Source: Mucilaginibacter xinganensis | Lineage (GTDB): Bacteria > Bacteroidota > Bacteroidia > Sphingobacteriales > Sphingobacteriaceae | Reading direction: 5' to 3' | Length of the DNA: 64,000 bases | NCBI GenBank assembly: GCA_026225055.1 | Contig: JAMFSA010000248.1 | Location: 127,332-191,331, forward strand | Shown here: one piece after another, positions 1 to 64,000 of the stretch | How the letters are laid out: each line of letters starts with the position of its first letter | How positions within the stretch are numbered: the first letter of the stretch is position 1 | Notes under the pieces: generated by a model | The model's input: only the letters and a program-made list of their open reading frames with translations | The model's database searches: none | Told to the model about the DNA's origin: nothing | Program-made: the position numbers and the translations under genes

Positions 1-1
1 G

Positions 2-2134
2 ATCTTTCGCTCATTTGTAAATGTGAACCCTCTCGCCTGTGCAAAAACGATTACCAATGCATTTGGTCACTTAAGTAAAGAGACCATTATTGGGATGTAT
101 AAAGGACGAAGAAATCTCGTGTGGGCATTAGAACAATTATGTTATAGAGAGGATACTTTTGATTCTTCAATAAAAATTATGGCCGCTTTCGCAGTTGCTG
201 AAAATGAAAATATTGCAAATAATGCCACTCAGCAATTCCTCCAACTGTTTCATATTTTTCTTCCCGGTACAACTGTGAATCTGCAAAAACGGTGGGATAT
301 TATTGAGTATTGCCTGCAAAAAGATGACGATTATAAACAATTAGCTATACAGGCGGCTATGCGCGCACTGAAAACTGAAAGTTTCCGCAGGATGGGAGGT
401 CCGGAAGATGAACAACAGCCAGGGGATTACCGTCCTGCCCCAAATGAAATAATGGAATATTGGTCTAAGGCCATTTCATTATTGGAAGAGTACCTGGTAT
501 ACCCTCAATATACCACGATGATAACCGAACATCTGATAAACTCGTTATATGGTTTATCAAGCCAGTTTGCAGGAAATCTCATTATTCCAGTTATTGAACG
601 ATTATTAGAGAAAAAAGCAGTTGACTGGCTGACGATTAGGAACAAGGTCAAACAAATACTGCGGTCGGGTAACATTTTTGATCAGGGTACTATTGATGCA
701 CTCAATCGGTTACTTGACCAAATTACTCCCGATGACTTTATAGGTAAACTAAAGATGATTGTTGTTCGTCCATCTACAGAGGACTATTTCGCTAAAGATG
801 AAGAACAGGACGGGAAATTATTATCAAAAAAAATAAATGAATTAGCAGCCGAATTTTTAAAGGCTCCTGAGCAATGGGAAGCTTATCTTGCCCCGGTAGT
901 TACTGGTCAGGTCAGTGAAGGTATCAATTTTGGCAAAGAATTGGGAAGCCTGATTAAGGACCAGGCTGAAATGAGGCGGCTCATTCAACTTTTATTGACG
1001 TTAATTCTTAATACAGACCCTGCCAACCGTAATATTGGCGTACTAGTAGGATTTTTACGTACATTGAAATCTAAAGAGGTTCTTCTTGAGACCTTTGATA
1101 CCGTTTTAAACACACCGAATCTTCAGTTCCTGGCCTTTAATATAGCGTCAGGAACCGAATTGCCTTTCGATTATATTGGTCTGATAATAAACTTGATTGA
1201 AATCGGATCTTTCGATGTCAAAATGCTGTCGGTGTTTAACTTTGGATGGGGGCTTAAACATCTTGGCCACGAAGAAGCCCGTGCAATCTTAGAGCGGATA
1301 AGCAAAATAAATAAGGAGGGCGAGGCACTTGCATTTTCAATCGCATATTCTTGGAGTTATAATGACGATAAAATATGGGATGTAAACAAAGATTTTTTGA
1401 GACATTTACTAATTCAGGATGGTGAATTACTTCTGAATGCATTTAGCAGAACTCAGGATCAGTATTATTGGTCGGAATCAGTTCGGAAATTACTCAGGGA
1501 AAACCACGACGACGAACTTGCGGAACTGATTATTAATTTAATTATCGCCAAAAGTAACGATTGGGATTCCTTTGCAGGACGGTCCGATTTTTATAATATT
1601 TTAGACGTAATTCAAGAACGATATTTTGATCAGCTCTGGTCTGCATTGGAGACCGTGTTTTTAGACTTAGAAGAGTATAGCGCTGCCTTGTTTCATTTTA
1701 AAGACCTTCTTGGTGCCAAGCATGATTACTACGCTAAGACGGAGGGCATACTTTTCAAAGGTGAACCCAAAAAGTTTAATACCATTTTTGAATGGTCAAA
1801 AAGTCACCAAAATAAAAGCCTTTATTGGATAGCAGAAATGCTTCCCGTATTTAATAATGACCAGACTGCAACCAGTAAATGGCATCCGTACGCTTTAAAA
1901 TTTATTAATGAACTTGGAAATATAAAAGAAGTGTTGAGTGGAATAAGCGCTAAGATTGGAACTTATTCTTGGGTTGGATCTGTACTTGACCGTTATGACC
2001 TTGTAAAAGCTATGTTCACGGAACTTATTGACCATCCTATTTTAGAAGTTAGGGAATGGGCAGAAGGACATTTGAAAAACACTGAGTCGATGATTGCGTG
2101 GGAAAAGAACCATGAAAGTGAAATGGGGTTCTAA
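2..2134 (+). CDS. C-terminal part of a large helical-repeat (HEAT-like) protein, possibly STAND/defence-associated; 5' end lies outside the window
   Basis: Frame is open to the window edge (IFRSFVN before the GTG at 23). The product is rich in alpha-helical repeats and has no obvious catalytic motif in the visible part. Confidence 0.6.
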   Translation: MFRSFVNVNPLACAKTITNAFGHLSKETIIGMYKGRRNLVWALEQLCYREDTFDSSIKIMAAFAVAENENIANNATQQFLQLFHIFLPGTTVNLQKRWDIIEYCLQKDDDYKQLAIQAAMRALKTESFRRMGGPEDEQQPGDYRPAPNEIMEYWSKAISLLEEYLVYPQYTTMITEHLINSLYGLSSQFAGNLIIPVIERLLEKKAVDWLTIRNKVKQILRSGNIFDQGTIDALNRLLDQITPDDFIGKLKMIVVRPSTEDYFAKDEEQDGKLLSKKINELAAEFLKAPEQWEAYLAPVVTGQVSEGINFGKELGSLIKDQAEMRRLIQLLLTLILNTDPANRNIGVLVGFLRTLKSKEVLLETFDTVLNTPNLQFLAFNIASGTELPFDYIGLIINLIEIGSFDVKMLSVFNFGWGLKHLGHEEARAILERISKINKEGEALAFSIAYSWSYNDDKIWDVNKDFLRHLLIQDGELLLNAFSRTQDQYYWSESVRKLLRENHDDELAELIINLIIAKSNDWDSFAGRSDFYNILDVIQERYFDQLWSALETVFLDLEEYSAALFHFKDLLGAKHDYYAKTEGILFKGEPKKFNTIFEWSKSHQNKSLYWIAEMLPVFNNDQTATSKWHPYALKFINELGNIKEVLSGISAKIGTYSWVGSVLDRYDLVKAMFTELIDHPILEVREWAEGHLKNTESMIAWEKNHESEMGF

Positions 2135-2196
2135 CCGCCACATGTGGAACCAATAGTTTTAATAGTACTCAAATCTTTCAGTTATATTATTGAATC

Positions 2197-3606
2197 ATGT
2201 CTGTATCCTTAGTTTCAAGCCTTCGGGACCTGCTTTTGAAGATTAAAAATAATCCAAAAGAAAGTTTTGCCTTTAGTAAAATCTATGCGGATGAATTGTT
2301 GCTTCGAAAAATGAAAGATTATGTGGTCCAAATATCGAAAGGGAATAAACATGAGCGGCAAATCATTCAAAACGAAATACTCAATAACGGCATCGAAGAA
2401 ATCGTCAAACCAATTCTGCTTAAGTTAGACTCTATAGGTTATACATATCCTCAAAATAACAGTATAATAGAATCGTCTCTGTTTTATGCGATAAGCTTTA
2501 TTATTAACAATTATCCGATGCATATTTGTTGGCATCCCTTTAGATCCGGTATTGAGTATCCTTCCAAGGAAGTCGAACAGATCGATCATTTGATCAATTT
2601 GACTTCGACTGATTATTTTAGTCCATATACCGAACTTAAATATGCAATCGAGAATTGTCTGTTAACCTGGAACTGCAAGGTTTGGAATGTTACGCCAATA
2701 GGAGATTTGTTTTTGAGTTTATCACCCACAACGGCAACTGTCTTTTTGTTAAAGTTGGAGATTTACCTTAACCAACCAGGAACAGAAAATGCTTTTGACT
2801 TTAATCCTTATCACATGAGTCACAAGTTTTTGCAAAAACTTTATGAAGCGCAAAAAGTATATGTTGACTTAGGAGATGCCCGGTATACGCTTCTTGAAGA
2901 CGATCCTAACATGACTTATTTAAGCAGAATTCAAGACTTTGATTTAGTCTATACAAATGATCTTACATTATCTAGACGAAGTCAGGACGAAATTGAAGGA
3001 ATTCAAATGATATATATAGGAGATGATTTTTTTGAAACGCTCCTTACGGATTTTGGTCGTGAAGTAATTGGGCAAGCCATAAATTCCGAAAATAAGTTCT
3101 TAGGAACGCTGATTGAAAATCTTATTAAAATCGAGATTTCCGGGGCTAAGTATTTTGAATTTCACGATAAAAAGGACAATGACGAATTGTTAAATCTCGC
3201 TGCTAATAATAAGGAAATTTTGAACGGGCAATATTCCGTAATCAAAGACATCGTTCAGCATATAAATGCCGGAAAACCTGATATCCATTTACTAAGGAGC
3301 CTTTATCCCTCCATTGAAAGTATTCTTAAAAAAATATTAACCCAGGAAAAATTAATGGATTCTTCTGAACAAAAATTAACACTCTTTACAATCATAGCAA
3401 GATTTCGTTCAGTTTTAGATAAAAAACCTATTCTTAGAAAAGAAACACTGGACTATTTATCGAGCATGGATCGAAATAATATTCTCCACGGTAGCATTAC
3501 CCCAACTGACCAACTCATTTTGTGGTATCTCAATTTGACACTCAATTTCCTTTCGATGGTCTTAAAAGATTATGAAAACCACCGATTAGCCAAAAAGAAA
3601 TTATAG
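2197..3606 (+). CDS. Uncharacterised 469-aa protein with a C-terminal HEPN-like motif (R-N-N-I-L-H-G)
   Basis: Long ORF, 62 nt after the previous gene and 3 nt before the PLD gene. The helical C-terminus contains LSSMDRNNILHGS, matching the HEPN RNase signature RNxxxH. Confidence 0.75.
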   Translation: MSVSLVSSLRDLLLKIKNNPKESFAFSKIYADELLLRKMKDYVVQISKGNKHERQIIQNEILNNGIEEIVKPILLKLDSIGYTYPQNNSIIESSLFYAISFIINNYPMHICWHPFRSGIEYPSKEVEQIDHLINLTSTDYFSPYTELKYAIENCLLTWNCKVWNVTPIGDLFLSLSPTTATVFLLKLEIYLNQPGTENAFDFNPYHMSHKFLQKLYEAQKVYVDLGDARYTLLEDDPNMTYLSRIQDFDLVYTNDLTLSRRSQDEIEGIQMIYIGDDFFETLLTDFGREVIGQAINSENKFLGTLIENLIKIEISGAKYFEFHDKKDNDELLNLAANNKEILNGQYSVIKDIVQHINAGKPDIHLLRSLYPSIESILKKILTQEKLMDSSEQKLTLFTIIARFRSVLDKKPILRKETLDYLSSMDRNNILHGSITPTDQLILWYLNLTLNFLSMVLKDYENHRLAKKKL

Positions 3607-3609
3607 ATA

Positions 3610-4590
3610 ATGAAATACGAAATATATTTTGATAACCTGCAAGGAGTTATTCACGATGAGGTGGCGAAGGCTAATGAAACAGTGAAAATAGCGATGGCAT
3701 GGCTAAACTTTACACTCTATGGAAAACTTTTTGAAAATTTGCTGGAGAATAAGGTTGCGCTTTCTATTATTCTCGATGATAACTGGGTAAACCAATTATT
3801 TAAAGAAAAAATCGAGATGTTGAAAGGAAGGGGTGCTGATATAAATTTTTTAAAAATGCCGACGAGTATTGACGATTATGGAAAGAAAAAAACCAACATC
3901 ATGCATCATAAATTTGCGATAATCGACGATAGAATAATCTTAAATGGATCATTTAATTGGTCTGAAAATGCCGGTCTGAATTTTGAAAATTTATCAGTCA
4001 TTTCCGGTCATGATTATGCGGTGCAACGATTTAATGACGAATTTGATTTTTTGAAACGTATGGATGAGGGCAAAATCAAGGATTTACAAATTTTGGAAGA
4101 CTGCCCTGCTGATGACTGCGACGGTAAATTGTTTAATCTTTTGCTTTATGACCCTACAAATGTAGACAATTATGAGATGTATGGAAATGTATATGAAGTC
4201 TGTTCAAATTGTCCTTATGATCATTATGAACTATTAGAAAGTGGCGTATCGGATCGTTTTTTTAATAATGTCGAGGAACATAAGGGATCTCAATATGATG
4301 AACTTTTTGATAAGATTAATTCAATGGAAAAGGAAATAAGTGAGGAGGAAAAGAAAAATCTAATCAATGAAATTGACAATTACATTGCCCGTGAATATAT
4401 TTTCTATTTAAATCGCTACGGCTATAGAAAAACTGAAAACCATACGGTGCATGCGATTGGTAAATTAAAGCAGGAAAAAATGTTGAACAAACATGAAGAT
4501 CCGGACTGGATTGCCGAAATTTATTGGAAGGAAAAATTTGCATCAAAATTTATTGATGATGATTACGACTTTGCATTCGATATGCGTTAG
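3610..4590 (+). CDS. Phospholipase D-like (PLD_2) nuclease-family protein
   Basis: HKD motif in MHHKFAIIDDRIILNGSFNWSENA (HxKx4D...GSxN). It also has C-x4-C ... C-x2-C (CPADDC...CSNC). Confidence 0.85.
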   Translation: MKYEIYFDNLQGVIHDEVAKANETVKIAMAWLNFTLYGKLFENLLENKVALSIILDDNWVNQLFKEKIEMLKGRGADINFLKMPTSIDDYGKKKTNIMHHKFAIIDDRIILNGSFNWSENAGLNFENLSVISGHDYAVQRFNDEFDFLKRMDEGKIKDLQILEDCPADDCDGKLFNLLLYDPTNVDNYEMYGNVYEVCSNCPYDHYELLESGVSDRFFNNVEEHKGSQYDELFDKINSMEKEISEEEKKNLINEIDNYIAREYIFYLNRYGYRKTENHTVHAIGKLKQEKMLNKHEDPDWIAEIYWKEKFASKFIDDDYDFAFDMR

Positions 4591-4686
4591 TTCCTGCATA
4601 TAGATTTAGATGAGAAACTCAATTTCAAGTTACCACACAATTTAATTCCAAGCTTTTCGCTCTAATAGTCTCAACATATTTATATA

Positions 4687-7600
4687 TTAATAGATGATTT
4701 TTTCAAGTAACTTATCGGTGTTGGACTTAAACCTACTATCACGGAGTGTAGTATCGAAAAGCGTTAGCAATTTCTCCTGGTCTTTTTGATGTTTCAGGTT
4801 TCGTTCGGGGCGAAGGGAATTGTAAATACCAATAATCAGATTGACCGAATCTTCTTCATAATTATAGTGATGCTGATTGAATTCATCTGCGGGAATTTGG
4901 TTAACGTGATGAACGACAAATTCAAAAAGTTGCAGGCATTCTTCTGGATAGGAATGACAATGAGTAAGTAAGAACTGAAGAAAATATTCACCTCCGGTAA
5001 TCGCGTCGTTATTGACGTATTTTTTCAGAAAGGGATAAAGCTCTTCAAAGGTGATATGCTCGGCATGAAGAAAACCGGTATGAAACGCACTTTCGATCTC
5101 TTTATCTCTGATTATCACCAATTCCTCTAAAAGTGCTATTGATTTTGAATATGAAGTTTCATTCATATGGATGTATTTCAGCGCATTTCCGACAATTGTA
5201 GGCCTGATCTTAGGAAACTTTACCATAAAGGAATAGAGTAAATCCTTCGCGTTTTCATAGTTATTGTAATAGGCACCGAAGGAAATATTGCCAAAACTCT
5301 CGGCCGTCTTTTCATTTAATTCCGAAGCTAAAACCCGTCTAAGGTAAGGCAAAAGTCGTATGAAGTCATAATGGACAAGGTAAGAGAGCGACCATGCAGT
5401 TTCGATCTGCCACGTGTGTTGTTCGTTATTCAATATTTTTATAAACAGACCAAATGCTCGATCCCTGTTTAAGTTCATGAGATAGGCCAGCCGGTATAGT
5501 ATCGCAGCAATGACAGATAAAGTGTCATTGTCAGCAATTCTGATCAAAGCATCAAATACCCTATCCTCCAAATCTTTTTCCTGAATCAAACACAAGGCAT
5601 GAGCGGCAGCGCCTCTTACTGAGCCTATGCCTTTTGCTATAAGTTGTTCCCCGTCAGCGTTAGCCAAATTGTTATTTTCTTCCGGATCAGGATCATTCTC
5701 CGCTTTGTAAAAAACATAATCGATCAGTTTTTCGTCATTGATATCGTTTCTAATCAGGTAGTCGGCGATCCTTAGACTGGATAATATAAAATAGCCGGTC
5801 AGGTTTTGAGTGATCAATAGCTTAAATAAAGACAACACTTTTACAGGATCATGATTGCTTTCCATCAGGCCCGTTAATCCACTTATATGATAGTCGATTT
5901 TTATTGACCAGTCATCAAAAAGCGAATCCAGTATAGGTATAAATTTTTTCGGAAATTTCTTAACGCTATTCTTAAAGGCCTGTGCATGTTCAGAAAGTCC
6001 GCCCTTGAGAAAGTCGTCCCCCCAGGCATTCATCCCGCGCTCTTGATCAAACTTTTGGAAAGACTTCATCCAGGCATTATAATTCATTTTCTCATAGGCA
6101 TCACTCGATAGCGGTGGGTGAACCATGCCGCCCCTTCCATGATCCGTTTGTATGATAGTGATATTCGGATACCTCCTTTGATATTCGTTAAATTTCCGCT
6201 TGAGCTTTGGGAAACTATTAATCAAATTGTTTGGCAGGCATAAAAGGTATCGATATTTGTTTTGACCAAACCGGGTAGACAAAACTTTCTTATCATCCCT
6301 TGTAAATATAAAATAGTCACTTTCTGGAATGAGATTAATCATCTTTAGCAATTCATTTACTTGTTGCTTTTTGAAGATCGGCAGGCTAGCTTTTAAAAGG
6401 CTCCTTAAAGCGTCGGATAATACGTCGAAGCTGTTTAATGCGCCGATAGCGTTTAGATACATAAACGTCTGAAATACAAACTCTCGATGCTGTTTTTCAT
6501 TGCCCGAATAACTATGAATAATTGCGCGCTGTACCGATAGATAGTTGGATCTTAAATGCTGTGTTAGAAAAGACTGATAAAATTCACTATTTGCTTTGGC
6601 GGACTCTTGTAAAAAAACGAGCATTTGTTGAAATAGGAACGGATCTCCGTGAAGATGTTCTAAATCGAAGTTGATATCGTAAATGATATAATCCTGTATC
6701 AACGGCTTATTGGGGTCGTCATATTTGAGTTCGTCGATCCTGTCAGTAAAATATTGAAACAGGTATTGAAAAGTAAGTTCCGGGATAGTTTCGAAAAGCT
6801 TTTCCAGTAGAGTTTCTTTTCGGTGCTGATCATTACTAATATTCGAAGAGGCATCAACCAGCCAGGCTTTTGTTCTTTCAAATACGTAGTTGGGGTTTAC
6901 CGGCAATAGGTGTTCAAAAATCCCGCTATACCTGAATTCACTTAAGTTAATTTCCCCGCAACTTTCCAATACCGCAATTGCGCCGTCAACACCCCAATCG
7001 TTAAGATGATAAAGCAAGTTTAAGACGACCGTTTTGTTTTCCAGTCTTTTTAAATACGGTAATACCAGCTCCGGTGATACAGAGATATTCTTTTGCAACA
7101 TCGCTAAAGCTAAATTATTTAAAGGTTTAGCCATTGCAATTTCGTCGGATTTGGAGGTTAAGAAGGGAAGCTTTTTTAGCAGATGTTTAAGTGGCCTTGT
7201 CAAACCGGAAACCTTTTCAGGAAACAGCATTTCATCAATAAGGCCGCATTGTATAAAATAACTGATCCATCCGCCGGATACCTGCTCACAAAATGGTATA
7301 AAAAAGATTTTATCCTTTTTTATAATCTTATGTAACAATTCTTTTTCTTTTACGGTTGGGATCTCTACGGCGGCTACCGTTGAAAGAACGAGGTGGTGTA
7401 CATGAAAACGTATTGTTCGGTTATTTAACAATCTGCTCACTTGTTTAAGATAACTTTCCGGGTCGACTTCTCTTAAATAATTCAGGATCATTTTAAGCGC
7501 CGCCCTGGCCAAAATAGACTGATTTTGCTTTTTAAGATAACGGAACAGAGAAGACCGCGATTCTACAAATTGCCTTGCAAAGACATAATCATAAAATGAT

Positions 7601-9288
7601 TGGTGAAAAAACTGAAGTCCGGTATTATCGAATGTGATCAACTGTTCGCTCTTCAAGTATTTTAATTCATTGGCATAGGTATCAAACGATTTTTCACTCA
7701 CTGCAATTTGCTGGCGACGATACATTTCAGCAGCAATAAGAAACAAGGCATCTTTAACACGCCCCGTGTCTAATTGGTGAAGTTCCCTGATACTGTCTAT
7801 TTTCGCATTCCATAGTTCGCTGTAAAGCCCCTGGATAGAGTTAACACCCGCAAAATCGCCAACATCCTTATAAATCCGTGAAAATACATTCAGGTTGTTA
7901 GGCACTCTCAGCAGCTCCAACAACTGACTACTCATGCTCTTGTCGGAAAGCCCGATCTTGACCAATTGTTTTTTGACATCATCTACGGCCAGTGTCTTGA
8001 CTTCTATGGTCTTGATATCCTTATAAGGCCGAAGCGCAGGATCATATAACAGATCGAAATACCGAACGGAGATTATGACGCGGACTATCGGATCATTTTT
8101 GTAACCCTCGATTAAGCCGACATAGGTATCCAGAAAACTCCGGTTGGACGATAGTGATTGGGATAAAGCATCAATCTGGTCAATAATGATAACTAGTGTT
8201 TCAAAATGCTGTTTACATTGATCAATAAACTCCCGGATAGGAACTGAAATGTTTATTTTTTCCTGGAGTTCTTTAAAATTACTAACATATAATTTATCCG
8301 CCTTTAAAGCCAGGCAGGGGATGTTATTCTTATTCAGCTGTTCATAAAGATCCTTCATAATAACTGTTTTGCCATAACCCGCACCTCCGGCCAATAAACA
8401 GATATTTTTAAAATAGCCTGCTACTTCGCAGGACGTTGTTACCCAATTGTACAGCAATTTTGTTTCTGCACGTTCCATATGGGAATCAGGGATTTCACTG
8501 ATGGTGTTTTGCTGGCTGCTGATGGTAGCCGAACCTGTCTTTAATTCCTGCTTGAGCTCTTTTTCTGAAAGCGCGTTGCTTTGTCCCGAACTGATTGATG
8601 CTAACCCTTTCTGCAATACGCTATTGTCTGTAACCGATCTTACCGCAAAAAACAAAGAAGCCAGGCCGCCATTGTAGGGTTTGGTCAGTAAGACATCTAA
8701 ATCTTGGGGAAGAATTTGTTTTACGCTGATCCTAGTCAGCACTTCCAGCACTTCTGCCTTTACGTTGCCTAACCCCAATTCTCTTAATGTTGCGCTTTTT
8801 AAATTTTCACCAATCCACTTATCCAGGTGAGCCTCTGTAAGAATATTTCGGTTAAAATCTTTGATAAATGTAGTACAGTTGGACACAAACCCTTTGGAAA
8901 CCGCGATATAATAAGTAAAGTCATTTAGATCAGCTATGAGCGTATGATCCAACAAATAGTACATTGCAAATTTTGTTATCTCCTGGCCAAAGTCTGCTTT
9001 AGCATAGTTCTCTCCATATTTTTTGCATTGAATAAGCCCGAAATTTTTGCCGTCTTTTATTAAACAACAATCGCTTCCATAGTCACGGACACCATTCATT
9101 AAACTGATCTCTGTATACGGCTTAAAAGCATGCTGATCGATTGCACTTTGATAAAGGGAATAAACCAATTCTTCAAACCGCCGGTCATTGGCCAATTGGT
9201 TATAAGGAAATGGCATCATTTCATACGGAACTGGTTTCAGGTCTCCGTGATCGATAATTTGAGGGTTCTCGTAAGTGAATAGTTGCAT
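4687..9288 (-). CDS. STAND-type NTPase with N-terminal PD-(D/E)xK (Mrr-like) nuclease domain and C-terminal HEAT-like repeats; Avs-like architecture
   Basis: N-terminus RDYGSDCCLIKDGKNFGLIQCKKY (restriction-endonuclease-like core). Walker A LLAGGAGYGKT, Walker B LVIIIDQIDAL, then a ~1000-aa helical-repeat region. Confidence 0.8.
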   Translation of the reverse strand: MQLFTYENPQIIDHGDLKPVPYEMMPFPYNQLANDRRFEELVYSLYQSAIDQHAFKPYTEISLMNGVRDYGSDCCLIKDGKNFGLIQCKKYGENYAKADFGQEITKFAMYYLLDHTLIADLNDFTYYIAVSKGFVSNCTTFIKDFNRNILTEAHLDKWIGENLKSATLRELGLGNVKAEVLEVLTRISVKQILPQDLDVLLTKPYNGGLASLFFAVRSVTDNSVLQKGLASISSGQSNALSEKELKQELKTGSATISSQQNTISEIPDSHMERAETKLLYNWVTTSCEVAGYFKNICLLAGGAGYGKTVIMKDLYEQLNKNNIPCLALKADKLYVSNFKELQEKINISVPIREFIDQCKQHFETLVIIIDQIDALSQSLSSNRSFLDTYVGLIEGYKNDPIVRVIISVRYFDLLYDPALRPYKDIKTIEVKTLAVDDVKKQLVKIGLSDKSMSSQLLELLRVPNNLNVFSRIYKDVGDFAGVNSIQGLYSELWNAKIDSIRELHQLDTGRVKDALFLIAAEMYRRQQIAVSEKSFDTYANELKYLKSEQLITFDNTGLQFFHQSFYDYVFARQFVESRSSLFRYLKKQNQSILARAALKMILNYLREVDPESYLKQVSRLLNNRTIRFHVHHLVLSTVAAVEIPTVKEKELLHKIIKKDKIFFIPFCEQVSGGWISYFIQCGLIDEMLFPEKVSGLTRPLKHLLKKLPFLTSKSDEIAMAKPLNNLALAMLQKNISVSPELVLPYLKRLENKTVVLNLLYHLNDWGVDGAIAVLESCGEINLSEFRYSGIFEHLLPVNPNYVFERTKAWLVDASSNISNDQHRKETLLEKLFETIPELTFQYLFQYFTDRIDELKYDDPNKPLIQDYIIYDINFDLEHLHGDPFLFQQMLVFLQESAKANSEFYQSFLTQHLRSNYLSVQRAIIHSYSGNEKQHREFVFQTFMYLNAIGALNSFDVLSDALRSLLKASLPIFKKQQVNELLKMINLIPESDYFIFTRDDKKVLSTRFGQNKYRYLLCLPNNLINSFPKLKRKFNEYQRRYPNITIIQTDHGRGGMVHPPLSSDAYEKMNYNAWMKSFQKFDQERGMNAWGDDFLKGGLSEHAQAFKNSVKKFPKKFIPILDSLFDDWSIKIDYHISGLTGLMESNHDPVKVLSLFKLLITQNLTGYFILSSLRIADYLIRNDINDEKLIDYVFYKAENDPDPEENNNLANADGEQLIAKGIGSVRGAAAHALCLIQEKDLEDRVFDALIRIADNDTLSVIAAILYRLAYLMNLNRDRAFGLFIKILNNEQHTWQIETAWSLSYLVHYDFIRLLPYLRRVLASELNEKTAESFGNISFGAYYNNYENAKDLLYSFMVKFPKIRPTIVGNALKYIHMNETSYSKSIALLEELVIIRDKEIESAFHTGFLHAEHITFEELYPFLKKYVNNDAITGGEYFLQFLLTHCHSYPEECLQLFEFVVHHVNQIPADEFNQHHYNYEEDSVNLIIGIYNSLRPERNLKHQKDQEKLLTLFDTTLRDSRFKSNTDKLLEKIIY

Positions 9289-9397
9289 AATATTTAGCCA
9301 AGATAAAAAGTATTTCCCGACTCTTTAATTGCTTGTGTAATGTACGGCACGATCAACAGTATATATAAAGCATTAGATAAATTCTTAATTTTGGTCA

Positions 9398-10990
9398 ATG
9401 GAGTCATATTCAAATTATCAAGCTTTTTTTTTACGGCTTAAGGCACAAATTCAGACGGCACGGGTAAAAGCTGTTTTGTCCGCCAATAAACAGATGCTGG
9501 AACTTTATTGGTGGATAGGCAATGCCATCAGGACCCAGCAAGCGGCAGAGGGGTGGGGTACAAAAGTTATTCAGAAACTATCCTTTGATCTAAAAGCAGA
9601 ATTTCCTGACTTGAAAGGTATTTCAGAGCGGAATTTGAAATATATGCGCGCTTTTGCTAGTGCTTACCCATCTTTTGTGCAAGATACACTTGCACAAAGT
9701 GTGGATAGTTCAGCGGTTGTAAGCAACACTGAATTTGTGCAAGTACCGCTTGCACAAATCACCTGGTATCACCACATTACCTTACTCGATAAGGTCAAGG
9801 AAGAAAAGCATCGGTACTTCTATATTGAAAAGATCATTGAAAATGGGTGGAGCAGGGATGTAATGGTAAACCAGATCGATTCCGGCCTACATTTAAGGCA
9901 GGGCAAACTCCAGCATAATTTTCCGAGTACTTTGCCTGCCTCCAAAAGTGATCTGGCACGGGAATTATTTAAAGACCCGTATAGGTTTGATTTTTTTCAA
10001 CTTACGCAGGAAGCCAGTGAGCGTGATCTGGAAGATGCCCTGGTTAGCCATATCTACAAATTCTTACTAGAAATGGGCAAAGGCTTTGCTTTTATGGGCA
10101 AGCAAGTACATTTGGAAAAAGGAGGGCAAGATTATTATTTAGACCTGCTTTTTTACCATACTAAATTGCATTGTCACGTTATCTTGGAATTGAAAATAGG
10201 TGACTTTAAACCTGAATATGCAGGAAAAATGAATTTCTATCTTTCCGCCTTCGATGAAGACTATCGCACGGCGGAAGATGGCCCCACTATAGGCATCATC
10301 CTATGCAAAAACAAAAATAAGGTTACCGCCGAATACGCGTTAAGGGATGTAAACAAACCAATGGGCATTGCTGAATATCAATTTACAGCCGCTATTCCGG
10401 CAGACTTGAAAGGCGAGTTACCAAGCATCGAAGACTTGGAAGTAGAACTGGAAAAGGAGTTGAAAATACCCAAAACTCTTATAGATGAAAAACTGGACAA
10501 ACTTAATAATCTTGTAAACCATATCGGGCAACAAGAGATCAAAGAAAAGCTAAGCGTTGACAGAACAAGGGTGATCTTTAATGAGGTGATCTTCGAATTA
10601 AAAAACAAAGTCGAGATCTTATTGGACCCCATTTTTAAAATGTTCAGTGAAAATATTATATCCTATTCTATAAATGGACGTTCTTCTTTTCTAGGCTCCA
10701 CAGATTTGGAAGCAGATTTACTTACCGGACATAATATCCATGAATTGGGTCTAAACATAGAATTAAATGGCTTTAAAAAAGCAGGCTTAAAATCTTTTAA
10801 TTCTTACAGCGACCTCAAATTCTTTTTAGAAAAATATAAGTATCAGGTTGGGCCAAGTCGCCAGACAATTTGGCAAGAACATCTTTATGACAAAGAATGG
10901 ACGACTGAAAACCTGCAAATTTTAGCCCAAAAATGGACCGAATCGATCATTGAAGAAGTCCACGGTTCAATAGAAAGAATAAGTATATGA
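9398..10990 (+). CDS. DUF1016/YhcG-family PD-(D/E)xK nuclease domain protein with ~170-aa C-terminal extension
   Basis: N-terminal YWWIGNAIRTQQAAEGWGTKVIQKLSFDLKAEFP...GISERNLKYMRAF and YLDLLFYHTKLHCHVILELKIGDFKPEYAGKMNFYLSA are hallmark YhcG sequences. Confidence 0.9.
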   Translation: MESYSNYQAFFLRLKAQIQTARVKAVLSANKQMLELYWWIGNAIRTQQAAEGWGTKVIQKLSFDLKAEFPDLKGISERNLKYMRAFASAYPSFVQDTLAQSVDSSAVVSNTEFVQVPLAQITWYHHITLLDKVKEEKHRYFYIEKIIENGWSRDVMVNQIDSGLHLRQGKLQHNFPSTLPASKSDLARELFKDPYRFDFFQLTQEASERDLEDALVSHIYKFLLEMGKGFAFMGKQVHLEKGGQDYYLDLLFYHTKLHCHVILELKIGDFKPEYAGKMNFYLSAFDEDYRTAEDGPTIGIILCKNKNKVTAEYALRDVNKPMGIAEYQFTAAIPADLKGELPSIEDLEVELEKELKIPKTLIDEKLDKLNNLVNHIGQQEIKEKLSVDRTRVIFNEVIFELKNKVEILLDPIFKMFSENIISYSINGRSSFLGSTDLEADLLTGHNIHELGLNIELNGFKKAGLKSFNSYSDLKFFLEKYKYQVGPSRQTIWQEHLYDKEWTTENLQILAQKWTESIIEEVHGSIERISI

Positions 10991-11085
10991 ACAAAAAAAG
11001 AGTTGTTTTCTTATTTGGAGCAGGAGCAACATTGGGATGGGGTTCACCACTTACATCCGAGCTTACTACCTTGATGTGGCTATAA
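10987..11085 (+). pseudogene. Truncated N-terminus of a SIR2-like/Rossmann-fold protein
   Basis: ATGA overlap with the YhcG stop. Encodes MNKKRVVFLFGAGATLGWGSPLTSELTTLMWL*, the N-terminal GAGA(S/T) signature of SIR2-like defence proteins, then stops with no continuing ORF. Confidence 0.6.
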
Positions 11086-11407
11086 CCTTTAGTTAATTAC
11101 TCATATATCCACAGGCTTTTTAATCAGAGTAGAGAATGCCTTTTTTTTACAAAAAGGTTACTGATGGACAGTAAACGACCAAGAGATTGGCCTATACAAA
11201 ACGCGTCCTACAATGCTTTTAGGTTGGTCAACCATCCTGAAACAAGTGTTAAAAATCTGTTCTGCTTTTTAATATAAGATTGGTAACGAAACGAATCATT
11301 GGTAATTTACGTCAGTTTTAGCTTTTCTGTCCCACGAATTCCATATTCATCACATTTTTAAAAAGCGTAATTTCCCACCTTGTATCATTGTAATAAATAA
11401 ACAGACA

Positions 11408-12961
11408 ATGAAAATAAAAATAAGAAAATACGAACAATTGCTCGTCGCCTTGTTGGCCTTAATAGCAATCATTAATTATGTTTTGCAGCGCTTAAATCTG
11501 GCTCCGATTTATGTTACCGGGTTTGAACAGTATAACAAAATTCACCACAACCTTCCTTTTAATTATTTTATTAATATGTTGTTGCCGCGTACCGGCATCG
11601 TGTTATTATTAATGGTTGTTTATTTCTGGGTTAATCTTTTTACTATACCGCAATTACGAACTAGCTATAGGTCATTCTTTATTTATCCCTGGGTTTTACT
11701 TCAAATACTGCTTCTAAGCTACCTGCTTGCCATCGGTGTAAACATTGCAAGCTATTATGCACATCCGGCATGGAATAACTATGGAGAATTTTCGTTATTC
11801 GCTTCATTTGGATATAATGAAAAACCATTAACTAATTTATGGGTGGGGTTCGATAATGCGCTGATCTTATTATTCGGCTATGGAATTTACGCTGGTATCC
11901 GCGAATATATTGTATATCGCTTCGAAAGCTCCGGTCCAAGAAGTAATTACAGGATACTGATCGCCAATCAAATTGCTGCTTCCTTATGTATTTTCTTGCT
12001 GCTGCCTAACCTGATATCCGCTTTCCATATTGTTAACGATACTGGCATCTATCAGGCTTATTTTGTTTTTATACCGTCAGTTATATTTGTCTATTTCAGT
12101 AATACCTATTGGCTTTTTCCCCGCTTTGCAAATACGCCCGACATTTCTTTTCAACTGATTTGGCGTCTTGCATTTTCTACCTTGCTTTATTCATTTCCTT
12201 TTGCGTTATTTTTAAACAAAGCAGGCGTAATGCCAAACATGTGGCTAATTAGCTGCATAATTCAGTTCATTGTTGTTACACCAGTGACCTGGATACTTTA
12301 CCAGCAGCGAAAGGATAAGATAAGGGAATTGAGAGGTGCCGAAATTGCATTATCCAAATCGACCGCCGATTTGAAGTTCTTGCGTTCGCAGATTAATCCA
12401 CACTTTTTGTTTAATGTCCTTAATACAATATATGCTATGGCACTTGTAGATGGCTCCAAAAGAACAGCTAACGCTGTGCAAATGCTAGGCGATATGATGC
12501 GATTTATGCTGGACGACAACCACCTCGATTTTATTCCTTTAGATAGTGAATTGAATTATCTAAGAAATTACATTGCATTGCAAAAATTACGCATCCAGAA
12601 TTCAGACCAGATTAATATAAGTGAGGATATAACTGTTGAAGATTGTAGCCTTGAAGTTATCCCGATGTTGCTGATTCCTATAGTAGAGAATGCTTTTAAG
12701 CATGGGATAAACTTGAATGAAAAATCCTGGATCAAAATAAATCTAACATGCAGCCACAATAATATCCATCTCGAAGTAAGGAACAGTTTACACCTGAAAG
12801 AAACTAACGATCCTGAAAAGAAGCATACCGGTATCGGTTTGTTAAATGTTAAGGAACGGCTCTTGCTGTTTTACGAAGGTAGGCACGAGCTCAGTTATGG
12901 TGCAACAGAGAATGAGTTTATTGCCGAACTCATTATTAAACCCGAAACCCATAAGTTATGA
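11408..12961 (+). CDS. LytS/YehU-family sensor histidine kinase (His_kinase plus HATPase_c), multi-TM N-terminus
   Basis: LRSQINPHFLFNVLNTIYAMAL phosphoacceptor region; N-box-like IPIVENAFKHGIN; GIGLLNVKERL. Confidence 0.9.
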   Translation: MKIKIRKYEQLLVALLALIAIINYVLQRLNLAPIYVTGFEQYNKIHHNLPFNYFINMLLPRTGIVLLLMVVYFWVNLFTIPQLRTSYRSFFIYPWVLLQILLLSYLLAIGVNIASYYAHPAWNNYGEFSLFASFGYNEKPLTNLWVGFDNALILLFGYGIYAGIREYIVYRFESSGPRSNYRILIANQIAASLCIFLLLPNLISAFHIVNDTGIYQAYFVFIPSVIFVYFSNTYWLFPRFANTPDISFQLIWRLAFSTLLYSFPFALFLNKAGVMPNMWLISCIIQFIVVTPVTWILYQQRKDKIRELRGAEIALSKSTADLKFLRSQINPHFLFNVLNTIYAMALVDGSKRTANAVQMLGDMMRFMLDDNHLDFIPLDSELNYLRNYIALQKLRIQNSDQINISEDITVEDCSLEVIPMLLIPIVENAFKHGINLNEKSWIKINLTCSHNNIHLEVRNSLHLKETNDPEKKHTGIGLLNVKERLLLFYEGRHELSYGATENEFIAELIIKPETHKL

Positions 12962-13668
12962 ACAAGCTGCGAGCGATTGCCATAGACGATGAACCCTTCG
13001 CATTAGAGGTCGTCAAAAACTTACTGGAGGAGGTGCCATTTGTGGAATTAGTTGAATCTTTCACCAAAGCGATTGACACCATTACATTCCTTCAGGAAAA
13101 TACAATCGATATCATCTTTTTAGATATTAAGATGCCCGGCCTGTCCGGAATTGAATTTATAAGATCACTTTCGAATCCGCCAATGGTAATATTTACTACT
13201 GCTTATAACGAGCACGCGGTACAGAGCTTTGAATTGGATGCTATTGATTATTTACTGAAACCGTTTTCTTTTTCACGACTGTTAAAAGCATGCAATAAGG
13301 CTATGGCGCTATACCAATTGAAAGTCAATTCCGGCCAGGCGGTTACTGAACCGTTACCAGCGATATTTATAAAGAGCGGCTATGAACAAGTAAAAATAGA
13401 TCTCGCCAATTTGCTCTATGTAGAAAGTGTCGGCAACTATATTCGGTTCCATTTAACGACTCAAACTATTGTTTCCCGCCTCACTATGGCTGAAGCAGAA
13501 GACTTACTACCGTTAAAAGCCTTTGTTAGGGTTCACCGATCATTCATTGTCGCTAAAACAAAAATAACCAGGATTGATAAACGATGCGTTTGGCTAACAG
13601 AGCGGGGAGTTCCTATTGGCGTTTCTTATGCGCCAGAAATAGAAGGTCTGCTAAAAAATAAAACATAG
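12958..13668 (+). CDS. LytTR-family response regulator
   Basis: REC domain (AIDDEPFALEVV, IIFLDIKMPGLSG, YLLKPFSF) plus LytTR domain (IFIKSGYEQVKIDLANLLYVESVGNYIRFHL). ATGA overlap with the kinase gene. Confidence 0.92.
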   Translation: MNKLRAIAIDDEPFALEVVKNLLEEVPFVELVESFTKAIDTITFLQENTIDIIFLDIKMPGLSGIEFIRSLSNPPMVIFTTAYNEHAVQSFELDAIDYLLKPFSFSRLLKACNKAMALYQLKVNSGQAVTEPLPAIFIKSGYEQVKIDLANLLYVESVGNYIRFHLTTQTIVSRLTMAEAEDLLPLKAFVRVHRSFIVAKTKITRIDKRCVWLTERGVPIGVSYAPEIEGLLKNKT

Positions 13669-13879
13669 TAAAGGCGAAAAAAATTGGAGACTATATACGT
13701 GTTAGACCACGCCTCTTTCTATTTTTTGGAAAGACTTGTAGCATATCGAATAAGAAAAAGCGAAGCTAAGGAGCAAATGAAGCCAATAGCACCCATCCAA
13801 AACTTATTAGTATTGTACGACAATATCATTGCTGTAAAAGTCGCTGCTATAAAAACATACATTATTAAGTAATTACTCT

Positions 13880-13993
13880 TCATTTCTCGATTTGTGTTTT
13901 AGGGTTGCGATATATATATTTTGCGGTAAAAAATCCTGCTCCGAAAGCAAACAGAGAACCTACGAAATACATGAAAAAATATTGAACGTTCAT
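13880..13993 (-). CDS. 37-aa predicted single-TM microprotein
   Basis: Hand translation MNVQYFFMYFVGSLFAFGAGFFTAKYIYRNPKTQIEK*. Lies 4 nt downstream of the next small ORF on the same strand. Confidence 0.45.
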   Translation of the reverse strand: MNVQYFFMYFVGSLFAFGAGFFTAKYIYRNPKTQIEK

Positions 13994-13997
13994 AATG

Positions 13998-14129
13998 CTA
14001 TTTTTTAGACTTTGGTTTATTATCTTTCTTTTTAGGCGGTTTACTACCCGTAGCCTTAGGCGATACCGATGCCTTATTTATATTATGAAAGATGGTTGAT
14101 GCCTCTTTGGGAGTTTTCTCTTTTGCCAT
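13998..14129 (-). CDS. 43-aa Lys-rich microprotein
   Basis: Hand translation MAKEKTPKEASTIFHNINKASVSPKATGSKPPKKKDNKPKSKK*. Tightly packed in the minus-strand operon; absent from the supplied ORF track. Confidence 0.5.
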   Translation of the reverse strand: MAKEKTPKEASTIFHNINKASVSPKATGSKPPKKKDNKPKSKK

Positions 14130-14141
14130 AGTCTAAGGTAA

Positions 14142-14336
14142 TTATTTTTTTTCTAATTGGGCAATCAGGTCGTTTTTGATGTGTTCGGGGAGATAATTTT
14201 TGAATTGCAAGGGCTGTCCATCATGCGATGGTATTTCGATATAATCTAAGATCATAGTTTTGGTATCAATAAAAAAATCGTGATGTTTGGCTTGTACGAA
14301 TAATACCGCCCTTTCTAAATCGTCCCAGTATTTCAT
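14142..14336 (-). CDS. 64-aa hypothetical protein co-transcribed with REC protein
   Basis: Start codon overlaps the stop of the upstream REC gene (14333-14336). Confidence 0.6.
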   Translation of the reverse strand: MKYWDDLERAVLFVQAKHHDFFIDTKTMILDYIEIPSHDGQPLQFKNYLPEHIKNDLIAQLEKK

Positions 14337-14686
14337 AAAGCCATTTCTTTAACTATTTTTTCCAAACCAAATAAATCAAAAGGCTTTGTTATAAAAGCAT
14401 CGGCGCAACTATCGGCGGCTAACGTTTCAAGGTTCATTGCTGCGGAAAATAAAATAACAGGGATGTGTTTTGTTTCGGGGTGTTGTTTAATGGCTAAACA
14501 AAGGTCTTTTCCTAACTCGCTACCTAAATGGTGGTCTAATATGATAATGTTTGGGTTTAACTCTATTATTTCAGCTAAAGGTATCGACCTTATATGTTTG
14601 TATACCTCAAACTCTTGACCTTCAAATAAATAAGCTATTATATCAATTATATCTATGTCATCTTCTATAATCAATAGCTTTTTCAT
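14333..14686 (-). CDS. Single-domain response regulator (REC)
   Basis: LLIIEDDIDIIDII, NIIILDHHLGSELG, VILFSA, FITKPFDL match the REC acidic pocket, phospho-Asp and Lys. Confidence 0.9.
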   Translation of the reverse strand: MKKLLIIEDDIDIIDIIAYLFEGQEFEVYKHIRSIPLAEIIELNPNIIILDHHLGSELGKDLCLAIKQHPETKHIPVILFSAAMNLETLAADSCADAFITKPFDLFGLEKIVKEMAL

Positions 14687-15500
14687 TAAGGAGGGATTTA
14701 GTTATCGAACCTACATTATATAAACCGCATAACTGCTACATAAAAATAATATCTCGTAGCTTTGTTGCACAAGAAAGCCCCGATAACCTATTACTGCTCG
14801 TGAGACACCACTCATGAGATGGTTGGTTAACGAGGTTTGGACTGGATGTATTTTCAGTCCTCAATCTTCAATGCTGGTTCGTTCTGTTTGCTTAGTGATT
14901 GTTTCGCTGGGTGGGCATTCGTGGACGGTTGACGAGGCTGTTCCGTGCGCTTTGGAACACCGAGTTGTGTAGACAATTAGAAAAATCGGAATTGTTGGTT
15001 GCTCAACAGTTCAATAAGGGATGTTTTGTTCAACATGCCGCACATCTTATCGCTTTAACAAAACGCCTGTTTATTCTGATTCACAATTCCATTAAAAAAT
15101 TTAATAATCTGGATATATCAGCTGGGCTAGGATATTTAAATTATAGAAATACTACGATATATCCGGTATTTTTGTTATTTTGAGTAGCTGATCATCGGAT
15201 CAGTTACTTTGTTTAGCGACGAACAAAATGTTTGCCATATCTACTTGACATATAGCTAAAAAAAAGAATTTCAGGAGACTCATAATCTTTTATTATAGTT
15301 CAGCAAGTTTTCTTGTAAAACTTCTCGAAAATTTAGTCGCAATGTGTATTCAATAGTGGTTAATTTCACGGGATGGAAAAAAATTGTTATTTTTGATCAG
15401 TCGACATTATAGTCCTCTTGTTTTACAATTGTTTTACAAGATGATTTGGTCGACAGTCAAGTTTCTGTAATTGAGGACTTTATATAGGTGTACCGTTAGT

Positions 15501-15544
15501 TTGTGGTACCGAGGGTCGTGGGTTCGAGCCCCATCATTTACCCA
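15501..15544 (+). other. tRNA-His 3'-half remnant (anticodon loop to 3' end); putative att site
   Basis: TTGTGGTACCGAGGGTCGTGGGTTCGAGCCCCATCATTTACCCA has GTG anticodon in a TTGTGGT loop, a 5-nt variable loop, T-arm GTGGG-TTCGAGC-CCCAT and a C73-type end. The upstream D-arm and 5' acceptor strand (GTAAATG expected) are not present. Confidence 0.65.
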
Positions 15545-15545
15545 G

Positions 15546-15577
15546 AATGCCTCTCATGAAAATGAGGGGCATTTTTT
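15546..15577 (+). terminator. Rho-independent terminator following tRNA remnant
   Basis: AATGCCTCTCAT-GAAA-ATGAGGGGCATT hairpin followed by a T-run. Confidence 0.75.
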
Positions 15578-15646
15578 ATTTAGTTTAACTTAAGTTAAAA
15601 CTAAATAAATTAATTAGATTGATTTTTATTTGCAAAAATCGCTACC

Positions 15647-16234
15647 ATGAACGAACACCACGAGGCTTTGAAGCTTCACCTGAAGGATTTTGCCGGTCTT
15701 ACCGAAAAGGATATGAATAACGCTATCACTTATTGGAGGACGAGGAAAATACCGAAGGGAGATTTCTTCAATATGCAAAATGTTGTATGTAATGATCTTG
15801 GGCTTGTAGTAAAAGGGATCTTCAGAATCTATTATAACGACCCGGAAACAGATGAACAAAAGAATATATTTTTCATATCCGAAAATCAATTTATTGTTTC
15901 ATTTCGCAGTTTTATTACCCGTTATCCCTGTTATTATTACATTGAAGCCATGGAAGATGCCGAGATCGTATACATCAATTATAAGGACCTGAACGCTCTG
16001 TATGATACCCACCCCAATTGGAGTAAATTCGGCAGGCTTTTGGCCGAACTGTTTTTTAACTATTCCCAGGCCCGCACGGAGGAGTTTCTTTTTAACTCAC
16101 ATGAGGAGCGCTATATCAAATTGACCGAAGAACATCCTAATATCATTAATCGCATCCCGGCATACCATATTTCATCCTATCTGGGTATCACTAATCCTTC
16201 GTTAAGCAGGATCAGAAAGAGGATCAATCTTTAA
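15647..16234 (+). CDS. Crp/Fnr-family transcriptional regulator
   Basis: cNMP-binding-like N-terminus (GLVVKGIFRIYYND) and C-terminal IPAYHISSYLGITNPSLSRIRKRI helix-turn-helix. Confidence 0.85.
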   Translation: MNEHHEALKLHLKDFAGLTEKDMNNAITYWRTRKIPKGDFFNMQNVVCNDLGLVVKGIFRIYYNDPETDEQKNIFFISENQFIVSFRSFITRYPCYYYIEAMEDAEIVYINYKDLNALYDTHPNWSKFGRLLAELFFNYSQARTEEFLFNSHEERYIKLTEEHPNIINRIPAYHISSYLGITNPSLSRIRKRINL

Positions 16235-16278
16235 ACCGCCGGCAGTTTTATACGAATGCCGACGGTTTGATTAATCGG

Positions 16279-16869
16279 TTAGGCTTTTATTGCATTGCCT
16301 TTAATAACTTTTGAAAGTCTGATGGCTGACAACAGAAAATAGAAACCACCGAAAGCCGCGTAACCGGCAAGGCTGGCAATCCCCATAGTTGGTGAATGGG
16401 CAAGCAGGATAAAAGATGTACCGCCAATCATAGACTGACCGCCACTGATGATCATGGGCCACTGGCCACCAAGCGCTTTCCGGCGCTTTAAACCCAGTAT
16501 CAATTGAATAAGCCCGGTAAGAATCGCCCACGCGCCAAATACCATTAACGCTTCCGGAATGCCGGTTTTAAGTGCAAGTATTACAGCAATAGTAGTTACA
16601 CTACCTATAACGATGTTTACCAACTGCGGTGTTTTTGATACGGTGGCGGGGTTAGCTTTGATATCGAAATAAGTAGCAATTACATCCCATACCGGGTAAA
16701 TAATTAAAAGTGTGTTGGCCAGACCTACATTTGTTTTCGCAAATAGCGTTACAAGGATGAACCATAGAAATGAGAATCCTGTACGTGTGAAATATAAATT
16801 TCGAAGCGATTTTGCAGTTTCAACAGTCTCAATGGATGTTGCTGCATTTGATTTATTAACTGAAGTCAT
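16279..16869 (-). CDS. Small multi-TM membrane protein (DUF308/HdeD-like)
   Basis: Multiple hydrophobic helices; WDVIATYFDIKAN and GAWAILTGLIQLILGLKRRK. Confidence 0.6.
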   Translation of the reverse strand: MTSVNKSNAATSIETVETAKSLRNLYFTRTGFSFLWFILVTLFAKTNVGLANTLLIIYPVWDVIATYFDIKANPATVSKTPQLVNIVIGSVTTIAVILALKTGIPEALMVFGAWAILTGLIQLILGLKRRKALGGQWPMIISGGQSMIGGTSFILLAHSPTMGIASLAGYAAFGGFYFLLSAIRLSKVIKGNAIKA

Positions 16870-16959
16870 GATTTTTGATTTTGTTTATACCGTCAAAAAT
16901 CTTCATTATTCAGTAAGCAGTTTTTCACTTAAGTTAAAATGGCGCAACAATATTAATAG

Positions 16960-18114
16960 TTACCCTAATATCTTCCCGATAAGATTAATAAAAAGGTCTT
17001 TTAACGGCACTTGTTGAGCTACTACCGGCAAAAAGGGAAGTATAACGGCAGCTGTAAAAGCTATTAATGAGGTTTTGTCTACCAGTACCACCTTCATATC
17101 CTGGGCCTTTTCAAAACTCCCAAGCAAGTCAACATGCCACGAGGTATCCGGATTTTCTTCCTCAGTTTTATAAAAAGCTTTAAGCTCATCTTCATATTTT
17201 CTGGTCATGGGCCACGATTGCAAACTGTACTGCATAAAATATCTCCGTTTTACTTTTACCAGCAGTGGGATAAGCAATAGCAAGGGCAATATAAACAGGA
17301 GCAAAACAAACACGAGCACAGAACCAATGGCAATTTTATAATCTGTAACGGATATACCCGAAAAGATGATCAGATTATTAGTAACCCCCGCAGTAAGTAC
17401 CGAAAACGCTAGCGCAACAGGGAAAAAACTAAGCTGTGTGTATTGTAAAAATCCGAGCCCGCCAACGCCATCCGGATGCAGTGCAGAAAGGTGAAGATCC
17501 ATTGTCGAAAGCTTTCTTAAAAATACAATCCATAAAATAATGGTATAAAGCCAGCGATAAAGTAATAGCTGAAGTATAGGCAAACTTAAAAGCAGGTACC
17601 ACCACCCGGCAGCTGTAATATGGTTATTTACCATGTGCCATGGCGCATACGTATCGGCATTATTAATTCTGTTGTTTTCCTGGATGAAAAAGGAGCAATA
17701 AACCAATACTATAATGATATAATCAATGATCCTTGAACTTTTCCATTTTTCAATCCGCTCCAATACTTGTTCAAATTTCTGTTTATTATCATTGTCGACT
17801 ATTTTTGATTCATAAAAGAAGCTGATGGCGTGGTTAAAGGAATTATTTACGGCGCGCCTCGCAAATATGAGAATAGGTATTACCAGCAAAAGCCGAACGT
17901 GTGTTGAAATATCCCGCACAAAAAGGAGATAAAATTGACCTTGCCCGAGTTTAATAAATGATAACACAGCCAGTGGCAGCCAGCAGAGCATGATCAATCC
18001 CAAAACAAAAAATATCTGTTGTCGTAAGGTCTTAGACTCGAAGTGAGGGCGGTCAAAAAATTTCCAGAATATTCCACCTGAAGCGAAAGCGTAATCTTTT
18101 ATAGTGATATTCAT
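16960..18114 (-). CDS. Uncharacterised multi-TM membrane protein
   Basis: Long ORF with several strongly hydrophobic segments. Confidence 0.7.
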   Translation of the reverse strand: MNITIKDYAFASGGIFWKFFDRPHFESKTLRQQIFFVLGLIMLCWLPLAVLSFIKLGQGQFYLLFVRDISTHVRLLLVIPILIFARRAVNNSFNHAISFFYESKIVDNDNKQKFEQVLERIEKWKSSRIIDYIIIVLVYCSFFIQENNRINNADTYAPWHMVNNHITAAGWWYLLLSLPILQLLLYRWLYTIILWIVFLRKLSTMDLHLSALHPDGVGGLGFLQYTQLSFFPVALAFSVLTAGVTNNLIIFSGISVTDYKIAIGSVLVFVLLLFILPLLLLIPLLVKVKRRYFMQYSLQSWPMTRKYEDELKAFYKTEEENPDTSWHVDLLGSFEKAQDMKVVLVDKTSLIAFTAAVILPFLPVVAQQVPLKDLFINLIGKILG

Positions 18115-18318
18115 TTGCCTGGGGTTACTTATTTCCGGAGTTGATCAATATTTAATCAATTTAAGGAGCTTTCCCCTGTAATGAGCTTTTTACAAGTTGA
18201 TGTTGGTTTCAGATTTTAAAATGAAACTTATTAGTGAAAAGGAAGAATAAATAAGTGATGAAAGGATGTTTGACTAAAGGTTATAATCTGATAGCAACAT
18301 AAAATAAATAACTATCTA

Positions 18319-18822
18319 CTATTTGGTAGTAACAGTACTCATTTTGGCAAATTCCACATCATTAGGCTCCCATAATTCTATCTTGTTGCCTTCGGGATCC
18401 ATGATGTGTACAAAATTACCGTAGCTTGTTTTTTGTATGCTGTCAACCTGTAATATACCTGCTGTTTTCATGTTGGCTAAAAGCTGATCTAATCCTACCA
18501 CACGGTAATCGATCATAAATTGTTTTTCGGAGGGCTGAAAGTACTTGGTGGTTTCCTTAAACGGTGCCCATATGGTAAATCCCTTTTTTGTACTGTCCAT
18601 TCCCTGGTGCCATTCAAAGTTTGAACCGAATCCGCCTATGGTAATGCCCAGGTTTTTGCTATACCAGGCTTTAAGCGCCGCAGGGTCTTTGGCCTTAAAA
18701 AAGATACCGCCAATACCCGTTACCCGCGGACCGCTATTGACGGGATTAGTTAAACGACTGAATCCATAACCCAACAAGAATGCCGCACAAAGCAGGCAGA
18801 TTAAAGTAAACTTTTTCATCAT
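18319..18822 (-). CDS. Exported VOC (glyoxalase-like) superfamily protein
   Basis: Signal/TM N-terminus; GIGGIFFKAKDPAALKAWYSKNLGI and FVHIMDPEGNKIELWEP motifs. Confidence 0.85.
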   Translation of the reverse strand: MMKKFTLICLLCAAFLLGYGFSRLTNPVNSGPRVTGIGGIFFKAKDPAALKAWYSKNLGITIGGFGSNFEWHQGMDSTKKGFTIWAPFKETTKYFQPSEKQFMIDYRVVGLDQLLANMKTAGILQVDSIQKTSYGNFVHIMDPEGNKIELWEPNDVEFAKMSTVTTK

Positions 18823-18885
18823 ATGCGTTTTAGATTAAAGATAGGAAATGTTTGACCATCAATAGTGAATAAATATTATACTCAC

Positions 18886-19686
18886 TTAACGCTCACCTAC
18901 AACCCCATAAATAGCCTTACCCCAAAAAACACCCAGATCAGCGGCTCCATCTTTAGTAGGGTGCAGGTAAAATGTACCCTGATGTCCATCCTCAGGCCTT
19001 AGTTTCGTTAAATAATTATTCTTAAAATAGCCGAATGCTGCTGAATCGCCTAAAAATACCTGGTGATTTTGATAGCTGTTTACTAATGTTTTTATAGGCG
19101 TGAAATAACTTTGCAGCCTGTCCAATCCTTCCTGTAAATACTGCGCACCGTTATAGGTGTTGGGGCTGTACCACAATGGCAAGTTGATCACAACCTTGCA
19201 TTGTGGAAAATCACTCAGCAGTTTATCTACAATGCTTTTCATGTTTTTATAATAATCTTCGGGCGATACCGGCGATCCGTTCGGGCCTTTTACAGCACTG
19301 TCATTTGTACCCAGCATAATTGAGAAGATCAAAATTCCCGGTTTGGCAGAAAAACTGTTAGCCGCCTTTTCTGCAGCATTAAAAGTATCGCCACCCGGCA
19401 AAAAATCCACGGTAGTATAACCGCTATGCCCCTGGTTAGAAAATTCAACCACATCTATTCCCTTCTGTTTTTTTAAATAAGCGCTTGCTATTGCAGGCGG
19501 GGCTTGGATAGCCGGGCTATCGAGCCAGGCACCAAAAGTAATGCTGTCGCCTATATAAACCACCTTTACAACACGTTTTTGCGCCAAAAGCGAGAAATAG
19601 GAAAAGAATAATAACAAACTAAGCGAAAGGCGCAGTGTAATTTTCATTTTCGAATTTAGATAATTACCATCAACGGTACAATTCAT
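18886..19686 (-). CDS. Secreted SGNH/GDSL hydrolase (start probably Met14)
   Basis: VVYIGDSITFGAW (block I), GTNDSA (block III), terminal DGHQGTFYLHPTKDG. Confidence 0.8.
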   Translation of the reverse strand: MNCTVDGNYLNSKMKITLRLSLSLLLFFSYFSLLAQKRVVKVVYIGDSITFGAWLDSPAIQAPPAIASAYLKKQKGIDVVEFSNQGHSGYTTVDFLPGGDTFNAAEKAANSFSAKPGILIFSIMLGTNDSAVKGPNGSPVSPEDYYKNMKSIVDKLLSDFPQCKVVINLPLWYSPNTYNGAQYLQEGLDRLQSYFTPIKTLVNSYQNHQVFLGDSAAFGYFKNNYLTKLRPEDGHQGTFYLHPTKDGAADLGVFWGKAIYGVVGER

Positions 19687-19713
19687 AAAGGTTTAAACCA
19701 TTAGTTTTGTTAT

Positions 19714-20394
19714 ATGAATATCCCGGTATTACCTCCATCATGCTTTGAATTTATGCGCGAGTTGAAAAATAATAACAACCGCGAGTGGTTTGCCCTGCAT
19801 AAGGACGCTTATCAGCATGAGCTTGGTTTTATAGAAAGCTTTGCAGATGCCCTATTGCAGGAATTGAATATACATGATGTAATTGAAACACCCAACGGCA
19901 AAAAAAGCCTGCGCCGCATTTATAAGGATACCCGTTTTGCAAAAGAAAAGATCCCCTTCAAAACATGCTGGAGCGGTGGGTTCCGCCGGGCCGGCAAATA
20001 TCGCCGGGGTGGTTATTACTTTCGTTTTGAACCGGGCAATAGTGTGATAGTGGGCGGCTTCCGTGGCCCCAACCCTGAAGATCTGAAATTGATCAGGGAT
20101 GAAATTGCTTTTGATTCCGCGCCGCTGCGGAATATTCTGAATAGCAAAGCTTTTGTAGATACCTTCGGCACATTACGGGGTGAACAACTAAAAACCACAC
20201 CAAAAGGCTATGATGGCAATAGCGAAGGGATAGACCTGCTGCGTTATAAGCAATTCCTGCTGATCCGGCGGTTTACGGATGAAGAAGTGTTGCATGGAAA
20301 TTTTATAAAAGAGGCAGGTGCAACCTTCCGGAATATGCGGCCTTTTTTTGATTACATGAGCGAGGTACTCACCACAGATATAAACGGACAATAA
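19714..20394 (+). CDS. DUF2461-family protein
   Basis: FMRELKNNNNREWFALHKDAY, LRRIYKDTRFAKEKIPFKTCW, GGYYFRFEPGNSVIVGGFRGP. Confidence 0.88.
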   Translation: MNIPVLPPSCFEFMRELKNNNNREWFALHKDAYQHELGFIESFADALLQELNIHDVIETPNGKKSLRRIYKDTRFAKEKIPFKTCWSGGFRRAGKYRRGGYYFRFEPGNSVIVGGFRGPNPEDLKLIRDEIAFDSAPLRNILNSKAFVDTFGTLRGEQLKTTPKGYDGNSEGIDLLRYKQFLLIRRFTDEEVLHGNFIKEAGATFRNMRPFFDYMSEVLTTDINGQ

Positions 20395-20727
20395 GTCCGT
20401 TCGCATTCAATTACACTTCTCTTAATATTGCCGGGCTGTCTTTAGTTTGGCTTGTTTTTCTGTTGTTTTTAATGTGTAAGTTGCTTAAAATCAGTTATAA
20501 GTGTATTCTTATTTTTTGCAGCTATCTCATTAGGTGCGCTACATCTGTGTAAACATTTGTTGTATTGATAGATACAAAAGTGTACATCATTTAATGGGAT
20601 GTATGATACCTTCACCATTATATAAACCGATCTATTTTACAACCCAAACCAATTCATATACCAGTTAACAGGTCATATTACCGTTGGCAGCGGATTTAAT
20701 TATCGCTTGTTTTTCAGAAGATACCTT

Positions 20728-22992
20728 ATGAAAAGAAAACTATTATTTGTGTTATTTATAGCAGCTGTTGGTTTAAAAACCACAGTAAAGGCGCAGGTGT
20801 TAAGCCAATCCTATCAATGGAAGAGTGTACAGATGCGGGGCGGCGGATTTGTCGACGGCGTTATCTATCATCCTACCGAAAAGAACCTGTTGTACTGTCG
20901 TACCGATATGGGCGGTGCCTACAAATGGAACGAGGCTATTAAAGCCTGGGAGCCTATATTGGATTGGGTATCTTATAATGACCGTAACCTGATGGGGGTT
21001 GAAAGCATTGCCCTGGATGTTAATGACCCCAACCGTGTATATATGGCTTGCGGTACTTATACAGCTATTCGTGTTCCCAATGCTATACTGCGGTCGAACG
21101 ACAGGGGAAAAACGTTTAAACGTACCGATGTGCCCTTCAGGATGGGCGGCAATGAGAACGGCAGGGGCAACGGCGAACGTATGGCCGTAGACCCTAACAA
21201 TGGTAATATTATTTACATGGCAACCCGTTTAGATGGCCTATGGAAGAGCGAGGATGCCGCCGTTACATGGAACCGCGTAACCAGTTTCCCCGAAGTAAAA
21301 ATTCCCGTTGCTGATACCATCATTATCCCCAAAGCCAGGTATCACCCAAGGCCAAACGGGATGATATTCGTCGTGTTCGATCCTAAAAGCAAAGCTGATA
21401 ATAAGAGCTCCAATATATACGTAGGCATCTCACAAAAAGGAAAAGAAAATTTATTCCGCAGTACCGATGGTGGCACGACATGGGCAGCTATTCCCAACGA
21501 GCCTATCGACCTGATGCCAACACACGCTATATTATCAGCAGATGGTTCATTATATATAACCTATGGCACTAACCCCGGGCCCGATGTAATGACGGATGGT
21601 GCCGTATATAAATATAATACCGTTAGCGGTGCATGGACAAACATCACCCCACTAAAACCCCAGCCCGAAAATCAACAAGGATTTGGCTATGCCGCTGTGG
21701 CTGTTGACGCGCAGCACCCGCAAATGGTTATTGTAAGCACCTTTCACCGTTATGGCAAAACCGGGGGCGACGATATTTTCAGGAGCCTGGATGCCGGCGC
21801 TACGTGGAAACCCGTATTTACAGGTGGCGGCAATGGTAAATACGATTATACGGATGCGCCTTATGTATCGCACACGCCTATACATTGGTTGTTTGATTTG
21901 GAGATTGATCCTTTCAACGCAGATCATGCCATATTTACTACCGGTTATGGTTTACATGAGACTTTTGACCTAACCGATGTTGATAAGAACAAACCCACCA
22001 CCTGGGGTACAAAAAACAAAGGCATTGAGGAAACCGTAGCGCTGGAACTATTAAGCCCGCCAAAAGGTGTTCCGCTAATATCTGCCATAGGCGATTATGG
22101 TGGTTTTGTACACAATAACCTGGATGAGCCTGCTCCCGAAGGCAATTTCATAAACCCGCATTTCGCTAATACGGATGGCGTGACCTGTGGTGCTCAAAAC
22201 AGTAATACAGTAGTTAGGGTTGGCGTAGCATCATCACAAGTTGGCGGCGGCAATATCGGCTATTCACTGGATGGCGGCAAAACATGGCAGCCAACAACAG
22301 GCACACCTCAGCCGGAGAGTAAAGATGGTTTTATTTGTGTGTCCGCATCAGGCAATACCTGGATCTGGACACCACAGCGCAGCGCACCATATGTAACCAC
22401 CGATAAAGGCGCTACCTGGAAACAAATCCCCGGCCTGCCCAATAATACCCGTGTAATTGCCGACCCGCTAAACGATGCCAAATTTTACGCGATGGATCTG
22501 TTTAATGGGAAATTATACACCAGCACTGATAACGGAAACACTTTTACCGAACAGGATTTTCATCTGCCCAATGGTTTGCCCGACCGTGCATCAAATCGTG
22601 GTGATATTCGTGGCGGACAAGATCGTTTATATGCTGCGCCGGGTAAAGAAGGTGATCTGTGGATAGCGGATTTTGACGGATTATATCATGCCAAAAAAGG
22701 TTCGGCAGACTTTGAAAAAATAGATGGCGTTACCGAAATACATGGTTTTGGATTTGGCAAAGCTGCTCCAAAAAGCAATTATTCTGCATTGTATCTGGCT
22801 GGTACCGTAAATGGGGTGGATGGTATATTCCGCTCTGATGACAAAGGCAAGAACTGGGTACGCATTAATGATGATGCCCACCGCTGGAGCCTGATACTAC
22901 AAGTTACCGGCGACCCTAAAAAATATGGGCGGGTGTATGTAGGCACTCATGGTCGCGGTACTTTATATGGCGATATCAGCCAATCAAAATAA
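20728..22992 (+). CDS. GH74-family xyloglucanase-like glycosidase (BNR/Asp-box beta-propellers)
   Basis: Signal peptide; WKSVQMRGGGFVDGVIYHPTEKNLLYCRTDMGGAYKW start; about 8 Asp-boxes (RSTDGGTTW, RSLDAGATW, YSLDGGKTW, VTTDKGATW and others). Confidence 0.85.
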   Translation: MKRKLLFVLFIAAVGLKTTVKAQVLSQSYQWKSVQMRGGGFVDGVIYHPTEKNLLYCRTDMGGAYKWNEAIKAWEPILDWVSYNDRNLMGVESIALDVNDPNRVYMACGTYTAIRVPNAILRSNDRGKTFKRTDVPFRMGGNENGRGNGERMAVDPNNGNIIYMATRLDGLWKSEDAAVTWNRVTSFPEVKIPVADTIIIPKARYHPRPNGMIFVVFDPKSKADNKSSNIYVGISQKGKENLFRSTDGGTTWAAIPNEPIDLMPTHAILSADGSLYITYGTNPGPDVMTDGAVYKYNTVSGAWTNITPLKPQPENQQGFGYAAVAVDAQHPQMVIVSTFHRYGKTGGDDIFRSLDAGATWKPVFTGGGNGKYDYTDAPYVSHTPIHWLFDLEIDPFNADHAIFTTGYGLHETFDLTDVDKNKPTTWGTKNKGIEETVALELLSPPKGVPLISAIGDYGGFVHNNLDEPAPEGNFINPHFANTDGVTCGAQNSNTVVRVGVASSQVGGGNIGYSLDGGKTWQPTTGTPQPESKDGFICVSASGNTWIWTPQRSAPYVTTDKGATWKQIPGLPNNTRVIADPLNDAKFYAMDLFNGKLYTSTDNGNTFTEQDFHLPNGLPDRASNRGDIRGGQDRLYAAPGKEGDLWIADFDGLYHAKKGSADFEKIDGVTEIHGFGFGKAAPKSNYSALYLAGTVNGVDGIFRSDDKGKNWVRINDDAHRWSLILQVTGDPKKYGRVYVGTHGRGTLYGDISQSK

Positions 22993-23019
22993 ATATTCAA
23001 CCAAAATATATAAACGTTT

Positions 23020-25428
23020 ATGTTATTTAAAAATTTACATTCAGGCCTTTGCAAAGTAGGGATATCTTTATTGCTTCTTTCGTGTATGGCGGGCACAAAT
23101 GCAAACGCCGCTGTCCAAAGTTTCAGTAAGGAAACCGATGGTGTTAACTTTAAGCTGGATAAAGGAGCTTTAAAAATAAAAGTTTGCAGCGCCGATATCA
23201 TCGAGGTAAAGTACACCACGCTCAACTCTTTCCTTAATAAAGAATCATTGGTAGTTACTAATAAATGGGCCCAGCCAGCCGCGTTTACCGTAGCGGATAA
23301 TGGCAGTAGTGTAGTAATAACTACCGCCAAACTAAAGGTTGCTGTAGATAAGGCTACCAACGCCATCAGCTATTTAACAAAAGCCGGACAAGTAATAACT
23401 GCCGAAGATAAAGCAGACAACAAAAGTATGCAGGCCGCAACCATCGCAGGCATCAATACCTATAATTGTTCAACGCAGTTTGTTTCTCCTGCGGATGAAG
23501 GTTTGTTTGGCTTGGGCTGTCATCCCCTTGATTCATTGTCCATCAATTACAAAGGCCGTAACCAGGAAATGCTGATCAAGTATATGACCGGTGCTATCCC
23601 GGTGCTGCTATCAACCAAAGGATTTGGATTGATGTGGGATAATTACTCAGCCTCAAACTTTTATGGTGCCGAAGCGGGTAACACTAAATTCAAATATATA
23701 TCTGAGAGTGGTAAGCAGGTTGATTATTACTTTTTCTACGGCCCGAGTTTCGATCATATTATCGACTTATACCGTGTAACAACAGGTAAAGCTCCAATGT
23801 TCCCTAAATGGGCCTTTGGTTTATTCCAGTCGCAGGATAGGTATATGAGCCAGGATGAGATCATCTCCGTTAAAAATAATTACCGCAATAATCATATCCC
23901 GGTTGACGCTATCGTTCAGGATTGGTTTTATTGGGATCCGTTCCCAATCGGCTCACATATTATGAATCCGACCAGATATCCTAACCCTAAAGCGATGGTC
24001 GACGAATTGCATAAATCGCATATGCATGCCATGATCTCCATCTGGCCGGTATTGGGCAAAGGAACACCTAACTATGCCGCGTTAGAGAAAATTGGCGGTT
24101 TAACTGATATTACCTGGTTGAATTTTATGACGCACACATATGATAATTACTACGATTCTCATAACCCTGCCGCCCGCAAGTTATACTGGCAGGAGGCAAG
24201 GGATAGCCTTATAAAACGTTACGGTTGGGATGCCTGGTGGGTTGACCAATGTGAGCCTGATAACACCGATCTGCTGGATGCCCGCCGCCAAAGCAACTTC
24301 TATACAGGCAAAGGGATAGATTACTTTAATACCTACTCGCTGGAACATTCGACAGGTATATACGAAGGCTGGCGCAAGGACATCCCGGGTAAACGTGCTT
24401 TCTTTCTGATCCGTCAATCATTTGCGGGTGAGCAACGTAACGCCGCAACCTTATGGTCATCTGATATTACCTGTACCTTCGCATCGTACAAAAGGCAGGT
24501 GCCACAGGGTATAAATGCCTGCGCATCGGGTATACCATACTGGACATCTGATATCGGCGGCTACCACCTGCATTGGGAATCCCCGGATTGGTCGAAACCG
24601 GAATACCGCGAGCTGTTTACCCGTTGGTTTCAGTTTGGGGCATTCTGCCCTGTGTTCAGGATCCATGGTAAGGGCGAACGTGCCATCTTCTCAAAAAACT
24701 GGGATGAAAAAACACGTGGCATCCTGTTAAAATATGATAAACTGCGTTACCGCCTGTTGCCATATATCTATTCATTATCAGCCAAAGTAACCCAGGATAA
24801 TTACACCATTATGCGTTCACTGGCTTTTGATTTCAGAACTGATACCAATGTGTACAGTATCCCTGATCAGTATATGTTCGGCCCGGCATTTATGGTAAAC
24901 CCGGTTACCGAGCAATTGTATAGCGGCGCTAATGCATCCGCAGGCAAAACTACCCGTAGCGTTTACTTGCCGGCAGCTGCAAAATGGTACGATTTCTATA
25001 CCGGTCAGGTTTACAATGGCGGGCAAACCATAGCCGCCGCCGCGCCAATTGAAACCATACCGTTGTATGTTAAGGCAGGGTCAATTATCCCGATGGGCCC
25101 GGTAATGGAATATGCTACTGAAAAACCAGCGGATAAAATCGAACTAAGGATCTATCGCGGAGCAAATGGCAGTTTTGACTATTATGAGGATGAAAACGAC
25201 AATTATAATTACGAGCACGGTAATTACGCCACTTTTAAGCTAAATTGGAACGATAAACAACAGCAGCTTAGCATATCGGCTACAAAAGGCAGTTTTTCAG
25301 GAATGTTGAAGCAGCATACTTTTAATATAGTAATGGTGAATGGCACGCATGGCTCGGATTCATCAGTTGCCGATAAAATTGATAAAACTGTTGTTTATAC
25401 TGGTAAACCAATTTCAGTTAAACTATAA
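23020..25428 (+). CDS. GH31 glycosidase (predicted alpha-xylosidase), copy A
   Basis: DAIVQDWFYWDPFPIGSH, RYGWDAWWVDQCEPDN, PYWTSDIGGY, RWFQFGAFCPVFRIHGKG are GH31 landmarks. Confidence 0.9.
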   Translation: MLFKNLHSGLCKVGISLLLLSCMAGTNANAAVQSFSKETDGVNFKLDKGALKIKVCSADIIEVKYTTLNSFLNKESLVVTNKWAQPAAFTVADNGSSVVITTAKLKVAVDKATNAISYLTKAGQVITAEDKADNKSMQAATIAGINTYNCSTQFVSPADEGLFGLGCHPLDSLSINYKGRNQEMLIKYMTGAIPVLLSTKGFGLMWDNYSASNFYGAEAGNTKFKYISESGKQVDYYFFYGPSFDHIIDLYRVTTGKAPMFPKWAFGLFQSQDRYMSQDEIISVKNNYRNNHIPVDAIVQDWFYWDPFPIGSHIMNPTRYPNPKAMVDELHKSHMHAMISIWPVLGKGTPNYAALEKIGGLTDITWLNFMTHTYDNYYDSHNPAARKLYWQEARDSLIKRYGWDAWWVDQCEPDNTDLLDARRQSNFYTGKGIDYFNTYSLEHSTGIYEGWRKDIPGKRAFFLIRQSFAGEQRNAATLWSSDITCTFASYKRQVPQGINACASGIPYWTSDIGGYHLHWESPDWSKPEYRELFTRWFQFGAFCPVFRIHGKGERAIFSKNWDEKTRGILLKYDKLRYRLLPYIYSLSAKVTQDNYTIMRSLAFDFRTDTNVYSIPDQYMFGPAFMVNPVTEQLYSGANASAGKTTRSVYLPAAAKWYDFYTGQVYNGGQTIAAAAPIETIPLYVKAGSIIPMGPVMEYATEKPADKIELRIYRGANGSFDYYEDENDNYNYEHGNYATFKLNWNDKQQQLSISATKGSFSGMLKQHTFNIVMVNGTHGSDSSVADKIDKTVVYTGKPISVKL

Positions 25429-25436
25429 TACCTATT

Positions 25437-27080
25437 ATGAGAAGAAGGACTTTAATAAAATCAGCGCTTACCGTTGTGCCGGGGTTAGCTATTACCAAAG
25501 CGCTGGGTGCTGAACACTTGTTGAAGAATATTTCACTTGATGAAACTACAGAACCGGGCCCGTTTAGCCCTAACTGGGATTCGTTACAGAACTATAAAGT
25601 GCCTGAGTGGTATCGTGATGCCAAATTTGGGATCTGGGCGCATTGGGGCCCGCAATGCCAACCCGAGCATGGCGATTGGTATGCGCGTATGATGTATATT
25701 GAGGGGAGCGATGATTATAAATTTCATGTGGAAAAATATGGCCATCCCTCAAAATTCGGTTTTAAAGATGTGATAAATGAGTGGAAGGCTGAGAACTGGG
25801 ATCCGGAGCATTTGGTTAATCTATATAAGAATGCCGGGGCTAAATATTTCTTCGCGTTAGCAAATCACCACGATAATTTTGATAATTACAACAGCAAATA
25901 CCATAACTGGAACTCGACCAAATTAGGCCCTAAAAAAGATTTGATTGGTGGATGGGCCAAGGCAGCTAAAAACAACGGGTTAAAGTTTGGCGTAAGTGTG
26001 CATGCCGCCCATGCCTGGATGTTTTATCAAACTGCGCAGGGAGCTGATAAAGCTGGTCCGTTGGCGGGTGTGCCTTATGATGGTAATATTACTAAAGACA
26101 TGGGCAAGGGCAAGTGGTGGGATGGCTACGATCCGCAGGCGCTATATTCGCAAAGGCACAAGGTTGGTCAGGACGGCGGCGAGCAGTGGGATTGGACGCA
26201 CGGTGCAAACATCCCCGATAAAAAGTATTGCGACGATTTCTTTAACCGTACCATAGACCTGGTTAACAGTTATGACCCCGATTTGGTTTATTTTGATGAT
26301 ACCGTACTGCCATTATATAATGTAAGTGATGTAGGCCTACGTATTGCCGCGCATATATATAACCGGAATATTAAAAAGAATAAGGGCAGCCTTGATGCTA
26401 TAATAACCGGCAAAATATTAAACGAGCAGCAGCGCAAATGCATGGTTTGGGATATTGAGCGGGGCCAAAGCAATCAGATAGAGCCTTTGCCATGGCAAAC
26501 AGATACCTGCATAGGCAACTGGCATTATGATAGGAAGCTGTATGAAGACAAAGGCTACAAAAGCGCCAAAGCGGTTATCCATACTTTAATTGATGTGGTA
26601 AGCAAGAATGGTAATCTGCTGCTGAATATTCCCGTTAGGGGAGATGGCACCATTGACGATGAGGAACAAGCCATTGTTGAAGGCATAACTGCCTGGAACA
26701 AAGCAAATGGCGAAGCCATATTTGGCACCCGGCCATGGAAAATATTTGGCGAGGGCCCGGCAAGTGAACCAACAGCTTCTGTAGCAACTCAAAATTTTAA
26801 CGAGGGTAAAGGCAAGCCATTTTCGGGTAGCGATATCAGGTTTACAACAAAGGGTAATATATTATATGCTATAGCTTTGGGTTTACCCGATGGTGGTAAA
26901 GCTGTTATAAAAGTATTAGGATTGAACAGTCAATATTATACCGGTAAAATAGCCGCTATTAAACTTGTTAGTACTGGACAGGGTCTGGTCTTTGATCGTA
27001 CTAATGACGCTTTAATCATTAATTTACCCGATAATGCCGCAGAACAGATTGCTTACAGCTTTAAGATCCTGCCTGCATAA
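25437..27080 (+). CDS. GH29 alpha-L-fucosidase, twin-arginine-like leader
   Basis: AKFGIWAHWGPQ, ANHHDNFDNYNSKYHNWNS, DLVYFDDTVLPLYN, VVSKNGNLLLNIPVRGDGTID. Confidence 0.92.
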   Translation: MRRRTLIKSALTVVPGLAITKALGAEHLLKNISLDETTEPGPFSPNWDSLQNYKVPEWYRDAKFGIWAHWGPQCQPEHGDWYARMMYIEGSDDYKFHVEKYGHPSKFGFKDVINEWKAENWDPEHLVNLYKNAGAKYFFALANHHDNFDNYNSKYHNWNSTKLGPKKDLIGGWAKAAKNNGLKFGVSVHAAHAWMFYQTAQGADKAGPLAGVPYDGNITKDMGKGKWWDGYDPQALYSQRHKVGQDGGEQWDWTHGANIPDKKYCDDFFNRTIDLVNSYDPDLVYFDDTVLPLYNVSDVGLRIAAHIYNRNIKKNKGSLDAIITGKILNEQQRKCMVWDIERGQSNQIEPLPWQTDTCIGNWHYDRKLYEDKGYKSAKAVIHTLIDVVSKNGNLLLNIPVRGDGTIDDEEQAIVEGITAWNKANGEAIFGTRPWKIFGEGPASEPTASVATQNFNEGKGKPFSGSDIRFTTKGNILYAIALGLPDGGKAVIKVLGLNSQYYTGKIAAIKLVSTGQGLVFDRTNDALIINLPDNAAEQIAYSFKILPA

Positions 27081-27401
27081 ATAACCTGCATTAGCATATT
27101 TTGCAGGTTTATGGCGAAATTTTCAATATTATTTGGTAAAATAATACTACTCTTATTTGCCAAACCGTCCTAATTTTACTCCCATTAACCAATGCTGCCG
27201 GGCTTTTTATTTAGTCCGGCATACTATTTAACCTGATTAACATTAACCAACTATTGATTAAACATAGTTTGTATAATGAAATTTTACCTTTTTTAATATA
27301 ATATCCTCAGATATAATGCTGAATTATATATATTGGTAAAGTTTTACGGCTGGCCGTTAAGTGCCTGTAAACCGAAATACAAACCTAAAAATACACAAAA
27401 C

Positions 27402-28715
27402 ATGAAATACCCAAAAGCCTCATTAATGCTGTTGCTATCAGTCTTATTCCTCACCAATTGTGGGAAGAAAGCAGCCATAAATGATGCGGAAATTTTGCAT
27501 GCAAATGAGGAGGAACTTACAAAGGTTATTATTTACGATGTATTTACCCCTCCAGTGGCAAGTCGTATTTATGGCTATGCCAACCTGGCCTCTTATGAAG
27601 CAATGCGCTATGCCGATCCAAAGTATAACTCCTTAATTACCCAGATAAAAGGTTTTGACAAACCGCCCGTACCTGAAAAAGGAAAAACATACAATTTTAC
27701 CCTGGCAGCTACTAAAGCATTTTTTACAGTAGCCCATAAAATAACCTTTTCGGTTGATACCCTGCAGGAGTACGAGGACAAGATCTACCCCATGTTTAAG
27801 CAAACTATGGATGATTCTACGTATGCGCGTTCAATGGCGTTTGGCGAAAAGATAGGCAAGCTGATCATAAAAAGGGCAATGGTTGATAATTACCCGCAAA
27901 CCCGAGGTAAACCTAAATACCTGGGCAATAACGGCCATGCCATGTGGCGCCCAACACCTCCCGATTATTTTGATGGCGTGGAATATTGCTGGGGAACCAT
28001 GGAACCATTTGTGATTACCTCATCCAGGCAATTTCCTTTGCCTGCGCCACCGGCTTATAGCGTCGATACAAACAGCGTTTATGTAAAGCAAGTGCAACAG
28101 GTTTATCGCTTAAATAAAAGCCTTACCAGCGAACAGAAAGTTATTGCCCGCTTTTGGGATGATAACCCATTTGTGGTACAGCACAGTGGGCACATGATGT
28201 TTGCTGATAAAAAGATAACCCCCGGCGGCCACTGGATAGGGATCACATCAATTGCCTGCAAGCAAACCCATGCCAATGCTGTAAAGGTGGCACAAGCTTA
28301 TGCGCTTACCTCTATAGCTTTGTTCGATTCATTTATCGGTAGCTGGGAAGCTAAATACGAGTACTCGTATATCAGGCCGGTATCTCAAATAAATGAAACT
28401 GTAGACCGTGAGTGGTTGCCGCTATTGCAAACGCCGCCATTCCCCGAATATCCTGCCGGTCATGCCGATATCAGCGCTGCATCGGCAACAGTGTTAACTT
28501 ATTTGTTTGGCGATAATTTCAAGTTTCAAGATACCACAGAGATGCGGTACATTGGCCTGCAGCGCCATTTCGATTCATTTAATAAAGCTGCTGATGAAAC
28601 AGCCATCAGCAGGAACTATGGCGGTATCCACTTCCTTAACAGTGTGCAAAAAGGGAGCTTCCAGGGGCATGAGATCGGCGAGTTTATTATTCAGAAACTT
28701 AGATTAAAAAACTAA
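27402..28715 (+). CDS. Vanadium-dependent haloperoxidase-like (PAP2 superfamily) lipoprotein
   Basis: Lipobox LTNCGKK; KYEYSYIRP, FPEYPAGHADISAASATVLTYLFGD, ISRNYGGIHFLNSVQKG (PAP2 active-site blocks). Confidence 0.82.
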   Translation: MKYPKASLMLLLSVLFLTNCGKKAAINDAEILHANEEELTKVIIYDVFTPPVASRIYGYANLASYEAMRYADPKYNSLITQIKGFDKPPVPEKGKTYNFTLAATKAFFTVAHKITFSVDTLQEYEDKIYPMFKQTMDDSTYARSMAFGEKIGKLIIKRAMVDNYPQTRGKPKYLGNNGHAMWRPTPPDYFDGVEYCWGTMEPFVITSSRQFPLPAPPAYSVDTNSVYVKQVQQVYRLNKSLTSEQKVIARFWDDNPFVVQHSGHMMFADKKITPGGHWIGITSIACKQTHANAVKVAQAYALTSIALFDSFIGSWEAKYEYSYIRPVSQINETVDREWLPLLQTPPFPEYPAGHADISAASATVLTYLFGDNFKFQDTTEMRYIGLQRHFDSFNKAADETAISRNYGGIHFLNSVQKGSFQGHEIGEFIIQKLRLKN

Positions 28716-28722
28716 TACAATT

Positions 28723-29526
28723 ATGTTAGCAGTAGACAATAAAGTGTATTACACACTTAGGGTTGCATCGGCCATGTGCTTCATAGGCCACGGTGCGTTT
28801 GGTATCATTACTAAGCAAATCTGGTGTAATTACTTTGCCGTGTTTGGTATAGGGCATAATATGGCCTACCACCTGATGCCTGTTTTGGGTTCGGTTGATA
28901 TATTGTTCGGCATAACATTATTAGCATATCCAACCCGTGCAGTTCTATTATGGCTGGTAGCATGGGGTATTATTACAGCATCATTACGCCCATTATCAGG
29001 CGAGCCATTTGCTGAGTTTATTGAACGCGCAGGCAATTTTGGAGCCCCATTAACCTTATTGTTGGTATGTGGTGTTAGTGGTAAAAGCTTTAAAGAATGG
29101 TTTACCAGTATTAAGCCAGGTGTAATAACTAATGAAAAAAACCTGGCAACAGCTACTATGTGTTTAAGGGTGGTAGTATTTCTTTTGTTAACCGGTCACG
29201 GATGGCTAAATCTGTTAGACAAGAAAGGTATAATGGGACAATATACATCACTCGGCTTCTCAAACCCTGCAAAGATTGCGCTGGTTGTAGGAGTTTTTGA
29301 GATTGTTTCGGCCTTTTTAATATTGATCAAGCCGATCCGTGGCATATTGATCGTATTACTTGTTTGGAAAGTAGGCACCGAGCTATTCTATCCGCATTGG
29401 GAAGTATTTGAATGGATTGAACGAGGTGGAAGTTATGGCTCAATATTAGCCTTACTATTATTATTGCCGCAATCATCGCGTACAACAAGTGATCTGCCAT
29501 TAAACAACCATGTACCCGCCGTTTAA
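28723..29526 (+). CDS. Multi-TM membrane protein (DoxX-like character)
   Basis: Two similar halves with hydrophobic helices (RVASAMCFIGHGAFGI / RVVVFLLLTGHGWLNL). Confidence 0.6.
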   Translation: MLAVDNKVYYTLRVASAMCFIGHGAFGIITKQIWCNYFAVFGIGHNMAYHLMPVLGSVDILFGITLLAYPTRAVLLWLVAWGIITASLRPLSGEPFAEFIERAGNFGAPLTLLLVCGVSGKSFKEWFTSIKPGVITNEKNLATATMCLRVVVFLLLTGHGWLNLLDKKGIMGQYTSLGFSNPAKIALVVGVFEIVSAFLILIKPIRGILIVLLVWKVGTELFYPHWEVFEWIERGGSYGSILALLLLLPQSSRTTSDLPLNNHVPAV

Positions 29527-29527
29527 A

Positions 29528-30343
29528 ATGAAGTATCTAAAAAATATTAGTTTATTACTTATAGCAGGAAGCTTTGCTGCCTGCAACTCTGGCGTGCAGG
29601 GCAATAAGCAAACGGTAGATACAAAAGATACGTTAGCTTATACTTATAAAACGTTTAAGCAACGCGATGCAGATTGCGGAAACAATCCGGATAGTACCTG
29701 TACCATAGTGAAAGTCAGCTATCCTGATTTTGAAGGCAAAACAACGTTGAACGATTCGGTTAAGCGTAATTTTATCAGGCTATTCGCGACAGCTTCGGGT
29801 AAAGTAGATACAGCATATAGTCAGCTTGCTGATAATTTTATAGGCGTTTATAAAGCTTTTAAAAAGGAGCAGCCAAAATCAACACTGATCTATCTGCTCG
29901 ACGGGCATGCCAAAGTATTGAAACAGGACTCGGCTGTAGTAACAGTTGAGGTTTCGGGTTATTCGTATCACGGCGGTCCGCATGGTATCGATCTTACATC
30001 ATACGTTAACTGGGATATAAAGGCGAACAAAAGCATAGCGCTCAACGATATTTTCGTTACCGGTTATCAGGATAAATTAAACCAGGTTGCCGAACAAATA
30101 TTCCGTAAAAATGAGAAGTTACAGGACACCGCAAAATTAAATAACGGGCGCACCTATTTTTTTAAGGATAATAAATTCAGTTTGTCAGATAATTACTTGA
30201 TTACCCCAGAAGGTATACAGTTTTTGTATAACGTATATACCATTAAGCCCTATGCCGCCGGTAAAACAGATTTGTTAGTGCCGTATGCGCAAATAAAAGC
30301 ATTGCTATTGCCCAATTCAGTAATTAAAAATTACTTAAAATAG
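29528..30343 (+). CDS. Lipoprotein with RsiV/PdaC-like (DUF3298/DUF4163) domain
   Basis: Lipobox SFAACNSG; VEVSGYSYHGGPHGIDLTSYVNWDIKANKSIALNDIF. Confidence 0.75.
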   Translation: MKYLKNISLLLIAGSFAACNSGVQGNKQTVDTKDTLAYTYKTFKQRDADCGNNPDSTCTIVKVSYPDFEGKTTLNDSVKRNFIRLFATASGKVDTAYSQLADNFIGVYKAFKKEQPKSTLIYLLDGHAKVLKQDSAVVTVEVSGYSYHGGPHGIDLTSYVNWDIKANKSIALNDIFVTGYQDKLNQVAEQIFRKNEKLQDTAKLNNGRTYFFKDNKFSLSDNYLITPEGIQFLYNVYTIKPYAAGKTDLLVPYAQIKALLLPNSVIKNYLK

Positions 30344-30524
30344 CCAACCGATTAGTTTCGGGGCATTCTATTCAATTATAGCCATTGATATTCTTAATGG
30401 CTATAATTTCTTCTCCTTAACATTTATTATACTAAGTATTAACTTTTGTGGCATTTGGTTAAAACCATTAACAATAGTTTTACGGCATAAATGCTGAAAC
30501 CCAATTAATACTAAATCATAATTA

Positions 30525-32918
30525 ATGTTCACGAAAAATTTACGATTGCTCAGGCGAAATGCTTGTTATGTTACTATTGCACTTATTAGTGTTTTTAGTG
30601 TGAGTACAACTAATGCAGCAGTCAAATCCTACACAAAAGACGCTGATGGTGTTACTTTCTCCCTTGATAAGGGCGAAATGAAAGTTAAAGTTTGTACCGA
30701 TGATATCATCGAAGTAAAGTACACCATGTTCAATGATTTCTCTCAAAAGGAATCGCTGGTTGTAAATAATAAATGGCTCACAAAAACAGGGTTTACGGTA
30801 ACTGAGGGCAACGGCGTCATTACCATCACCACAGCGAAACTTAAACTGGTTATTGATAAAGCCACCAACGCTATTACTTATCTTGATAAAAAAGGCAACG
30901 TAATAACCTCCGAAGATAAAACAGATAACAAAAGAATGCAGGCTGCTACTATAGCTGGCATCAATACCTACAATTGCACTTCGCAGTTCAACTCACCTGC
31001 TGATGAAGCGTTGTTTGGCTTAGGCTGTCATCCTGAAGATACGTTATCTATCAATTACAAGGGCCGCGACCAGCAAATGCTTATTAAATATATGACAGGC
31101 GCTATCCCCGTTTTGTTATCAACCAAAGGTTATGGCTTACTATGGGATAACTATTCCGCATCAAACTTTTACGGTGCCGAGGCTAATAACACAAAGTTTA
31201 AATATGTATCAGAAAGCGGCAGGCAGGTTGATTATTATTTCTTCTATGGCCCCGATTTCGACCGAATCATTAATTCATATCGCATAGCTACGGGCAAAGC
31301 ACCGATGTTTGCTAAATGGGTGTTCGGATTGTTCCAATCGCAGGACAGATATAAAAGTCAGGATGAGATACTAAGCGTTAAGGACAATTACCGTAAAAAT
31401 AATATCCCTGTTGATGCTATAGTGCAGGATTGGTACTGGTGGGCACCGCTTCCTATTGGCTCGCATATCATGAACCACGATAGGTACCCAGATCCTAAAG
31501 CCATGATCGACGAATTGCATAAGGCAAACGTACATGCCATGATATCCATATGGCCTGTATTCGGCAGTGGAACAAAGGATTTTGACGCGATGAAAAGCAA
31601 AGGCTATTTAACCAGCATCACCTGGGATAATTTTGTTACCCATACCTGGGATACTTATTATGATGCGCACAACCCTAAAGCCCGTGCCCTGTATTGGGCG
31701 CAGGCCCGTGATAGTGTTGTGAAACGCTACGGCTGGGACGGCTGGTGGGTTGACCAATGCGAACCTGATAACGGCGCTTTGCTGGATGAACGCCGCAAAG
31801 CAGATTTCTCCGTAGGTAAGGGTATCGATTATTTCAACACCTATTCGCTGGAGCACTCAAAAGGTATTTACCAGGGCTGGCGCAAGGATATTCCTAACAA
31901 AAGAGCATTCTTTTTGATCAGACAGTCGTTTGCCGGTGAGCAGCGCAACGCGGCCACACTATGGTCGTCGGATGTTACAACCACATTCAATGCTTTAAGG
32001 AATCAGATTCCGCAAGGTATCAATGCCTGCGTATCGGGCATACCTTACTGGACATCTGATATCGGCGGCTATATCTCAAGAACTTCACCGGATGGCATCC
32101 CTGATTGGTCGCAGCCCGAGATGCGCGAACTGTTTACCCGCTGGTTCCAGTTCGGTACATTTAGTCCTATTATGCGTATTCACGGTAAGGGCGAGAGGGC
32201 ATTGTTCTCCAATAATTGGGACGATAACACCAAAGCTATCCTGCTTAAGTACGATAAATTACGCTACCGCCTGTTGCCATACACATACTCATTGGCGGGC
32301 CGCGTCACTAATGACAATTATACCATTATGCGTTCGCTGGCATTTGATTTCCGTGGCGATAAAAATGTATATAGCATTCCAGATCAGTATATGTTTGGCC
32401 CGGCGTTTTTAGTTAACCCTGTAACCGCGCAAGGTAAAACAAGCCGTAACGTATACCTGCCTGCATCAACCAAATGGTTCGACTTTTATACCGGCAAACA
32501 ATACGATGGCGGCCAAAGCATAGAGTCAGCAGCGCCTATAGATATTATTCCGTTGTATATTAAAGCCGGCTCAATAGTACCAATGGGCCCTGTTATGCAA
32601 TACGCTACTGAAAAACCGGCCAGCAATATCGAATTAAGAATATATCCTGGTGCCAGTGGCCAGTTTACTTATTATGAAGATGAGAACGATAGCTACAACT
32701 ACGAAAAAGGCGCTTCAGCAACTTTTAAATTTATCTGGAACGATAAAACACGCCAGCTGACTATCTCTGATACTAAAGGTAGTTTTAATGGGATGATCAA
32801 AAAACACACGTTTAATGTAGTGTTGGTTAACGAAGATCATGGTTCTGGTACAGATGCAATAGCTAAAGCGGACAAAGTGGTAAGTTATACAGGTAAAACT
32901 ATAATAGTGAAAATATAA
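30525..32918 (+). CDS. GH31 glycosidase (predicted alpha-xylosidase), copy B
   Basis: Colinear and highly similar to copy A; DAIVQDWYWWAPLPIGSH, RYGWDGWWVDQCEPDN, MRIHGKGERALFSNNW. Confidence 0.9.
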   Translation: MFTKNLRLLRRNACYVTIALISVFSVSTTNAAVKSYTKDADGVTFSLDKGEMKVKVCTDDIIEVKYTMFNDFSQKESLVVNNKWLTKTGFTVTEGNGVITITTAKLKLVIDKATNAITYLDKKGNVITSEDKTDNKRMQAATIAGINTYNCTSQFNSPADEALFGLGCHPEDTLSINYKGRDQQMLIKYMTGAIPVLLSTKGYGLLWDNYSASNFYGAEANNTKFKYVSESGRQVDYYFFYGPDFDRIINSYRIATGKAPMFAKWVFGLFQSQDRYKSQDEILSVKDNYRKNNIPVDAIVQDWYWWAPLPIGSHIMNHDRYPDPKAMIDELHKANVHAMISIWPVFGSGTKDFDAMKSKGYLTSITWDNFVTHTWDTYYDAHNPKARALYWAQARDSVVKRYGWDGWWVDQCEPDNGALLDERRKADFSVGKGIDYFNTYSLEHSKGIYQGWRKDIPNKRAFFLIRQSFAGEQRNAATLWSSDVTTTFNALRNQIPQGINACVSGIPYWTSDIGGYISRTSPDGIPDWSQPEMRELFTRWFQFGTFSPIMRIHGKGERALFSNNWDDNTKAILLKYDKLRYRLLPYTYSLAGRVTNDNYTIMRSLAFDFRGDKNVYSIPDQYMFGPAFLVNPVTAQGKTSRNVYLPASTKWFDFYTGKQYDGGQSIESAAPIDIIPLYIKAGSIVPMGPVMQYATEKPASNIELRIYPGASGQFTYYEDENDSYNYEKGASATFKFIWNDKTRQLTISDTKGSFNGMIKKHTFNVVLVNEDHGSGTDAIAKADKVVSYTGKTIIVKI

Positions 32919-32969
32919 TTACGGTTAACTGTAATTTTTGAGAAGCCCCTTAATTCTCTGATCATATAT

Positions 32970-33010
32970 ACAAACAATACCGTTGCATTTGCAGCGGTAT
33001 TTGTATTTTA
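32970..33010 (+). terminator. Putative terminator after GH31 copy B
   Basis: Inverted repeat CAAACAATACCGTTGC-ATTT-GCAGCGGTATTTG followed by a T-rich stretch. Confidence 0.5.
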
Positions 33011-33215
33011 AAAGGGATCGTTTTAGTCCTCTTAAAACATTATACTAATATTTCATTTGCTGATATTATTTTATCAAGTCCCTGTGTAAATGTGTAAATA
33101 AAGGCTAAAAAGGCACTTTTGTGCAAAAAATAGTGTCATATAAACCTTTATTTTGCCTATCTTAGTAGTATGTACCCGCGGCTCTTTTGGGGTGCTTTTA
33201 CCAATTGTTTAAACC

Positions 33216-36200
33216 ATGCTGAAAATTTACATATCAATTGTATTGTGTTTTGTTATGTCGCAGTGTGTAGTTGCGCAAAATAATCAATACCAGTTTTCGC
33301 AGTTAGATATTACAAATGGCTTATCCAATAACCGTGTAATTTGTATCTATAAAGATGCTGAAGGTTTTATGTGGTTTGGTACTACCGCCGGATTAAACAG
33401 GTATGATGGTTACGAGTTTAAAGTATTTAAGCATGATGCAAACAATGCCAATTCGCTCATTAATAATTATGTTGATCATATTTATGAGGGCCCGAATAAA
33501 AAGATGTGGGTATACACCAATAACGGCATCAGTATTTATGACCCTAACACCGAAAAATTCTCAAACAATGTTGCTGATGAACTGCTAAAATATAATATAA
33601 AGGCTGATGAAGTTGTATCCTTAAAAAAGGATAATACAGGTAACTTTTGGTTTATAAGCAAAAACGAAGGCGTTTATCGTTATAACCCCAACACTAAAAC
33701 TACTGTTACCTATAATGCTGCTGCACAATCTAAAATTGTTCTCTATTCAAATAGTGTTGATGAAGTAGTTGAAACAAAAGATGGCTATGTTTGGCTGATT
33801 TATAACGATGGCGTAATTGATAAATTGGATACCCGTGCAAACAAAGTTGTATTACGAACATATAGCTTATGCAAGGCAAATAACAACAAGCTGCAGCCAT
33901 ATTCTGCAATGGTTGATAACGACCAGAACCTGTGGATCTATGTTTCAGAAAGCTCAATCGGCCTTTATTATTACAATACCAAAGCCAACGGGTTGCAGCA
34001 TTTTGTTAAGGGGGGCGACATAGTCAACCTTAACTCAAATGTTATTAATAACGTAGTACAGGGTGATGATAATAACATTTGGATAGGTACCGACCATGGC
34101 GGTATCAACATGGTTAATTTAAAGGCTCACAAAATTAATTATATATTAAACCGTGATGATGACCCAAAATCATTAAAAGGAAATGCGGTGGTATTGTATA
34201 AAGATAATATAGGCATTATATGGGCAGGTACGTTTAAACAAGGCATCAGCTACTACCACAAAGGCATTATACAGTTCCCGCTTGTGCGCCATTACCTTAT
34301 GGACAGCTCAAGTTTACCTTATGAAGATGTTGATTGTTTTGCAGAGGATGCGAACGGCAATTTGTGGATAGGTACCAATGGGGGAGGCCTGGTGTTTTTT
34401 GATGAAAAAACTAAAAAGTACACCCAGTATAAACACGATCCGGCAAACCCCAATAGTCTGTCAAATGATATAATTATTAGTTTATATATCGATCATAACC
34501 ATAAGCTATGGATAGGTACCTATTTTGGTGGTTTGGAGCGTTTAGATGGCGATAAATTTGTTCATTACCGCCATAAGGATAATATTCCGGGTAGTTTATC
34601 GGATGACCGTGTATACACCATCATCGAAGATTCATCAAACAAGTTGTGGGTAGGCACTTTTACGGGTGGCTTAAATGTTTATGATAGCAAAGCAGACGAT
34701 TTTAATCATCCCCGCTTTTCAACCTTATCAAACTATACTTCAGTTTTGTATGAAGACAAACAGAAAAATATCTGGATAGGGCGGGATAAAGGCGTGGATG
34801 TAATTAATGAATACGGCAGATGGAGCAAACACTATTTTAACAAGCCCGGCAACCCTAATAGCCTCGTATCAGATGATGTTAATAGTATAATGCAGGATCA
34901 CAGGGGATTGATCTGGATCGGGACTAAAGAGGGCTTAAGCATATTAAATCCCAGTACCGGTAAATTTATCAATGTTGAAGAAAAACAGGGCTTGCCCAGT
35001 AATAACATATGGAATGTGCTTGAAGATAACAGCGGCCGCATTTGGGTAAGCAGTGCCAATGGCGTTGCAAGTATAAAGCTGATACCAACAGGCGACAGTT
35101 ATACTTATGAAATTCATAAATATAATGAGTTTGATGGTTTACAGGGTAATGAGTTTAACGCTAATGCAGCGCTGAAACTGAGGAATGGTAATATTATATT
35201 TGGTGGTGCCCACGGCTTTAATTTGTTTAATCCCGAAAGTATAAGCTCGCCTGATATAAAACCGCAATTGTTATTTACCGATTTTCAGCTATTTAATAAA
35301 ACGATAAATGCCGGCGATACCATTAACGGTAAAGTGGTTTTAACCTCATCTATTACAAAAACGCAATCGTTGGTTTTAAATCATAACCAAAACGTTTTCA
35401 GCATTTCATTTGCGGCCTGCGATTATTTTAATCCCGATAAAATAAAATACCAGTATCAGTTAGAGAATTTTGATAAAGACTGGCTCACATCGCCATCCGG
35501 TTCACGTAAAGTAACCTACACCAACTTAGATGCCGGCGATTATGTGTTTAAAGTAAAAGCCAGAAATATTAACAACCCCAAGGATGTAAGCATAATTACG
35601 CTCAATATTACCATACTTCCACCATTCTGGAAATCTACTCTGGCTTATATATTCTATTTTGTATTGATTGTAAGCATATTGTTCTATATCCGGCATAGGG
35701 GGATACTCAAATTAAGAAGAGAGTTTGAAGCAACACAAGGTAAACTGGAAGAAGAGCGTAAGATCACTGCCGAGCGCGCGGAAGCGCACCGCATGCATGA
35801 GCTAGACCTGATGAAGATCAAGTTCTTTACCAATGTAAGTCATGAGTTCAGAACACCTTTATCATTGATCATATCGCCCATTGATACATTGATTAAAAAC
35901 AGCGACAGAACAGAGCAAAAGAACCAGTTGCTCATGATCAAGCGTAATGGCAGGCGTTTGCTCAATCTTGTAAATCAGTTACTTGATTTCAGAAAAATGG
36001 AATTCAAGGAACTGAGGCTTGATCTGCAAAAAGGCGATATCGTTAAATTTATAAAAGAGGTTGCTGCATCATTTACCGATCTGGCTGATCAAAATCACAT
36101 AGGTTATTTGTTTGATAGCGAGGTTAGTTCGCTATGCGCGAAGTTCGATCATGATAAAATAGAACGGATCCTGTTTAACCTGCTTTCCAATTCATTTAAG

Positions 36201-37373
36201 TTTACGCCGTCGGGCGGTCATATCAGTGTTTTGTTAAGGGTGATAAATACCGATGTTGTTGATCCGCTTAGACAATTGCTGGAGATAAAAGTTGTTGATA
36301 CCGGTATCGGCATATCAAAAGAGAAACAGGAAAAGATATTTGAACGGTTCTTCCAGGTGAATTTGCCTGAAGGTTTGCTGAATCAGGGTAGTGGTATAGG
36401 CCTGTCTATAAGCCACGAGTTTGTGAAAATGCACTCAGGTGAAATATATGTAGAAAGCGAACCCGGCAATGGAAGTACATTTAGTATACAACTGCCATTA
36501 AATATTGAGGAAGAGAATATTACACTCGAAACACCGGTTATTCAAAAAACCGATGATGTTGTAAAGCAGGTAAAACCCACCTGGGAATCAGAAAAGAAAC
36601 CTGTTGTGCTGCTAATTGAGGATAATGATGATCTGCGTTTCTATCTGAAAGATAATTTAAAGCATACTTTTAATATTCTTGAGGCTGCCGATGGCAAAGA
36701 AGGTTGGCAAAAAGCACTTGCTTTACATCCAAACCTGATAGTAAGTGATGTAAGCATGCCCGAAATGAATGGCCTCGATCTTTGTAAGAAAATAAGGAAC
36801 GATAGCCGTACCGCCCACATACCAATCATCCTGTTAACAGCATTAACTGAGGAAGAAGACCAGCTGATAGGCTTAACAAATGGCGCTAACGACTATATAG
36901 GCAAGCCATTTAATTTTGAGATCTTATTGTCAAAGATCAACGGTTTGCTATCCATGCAACAAACTTTTAAAAAGACCTACCAAAAACAAATGGACATCCA
37001 GGTTCAAAACCTGGATATTGTATCGGAAGATGAAAAGTTTTTGAAGAACGTTTTTGATTGCATCGAAAAAAATATCACTAATTATAATTTCTCGGTAGAG
37101 GAGCTGAGCAGGCAGATGTCGTTAAGCCGTGTATCGCTTTATAAAAGATTGCTGGCACTTACGGGGAAAACACCGGTTGATTGTATAAGAACTGTGCGCC
37201 TTAAAAGAGCAGTACAGCTCTTAGAGAAAAGCCAGTTAAGTATCGCTAACATAGCTTATGAAGTAGGCTTTAATAACCCAACTTATTTTTCAAAAGTGTT
37301 TAAGGACGAATATGGCGCAGTACCATCAGAGTATGTGCTTGCAATCCGTAAAAAAGAGATAGAAACAACCTGA
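33216..37373 (+). CDS. Hybrid two-component system regulator (HTCS): reg_prop propellers, Y_Y_Y, HisKA/HATPase, REC, AraC HTH
   Basis: Repeated NxWIGTxxGGL motifs; FFTNVSHEFRTPLSLI; IGLSISHEFV; VVLLIEDNDDLRFYL with LIVSDVSMPEMNGL; C-terminal AraC HTH (IANIAYEVGFNNPTYFSKVFKDEYG). Confidence 0.97.
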   Translation: MLKIYISIVLCFVMSQCVVAQNNQYQFSQLDITNGLSNNRVICIYKDAEGFMWFGTTAGLNRYDGYEFKVFKHDANNANSLINNYVDHIYEGPNKKMWVYTNNGISIYDPNTEKFSNNVADELLKYNIKADEVVSLKKDNTGNFWFISKNEGVYRYNPNTKTTVTYNAAAQSKIVLYSNSVDEVVETKDGYVWLIYNDGVIDKLDTRANKVVLRTYSLCKANNNKLQPYSAMVDNDQNLWIYVSESSIGLYYYNTKANGLQHFVKGGDIVNLNSNVINNVVQGDDNNIWIGTDHGGINMVNLKAHKINYILNRDDDPKSLKGNAVVLYKDNIGIIWAGTFKQGISYYHKGIIQFPLVRHYLMDSSSLPYEDVDCFAEDANGNLWIGTNGGGLVFFDEKTKKYTQYKHDPANPNSLSNDIIISLYIDHNHKLWIGTYFGGLERLDGDKFVHYRHKDNIPGSLSDDRVYTIIEDSSNKLWVGTFTGGLNVYDSKADDFNHPRFSTLSNYTSVLYEDKQKNIWIGRDKGVDVINEYGRWSKHYFNKPGNPNSLVSDDVNSIMQDHRGLIWIGTKEGLSILNPSTGKFINVEEKQGLPSNNIWNVLEDNSGRIWVSSANGVASIKLIPTGDSYTYEIHKYNEFDGLQGNEFNANAALKLRNGNIIFGGAHGFNLFNPESISSPDIKPQLLFTDFQLFNKTINAGDTINGKVVLTSSITKTQSLVLNHNQNVFSISFAACDYFNPDKIKYQYQLENFDKDWLTSPSGSRKVTYTNLDAGDYVFKVKARNINNPKDVSIITLNITILPPFWKSTLAYIFYFVLIVSILFYIRHRGILKLRREFEATQGKLEEERKITAERAEAHRMHELDLMKIKFFTNVSHEFRTPLSLIISPIDTLIKNSDRTEQKNQLLMIKRNGRRLLNLVNQLLDFRKMEFKELRLDLQKGDIVKFIKEVAASFTDLADQNHIGYLFDSEVSSLCAKFDHDKIERILFNLLSNSFKFTPSGGHISVLLRVINTDVVDPLRQLLEIKVVDTGIGISKEKQEKIFERFFQVNLPEGLLNQGSGIGLSISHEFVKMHSGEIYVESEPGNGSTFSIQLPLNIEEENITLETPVIQKTDDVVKQVKPTWESEKKPVVLLIEDNDDLRFYLKDNLKHTFNILEAADGKEGWQKALALHPNLIVSDVSMPEMNGLDLCKKIRNDSRTAHIPIILLTALTEEEDQLIGLTNGANDYIGKPFNFEILLSKINGLLSMQQTFKKTYQKQMDIQVQNLDIVSEDEKFLKNVFDCIEKNITNYNFSVEELSRQMSLSRVSLYKRLLALTGKTPVDCIRTVRLKRAVQLLEKSQLSIANIAYEVGFNNPTYFSKVFKDEYGAVPSEYVLAIRKKEIETT

Positions 37374-37556
37374 TCATTGTCCTCGTGTCAATACTGTTGA
37401 CTTAACACTATTCCGTATTAACATTTTTTATATTGAAACGCTATTTTTTAGCATTGACTTAAAAAGCTAAAAAAATATTTTTGACGTAGCGTCTGAAATC
37501 CATTGTGTTTTGATAAATAAGTGTATTTTTGACAATAAACCATTTATAAAACCAAT

Positions 37557-38918
37557 ATGAAGTATATCTGCTCACTAGCTATTTTGCTTTTTGTTAGCTG
37601 GTACAATCCCTCTATCGCGCAAAATGTTGCACCAACACCTCCTATGGGCTGGAATAGTTATAACTGTTTTGGCTCAGCTGTACATGAGAATGAAGTAAAG
37701 GCTAATGCCGATTACGTGGCGCAAAATCTTAAACAATACGGCTGGCAGTATATTGTAGTTGATTTTTTATGGTCGTATGATAATCCTCCAGGTAGCAACG
37801 TAGGCAACCCTTTTCAGAAAAATTTACAGGACGGCTCCTATATTCCCTGGCTTACCATGGATGAGTATGGCAGGTTAACACCGCAGCCAACAAAATTTCC
37901 ATCGGCATTTGGTGGCAAGGGCTTTGCGCCGTTGGCAGCTTATGTACATTCATTAGGTTTAAAGTTTGGTATCCACGTAATGCGGGGGATTCCGCGCCAG
38001 GCAGTGTGGGCCAAATCGCCGGTAAAAGGCACCAATGGTATAACTGCCGATATGATAGCAGATACCAGTTCAACCTGCCCGTGGATGAACCATATGTATG
38101 GTATTGATATGAAGAAACCCGGGGCGCAGGAATATCTGAACTCAATATTAGAGTTATATGCCTCATGGGGCGTTGATTTTATTAAGGTTGATGATATAGC
38201 AAGGCCTTATCGCGAAGCAGAAATTGAAGGGTACCATAAAGCGATACAAAACAGTGGCAGGCCGATAGTATTAAGCCTGTCGCCAGGTGCCACCGCTTTA
38301 AGTGAAGCGGATCATGCTACAAAAAATGCCAATATGTGGCGTATGGCTGATGATTTTTGGGATAACTGGAAAGAGATAATCGGGATGGTGGGCTATGCCG
38401 AGCAATGGCAGGGTAAAGATGGCCCCGGTCACTGGCCCGATTGCGATATGATACAGATAGGCAAGCTATCAAAGCGTGGCCCGGTTGGTGAGGAACGTTA
38501 CAGCAGGTTTACACCCGATGAGGAGTATACCCACATGACCTTCTGGAGCATTTTCCGGTCGCCATTAATGCTGGGCGGCAACCTGCCCGAGAACAGGCCA
38601 TTTGAACTGCAACTATTCAATAACAGCGAAGTTATTGCCGTAAACCAGCAAGGCGAAAACCCGCGTGAGCTTTACCGTAAAGATGACAGTATGGTATGGT
38701 ATTCGCATGTGCCAAACAGCAAGGATCTGTACGTAGCCCTGTTTAATCTTGGCGAAGCCACTGGCGATGTAAGCGTAGATTTTGCATCGTTAGGACTAAA
38801 AGGCAAGGTGAAAGTAAGGGATCTCTGGAAAAAACAGGATATAGGTTCGTTTAGCAAAAGTTATCATCAACAGGTGAATAAACATGGCGCGGCTTTGTTT
38901 AAACTATCTGTAAAATAA
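37557..38918 (+). CDS. GH27 alpha-galactosidase
   Basis: PPMGWNSYNCFG, KFGIHVMRGIPR, GVDFIKVDDIA, TFWSIFRSPLMLGGNLP. Confidence 0.93.
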   Translation: MKYICSLAILLFVSWYNPSIAQNVAPTPPMGWNSYNCFGSAVHENEVKANADYVAQNLKQYGWQYIVVDFLWSYDNPPGSNVGNPFQKNLQDGSYIPWLTMDEYGRLTPQPTKFPSAFGGKGFAPLAAYVHSLGLKFGIHVMRGIPRQAVWAKSPVKGTNGITADMIADTSSTCPWMNHMYGIDMKKPGAQEYLNSILELYASWGVDFIKVDDIARPYREAEIEGYHKAIQNSGRPIVLSLSPGATALSEADHATKNANMWRMADDFWDNWKEIIGMVGYAEQWQGKDGPGHWPDCDMIQIGKLSKRGPVGEERYSRFTPDEEYTHMTFWSIFRSPLMLGGNLPENRPFELQLFNNSEVIAVNQQGENPRELYRKDDSMVWYSHVPNSKDLYVALFNLGEATGDVSVDFASLGLKGKVKVRDLWKKQDIGSFSKSYHQQVNKHGAALFKLSVK

Positions 38919-38926
38919 AAACTAAT

Positions 38927-39697
38927 ATGCCATCGTCAAAAGTATCATCAAGAAGAAAATTCTTACAACAGGCATCATTTTTGGGTGCTGCAGCAGTTGC
39001 TGCACCATCAATGCTAACGGCATCGCCATTATCAACCAATGAGAAAGTTGCCGATGGTTATACATTTCTGTTCCAGGGCGATTCCATCACTGATGGTAAC
39101 CGAAGCAGGAATATGGATTGGAACCATGTTTTAGGGCATGGTTATGCCTATCTCATCGCGGCACGATTGTGGTATGATCTGCCGGCAAAAGGATATCATT
39201 TTTTTAACAGGGGGATAAGCGGTAATAAGGTTACAGACCTTGCCCAACGCTGGCAGGATGATGCCATCGCTATAAAACCTGATCTGCTAAGTATATTGGT
39301 TGGTGTGAATGATGTAAACGCCGCTATCTCCGGTGATAAAAACTTTACCGTAGCAAGCTACGAGAACGATTATCGTGCATTACTAACACAAACCAAAAAG
39401 CAGTTACCCTCAACCGAAATTGTTATTTGCGAGCCATTTATACTTCCGGTAGGCAGGGTTAAGGATAACTGGGATAAATGGCAGCAGGAAATAATTGGTA
39501 GACAGCAGGTAGCCAAAAAGCTTGCCGATGAATTTAATCTTATATACGTCCCCTTACAGGAAACCTTTAACCAGGCACTTAAAAAGGCACCTGCCGATTA
39601 CTGGATCTGGGATGGCGTACACCCGATGCCCGGCGGTCACGAATTAATGGCCAGGCAATGGATAAAACAGGTAAATAAAAAGATCAGGATCAGTTAA
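38927..39697 (+). CDS. SGNH/GDSL hydrolase with Tat signal (candidate carbohydrate esterase)
   Basis: SRRKFLQQAS Tat motif; LFQGDSITDGNRSR, ILVGVNDVNA, WIWDGVHPMPGGHELMA. Confidence 0.9.
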   Translation: MPSSKVSSRRKFLQQASFLGAAAVAAPSMLTASPLSTNEKVADGYTFLFQGDSITDGNRSRNMDWNHVLGHGYAYLIAARLWYDLPAKGYHFFNRGISGNKVTDLAQRWQDDAIAIKPDLLSILVGVNDVNAAISGDKNFTVASYENDYRALLTQTKKQLPSTEIVICEPFILPVGRVKDNWDKWQQEIIGRQQVAKKLADEFNLIYVPLQETFNQALKKAPADYWIWDGVHPMPGGHELMARQWIKQVNKKIRIS

Positions 39698-39711
39698 CGG
39701 GTTTTAATTAT

Positions 39712-40683
39712 ATGACCAAGAATAAAAGCTTATTTTCTTATTTAATATTATTACTTGTAGCCACTGCATTTAACTGCTCAGCGCAAGGTGATTTTATTAA
39801 AAACCCTATTGTTAATGGTTATTATGCCGATCCTACCATAATTAAGGACAAAGGCATCTATTATATTTATGCTACCATTGATCCATGGGGAGCCGAAGAA
39901 TTGGGTGTTTTAGAAACTAAAGATTTTAAAACCTTCACTCGCAGGCATATTAATTGGCCAACCAAAAAACAATGTACCAGCCCAACATCAGGAGATGCTA
40001 TGGTTTGGGCGCCTTCTATCCGCAAGGTAAACGGTAAGTTTTACATGTACGTTGCTGTTGGCAGCGAGGTTTGGGCAGGGGTGAGTGATCATCCGCTTGG
40101 TCCCTGGAAAAATGCAAAACCCGATAATACGCCATTAGTAACCAAGAATGATTTCCCGCAGGTACATAATATCGACCCCGATTGTTTTATTGATGACGAT
40201 GGTCAGGCTTATTTATATTGGGGATCGGGTTATAACTGGGTAAACGGGCATTGTATGGCAGTTAAGCTAAAAAAGGATATGGTAACTTTTGATGGCAAGC
40301 CAATAGATATTACGCCACCACATTATTTTGAGGCGCCACACCTGGTAAAACGCAAAGGTTTATATTATTTAATGTATTCATACGGTAAGGCTATTGATGG
40401 TACCTATCAAATACGCTACTCAATTGGTAATTCACCTTTAGGCCCGTGGAAAGAAGGAGAAAATGACCCGATACTTTCCACTTCGGCTGATAGCACAACC
40501 TTCGGCCCCGGCCACCATACCGTTTTTAATGAGAATGGCCAATACTACATTTTATATCATCGTATCCATCCTCAGAAAGAGGCATATGTATTAAGGGAAC
40601 TTTGTATTGATAGTTTGAAATTCGATGGTAAAGGCAATATCCTCAGGATCACTCCAACAGGTGTAGCAAACTTCACTAAATAG
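39712..40683 (+). CDS. GH43 family glycosidase (arabinofuranosidase/xylosidase-like)
   Basis: NGYYADPTIIKDKGIYYIYAT, MVWAPSIRKVNGKFYMY, DPDCFIDDDGQAYLYWGSG, FEAPHLVKRKGLYYLMYS. Confidence 0.92.
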   Translation: MTKNKSLFSYLILLLVATAFNCSAQGDFIKNPIVNGYYADPTIIKDKGIYYIYATIDPWGAEELGVLETKDFKTFTRRHINWPTKKQCTSPTSGDAMVWAPSIRKVNGKFYMYVAVGSEVWAGVSDHPLGPWKNAKPDNTPLVTKNDFPQVHNIDPDCFIDDDGQAYLYWGSGYNWVNGHCMAVKLKKDMVTFDGKPIDITPPHYFEAPHLVKRKGLYYLMYSYGKAIDGTYQIRYSIGNSPLGPWKEGENDPILSTSADSTTFGPGHHTVFNENGQYYILYHRIHPQKEAYVLRELCIDSLKFDGKGNILRITPTGVANFTK

Positions 40684-40908
40684 CCGTTTTATTTTGATTG
40701 GCATATCAGCCTTTACGGTTGTTATTTGAATAGCAGGTTAACATTTATAATATAAACGTTATCAATACTACTATTCCATCCTTTTTCAGAAGTATAGTTT
40801 TACAGCACTAATTATAAACCACTATCGGAATTAATTTCTATGGTGGCTTTGTAATACCACAACCTCTAACAAACAATCAATAACCAAAATTATAATAGAT
40901 CACATTTT

Positions 40909-43068
40909 ATGAAGTATGCAATAGCCAGCGTTATAGCCCTTTTCCTTTTTGTTAATGTTTCGGCACAAAATAATAATGAAGCAGCGCTGCAGGTTAAAAT
41001 AAACGGTATTATTAAAAAAATGACGCTTGAGGAAAAGGTGGCTATGCTGCACGGTAGCGCTACTTTTTATTCAGCAGGTGTTCCGCGTTTAGGTATTCCT
41101 GAAGTAAGTTATGATGATGGCCCATTAGGCGTACGCCGCGAGGAAGAACGCTTTGGCTGGAATTCCGCCAACTGGACAACCGATTCTGCAACATTTCTCC
41201 CCAACGGCTCAGCAATTGCCGCTACCTGGAACCCTGAAATGGCACATAAATATGGTGTTGTAATGGGCGAAGAGGCCAATGCGCGCAAAAAGATAGTAAT
41301 GCTTGCACCTGCATTTAACATTTGCCGCATCCCGCTTTGCGGCCGTACTTATGAGTATTATTCAGAAGATCCTTATCTGAATGGTCAACTGGCTATACAG
41401 GCTGTAAAAGGCATTCAAAGTCAGCATGTGGCAGCCTGTGTAAAACACTTTGCCGCCAATAATCAGGAAGTTAACCGCAGCTCGATCAACGAAATAATTG
41501 ACGAAAGAGCATTGCGCGAAATTTATCTGCCTGCATTTAAAGTTGCCATACAACAAGGTAACGCTTACACTATTATGTCGGCCTATAATAAAATAAATGG
41601 CTATTGGTGTTCTGAAAATGATTTCCTGCTGGATAAAGTACTAAAAACCGAATGGGGCTTTAAAGGCGTAGTTATATCCGACTGGGGCGGCACTCACCAT
41701 ACCGTAGCAGCAGCAAATGCGGGCCTGGATGTTGAAATGGGATCAAGCGGGCCTAATGATCAATGGTACTTTGCAAAGCCTTTGATCGCAGCGGTTAAAA
41801 TAGGCCAGGTTTCAGAAAAAACTATTGATGCCAAAGTAAGGCGGATCCTGTGGATGATCTACCATACCTCCATGAGTACAAATCACCCCAAAGGTTCTAT
41901 CGCTACGCCTGAACATGGTAAAGCGGCATATGATATCGCCTCAGAATCAATTGTATTATTAAAAAATGACGATCATTTACTGCCTTTAAATGCTGATAAG
42001 GTTAAAAGTATAGCAGTGATCGGTGACAACGCTACACGCACTTTTGCTACAGGCGGCTTTGGCGCAAGTGTAAAGGTTAAATATGAGATAAACGCGCTAA
42101 CTGGTATCAGATCACGGTTTGGAAAAATTGCCGATATTAAATTTGCACAAGGTTATAAAGCCAATTATTTAGCAAACAATACTGCCGAGCAAAACGCAGG
42201 ATATGATAAACCTGACCAAACTTTAATTGATCAGGCTGTGGCCTTAGCAAAAACAACAGATGTAGCCATAGTATGTATCGGCTCAAACCGTGAGTATGAG
42301 AGCGAAAACCACGACCGTAAAAATCTGTCTTTGCCCTTTGGCGAACAAGCGCTGGTTAACGCGGTTACTGCTGCTAATTCTAAAACCATCGTTGTGATAA
42401 TGGCAGGTGCACCTTATGATCTAAACGAGATCAAAAAAACAAATAATACCATAGTTTGGTCATGGTTTAACGGTACCGAGGCAGGTAATGCTTTGGCTGA
42501 TGTATTAAAAGGCGTTGTAAATCCATCCGGTAAAATGCCATTCACCTTCCCTGTATCATTAAGTGATTCACCGGCTATCGCTTTGGACACTTACCCGGGT
42601 AAAGATACCACCACTACTTATAAAGAGGGGATATTGGTAGGATACCGCTGGTATGATACCAAAAAGATCGACCCATTATATTGTTTTGGTTACGGACTGT
42701 CATACACCAGTTTTACTTATACCGGTTTATCAACCGATAAAAAGAACTATACCCCTGCAGATAAAATTGTGGCGACAGTAAAGGTTAAAAACTCAGGAAG
42801 TGTGGCCGGTAAAGAAATTGTGCAGCTCTATGTTAGCAAAGTAAACTCATCGGTGCCAAGGGCTGATAAGGAACTAAAGGCATTTAAGAAAATAATGATA
42901 ACTCCGGGTAACATATCGTCAGTTTCGGTTAACATAAATGTAAGCGACCTGGCTTATTGGAGTGATAAATTGAGCAAGTGGGTAGTTGAACCTGGTGAAT
43001 ACAAACTCATGGCAGCTTCATCATCAAAGGATATAAGGCAAATAGCCTCATTTAACGTAAGTAAATAG
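40909..43068 (+). CDS. GH3 beta-glucosidase-like, secreted
   Basis: MTLEEKVAMLHG, KHFAANNQEVNR, GVVISDWGGTHHT nucleophile region, C-terminal FnIII-like domain. Confidence 0.94.
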   Translation: MKYAIASVIALFLFVNVSAQNNNEAALQVKINGIIKKMTLEEKVAMLHGSATFYSAGVPRLGIPEVSYDDGPLGVRREEERFGWNSANWTTDSATFLPNGSAIAATWNPEMAHKYGVVMGEEANARKKIVMLAPAFNICRIPLCGRTYEYYSEDPYLNGQLAIQAVKGIQSQHVAACVKHFAANNQEVNRSSINEIIDERALREIYLPAFKVAIQQGNAYTIMSAYNKINGYWCSENDFLLDKVLKTEWGFKGVVISDWGGTHHTVAAANAGLDVEMGSSGPNDQWYFAKPLIAAVKIGQVSEKTIDAKVRRILWMIYHTSMSTNHPKGSIATPEHGKAAYDIASESIVLLKNDDHLLPLNADKVKSIAVIGDNATRTFATGGFGASVKVKYEINALTGIRSRFGKIADIKFAQGYKANYLANNTAEQNAGYDKPDQTLIDQAVALAKTTDVAIVCIGSNREYESENHDRKNLSLPFGEQALVNAVTAANSKTIVVIMAGAPYDLNEIKKTNNTIVWSWFNGTEAGNALADVLKGVVNPSGKMPFTFPVSLSDSPAIALDTYPGKDTTTTYKEGILVGYRWYDTKKIDPLYCFGYGLSYTSFTYTGLSTDKKNYTPADKIVATVKVKNSGSVAGKEIVQLYVSKVNSSVPRADKELKAFKKIMITPGNISSVSVNINVSDLAYWSDKLSKWVVEPGEYKLMAASSSKDIRQIASFNVSK

Positions 43069-43285
43069 ATAAAATGGCCCAGGTTAACATTTTTGCGATA
43101 TAATGAAACATTCGTTATGATGCAGGTTAATCAAAGCATCTACCTTTAGTTTAATATTATAAGCCAATTATAAACAATAAACCAAACATGCCATACTCAA
43201 TCTTTATAACTGTAACCCGGTAAGCCATTTTTCAATGTTGCTTATTAGTACAGGTATAAATTGTGGTTGCTGTTGAATACATAAC

Positions 43286-44374
43286 ATGGGATATTTAAGT
43301 TTCAAAAAGCAAGACGTATACTGCCCGAAAAACAAAGGGTTAGCGTTTACTGAAAATATCGGTATAAATCATACTGTATATTTCATCAGGATAAACGCCC
43401 TGCTTGCACTATTAGTATTCCTTTCAATCAATTTATCTGCTCAATCATTTGCTCCTGTAAATAAGAACGCTACACCCGAGGCTAAGAACCTTTTAAAATA
43501 CCTGTACAGTATTAGCGGGAAATCAATTTTATCAGGCGAGCATGGTGGGGGTAACCGGTTTTTAGATAGCACCAAATCTATATCAGGTAAATATCCTGCT
43601 GTATGGGGTAGTGATTTTATTTGGTCGGGTGCTGATGGTGGCGGCCAGAAAGTTGTAAACGAAGCTATTGCGAACTACAAAAAAGGATATATCATCGCGC
43701 TAATGTATCACCAGGGAAGGCCAATGGATAACCCACCATATGGTTTTAAAGAAAGTGTGCAGGCAAAAGTAACTGACGAGGAATGGACCCAGATTACAAC
43801 ACCCAATACCGAACTCAATAAAAAATGGCTTGCCCAGGTTGATACCATAGCACACTATTTAAAAGAATTGCAGGATGCACATGTGCCTGTGCTTTGGCGT
43901 CCATACCACGAGATGAACGGCGTATGGTTTTGGTGGGGCAACAGGCCAGGTAAAAACGGCGTGCAAAAATTATGGACAATGATGTATGATAGGTTTGTTA
44001 ACTATCATCATTTAAATAACCTGTTATGGGTATGGGGCGCTAATGGCCCAAGAGATATCCCACAGGATGAAGCTTATTCATATAAAGGTTTTTATCCAGG
44101 CGCAAAATATGTGGATGTTTTGGGCACTGATATCTATCACTCGGATTACGAACAGAAAGATTATAACGAGTTACTGGAACTGGCTAATGGAAAAGTAATG
44201 GCACTAACCGAAGTAGGAGAGTTGCCGAAACCTGAAATATTAGCCGCGCAGCCACGATGGGCGTGGTTTATGGTATGGACGGATTTTATCTGGAAGTATA
44301 ATACCCGGGCGCAGGTTAACGCCATATACTCGAGGCCGGAAACCATATCATTGGGTGATCAAAAATGGTATTAA
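43286..44374 (+). CDS. GH26 beta-mannanase-like
   Basis: GKSILSGEHGGGN, VLWRPYHEMNGVWFWWG (acid/base), MALTEVGELP (nucleophile). Likely true start is downstream of the annotated ATG. Confidence 0.88.
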   Translation: MGYLSFKKQDVYCPKNKGLAFTENIGINHTVYFIRINALLALLVFLSINLSAQSFAPVNKNATPEAKNLLKYLYSISGKSILSGEHGGGNRFLDSTKSISGKYPAVWGSDFIWSGADGGGQKVVNEAIANYKKGYIIALMYHQGRPMDNPPYGFKESVQAKVTDEEWTQITTPNTELNKKWLAQVDTIAHYLKELQDAHVPVLWRPYHEMNGVWFWWGNRPGKNGVQKLWTMMYDRFVNYHHLNNLLWVWGANGPRDIPQDEAYSYKGFYPGAKYVDVLGTDIYHSDYEQKDYNELLELANGKVMALTEVGELPKPEILAAQPRWAWFMVWTDFIWKYNTRAQVNAIYSRPETISLGDQKWY

Positions 44375-44864
44375 AAGCAGGTTATTTAACAAGCTTTTTA
44401 AATAAAAACGGAATTATTTATACAGATCTGAGTAGATAGAAACTCTGATAAGCGGAATAAATTAATACAATAAAATGATAAAATAGTATCATTTTTTAAA
44501 GGAATATTTTATCTGATATTACTACCCTGATGATTAAGCGATGTGCGTGTAAAAAACAGATGGAATTATATATATAATCATATAAGTAAAACATATCAAT
44601 AGCCTGAAAATCGATCTGAATAATAGCAATTAATTTACATGTATTAGATAGGTTTTTAGAGTAAAGAATGTAAAAATAGTATTACAAATAGCCTGTGCAA
44701 TGATGTAATTTTATTAATCAATTATAACGTGCTAAACCGAGTTTTAAATAAGAATATTTTTCTGAAATTGGTTTGCACACATTGGTTTTTTTAACTGATA
44801 AATAATAATATAAATAAACCCCATTAACCTAATAATACATATCTGAATTTTAAATCCTAAATGA

Positions 44865-47800
44865 ATGAAAATGAAGAAAAATTTACTTTTAAGCAAACTA
44901 AATAGCAGCAAAAAATCAGTACTGATTTTGCTGCTTGCTATTTGCACATGCTACTCGTCATTTGCCCAAACCCGGCAAATAACAGGTACGGTAACATCAT
45001 CAAACGATGGTAACCCTGTACCGGGTGCAAGTGTTAAAATTAAAGGAACCTCAAACGGAATTGTTACTGACGTGAACGGCGCCTTTAAATTATCAGTAGC
45101 TCCTGGTGCTACACTTGTTATCAGCTTTATTGGCTATGATACAGAGGAAGTACCTGTGGGTAGCAGAAATGTTTACACTGTTAGGCTGTCGCCTAATACA
45201 AATACTTTAGCAGAGGTTGCTGTAGTATCTATTGGTTACGGTACTACCAAGAAAAAGGACCTGACAGGTGCAGTTAGTTCGGTAACTGCGGCAACAATTG
45301 CTAAGAATCCTGTTACCACTGTAGACCAGGCATTACAAGGCCGTGCAGCAGGTGTGCAGGTTACCAACAACGATGCTTCCCCAGGTGGCAACGTTAGTGT
45401 GGTAATACGTGGTATTGGTAGTTTGGCAAGTAACGGTAATGGGCCGTTATATGTTATTGATGGTTATCCATTGGATAATGGTGGCATTAATAACATTAAC
45501 CCGAATGATATCGCTTCTATAGACGTATTAAAAGATGCATCTGCTACCGCTATTTACGGTATCCGTGCTGCTAATGGCGTTGTTATTATCACTACTAAAA
45601 AAGGTAAAAAAGGTGGTGCCCAGGTATCATTGGATGCTTATGTAGGTTTTCAAAGCAAACCTAAAGAATACAGTGTATTAAACGCGCAGCAATTTGCAAC
45701 CTTATATAATACTGTTGCGGCAGATAAAACACAAAGCGTTCAATTGCCGGCATTCGCGCCATATGCAGATCCTTCATCATTGCATAATATAGATTGGCAA
45801 AATGAAGTTTACCGTACAGGTATAACTCAAAATTACAGTCTTGCCATCCGTGGGGGCGGTGATAAGGTTCAGGCAGCTACATCAATCGGGTATTATGATC
45901 AGAAAGGTATCGTATTAGGCTCATACTTTAAAAGGGTTACATTTGGTAACAATACCGATTACCAGCCTACTAATTGGTTAAAATCATCAACCAGTGTTAA
46001 ATACACTTACCAGGATTCACAAAATCTGTTTGGCAGTAATTTACAAAGTGGCGGTGGTTTAGTTCAATTAACGGAATTACCTCCAACGCTTGATGGTGGT
46101 AACAAGGCTACTTACTTGCCATATGATGGCAATGGTAATTACGGTTTTTATAATCCTAAATTTACTGAGATATCAAGTTATACCAATCCGCTTTATAGCA
46201 TTGGTAACAACCGTAGCTATGGCTTAAGTAACTTTATATTAGCTAATACTTCATTAGAAGCAACTATTATAGATGGGCTTAAAGTTAAATCAAACGTAGG
46301 TATAAACCTAAGTGATTACTCAGGATCTTATTACTCACCTGAAGATGACCGTGAAAACAATCAATATCCGGGTTCTCAGGTAACAAATGCTTTTTATAGC
46401 CAGCATATTAACCAAACTTTTAACTGGTTATGGGAAAATACAATTAGCTATGATAAAACATTTGGAAAGAGCACTATTAATTTACTTGGCGGTGCATCTG
46501 AGCAGAAAACCTTCTGGAGCGGAATGGGCGGCCAGGGTATTCCGCCAAACGGTGTGATACGTGATTTAGCACAAGTTTCAAATCTTAAGCTGGATACAAA
46601 TATCCCTGCGGGTTCAAATAGTGGTAATGGTTCAAATGTTAAAGCCTTACAATCTTATTTTGGTAGGGCAACTTACAATTATGATGACAAGTACCTTATT
46701 ACAGGTACTATAAGAAGGGATGGGTCGTCAGATTTTGCTCCCGGCCACCAATTTGGTACTTTCCCTTCAGGTGCTGTGGCATGGCGAGCTAAAGAAGAAT
46801 CTTTCCTGAAAAATGTTGACTGGTTATCTGAATTAAAATTTAGAGGCAGCTATGGTTTGGTAGGTAATCAGGGCGCTATCTACCCATTCCAGTACGAAGA
46901 GTTATTTTCAACAGGTTACGCAGCTTCTGTTAATGGCGGCGGTGTGGACAACCTTGGCTATCCGTTCAATAAATTATATCAAAATGGTTATGCTACTACT
47001 CAGCCAGAAAATGATAATTTAAGGTGGGAAACTGATTATACGACCGATATTGGTGCTGATATGGCATTTTTGCACGGCGATCTTACACTTACTGTTGATT
47101 GGTTCAACAGGAGATCAAAAGACTTCTTATTAAATATCGCGTTCCCTGCGCAAACCGGTTTTCTTGATGAAACCAGAAATATAGGTAGTATAGATAACAA
47201 AGGCCTTGAGTTTGCAGCTAATTACAACCATAAAGTAAATAGTGACTTTAGTTATGGTGTAACTTTAACGCTTACAACTATTGATAATAAATTAACCAGT
47301 TTAACCTCAGGTACTAATTTTATACAAAACTTTGGTGGTCTAACCGTACCTGCTGATGGCTGGGCAACTTTTTCCGAAACGCATATCGGCCAACCGGTAG
47401 GTGAGTTTTATGGCTATAAATCACTGGGTATTATCCAGAGCCAACCCCAACTTGATGCATTAAATGCATCGGCTGTTGCAAAACATGGTGCAGGTAGTGT
47501 TTATCAAAAAACAACTACCCAGCCGGGTGACCGTTACTTTGCCGATACTAATGGCGATGGTATAGTTGATGCGAATGACCAGGTTAGCCTTGGCAGTCCG
47601 ATTCCTAAATTCTATGGTGGGTTTGATCTTACCGCTTCTTACAAAAACTTCGACTTTAACGCGTATTTCTATGGCGTATATGGTAACAAAATATTTAATT
47701 TCCAGGAAAGCGTTTTGGAAAGCTTACAGAACAGAAGCTTTGTGGGAGTTGAGAACGTTGGTACCGATTACTACAACAATTATTGGACACCTACCAGGCC

Positions 47801-48125
47801 TTCAAATGTTTATGCCAGGGCAAGTGCTAATGACGATGTTGAAGGTAATAACGTTGCATCAAGCGCATACATTCAAAACGGTAGTTTCTTAAAATTAAAA
47901 ACTTTTACAGTAGGTTACACTTTACCGTCAGAGCTTTTGAAAAATTTGGCTATCTCAAAGGTTAGGTTGTATTTCACAACACAAAATCTGTTTACTATCA
48001 CTGGCTATAAGGGTCTGGATCCGGAAGTGGGTATGCAAGGTGGTAATGCAACCCAAAACGGTATAGACACCGGTACTTATCCATCATCAAGATTCTACAC
48101 GCTTGGTGTGGCCGTAACATTTTAG
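44865..48125 (+). CDS. susC-like: SusC/RagA-family TonB-linked outer membrane protein
   Basis: Carboxypeptidase-like N-terminal domain (ITGTVTSSNDGNPVPGASVKIKGT), plug VSIGYGTTKKKDLTGAVSSV, IDVLKDASATAIYGIRAANGVVIITTKKGK. Confidence 0.97.
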   Translation: MKMKKNLLLSKLNSSKKSVLILLLAICTCYSSFAQTRQITGTVTSSNDGNPVPGASVKIKGTSNGIVTDVNGAFKLSVAPGATLVISFIGYDTEEVPVGSRNVYTVRLSPNTNTLAEVAVVSIGYGTTKKKDLTGAVSSVTAATIAKNPVTTVDQALQGRAAGVQVTNNDASPGGNVSVVIRGIGSLASNGNGPLYVIDGYPLDNGGINNINPNDIASIDVLKDASATAIYGIRAANGVVIITTKKGKKGGAQVSLDAYVGFQSKPKEYSVLNAQQFATLYNTVAADKTQSVQLPAFAPYADPSSLHNIDWQNEVYRTGITQNYSLAIRGGGDKVQAATSIGYYDQKGIVLGSYFKRVTFGNNTDYQPTNWLKSSTSVKYTYQDSQNLFGSNLQSGGGLVQLTELPPTLDGGNKATYLPYDGNGNYGFYNPKFTEISSYTNPLYSIGNNRSYGLSNFILANTSLEATIIDGLKVKSNVGINLSDYSGSYYSPEDDRENNQYPGSQVTNAFYSQHINQTFNWLWENTISYDKTFGKSTINLLGGASEQKTFWSGMGGQGIPPNGVIRDLAQVSNLKLDTNIPAGSNSGNGSNVKALQSYFGRATYNYDDKYLITGTIRRDGSSDFAPGHQFGTFPSGAVAWRAKEESFLKNVDWLSELKFRGSYGLVGNQGAIYPFQYEELFSTGYAASVNGGGVDNLGYPFNKLYQNGYATTQPENDNLRWETDYTTDIGADMAFLHGDLTLTVDWFNRRSKDFLLNIAFPAQTGFLDETRNIGSIDNKGLEFAANYNHKVNSDFSYGVTLTLTTIDNKLTSLTSGTNFIQNFGGLTVPADGWATFSETHIGQPVGEFYGYKSLGIIQSQPQLDALNASAVAKHGAGSVYQKTTTQPGDRYFADTNGDGIVDANDQVSLGSPIPKFYGGFDLTASYKNFDFNAYFYGVYGNKIFNFQESVLESLQNRSFVGVENVGTDYYNNYWTPTRPSNVYARASANDDVEGNNVASSAYIQNGSFLKLKTFTVGYTLPSELLKNLAISKVRLYFTTQNLFTITGYKGLDPEVGMQGGNATQNGIDTGTYPSSRFYTLGVAVTF

Positions 48126-48150
48126 TAAAAACATCATAAATATTAAAGAT

Positions 48151-49950
48151 ATGAAAATGAAAAAGAAATATATTTTGCTCATAGTGCTGTTTGCCATGCT
48201 GGCAACAGTTCCAATGGCTTGTAAAAAGAACTTTTTAACCCAAACTAATACCTTTTCATCAACAGAGGCGGCTACTTTTAATAAGCCTCAGGATGTTATA
48301 GCGGTTGTAAATAGTATATATGATACTTACCAGAACAGCGATTTCCTGAAAAAATCGATGTGGTATTATGCCAACTTTCTTGCTCATGATTGGTATAATA
48401 ACGGTAATGATATTGTGTGGAACAATTACACAATTCCATCTACTTTTGGAGCATTATCTACTTTCTGGAATGACTCTTATGTAGGTATATCGAGAGCAAA
48501 TTATGCCCTGCCAATTATAGCTGATGCAAAGGCAAAAGGTATAATTACCTCTGATTTGGCCGACCGCTTAACCGGCGAAGCTCTATTTTTACGTGGCATG
48601 ACCTATTATTACCTTACCGGTACTTTTGGCGGCGTTCCTTTAGAATTAAAAACAGGCGGCGATGGTTTAACACCAAGAAGCACCCAGGCTCAATGTTTTG
48701 CACAGATAATAAGTGATATGAAACAGGCAGAAACCCTGTTACTATCAAAAACTACACTTGCTGCAGGTGATTTGGGTCGTGCTACTAAAGGCGCTGCTTA
48801 CGCTTATGAAGGTTCTGCACAAATGTGGTTAGGTAATTACACTGCTGCTTTAGCTGCTTTTAACAATCCTGAATTAACAAACAATTATCATTTAATTCCT
48901 CAGTTCATTAATGTTCATGAGTTCAACAACCAGAATAATGATGAGTCTTTGTTCGAAGTTCAGTTTGATCTTCCTGCAGGTGGCACCCAGGATTGGGCTG
49001 GCAGCTGGCAGCCTCCGGGTGGTGAGCTGGGCTGGATAGATAGCTTTGGCTGGCCTTCTGAAATAACCGGACAAGGTTATGATTACGGAAGCCCTGCATT
49101 AGAATACTCTTATCAAACGGGTGATCTCCGTAAATATGCTACCATTTTAGGTCCTGGCGATTCAATCATCAGCCCCGGAATTATTGCCCAATGGGGTGGT
49201 ATAAAAGGCTATCCTTATGTAACAGGTGGTTATGCATCTTACCTTGCAGCCCCAACTACTGATGTTACAGATAAAAACAGGTATACAGATGGTCATGGTA
49301 ACATTATAAATACCAATGGAACTGCAACCTATCCATGGTATGGTACTGACGGTACACCACGTTCAGGTTATACTGATGCTAAAAAATGGAGAGATCCAAA
49401 CCTTACAGGTGGTTCAGGACCGCAAAAACTTTTCGGTAGTCAAAACCAGATACTGATGCGCTATGCAGAAGTATTACTTTCAAGGGCTGAATGTAAAATA
49501 CGGACAGGTGATGTGGCGGGTGGTTTAGCCGACTTAAATTTAGTTAGAACCAGGGCATTCGGCGGAACGCCACCAGCTGTTTGGCAGGATGGGCAACAGG
49601 TTGATGGTAGCCAGGCGCCGGCTTTAACCGACCCAATGCAAAAAGTGTTGAGCGAATATAGGCACGAACTTACAGCAGAATATTCGTTGATGTACCTTTT
49701 ACGCAGAGCTGGTACAGATGCTACAACAGGCAAACCATATGATGAAGAATTTATTCACAACGTAAATCACGTTGCCGGTGCTGGTCCTGACAATAACACA
49801 AGCCCGATTATTTATCCGTATGGCCCGACATCCGACGGTAAAACACACGGCGTTACTTATAACGATTTACCTGCAGGGCGTGATATATTACCAATTCCAC
49901 AAGCTGCAATTGGTCTTAATCCAAACTTAAAACAAAACCCTGGTTATTAA
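48151..49950 (+). CDS. susD-like: SusD/RagB-family surface glycan-binding lipoprotein
   Basis: Lipobox MACKKNF; ALFLRGMTYYYLTGTFGGVPL; RYAEVLLSRAECKIRTGD; C-terminal LPIPQAAIGLNPNLKQNPGY. Confidence 0.97.
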   Translation: MKMKKKYILLIVLFAMLATVPMACKKNFLTQTNTFSSTEAATFNKPQDVIAVVNSIYDTYQNSDFLKKSMWYYANFLAHDWYNNGNDIVWNNYTIPSTFGALSTFWNDSYVGISRANYALPIIADAKAKGIITSDLADRLTGEALFLRGMTYYYLTGTFGGVPLELKTGGDGLTPRSTQAQCFAQIISDMKQAETLLLSKTTLAAGDLGRATKGAAYAYEGSAQMWLGNYTAALAAFNNPELTNNYHLIPQFINVHEFNNQNNDESLFEVQFDLPAGGTQDWAGSWQPPGGELGWIDSFGWPSEITGQGYDYGSPALEYSYQTGDLRKYATILGPGDSIISPGIIAQWGGIKGYPYVTGGYASYLAAPTTDVTDKNRYTDGHGNIINTNGTATYPWYGTDGTPRSGYTDAKKWRDPNLTGGSGPQKLFGSQNQILMRYAEVLLSRAECKIRTGDVAGGLADLNLVRTRAFGGTPPAVWQDGQQVDGSQAPALTDPMQKVLSEYRHELTAEYSLMYLLRRAGTDATTGKPYDEEFIHNVNHVAGAGPDNNTSPIIYPYGPTSDGKTHGVTYNDLPAGRDILPIPQAAIGLNPNLKQNPGY

Positions 49951-49973
49951 TACCGGAGTATTGGTATAATACG

Positions 49974-50007
49974 AAAGCCGCCTCAAAATTTGAGGCGGCT
50001 TTTTTTG
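49974..50007 (+). terminator. Rho-independent terminator after susD-like gene
   Basis: AAAGCCGCCTCAAA/TTTGAGGCGGCTTT hairpin followed by a T-run. Confidence 0.9.
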
Positions 50008-50311
50008 TACCTACAAATTGCTTTGTATTTTAATAATTTATTTTCTTGTCACTTACGCTCAAGACGTTGTCATGCTGAGTTTTAAAATCCGTGGCCTCTG
50101 AAGGTGAAATGACACATTTTTTCAATTCTGTCATGGGTAATATTAGTAAAAGCATGCGGGTAGGGCTTTACATTTAACTTCAATTAGCGCTCTGTATGAT
50201 ATCTGGCTGCTTATTGTAAAGGAGAAACATGCTACTTGTCTCTTAATAAACTCAAGGTTATTATGTCTGATTGGAGACTACAAGTATATACTAAAACCTT
50301 ATCAGCGACAG

Positions 50312-51529
50312 CTACTTTGCCAGCATCATTAATATCTTTTTTGTTTCCCCGGGATAAATAGCGATATGATGACTGCGTATCAATATATCGGCATTAGTAG
50401 TTTTATTGATGTTTGAAGTAAGTATCACCTTGGTTAACAAAGCGGGCATGTGGCATTGTATACAGTTAGAACTGATAAGTTTCGCATTCAGCGAATTATA
50501 GATCTTGCAATAATTATGAGTAGTAACACTATGACAGTCAAGGCATTTTTGTGTGAACAAAGCCATGTTACCACGTTGGTTTTGATGCACATTATGACAA
50601 GTTCCGCAATCCATTTTGCTGTTGATGAAACATTTGCTGCTTTCCAACAATTGTACCTGGTTGCCATGTACATCAAGGTGGCTGGTATCTACAGCCCGCG
50701 CAAACTCAGGTAGTTTATAATTTGCAAGTGTATCGCCCGGTTTAAAAAAGAAGGTAGATCGCAACATCTGACTTTTATTACCCGAATGGCACTCGGCGCA
50801 CACATCTATTTTGCGTGCACGGGGTAGGGAACTAAAACTGGCTATATACTTCGCGATTTTAACATCAGGATTATTGGTTTGAAAATCAACATGCTGAGCG
50901 CCTGGGCCGTGGCATCTTTCACAATCTATACGATAAACCAATGAGCTTTTATCAAACTGTTCAGTATTATCTAATTTTTGCGCGTCATTTGGTTGCTCTG
51001 CTATAAATGAAGCATGGCATTCCATACAGCGCGATGTAATTATCCGGGTATAATCTGCAACACCGGGAGCGTACCCAGGGCTCATTAACCACTTATCCTG
51101 TTTGGTGAAATAGGAAATAGGGAGTTGGTTTAACCCGTTATTTTTCCAAAAAAGATAACTTTCGCCTTTTACGCCACCTAAAACTATATCGAAACGGTGG
51201 CGTTCCACTAATTTCCCGTTTAAATAATAGCTCTGGTACATGCCGCTATCCAGCTTTTCCATTACTACTTTTTGGGAGTCGCTCACTTTGAATGTGTTGA
51301 AATTTTTGGCGAAGCTGCCATGTACATTGTTAATGTCGGCCGGCATCGAAGCTACGTAGTGGGCGGTGTGTAAATATGATTTATAAATATCGCTGTGGCA
51401 TTTTATACAGGTTGATGATCCTGCATAGGAGTCACCCCGTGGGTCGGTAGGTTTAGTGTTTCTAAATGCGAGATAAATAATAACAAATAAGGCAATTAAT
51501 ATAATTGATATAAATACAATTTTCTTCAT
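50312..51529 (-). CDS. Heptaheme c-type cytochrome
   Basis: Seven CxxCH motifs: CIKCH, CMECH, CERCH, CAECH, CGTCH, CLDCH, CIQCH; N-terminal membrane/signal helix. Confidence 0.92.
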   Translation of the reverse strand: MKKIVFISIILIALFVIIYLAFRNTKPTDPRGDSYAGSSTCIKCHSDIYKSYLHTAHYVASMPADINNVHGSFAKNFNTFKVSDSQKVVMEKLDSGMYQSYYLNGKLVERHRFDIVLGGVKGESYLFWKNNGLNQLPISYFTKQDKWLMSPGYAPGVADYTRIITSRCMECHASFIAEQPNDAQKLDNTEQFDKSSLVYRIDCERCHGPGAQHVDFQTNNPDVKIAKYIASFSSLPRARKIDVCAECHSGNKSQMLRSTFFFKPGDTLANYKLPEFARAVDTSHLDVHGNQVQLLESSKCFINSKMDCGTCHNVHQNQRGNMALFTQKCLDCHSVTTHNYCKIYNSLNAKLISSNCIQCHMPALLTKVILTSNINKTTNADILIRSHHIAIYPGETKKILMMLAK

Positions 51530-51961
51530 TAGGATATAGACAGGTTATAAGAGAAAATCTGCTTTCAGAACTGGCAATTTTCAAGTATTGTGTTGTAAAT
51601 ATAATTAATAATTCCTTCTTTTTTAAGCAAACAATTTAGTATTATTGTTATAGATCATACACCAGTTAACCATTTAAAATAAATATTTAATATATTGATT
51701 ATAAGTTACTTAATTAAAATAGTAGTAATAAGATAAAAGATCGACAGGGTGCATGGCAATTCTTTCGTATGTCGAAAAATGGCATTGTATCATTGAGCTA
51801 ATTTTTAACAGCCGTTATTTATTTTTATTGTCTAAATAATGGTATAAAAAATCTTATTATTTGTTGGTATTTTTAATTTAGATTAACTATATAATTTATA
51901 TTCTATTTATTATTAAGGTTTATTTGGGGTTGTGAAGTATTATAATAACCTAATAATAACA

Positions 51962-54900
51962 ATGAATAAACTTATTTCCGGCGGCCTTCTCTTGTGCGCG
52001 GTATGTATCTTTTCATGCAAGAAAAAGCCAACCTTATTCCAATCAATTTCATCATCACATTCAGGTATTCATTTTGCAAATACAATTACTGAAAGCGATT
52101 CAATAAATCCCTTGGATATTGTAAATATTTATAATGGCGGCGGGGTTGGCGTAGGTGATTTTAATAACGATGGATTGCAGGATCTGTATTTCGTAGGTAA
52201 TATGGTATCCAGTAAGTTATACATCAATAAAGGCGATTTTAAGTTTGAAGATGTAACCGACAAAGCCGGTATAAGCGGCATGGGCCGCTGGGGGCGTGGC
52301 GTGTCTGTTATCGACATTAACAACGACGGCCTGATGGATATTTACGTTTGTAATACTATATCGCCCGACTCCAATAAACGCCGTAACTTGTTATACATTA
52401 ACCAGGGTATCGACAAAGATGGTGTGCCTCATTTTAAAGAAATGGCAAAGGAATACGGTTTGGATGCAACCATACAATCAACCATGGCCACGTTTTTTGA
52501 TTACGATAATGATGGTTATTTGGATATGTACCTTGTTGATAACGAGGCGAATGATAGCTATTACCCCAATGTTTTTGGGCGTAAAGGCAACAGGGGGAAG
52601 CCCGGCAGCATGGGCAGGTTATACCATAGTGTTTGGGATCCTCAGTTAAAGCATCTTGTTTTTCATGATGTTTCGGTACAGGCCGGTATTAATATTGGCG
52701 GTTTCGGGCATGCCGCAACTGTGGTGGATATTAACCGTGATGGCTGGAAAGATATTTATGTAAGCAATGATTTCATAGGGTCGAATATCCTCTATATAAA
52801 TAACCACGACGGCACTTTTACCGACCGCTCAAAAGAGTATTTTAAGCACACATCATTTAATGCTATGGGGCAGGATATAGTGGATATCAATAACGATGGC
52901 CTCGCCGATGTTTTTGAACTGGATATGAACCCCGAGGATAATTACCGTAAAAAAATGATGCTGATGGCAAGCAGTTATCAAACTATACAAAATTTCGAGC
53001 AGTTTGGCTATCAGTATCAGTATGTAAGGAACACTTTGCAGCTTAATCAGGGCCCAAAAGTTTTAGAGAATAATAAAATTGGCGACCCCGCTTTCAGTGA
53101 GATTGGTTTTATGAGCGGTGTTGCCCAAACAGATTGGAGCTGGACACCAGTTATCACAGATTTTAACAATGATGGCTATCGAGATATTATTGTTACCAAT
53201 GGCTTCCCGAAAGATATTACAGATCACGATTTTATGACTTACCGCCAAAACGCCTTTGCTATTGGTGCCAAGCAAAAAATTTTGGATCAGATTCCATCGG
53301 TAAAGATCCATAACTATGCGTTTAAAAATAATGGCGACCTTACTTTTAAGGATGAAACGGATGATTGGGGGCTAAGTCTGCCTACATTTTCAAATGCTGC
53401 AGTTTATGTTGATTTGAACAACGACGGCGCAATGGATATGGTGGTAAATAACACAAATGACGAGGCGCTCATCTACAAAAATACCTCACGCGAAAAAGAT
53501 CCGGCGGGGACACATTATTTACAGATAAAATTTAAAGGGGATAACCGCAATGTGAACGGTTTAGGCGCTTGGGCCGATATTTATTATGATCATGGTAAGC
53601 ACCAGGTTTCTGAAAATAACCCATACAGGGGATACCTCTCAACCAACCAAAATATAGCTCATTTTGGCTTAGGTAAAACACAAGTGCTCGATTCGGTGGT
53701 TATTCGCTGGGCAAACAACAAAAAACAAGTTTTACAACAGGTTAAAACCAATCAGGTAATTACTGCAAACATTGCCAATGCAACAGTTCCGTACTCGTGG
53801 ACTCAGCCCAAAACTGCTGATAAAGCGTTATTTACAGATGTAAGCAATGATAAGGATATCCACTACACGCACCGCGAACTGGACTTTGACGACTTTGAGA
53901 TCCAGAAACTCATTCCGCACAAACTTTCTGGTTATACGCCGGGTCTGGCTGTAGGCGATGTTGATGGAAATGGATTAGATGATATTATTATCGGGGGCAA
54001 CTCAATGATGCCTGCGCAGGTGTTTTTACAACAGGCAAACGGCAAGTTTATACGTCGCGATTTGTTGCAAAACCAGTCGGCCTATGCGGTTAATAACAAT
54101 GTTAAGGACGAAGGCATACTGCTTTTTGATGCCAATGGTGATGGTAAACTGGACCTGTATATAGCCAGCGGTGGCTATGCAACTGCTCATGATAATGATG
54201 TTTACCAGGATAGGTTATATTTAAACGACGGCAAGGGCAACTTTACTTTAGCGCCTAATGCTTTACCTATAAACCACACCAGTAAATTGTGTGTACGGGC
54301 ATTTGATTATAACAAGGATGGTAAACCCGATCTGTTCATTTCGGGTAGGGTTGATCCATGGAGTTATCCTAAGCCGGTATCAAGCGTAATATTGCGTAAC
54401 GATAGTAAAAATGGCGTGGTTAAGTTTACCGATGTAACAGACCAGGTAGCGCCAGGCTTAAAAAACGTAGGCTTAGTATGTGATGCCTTGTTTACCGATT
54501 ATGATAATGATGGCTGGCCCGATCTGATACTGGCAGGCGAATGGATGCCGGTGACTTTCTTTAAAAATGATCATGGTGTATTCAAAAATGTGACAAGCAC
54601 AACAGGCATAGGCAAACGCACAGGGTGGTGGAACAGTATAGTAGCCGGAGATTTCAGGCACACAGGCCGGATGGATTATATTGTGGGTAACGTTGGGTTA
54701 AATACTTTTTACAAGGCGACCGAGCAATACCCGGTTTATATAACTGCTAAAGATTTCGATAAGAATGGTAGTTATAATGCCATAACTTCTATCTTTTTGC
54801 CTGATCAGAATGGCGATAAAAAAGAGTTTCCAGCTATAAGCAGGGACGACATCTTAAAAGAGTTGATCAGCGTGAAAAAGAAATACACCAATTACAAATC

Positions 54901-55546
54901 GTACGCGACCGCTACAATGGATGAGGTTTTCCCGGCTGAGAGGAGAGCAGGCGCTTTAAGATTAATGTCGAATACATCAGCATCCTGCTTTTTGCGTAAT
55001 GATGGAAATGGGAAATTCACCATTATTCCATTACCTATGCAGGCGCAGGTATCAACCTTAAACGGTATGGTGGTTGATGATTTTGACGGCGACGGTAACC
55101 TCGACGTTATAATAAATGGCAACGATTACGGTAACGAGGTTTTTGATGGCAGGTACGATGCGCTTAACGGTTTAATGCTTAAAGGCGACGGAAAAGGCAA
55201 TTTTTCACCTCAAAGCATCCTACAAAGCGGAATTTATATCCCGCATGATGGCAAAGCTCTTGTAAAACTGCAAACCAGCGACGGTAAATACATGCTCGCT
55301 GCTAGCCAAAACCGCGATTCGCTGAAAGTATTTGTGCTCAACAGGCCTGTAAATAATATCAAGCTTCAGCCGGACGATCAAAGTGCCATTATCACCTATA
55401 AAAATGGCGCAAAACAAAAACAGGAGTTTTATTATGGATCTTCATTCCTGTCGCAATCAGGCAGGTTCTTAACCGTAAATAAGGATGTAACAAATGTCCA
55501 GATAACAAACAATAAAGGACAAACCAGAGCAATCCCGATTAAATAA
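51962..55546 (+). CDS. FG-GAP/VCBS-repeat lipoprotein with ASPIC/UnbV domain (CRTAC1-like)
   Basis: Lipobox IFSCKKK; repeated DxNxDGxxD (DFNNDGLQDLYF, DINNDGLMDIYV, DYDNDGYLDMYL and others); YLQIKFKGDNRNVNGLGAWADIYY UnbV-type region. Confidence 0.92.
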   Translation: MNKLISGGLLLCAVCIFSCKKKPTLFQSISSSHSGIHFANTITESDSINPLDIVNIYNGGGVGVGDFNNDGLQDLYFVGNMVSSKLYINKGDFKFEDVTDKAGISGMGRWGRGVSVIDINNDGLMDIYVCNTISPDSNKRRNLLYINQGIDKDGVPHFKEMAKEYGLDATIQSTMATFFDYDNDGYLDMYLVDNEANDSYYPNVFGRKGNRGKPGSMGRLYHSVWDPQLKHLVFHDVSVQAGINIGGFGHAATVVDINRDGWKDIYVSNDFIGSNILYINNHDGTFTDRSKEYFKHTSFNAMGQDIVDINNDGLADVFELDMNPEDNYRKKMMLMASSYQTIQNFEQFGYQYQYVRNTLQLNQGPKVLENNKIGDPAFSEIGFMSGVAQTDWSWTPVITDFNNDGYRDIIVTNGFPKDITDHDFMTYRQNAFAIGAKQKILDQIPSVKIHNYAFKNNGDLTFKDETDDWGLSLPTFSNAAVYVDLNNDGAMDMVVNNTNDEALIYKNTSREKDPAGTHYLQIKFKGDNRNVNGLGAWADIYYDHGKHQVSENNPYRGYLSTNQNIAHFGLGKTQVLDSVVIRWANNKKQVLQQVKTNQVITANIANATVPYSWTQPKTADKALFTDVSNDKDIHYTHRELDFDDFEIQKLIPHKLSGYTPGLAVGDVDGNGLDDIIIGGNSMMPAQVFLQQANGKFIRRDLLQNQSAYAVNNNVKDEGILLFDANGDGKLDLYIASGGYATAHDNDVYQDRLYLNDGKGNFTLAPNALPINHTSKLCVRAFDYNKDGKPDLFISGRVDPWSYPKPVSSVILRNDSKNGVVKFTDVTDQVAPGLKNVGLVCDALFTDYDNDGWPDLILAGEWMPVTFFKNDHGVFKNVTSTTGIGKRTGWWNSIVAGDFRHTGRMDYIVGNVGLNTFYKATEQYPVYITAKDFDKNGSYNAITSIFLPDQNGDKKEFPAISRDDILKELISVKKKYTNYKSYATATMDEVFPAERRAGALRLMSNTSASCFLRNDGNGKFTIIPLPMQAQVSTLNGMVVDDFDGDGNLDVIINGNDYGNEVFDGRYDALNGLMLKGDGKGNFSPQSILQSGIYIPHDGKALVKLQTSDGKYMLAASQNRDSLKVFVLNRPVNNIKLQPDDQSAIITYKNGAKQKQEFYYGSSFLSQSGRFLTVNKDVTNVQITNNKGQTRAIPIK

Positions 55547-55570
55547 AAAATGCCCGTAAGGGCATTTTTT
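55545..55570. terminator. Bidirectional terminator between convergent genes
   Basis: AAAAAATGCCC-GTAA-GGGCATTTTTT. Confidence 0.9.
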
Positions 55571-55607
55571 GTAACCAACTGATTTATTTATTATTCACAC
55601 TTATTAT

Positions 55608-57218
55608 TTAAATTGAAACAGGCTTGCTAAATGCAGATTCATTGCCATGTATATCAACAGCTTTTATCTTCAGGCTTTTGCCCTTAAAATTTGCGGGTAC
55701 AGTAAACGTTGTTAAAGGAGTATACCAAACGCGTTTGCCATTCAGGTACAGGTCATAGCCAATAAAAGATTTACTGCCTTTTACTTCAGTCCATTTTAAG
55801 AGTGATGATTTATTACTGCGTATTAAAGTAACATATGCAGGTATTGCCGGTGATGAATTATCAGGCGTAAGGCTTTGTATGCAATTCATAAATGCCCTGT
55901 AAGTATGATAGGTGCCTTTCCAGATCTGTCCTTTCAGCGCAATTTTGTATTGTGGCTGCTTATCTATACCGCCCTGGTACCAGTCGCCGTGTACGCTATC
56001 AATTAAATAGGTTTGTACATAGCTCCATAGCTGTTTAAAGGTCTTGAAGTATTGATGTTTATCATTGGGGTAATATTTATCCATTAATAAAAGGGTGTTC
56101 AACCCCTCAGCCTGCGCCCACCAGTTTTTGGTATCAGCAATAACAGTCAAACCTGGTTTATCTTTGAAATAATAACCCTCATCATAAAAACCGCCCACAC
56201 GTTTATCGTAACCATTATCTAGCGCGTGGTCAAGCATTTTTTTGCCGATCCTTAACGTTAGTGTATCATTTTTTATGCCTAAGGTGCGTGATGCTTCCAG
56301 CATCAGATAAGCAGTTTCCACATCGTGCCCAAATGATACATGATTTAATCCACGGTGCTTTAATATTACCGCTTCTGATGAATCCCTATACGATACCGGC
56401 GACCAATCATCATGAAAAAACAAATTCAAATAACCCTTAGGTGTAACTATTTTATCACGGATCAGCAGCAGCATCTCGTTTAAACGGGTCTTTAATAAAT
56501 CATTGGGCCAAACGGTATATAACTCGTTAAATGCTTCCAGCAAATGGATGGATGTATTCTGATCCTTATAGCCAAGCTCGGCCGTAGTAGGGGTGCTGGC
56601 ATCACGTTTTATGGGTGTGCCATTCCTTTCCATATGCTGAAAGTATCCTTTATAAAGCGGGTCGTGACTATGTTTTTCGAGCCACATAAAATCAGCTATC
56701 GCAAGGTTTAGCGCGCTGGTATCACCACTTACCTGGTAATAGGCTGATAGCGCGTAAATAGCAAACGAATTACCATACGCTTCCTTAGGAGCGAAACCAC
56801 CTTTTTTAACATTACCTTTTTTATCAATAAAAGTATAAAACCCGCCGTATTGCTTATCCCACATTACATTCTTTAAAAATTGAAAGCCGTGAGCGGCTGC
56901 AGCTTTATAATAAGTTACTGTCGGAAACATTTCCGCAGCTTTGGAGGTGCTCCAAACGTGGCGGGCCTGTGTAACAATCATTTTATCCTGGTTGCCAACC
57001 GGCTTGAAATCGTAGCTAAAAGAACTTAAAAAACCACCATCTGCAGTATCAACAGATGCCGGGTACCATGGCTTAAGCAATTTGTTAACCATGGAGTATT
57101 TCATTTGCACGGCTATCTGCTTTTTTTCGGAGGCTTTATCCTGACTAAAAGCATGTAAACTAAAAGCTATTGAACATACAGCAAATGCTTTGGCTGCAAA
57201 AGGTATTGACGATGACAT
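55608..57218 (-). CDS. Exported AGE-family (N-acylglucosamine/cellobiose/mannobiose 2-epimerase-like) protein with C-terminal FN3-like domain
   Basis: ARHVWSTSKAAE, GGFYTFIDKKGN, HVSFGHDVETAYLMLEA, NWWAQAEGLNTLLLM; signal peptide ending around FSQ; C-terminal KWTEVKGSKSFIGYDLYLNGKRV...AVDIHGNESAFSKPVSI. Confidence 0.85.
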   Translation of the reverse strand: MSSSIPFAAKAFAVCSIAFSLHAFSQDKASEKKQIAVQMKYSMVNKLLKPWYPASVDTADGGFLSSFSYDFKPVGNQDKMIVTQARHVWSTSKAAEMFPTVTYYKAAAAHGFQFLKNVMWDKQYGGFYTFIDKKGNVKKGGFAPKEAYGNSFAIYALSAYYQVSGDTSALNLAIADFMWLEKHSHDPLYKGYFQHMERNGTPIKRDASTPTTAELGYKDQNTSIHLLEAFNELYTVWPNDLLKTRLNEMLLLIRDKIVTPKGYLNLFFHDDWSPVSYRDSSEAVILKHRGLNHVSFGHDVETAYLMLEASRTLGIKNDTLTLRIGKKMLDHALDNGYDKRVGGFYDEGYYFKDKPGLTVIADTKNWWAQAEGLNTLLLMDKYYPNDKHQYFKTFKQLWSYVQTYLIDSVHGDWYQGGIDKQPQYKIALKGQIWKGTYHTYRAFMNCIQSLTPDNSSPAIPAYVTLIRSNKSSLLKWTEVKGSKSFIGYDLYLNGKRVWYTPLTTFTVPANFKGKSLKIKAVDIHGNESAFSKPVSI

Positions 57219-57529
57219 ATCGGTAAATGGATTGGTGCTTCTAATTTAAGTCTATTGATGATAATGGCGTTATTTAGCGCGTTTTGAGCAAAATTTTGAT
57301 AAGAAAATATCAACATTCATTTTGCAATCAGGTTTTTTGACTTTTCCTAAAAACTACATTACAATAAAACATTTGGTAAAAAAGTATTACTGTAGCTTAC
57401 CCACACTCGGTAAGTTTGTTTAGTGAGTGTACGTGGTACACCGCCGCTAATTATAATCGATATAATTTCCTTTACGTGGTATGATTAACTTATTTCCTAA
57501 GGTTATGTCTTATCAATTTTTTAAACTTT

Positions 57530-60034
57530 ATGAAGTACAAACACCTGTTAAAACTTGTCGGCATTTGTGTTGCGGTTTCAATTAATACGGCTGTATACGC
57601 CCAGAATACGAAGAAATCCACCGGGATGATACTCAATAGCCAGGAGTACCTGGAGTACCAGGGCGTAAACGTAATGCTTGCGCATGATTTTTATCCCGAG
57701 GGCCATCAGGGTGGGGTAGGCGTGATACAAAACGGACAAAGGGTTGGTACTAACGGCGATTTGCGTTTGGAACCTACGCCGGGGCAATGGTCGCCGATAC
57801 CAAAAGTGGGCAAGCGGGTGGTTGATACCAAAACAGGCGAAATAAGCGTGAGGATGGAATATCCAAACGAGGCCATCGACCGCAAGGGGTTTAACCCGGT
57901 TATTTACCCTGACTTGAAATTTGCCTACAATATCCGTGTGGTACCGGTTGGTAAATCATTCAAAATAATTGTGGATCTGGATAAACCCTTGCCCGATAAT
58001 TGGATAGGAAAGGTTGGTTTCAATTTTGAGCTTTTCCCGGGGATACTGTTTGGCAAATCCTATTATATGGATCAGCAATTTGGTGTGTTCCCGCAACAGG
58101 GTAACGACCAGGTATATAAGGACAGCGACGGTGATTTCCAGGTAACACCAATGGCATCGGGCAAAACGCTGACCATCGTACCTGAATCAGACAAGCAACG
58201 CATGACCATCCAAAACCTGAGCGGTGGTAACCTGGAACTGATTGACGGCAGGAGCAAATATAATAACGGTTGGTTCGTGGTACGATCATTAGTTGCGAAG
58301 GGAGCAACAAAAAATGCCATAGAATGGCTGGTTACGCCGCATGCTATTGAGGGTTGGCAGTCGGATCCTGTGATACAGGTATCAGAAGTTGGCTATCATC
58401 CTGATCAGAAAAAGATAGCCGTTATTGAACTGGATAAGCACGATACCAAAAAGCTTTCTGCATCCCTGTTAAGGATTAATGAAAACGGTGGTTTTGAAAC
58501 AGTTCTTTCGACCGGGACAAAGGATTGGGGCGATTTTTTGCGTTACCATTACCTGCAGTTTGATTTCAGCGCGATAAAAAAGCCAGGCATGTATGTAGTA
58601 AGCTATGGCAGTTTTAAAACCCATCCATTCCAGATCAGTAAGGATGTGTACAGCAATAATGTGTGGCAACCCACGCTCGAATATTTTTTGCCCGTGCAAA
58701 TGTGCCACATGAAGGTGAAAGATAACTACCGCATCTGGCATGGCTTCTGCCATATGGATGATGCCCGAATGGCGCCAACAGACTCCGATCATTTTGACGG
58801 CTATATACAGGGACATTCTACCTTAACTAAATATGCGCCGGGGCAAACCGTGCCGGGTTTAAATAAAGGCGGCTGGCACGATGCGGGTGACTTTGATCTC
58901 AGGATAGAGTCACAGGCGGAAACTGTGCATGGTTTAACGCTGGCTTATGAGCAGTTCAACGTGAAATATGATAACACCACCATCGATCAAACTACGCAAA
59001 CCGTTGATATCCAAAAGCCGGATGGTAAACCTGACGTACTACAGCAAATAGAGCATGGCTTACTATCAATTGTAGGCGGCTATGAATCAATGGGCCGGTT
59101 TTACAGGGGTATGATTGAGCCGACCTTGCCGCAGTACACCATTTTGGGTGATGCTGCTAATATAACGGATAACAAGCCTTATGTAGCACCTGCAAACGGG
59201 ACACCACCACCGGCAGTAGGTTTGCCTAATTCACCCGATGACCGTTGGGTATTTACTGAAGATAACCCCGAACGCAGCCTGGAAACTGCTGCTGCTTTAG
59301 CCGCTGCTAACCGTGTAATGAAAGGCTTTAATGATACCCTGGCCAGCCAATGCCTGCAAATTGCTGAGGAAGTATGGAAGAACACCAAAGAGAAACGTGA
59401 ATTAAGTCGCGTGCCATTAGCAGTTGAGCTACTGGTAACCACAGGTAAAAAGGAATATGCCGATTTTTTGGTGGCGCACACTCAAATCATCGCGCAGCAT
59501 ATAAATAATACTGGTTGGTTGGTAGGGCGCACACTTTCGCTTATTAACGATCAGGCTTATCATGATGCCATTACCCAGGCGGTAACAAAATTATACGCGC
59601 AGGTTAAGCTGGATGGTACCAAAACGCCTTACAGCGTGCCTTATGAGCCGGATATTTGGGGCGCAGGCTGGGGGATCCAGAATTTTGGCTACAAACAATA
59701 TTTCCTTTATAAATACTTCCCATCCATTTTTCCGGATGATTATATGTTAGCCTCTATAAACTTTGTTTTGGGCTGCCATCCGGGTTCAAACACAGCTTCG
59801 TTTGTTTCGGGGGTAGGATCAAAATCGATGACAACTGCTTACGGCTTTAACCGTGCCGACTGGTCGTATATCCCCGGAGGGATAACCTCAGGTACGGCAT
59901 TGATCCGTCCTGATTTTCCCGAACTGCTTAACTGGCCCTTTTTATGGCAGCAGGGTGAATATGTTTTAGGCGGAGGCACTACCGACTATTTATTTTTAAT
60001 ATTAGCAGCCAACGATATCTTAAATAAAAAGTAA
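57530..60034 (+). CDS. GH9 endoglucanase with N-terminal CelD-type Ig-like domain
   Basis: VSEVGYHPDQKKIAVIELD (CelD_N), GGWHDAGDFDLRIESQAE, VLGCHPGSNTASFVSGVG. Confidence 0.92.
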   Translation: MKYKHLLKLVGICVAVSINTAVYAQNTKKSTGMILNSQEYLEYQGVNVMLAHDFYPEGHQGGVGVIQNGQRVGTNGDLRLEPTPGQWSPIPKVGKRVVDTKTGEISVRMEYPNEAIDRKGFNPVIYPDLKFAYNIRVVPVGKSFKIIVDLDKPLPDNWIGKVGFNFELFPGILFGKSYYMDQQFGVFPQQGNDQVYKDSDGDFQVTPMASGKTLTIVPESDKQRMTIQNLSGGNLELIDGRSKYNNGWFVVRSLVAKGATKNAIEWLVTPHAIEGWQSDPVIQVSEVGYHPDQKKIAVIELDKHDTKKLSASLLRINENGGFETVLSTGTKDWGDFLRYHYLQFDFSAIKKPGMYVVSYGSFKTHPFQISKDVYSNNVWQPTLEYFLPVQMCHMKVKDNYRIWHGFCHMDDARMAPTDSDHFDGYIQGHSTLTKYAPGQTVPGLNKGGWHDAGDFDLRIESQAETVHGLTLAYEQFNVKYDNTTIDQTTQTVDIQKPDGKPDVLQQIEHGLLSIVGGYESMGRFYRGMIEPTLPQYTILGDAANITDNKPYVAPANGTPPPAVGLPNSPDDRWVFTEDNPERSLETAAALAAANRVMKGFNDTLASQCLQIAEEVWKNTKEKRELSRVPLAVELLVTTGKKEYADFLVAHTQIIAQHINNTGWLVGRTLSLINDQAYHDAITQAVTKLYAQVKLDGTKTPYSVPYEPDIWGAGWGIQNFGYKQYFLYKYFPSIFPDDYMLASINFVLGCHPGSNTASFVSGVGSKSMTTAYGFNRADWSYIPGGITSGTALIRPDFPELLNWPFLWQQGEYVLGGGTTDYLFLILAANDILNKK

Positions 60035-60078
60035 GTTTACTACATTGCACATACCAATTACGCTATAAACCATTCTAC

Positions 60079-60963
60079 ATGACTAACAGAAGAACATTTA
60101 TAAAAACTTCAGCTTTACTTTCCGCCGGGATTTTAGCTGCTCCCAACTTATTTGCTTACGATAAGAAATATATTGGCCTGCAACTATACACCGTGCGCGA
60201 TTACATGGCAAAAGACCCCGCGGCTGCTTTAGCACAAGTAGCACAAATAGGTTATACATCTGTTGAAGGTGCTACGTACACCGGTAACGAACAGTTTTAT
60301 GGCATGGATGCCAAAGCATTCGGCAGCCTGTTAAAACAAAATGGCCTGATTATGCCAAGCAGTCACTATCGTTTAGGCGAGGAACTGGTGAACGGCTCTT
60401 CACAAAAAGGCACTATATTGAATGACTGGGACAAAGCGGTGGATGATGCGGCCAGTATAGGTTTAAAATACATGGTATGCGCCTACCTGGCCGATACAGA
60501 ACGCGGATCCTTAGATCATTATAAAAAGGTAGCTGAAAATCTCACCAAAGCTGGTGAAACCTGTAAAAAAGCAGGTATACAGCTTTGCTACCACAACCAC
60601 GATTTTGAATTTATACAACAGGACGGTAAATATCCATACGAAACCATATTAGCCAATGCGGATAAAGATCTGGTGAAGATGGAAATGGATATGTACTGGA
60701 TCACCAAAGCTAATCAGGATCCTACAAAACTGATCGATGAAAATCCGGGCCGTTTCCCATTATGGCACTTAAAGGATATGAACAATACCACCGACCGTGC
60801 ATTTACTGAGGTTGGTAATGGCATTATTGATTTTAAAAAGATATTTAAGAGCGCCAATAAAGCCGGACTAAAATACTTCTTTGTAGAGCAGGATAAATGC
60901 CCCGGCGATCCTTACGATAGTATTAAAAAGAGTATTTCATACATAAAAAGTAACCTGGTTTAA
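60079..60963 (+). CDS. Sugar phosphate isomerase/epimerase-like (AP endonuclease 2 TIM barrel), Tat-like leader
   Basis: TNRRTFIKTSALL leader; IGLQLYTVRDYM, LCYHNHDFEF, VKMEMDMYWITKA. Confidence 0.88.
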   Translation: MTNRRTFIKTSALLSAGILAAPNLFAYDKKYIGLQLYTVRDYMAKDPAAALAQVAQIGYTSVEGATYTGNEQFYGMDAKAFGSLLKQNGLIMPSSHYRLGEELVNGSSQKGTILNDWDKAVDDAASIGLKYMVCAYLADTERGSLDHYKKVAENLTKAGETCKKAGIQLCYHNHDFEFIQQDGKYPYETILANADKDLVKMEMDMYWITKANQDPTKLIDENPGRFPLWHLKDMNNTTDRAFTEVGNGIIDFKKIFKSANKAGLKYFFVEQDKCPGDPYDSIKKSISYIKSNLV

Positions 60964-60982
60964 TTAACCAGGTTACTTTTAA
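60944..60982. terminator. Bidirectional terminator overlapping the stop codon of the preceding gene
   Basis: AGTAACCTGGTT-TAATT-AACCAGGTTACT flanked by A-run and T-run. Confidence 0.85.
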
Positions 60983-60997
60983 GCTTATATAGTATTG

Positions 60998-61537
60998 TTA
61001 AAATTTGCCGTATCCTACATGGGCCATTCTTTCACCCATTTCGGCATAGGCTTCATTTGGGCCGGGAGCCCATGTTCCTAAACCATCTACATAACGGTTG
61101 TACATACAAAATGCCGCTGCAATTAACACGGTGTCGTGTATCTCAATATCGGTAGCGCCTTCTGCACGAGCAGCTTCAATATCTGCTTCGGTAACATTTT
61201 TGCCATTGCCCTGCACTTGGTGGGCTATATGTAATAAGGCCCTTAATTTATCTGATACAGGTGTATTGGGCAACCCCGCTTTAATATCATCAATTAATGC
61301 CAGTCCGCTGTTTAAATGCGCTGCTGCGGCTGCCGCATGAGAGGTGTGGCAAAAGTGGCACTTGTTCCAATAGGATACCGATGCCGCTATGATCTCCCGT
61401 TCGCCGCTGGTAAGCGACGAAGGGCCTCTTAATAATATTTCCGCCAAATCGGTAAGGACTTTGCCGGTTTCGGGCCTGTAATTTAGTAAACCCACAATGC
61501 CGGGTAACTCTTCGTTCAATAATTTAATGTGTGCCAT
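60998..61537 (-). CDS. Carboxymuconolactone decarboxylase/AhpD-like peroxidase-related protein
   Basis: SYWNKCHFCHTSHAAAA (CxxC-x3-H redox motif) and AEGATDIEIHDTVLIAAAFCMYNRYVDGLGT. Confidence 0.9.
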   Translation of the reverse strand: MAHIKLLNEELPGIVGLLNYRPETGKVLTDLAEILLRGPSSLTSGEREIIAASVSYWNKCHFCHTSHAAAAAAHLNSGLALIDDIKAGLPNTPVSDKLRALLHIAHQVQGNGKNVTEADIEAARAEGATDIEIHDTVLIAAAFCMYNRYVDGLGTWAPGPNEAYAEMGERMAHVGYGKF

Positions 61538-61557
61538 TTTAAATTCTTACAATTGGT

Positions 61558-62130
61558 TTATACGGTTTGTTCAGTTCTGTCTACTTTAAAGGGTTTGGTG
61601 AGGTAGCCTTCGCGGGCGCGTTGTTCGCCCATTTTATCATATAGTTCCTCGTCATCTGGCTGCCAGGTGTCAAGGCCGTCAACATAACGGTTAAACATGC
61701 AGAACGCCGCTGCAATTAATACGGTATCGTGTATCTCTATATCCGTAGCGCCTTCAGAACGGGCAAATGCAACATCGGCATCGCTAACGTTTTTACCGCC
61801 GCTTTGCACTTTGGCTGCTATTTTTAAAAGGGCCTTTAGCCTGGCGCTGATAGGTGCACTTTCCGGATCGTTACGAACCTGTTTTACCAGCTCTCCATCA
61901 TCACCTAACTGGTGTTTGGCAATAGCGCCATGTATAGTAGTGCAATATTTGCAATTGTTTAAACCCGATACATAAGTAGCGATCAGTTCACGGTCGCCCG
62001 CGCTTAATGTTGGGTGTGGGTCGTGTAGCAGGGTTTGAACTAAAGCGTTTAATGGTCCTGCGGTTTCGGGGCGGAACATAAATAAGCTCCTTATTCCCGG
62101 GAATTCATGTGGTAAATTAACGTGTGGCAT
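61558..62130 (-). CDS. Carboxymuconolactone decarboxylase/AhpD-like protein, tandem paralogue
   Basis: LNNCKYCTTIHGAIAK and SEGATDIEIHDTVLIAAAFCMFNRYVDGLDT. Confidence 0.9.
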   Translation of the reverse strand: MPHVNLPHEFPGIRSLFMFRPETAGPLNALVQTLLHDPHPTLSAGDRELIATYVSGLNNCKYCTTIHGAIAKHQLGDDGELVKQVRNDPESAPISARLKALLKIAAKVQSGGKNVSDADVAFARSEGATDIEIHDTVLIAAAFCMFNRYVDGLDTWQPDDEELYDKMGEQRAREGYLTKPFKVDRTEQTV

Positions 62131-62536
62131 ATCAATTTAGATTTAGTGGCAGGCGGCAAGTTTTAAGCCGCTCTTAATACTTGTTGTTTATAACAATTGG
62201 TGTATGTCTAAACTAAGTAAATCATTTTAAATACGATAATACTATTTAAACAAATACTTGCTTGTATTTTACCTGATGATGATAGTATAACAGGTTCATT
62301 TTTAAGGGTATGTGATAGAATGTAATTATTGGAGATTTTTATATCGTTAACTAATTGATATCCAATTATTTATTTAGGATTAACATTTTTGCCACAGAAC
62401 TTAACATTTATGCTATCTGCTGATAGCGCACTTGTCTACATTTATCAATGTAATTATTGCTTATAAACCGGCATTAATTAAACTGATTATTCAGCAACCA
62501 ATTTTCGCGCTAAAAACTACTAACAATTAAAATCAT

Positions 62537-63418
62537 TTGGGTATGAACCGGAATATAATGAAAGAGATAACGCCATTAACTGATAATGATTGTTTTACCA
62601 TATTTTCGCGCACCAAAAAGGTCTTCGATTTTCCGCTGCATTATCATGATGAATTTGAGCTCAACCTTATTATAAATGGTAAAGGCGTAAAACGAGTAAT
62701 GGGAAATAGCGAGGCAGTGATTGATGACATGGAGCTGGTTTTAGTTGCCCCAAGCCTGTACCATGGCTGGTTTACGCATGAATGTAAGGAAGAAAATATA
62801 ACAGAGGTTACCATACAATTTCATAAAGATCTGTTTGATGAAAGATTGCTGAACAGGAACCAGTTGAGCCTTATCAAAACAATGTTTGAGAATGCGCAGT
62901 GCGGCATACTCTTTTCACAGGAAACCATTGTTAATGTAGCTGACCGGATACTCAACCTGAAAAAGATAAGTGGTTTTGATTCAGCACTCGAATTGATGTC
63001 GCTCCTATATGATCTGTCTATAGCCAAAAACAGCAAAATGCTTTCTGATCCTGGTCATTTATGTAAGGAATATAACTATAAGAATGAGAAGGTGGAGAAG
63101 GTGTTTGAATACCTGAACAAGAACTTCAGCAAACAGATTGCGCTTACCGAGATGGCCAGGATAGTTGATATGTCGGAAGCTGCTTTTGCCCGATTTATAA
63201 AAAAACGCACCGGGATGTCATTTGTAAACATCCTGAACGAGATCAGGGTAGGGCATGCCTCCAAAATATTGATAGACTCGACCGATACCATTTCCGAAAT
63301 CGCCTACCAGTGCGGTTTCAATAACTTATCCTATTTCAACCGCATCTTTAAAGAAAAAAAGATCGTCGGCCCAAAAGAATACAGAAGGACTTACGCGGGT
63401 GCCGAGATGTTTGTATAG
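62537..63418 (+). CDS. AraC-family transcriptional regulator with cupin-like N-terminus
   Basis: FDFPLHYHDEFELNLIINGKG cupin start; double HTH ending ISEIAYQCGFNNLSYFNRIFKEKKIVGPKEYRR. Confidence 0.95.
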   Translation: MGMNRNIMKEITPLTDNDCFTIFSRTKKVFDFPLHYHDEFELNLIINGKGVKRVMGNSEAVIDDMELVLVAPSLYHGWFTHECKEENITEVTIQFHKDLFDERLLNRNQLSLIKTMFENAQCGILFSQETIVNVADRILNLKKISGFDSALELMSLLYDLSIAKNSKMLSDPGHLCKEYNYKNEKVEKVFEYLNKNFSKQIALTEMARIVDMSEAAFARFIKKRTGMSFVNILNEIRVGHASKILIDSTDTISEIAYQCGFNNLSYFNRIFKEKKIVGPKEYRRTYAGAEMFV

Positions 63419-63705
63419 AAGATGCTTTTCCCGTCAATTTCATTATTTATAGATGTCATTTAGCAGCTAAAGCGGTATTCTATGCGGTATCGTTTACCCT
63501 ATTGAAATTTATAAGTATATAAACGACACTAATACCTTCCGCCCCTGTGTCAATCCACCGCACCCATGCGCTTATAGTATATTATCAAGTTATAGTAACA
63601 TTTTAGCTATACATGCTTGAGTATTCAATAATTGAAAATATTTTTATAGAAATATTTCGTTTATTAAAAAAATTAGTGTTAATTCGACACGTATTATAAA
63701 CCAAT

Positions 63706-64000
63706 ATGAGTAAAGATAAATTTGTTGTAGGAGTGGACTACGGGTCCGATTCTGTCCGCTCTGTAATTATTAACGCCCTTAACGGCGAAGAAATAGCATC
63801 ATCAGTATATTATTACCCGCGCTGGCAAAAAGGATTGTATTGTGATCCGGCGAATAACCAGTTCAGGCAGCATCCTTTAGATTATATTGAAGGGCTGGAG
63901 ATCACCATAAAAGATTGTATTAAAATAGCAGGCGGCGAAAGCGTTGCCCGGAACATCAAAGGATTATCCGTTGATACTACCGGTTCAACACCTGTCGCGG
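63706..64000 (+). CDS. araB-like: FGGY-family carbohydrate kinase, ribulokinase-like; truncated at window end
   Basis: Hand translation MSKDKFVVGVDYGSDSVRSVIINALNGEEIASSVYYYPRWQKGLYCDPANNQFRQHPLDYIEGLE...IKGLSVDTTGSTPVA. Confidence 0.85.
   Translation, partial: MSKDKFVVGVDYGSDSVRSVIINALNGEEIASSVYYYPRWQKGLYCDPANNQFRQHPLDYIEGLEITIKDCIKIAGGESVARNIKGLSVDTTGSTPVA

Follow-up and report, generated by a model that had tools for sequence, protein, structure and literature searches.

The left end of the window (the whole stretch of 64,000 nucleotides of Mucilaginibacter xinganensis DNA that was analysed) carries three co-directional open reading frames (2-2134, 2197-3606, and 3610-4590), separated by gaps of 62 nt (genes 1-2) and 3 nt (genes 2-3), just as the initial annotation had described them. 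The two defence-related neighbours named there, a STAND protein and a YhcG-type nuclease, are present as well, and no tRNA marking the end of an element was found in the window. The features are:

1..2134, plus strand: last 711 residues of gene 1 (560-1270), the helical-repeat part and presumed sensor; open at the window edge
2197..3606, plus strand: gene 2, 469 aa; an orphan whose C-terminus may be HEPN
3472..3489, plus strand: RNNILH motif, gene 2 residues 426-431; candidate HEPN Rx4H catalytic motif
3610..4590, plus strand: gene 3, 326 aa; PLD-family protein with a single HKD, ending in a region with Cys4 (possible Zn) and a HAIG motif
3904..3927, plus strand: HKD motif HHKFAIID, gene 3 residues 99-106
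4102..4212, plus strand: C-x4-C ... C-x2-C cluster, gene 3 residues 165-201
4687..9288, minus strand: separate STAND protein with an AAA domain, opposite-strand neighbour outside the three genes
9398..10990, plus strand: YhcG/DUF1016 nuclease (PADLOC PDC-S02), neighbour outside the three genes
Outside the window, gene 1 residues about 1-175: TIR-like domain with invariant E101
Outside the window, gene 1: STAND NTPase with Walker A GLSGLGKT at 231 and Walker-B-like IIILDN at 288

The N-terminus of the neighbouring STAND protein resembles LmuA (a weak match). The 62-nt gap between genes 1 and 2 showed no terminator and is short enough for a shared transcript; a promoter scan returned sites at the shuffled expectation and is uninformative on this point. 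The common strand, the short gaps, and the lack of a terminator between genes 1 and 2 are what would be seen in a genuine three-gene system, whose TIR-STAND receptor, on sensing phage, would activate or license an HEPN RNase (gene 2) and a PLD nuclease (gene 3) as further effectors. Such a system is nevertheless unlikely, as an effector domain already lies within gene 1 and as the relatives of genes 1 and 3 occur in other company.

Gene 1 begins 1,679 bases before the window (full gene, G000:C136:125653-129465; L003:5654-9466), and its product, read from the upstream DNA, is 1,270 aa long, of which the window covers residues 560-1270 only. It had been described as a giant helical-repeat protein truncated by the window edge. 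The truncation holds, but the upstream extension proposed at the time for recovering the N-terminus shows that the remainder consists of a STAND NTPase preceded by a TIR-like domain. PF10137 (CAP12-PCTIR_TIR) matches the N-terminus of 11 of the 13 gene 1 relatives (best E 9.7e-6), and the TIR glutamate E101 is invariant in all 13 (13/13). The TIR assignment of gene 1 itself goes via these relatives, its own domain falling below the Pfam and NCBIfam thresholds; the TIR alignment, run as a profile against the PDB, matched no TIR structure. In the STAND region, Pfam gives weak AAA_14 and nSTAND matches only. The C-terminus, homologous to the corresponding part of PD-Lambda-4_A, matched no Pfam repeat.

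The PADLOC profile PD-Lambda-4_A matches the core of the full-length protein, residues 209-1264 (E 3e-47), to which the A subunit of PD-Lambda-4 (Vassallo et al. 2022, PMC9519451; PADLOC models) is thus homologous. Gene 1 might on this basis be taken for subunit A of an ordinary two-gene PD-Lambda-4 system. However, the B subunit (PD-Lambda-4_B, PDLC03992) is absent from the genome even at E <= 1, and the N-terminal 208 residues of gene 1 lie outside the A match and are TIR-like, whereas the usual A-subunit N-terminus is nuclease-like in relatives; a regular PD-Lambda-4 system is therefore very improbable. Gene 1 is better read as an NLR-like receptor composed of a TIR domain (assigned by homology only), a STAND NTPase, and a presumed helical-repeat sensor. 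As judged from its sequence, it is a known receptor design, with the TIR on a PD-Lambda-4_A core as a variant.

Receptors of the AVAST (Avs) type have the order effector, STAND NTPase, repeat sensor, and are presumed to sense phage products. Gene 1 has the same order, with a presumed repeat sensor, but the PADLOC Avs profiles give no match to it. Rousset et al. 2022 (PMC9122126) describe TIR-NLR, an anti-phage system of P4-like satellites in which one protein likewise combines a TIR and a STAND NTPase with C-terminal repeats, and note that SIR2 or nuclease domains (Mrr_cat, BpuSI_N) can stand in for the TIR on this design. Compared with TIR-NLR by description only, gene 1 differs in that its core belongs to the PD-Lambda-4_A family and its TIR to the CAP12/Pycsar type.

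The relatives of gene 1 are solitary, or stand amid other defence genes, and neither gene 2 nor gene 3 was found near those examined. For instance, another Bacteroidota genome (G678) encodes a full-length TIR-STAND relative with 24-26% identity across the whole protein, which sits inside a type I restriction operon. On two Rhizobium plasmids, a PD-Lambda-4_A-like gene is immediately followed by a free-standing TIR gene, and thus the fused TIR and STAND parts also occur as neighbours. Additionally, the TIR is replaced in other core relatives by an N-terminus that is nuclease-like (D...(E/Q)xK-like); effectors are therefore swapped on the same core. Two loci offer some support for a three-gene system, in that an HEPN-type gene immediately precedes a STAND gene of the PD-Lambda-4_A-like kind: a PD-T7-3-like gene in L061 and an HEPN_Toprim_N gene in L066. 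BLAST, however, shows no relation between the Rhizobium HEPN_Toprim_N neighbour and gene 2.

Gene 2 is an orphan. Pfam, NCBIfam, PADLOC, and PDB searches returned no match, and no homologues were detected in genome samples at the family, phylum, and class level, nor in plasmids, phages, genome contigs, or viral contigs. The weak class-level matches that were inspected by eye are chance similarities, mostly to histidine-kinase sequence and otherwise to ABC-transporter-like and carbamoyltransferase-like proteins. The ORF itself is very unlikely to have arisen by chance, because it spans 469 codons (about 34% GC) and its codon-position composition resembles that of its neighbours. The RNxxxH motif reported in the initial annotation is present near the C-terminus as RNNILHG (residues 426-432), of the Rx4-6H form. 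Since an RN...H pattern arises in 2.4% of gene 2 shuffles, or in 0.4% when only the final 60 residues are counted, the motif is suggestive and not decisive. The assignment of gene 2 to HEPN, made earlier from this one motif, is thus unproven. AlphaFold2 models of the whole protein (pLDDT 34.6) and of the C-terminal 171 aa (pLDDT 45.9) were both unusable; Foldseek with the latter gave a best E of 1.2 and nothing at E <= 0.001, a result that counts neither for nor against HEPN.

Gene 3 is more readily placed. The earlier identification of a PLD-family HKD protein is borne out by the PLDc_2 match (E 2.5e-15) and by HHKFAIID, a motif of the form HxKx4D, and by sequence it is a PLD-superfamily protein with a single HKD. 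Among structures, PDB profile matches were obtained to mitochondrial cardiolipin hydrolase (9lkx, residues 92-147, E 8e-7) and to NucT (6ehi, residues 18-124, E 6e-4), and by similarity to NucT and Zucchini/MitoPLD, both single-HKD PLD nucleases, gene 3 is most likely a dimeric nuclease. It differs from these in having an additional C-terminal Cys4/HAIG region, which is common to its own family: three of the Cys4 cysteines are invariant in a four-sequence alignment, and the fourth is absent only in the plasmid relative. The DISARM protein DrmC was considered and rejected (NF038319 scored 14.4 bits, the cut-off being 133), and no DISARM partner was found among the scanned neighbouring genes.

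A GTDB scan recovered 14 relatives of gene 3 that matched over nearly full length. Members of the gene 3 family occur in accessory regions, close to CBASS genes, to a HamB-like helicase, and to a PRTRC-like cassette, and also on a plasmid. The neighbours of gene 3 relatives are unrelated and include no shared partner gene, and neither gene 1 nor gene 2 was present at the loci examined. The co-occurrence of genes 1 and 3 that conservation of the trio would entail is therefore not seen in these loci, and the initial proposal that a single sensor is coupled with a pair of nucleolytic effectors is not upheld, given that gene 1 has its own TIR and has relatives without the trio.

The locus is probably best described as two units, a self-contained TIR-STAND receptor (gene 1) and a separate gene 2-3 pair. 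With just 3 nt between them, genes 2 and 3 are probably a translationally coupled pair within the same defence island, with gene 2 possibly acting as an orphan partner of gene 3, either as an HEPN RNase or as its regulator. A more specific version, which refines the two-unit description and is compatible with it, holds that genes 2 and 3 form a defence or toxin-antitoxin-like module working without gene 1, in which the PLD nuclease is joined by a control partner or a second nuclease. The 3-nt gap, the HEPN-like motif in gene 2, and the accessory setting of the gene 3 family all speak for such a module. Yet only one locus is known for gene 2, and gene 3 relatives occur alone or with unrelated genes, so that a constant partner is unnecessary; its probability is put at slightly below even.

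For gene 1, the sequence comparisons support the domain order, the TIR by way of relatives, the Walker A motif, and the effector swap on the core. By analogy with the TIR-NLR and AVAST families, we infer sensing, oligomerisation, and NADase activity: the repeats would recognise a phage product by binding it, the STAND domain would then bind ATP and oligomerise, and the clustered TIR domains, via E101, would degrade NAD+ or produce a nucleotide signal, with the result that the infected cell is stopped. Because gene 2 has no relatives, it is possible that genes 1-3 are a trio unique to this lineage, which counts against the division into two units. In that case the locus might be a lineage-specific composite, in which the TIR-STAND receptor has recruited an undescribed HEPN-like family and a Cys4-tailed PLD nuclease. 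We consider this quite improbable; if true, one sensor would control three effectors, directed at NAD+, RNA, and DNA.

Gene 2, an orphan beside a nuclease in a defence island, is a reasonable, if low-odds, source of a new effector or regulator. No mechanism for PD-Lambda-4 was described in the literature searched. Its PD-Lambda-4_A STAND/sensor core occurs with differing effectors, whether a fused TIR, a separate downstream TIR gene, or a nuclease-like N-terminus, and this suggests as a hypothesis that PD-Lambda-4 may be a STAND receptor with an exchangeable effector.

The window, placed at G000:C136:127332-191331 in the source genome, opens with three plus-strand open reading frames positioned as initially annotated, and the YhcG nuclease and second STAND protein named there as neighbours are both present downstream of gene 3. 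The features are as follows, including DNA upstream of the window in the source locus (L003).

L003:2184-4826, outside the window on its upstream side: PRTRC-like cassette encoding Prok-E2_D (E2 family D) and ThiF proteins
L003:4823-5275, outside the window on its upstream side: 150-aa macro-domain protein that matches the DarG macro part (E 1.5e-63); gene 1 starts 378 nt further on
Window 2-2134, + strand: gene 1, open at the left window edge, stop TAA at 2132-2134
Window 2197-3606, + strand: gene 2, ATG at 2197, stop TAG at 3604-3606, after a 62-nt gap
Window 3610-4590, + strand: gene 3, ATG at 3610, after a 3-nt gap
Window 4687-9288, - strand: second STAND protein with an AAA domain, N-terminus weakly LmuA-like, core PDC-M54A-like

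With the upstream DNA added, the gene 1 open reading frame comprises 1,296 codons; because relatives begin at the same motif, the ATG of MGFKIFYAWQSD is taken as the likely start of a predicted 1,270-aa protein. Gene 1 had been described as a truncated helical-repeat protein, and it is indeed truncated, the window holding residues 560-1270, but the full protein reads as a TIR-STAND receptor. It matches the PADLOC profile PD-Lambda-4_A over residues 209-1264 (E 3.3e-47, compared with 1e-22 for the window fragment), with a Walker A motif (GLSGLGKT) at 231 and IIILDN at 288. Residues 1-175 can be aligned with the 13 members of an FYxWQSD protein family, and 11 of these match PF10137 (CAP12/Pycsar TIR; best E 9.7e-6). 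E101, within an NPNVxxELG motif, is invariant in 13/13 members and is presumably the catalytic TIR glutamate. The TIR assignment rests on this chain of relatives, since gene 1 itself scores below the Pfam threshold for PF10137 and a PDB profile search with the TIR-region alignment matched no TIR structure. Judged from sequence, gene 1 is predicted to belong to the PD-Lambda-4_A STAND family as a variant that carries a TIR domain. It is not a PD-Lambda-4 system under the two-gene definition, because a profile search of the source genome did not find PD-Lambda-4_B. Its mode of action is most likely like that of the TIR-NLR receptor of Rousset et al. 2022.

The effector attached to the PD-Lambda-4_A core varies among relatives. 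In four of the five core relatives whose N-termini were compared (L060-L063), a different N-terminus with D...(E/Q)xK-like motifs, putatively a PD-(D/E)xK nuclease, occupies the place of the TIR domain; L059, L064, and L065 carry N-terminal sequence of the same kind. The fifth, L180 from genome G678, has a TIR N-terminus and is 24-26% identical across the whole, full-length protein. Additionally, in two Rhizobium plasmids a separate TIR gene lies 79 and 96 nt downstream of the PD-Lambda-4_A-like gene, with 38% and 32% identity, respectively, to the gene 1 N-terminus.

L066:3916-9880: PD-Lambda-4_A-like gene, then separate TIR gene
L069:4260-9449: PD-Lambda-4_A-like gene, then separate TIR gene

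The pair in L066 has a HEPN_Toprim_N gene ahead of it, possibly making a three-gene arrangement. Separately, in L061:5150-10508 a PD-T7-3-like gene is followed, 43 nt downstream, by the PD-Lambda-4_A-like STAND gene.

The initial annotation also proposed that genes 1-3 form a single defence operon, and no recurrence of the trio was seen around relatives of gene 1 or gene 3. The core neighbourhoods covered were seven from the phylum sample (L059-L065), L180, and three from plasmids (L066, L067, and L069). They contain type I and III restriction genes, AbiD, PD-T7-3-like and PD-Lambda-2_B-like genes, and others; L180, for instance, is flanked by HsdM/HsdS-like and HsdR-like genes (named by eye from sequence). 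In L059-L065 and L180, no relative of gene 2 or gene 3 was detected by BLAST, and none adjoined the plasmid relatives, as judged by annotation and partly by PADLOC. Similarly, none of 80 loci with gene 3 relatives from genome_contigs (14 matched over nearly the whole query) had a match to gene 1, gene 2, or the neighbouring STAND or YhcG proteins. Immediate neighbours included a HamB-like helicase (L075), an S1-domain protein (L080), and ordinary genes, while in Clostridium guangxiense (L085:1715-7777) the relative lies approximately 2 kb downstream of a CBASS-type locus (cyclase and E1-E2 protein). A Campylobacterota plasmid and genome G459 carry further copies. Gene 3 relatives are without a fixed partner, and the three-gene reading is possible only as a lineage-specific arrangement.

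Gene 2 had no relative in overlapping genome samples drawn from the family (150 genomes), phylum (396), and class (318), nor among plasmids, phages, PDB, Pfam, NCBIfam, or PADLOC. The genome_contigs and viral_contigs scans also returned none, although these need exact 8-residue words, which distant relatives would escape. The sole pointer to function is RNNILHG at residues 426-432, a motif correctly noted earlier, which is followed by a helix in low-confidence structure models. RN...H arises in 2.4% of gene 2 shuffles (0.4% within the last 60 residues), and among the 31 ORFs in the window that reach 200 aa, gene 2 alone contains it. The HEPN identity claimed for gene 2 is plausible but unproven, with the chances about evenly balanced.

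The PLD-family assignment of gene 3 was borne out by PLDc_2 (E 2.5e-15), a PLD active-site motif, HHKFAIID, and GSFNWSENA. Among proteins of solved structure it is closest to mitochondrial cardiolipin hydrolase/Zucchini and NucT, and a Cys cluster and HAIG motif mark its own family; DrmC was ruled out by score. Gene 3 is probably a nuclease, and phospholipase activity is possible. Genes 2 and 3 probably form a coupled pair, most likely a nuclease module of unproven function that is separate from gene 1.

The three-gene stretch has a GC content of about 33-40%, versus 43-46% in the upstream genes, and same-genus genomes within the samples held no relative of gene 1 or gene 2. The PRTRC-like cassette, which lies directly upstream of the defence genes, suggests a mobile element; the gene 3 relative in G459 (L055) also lies near such a cassette, as identified by eye. 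Within the YhcG-type gene, at window 9674-9758, a near-palindrome occurs in two 25-nt copies (TTTGTGCAAG...CTTGCACAAA). Overall, the locus looks like a defence island on an integrative or plasmid-derived element, and family and setting suggest that genes 1, 2, and 3 would have a role in phage defence.
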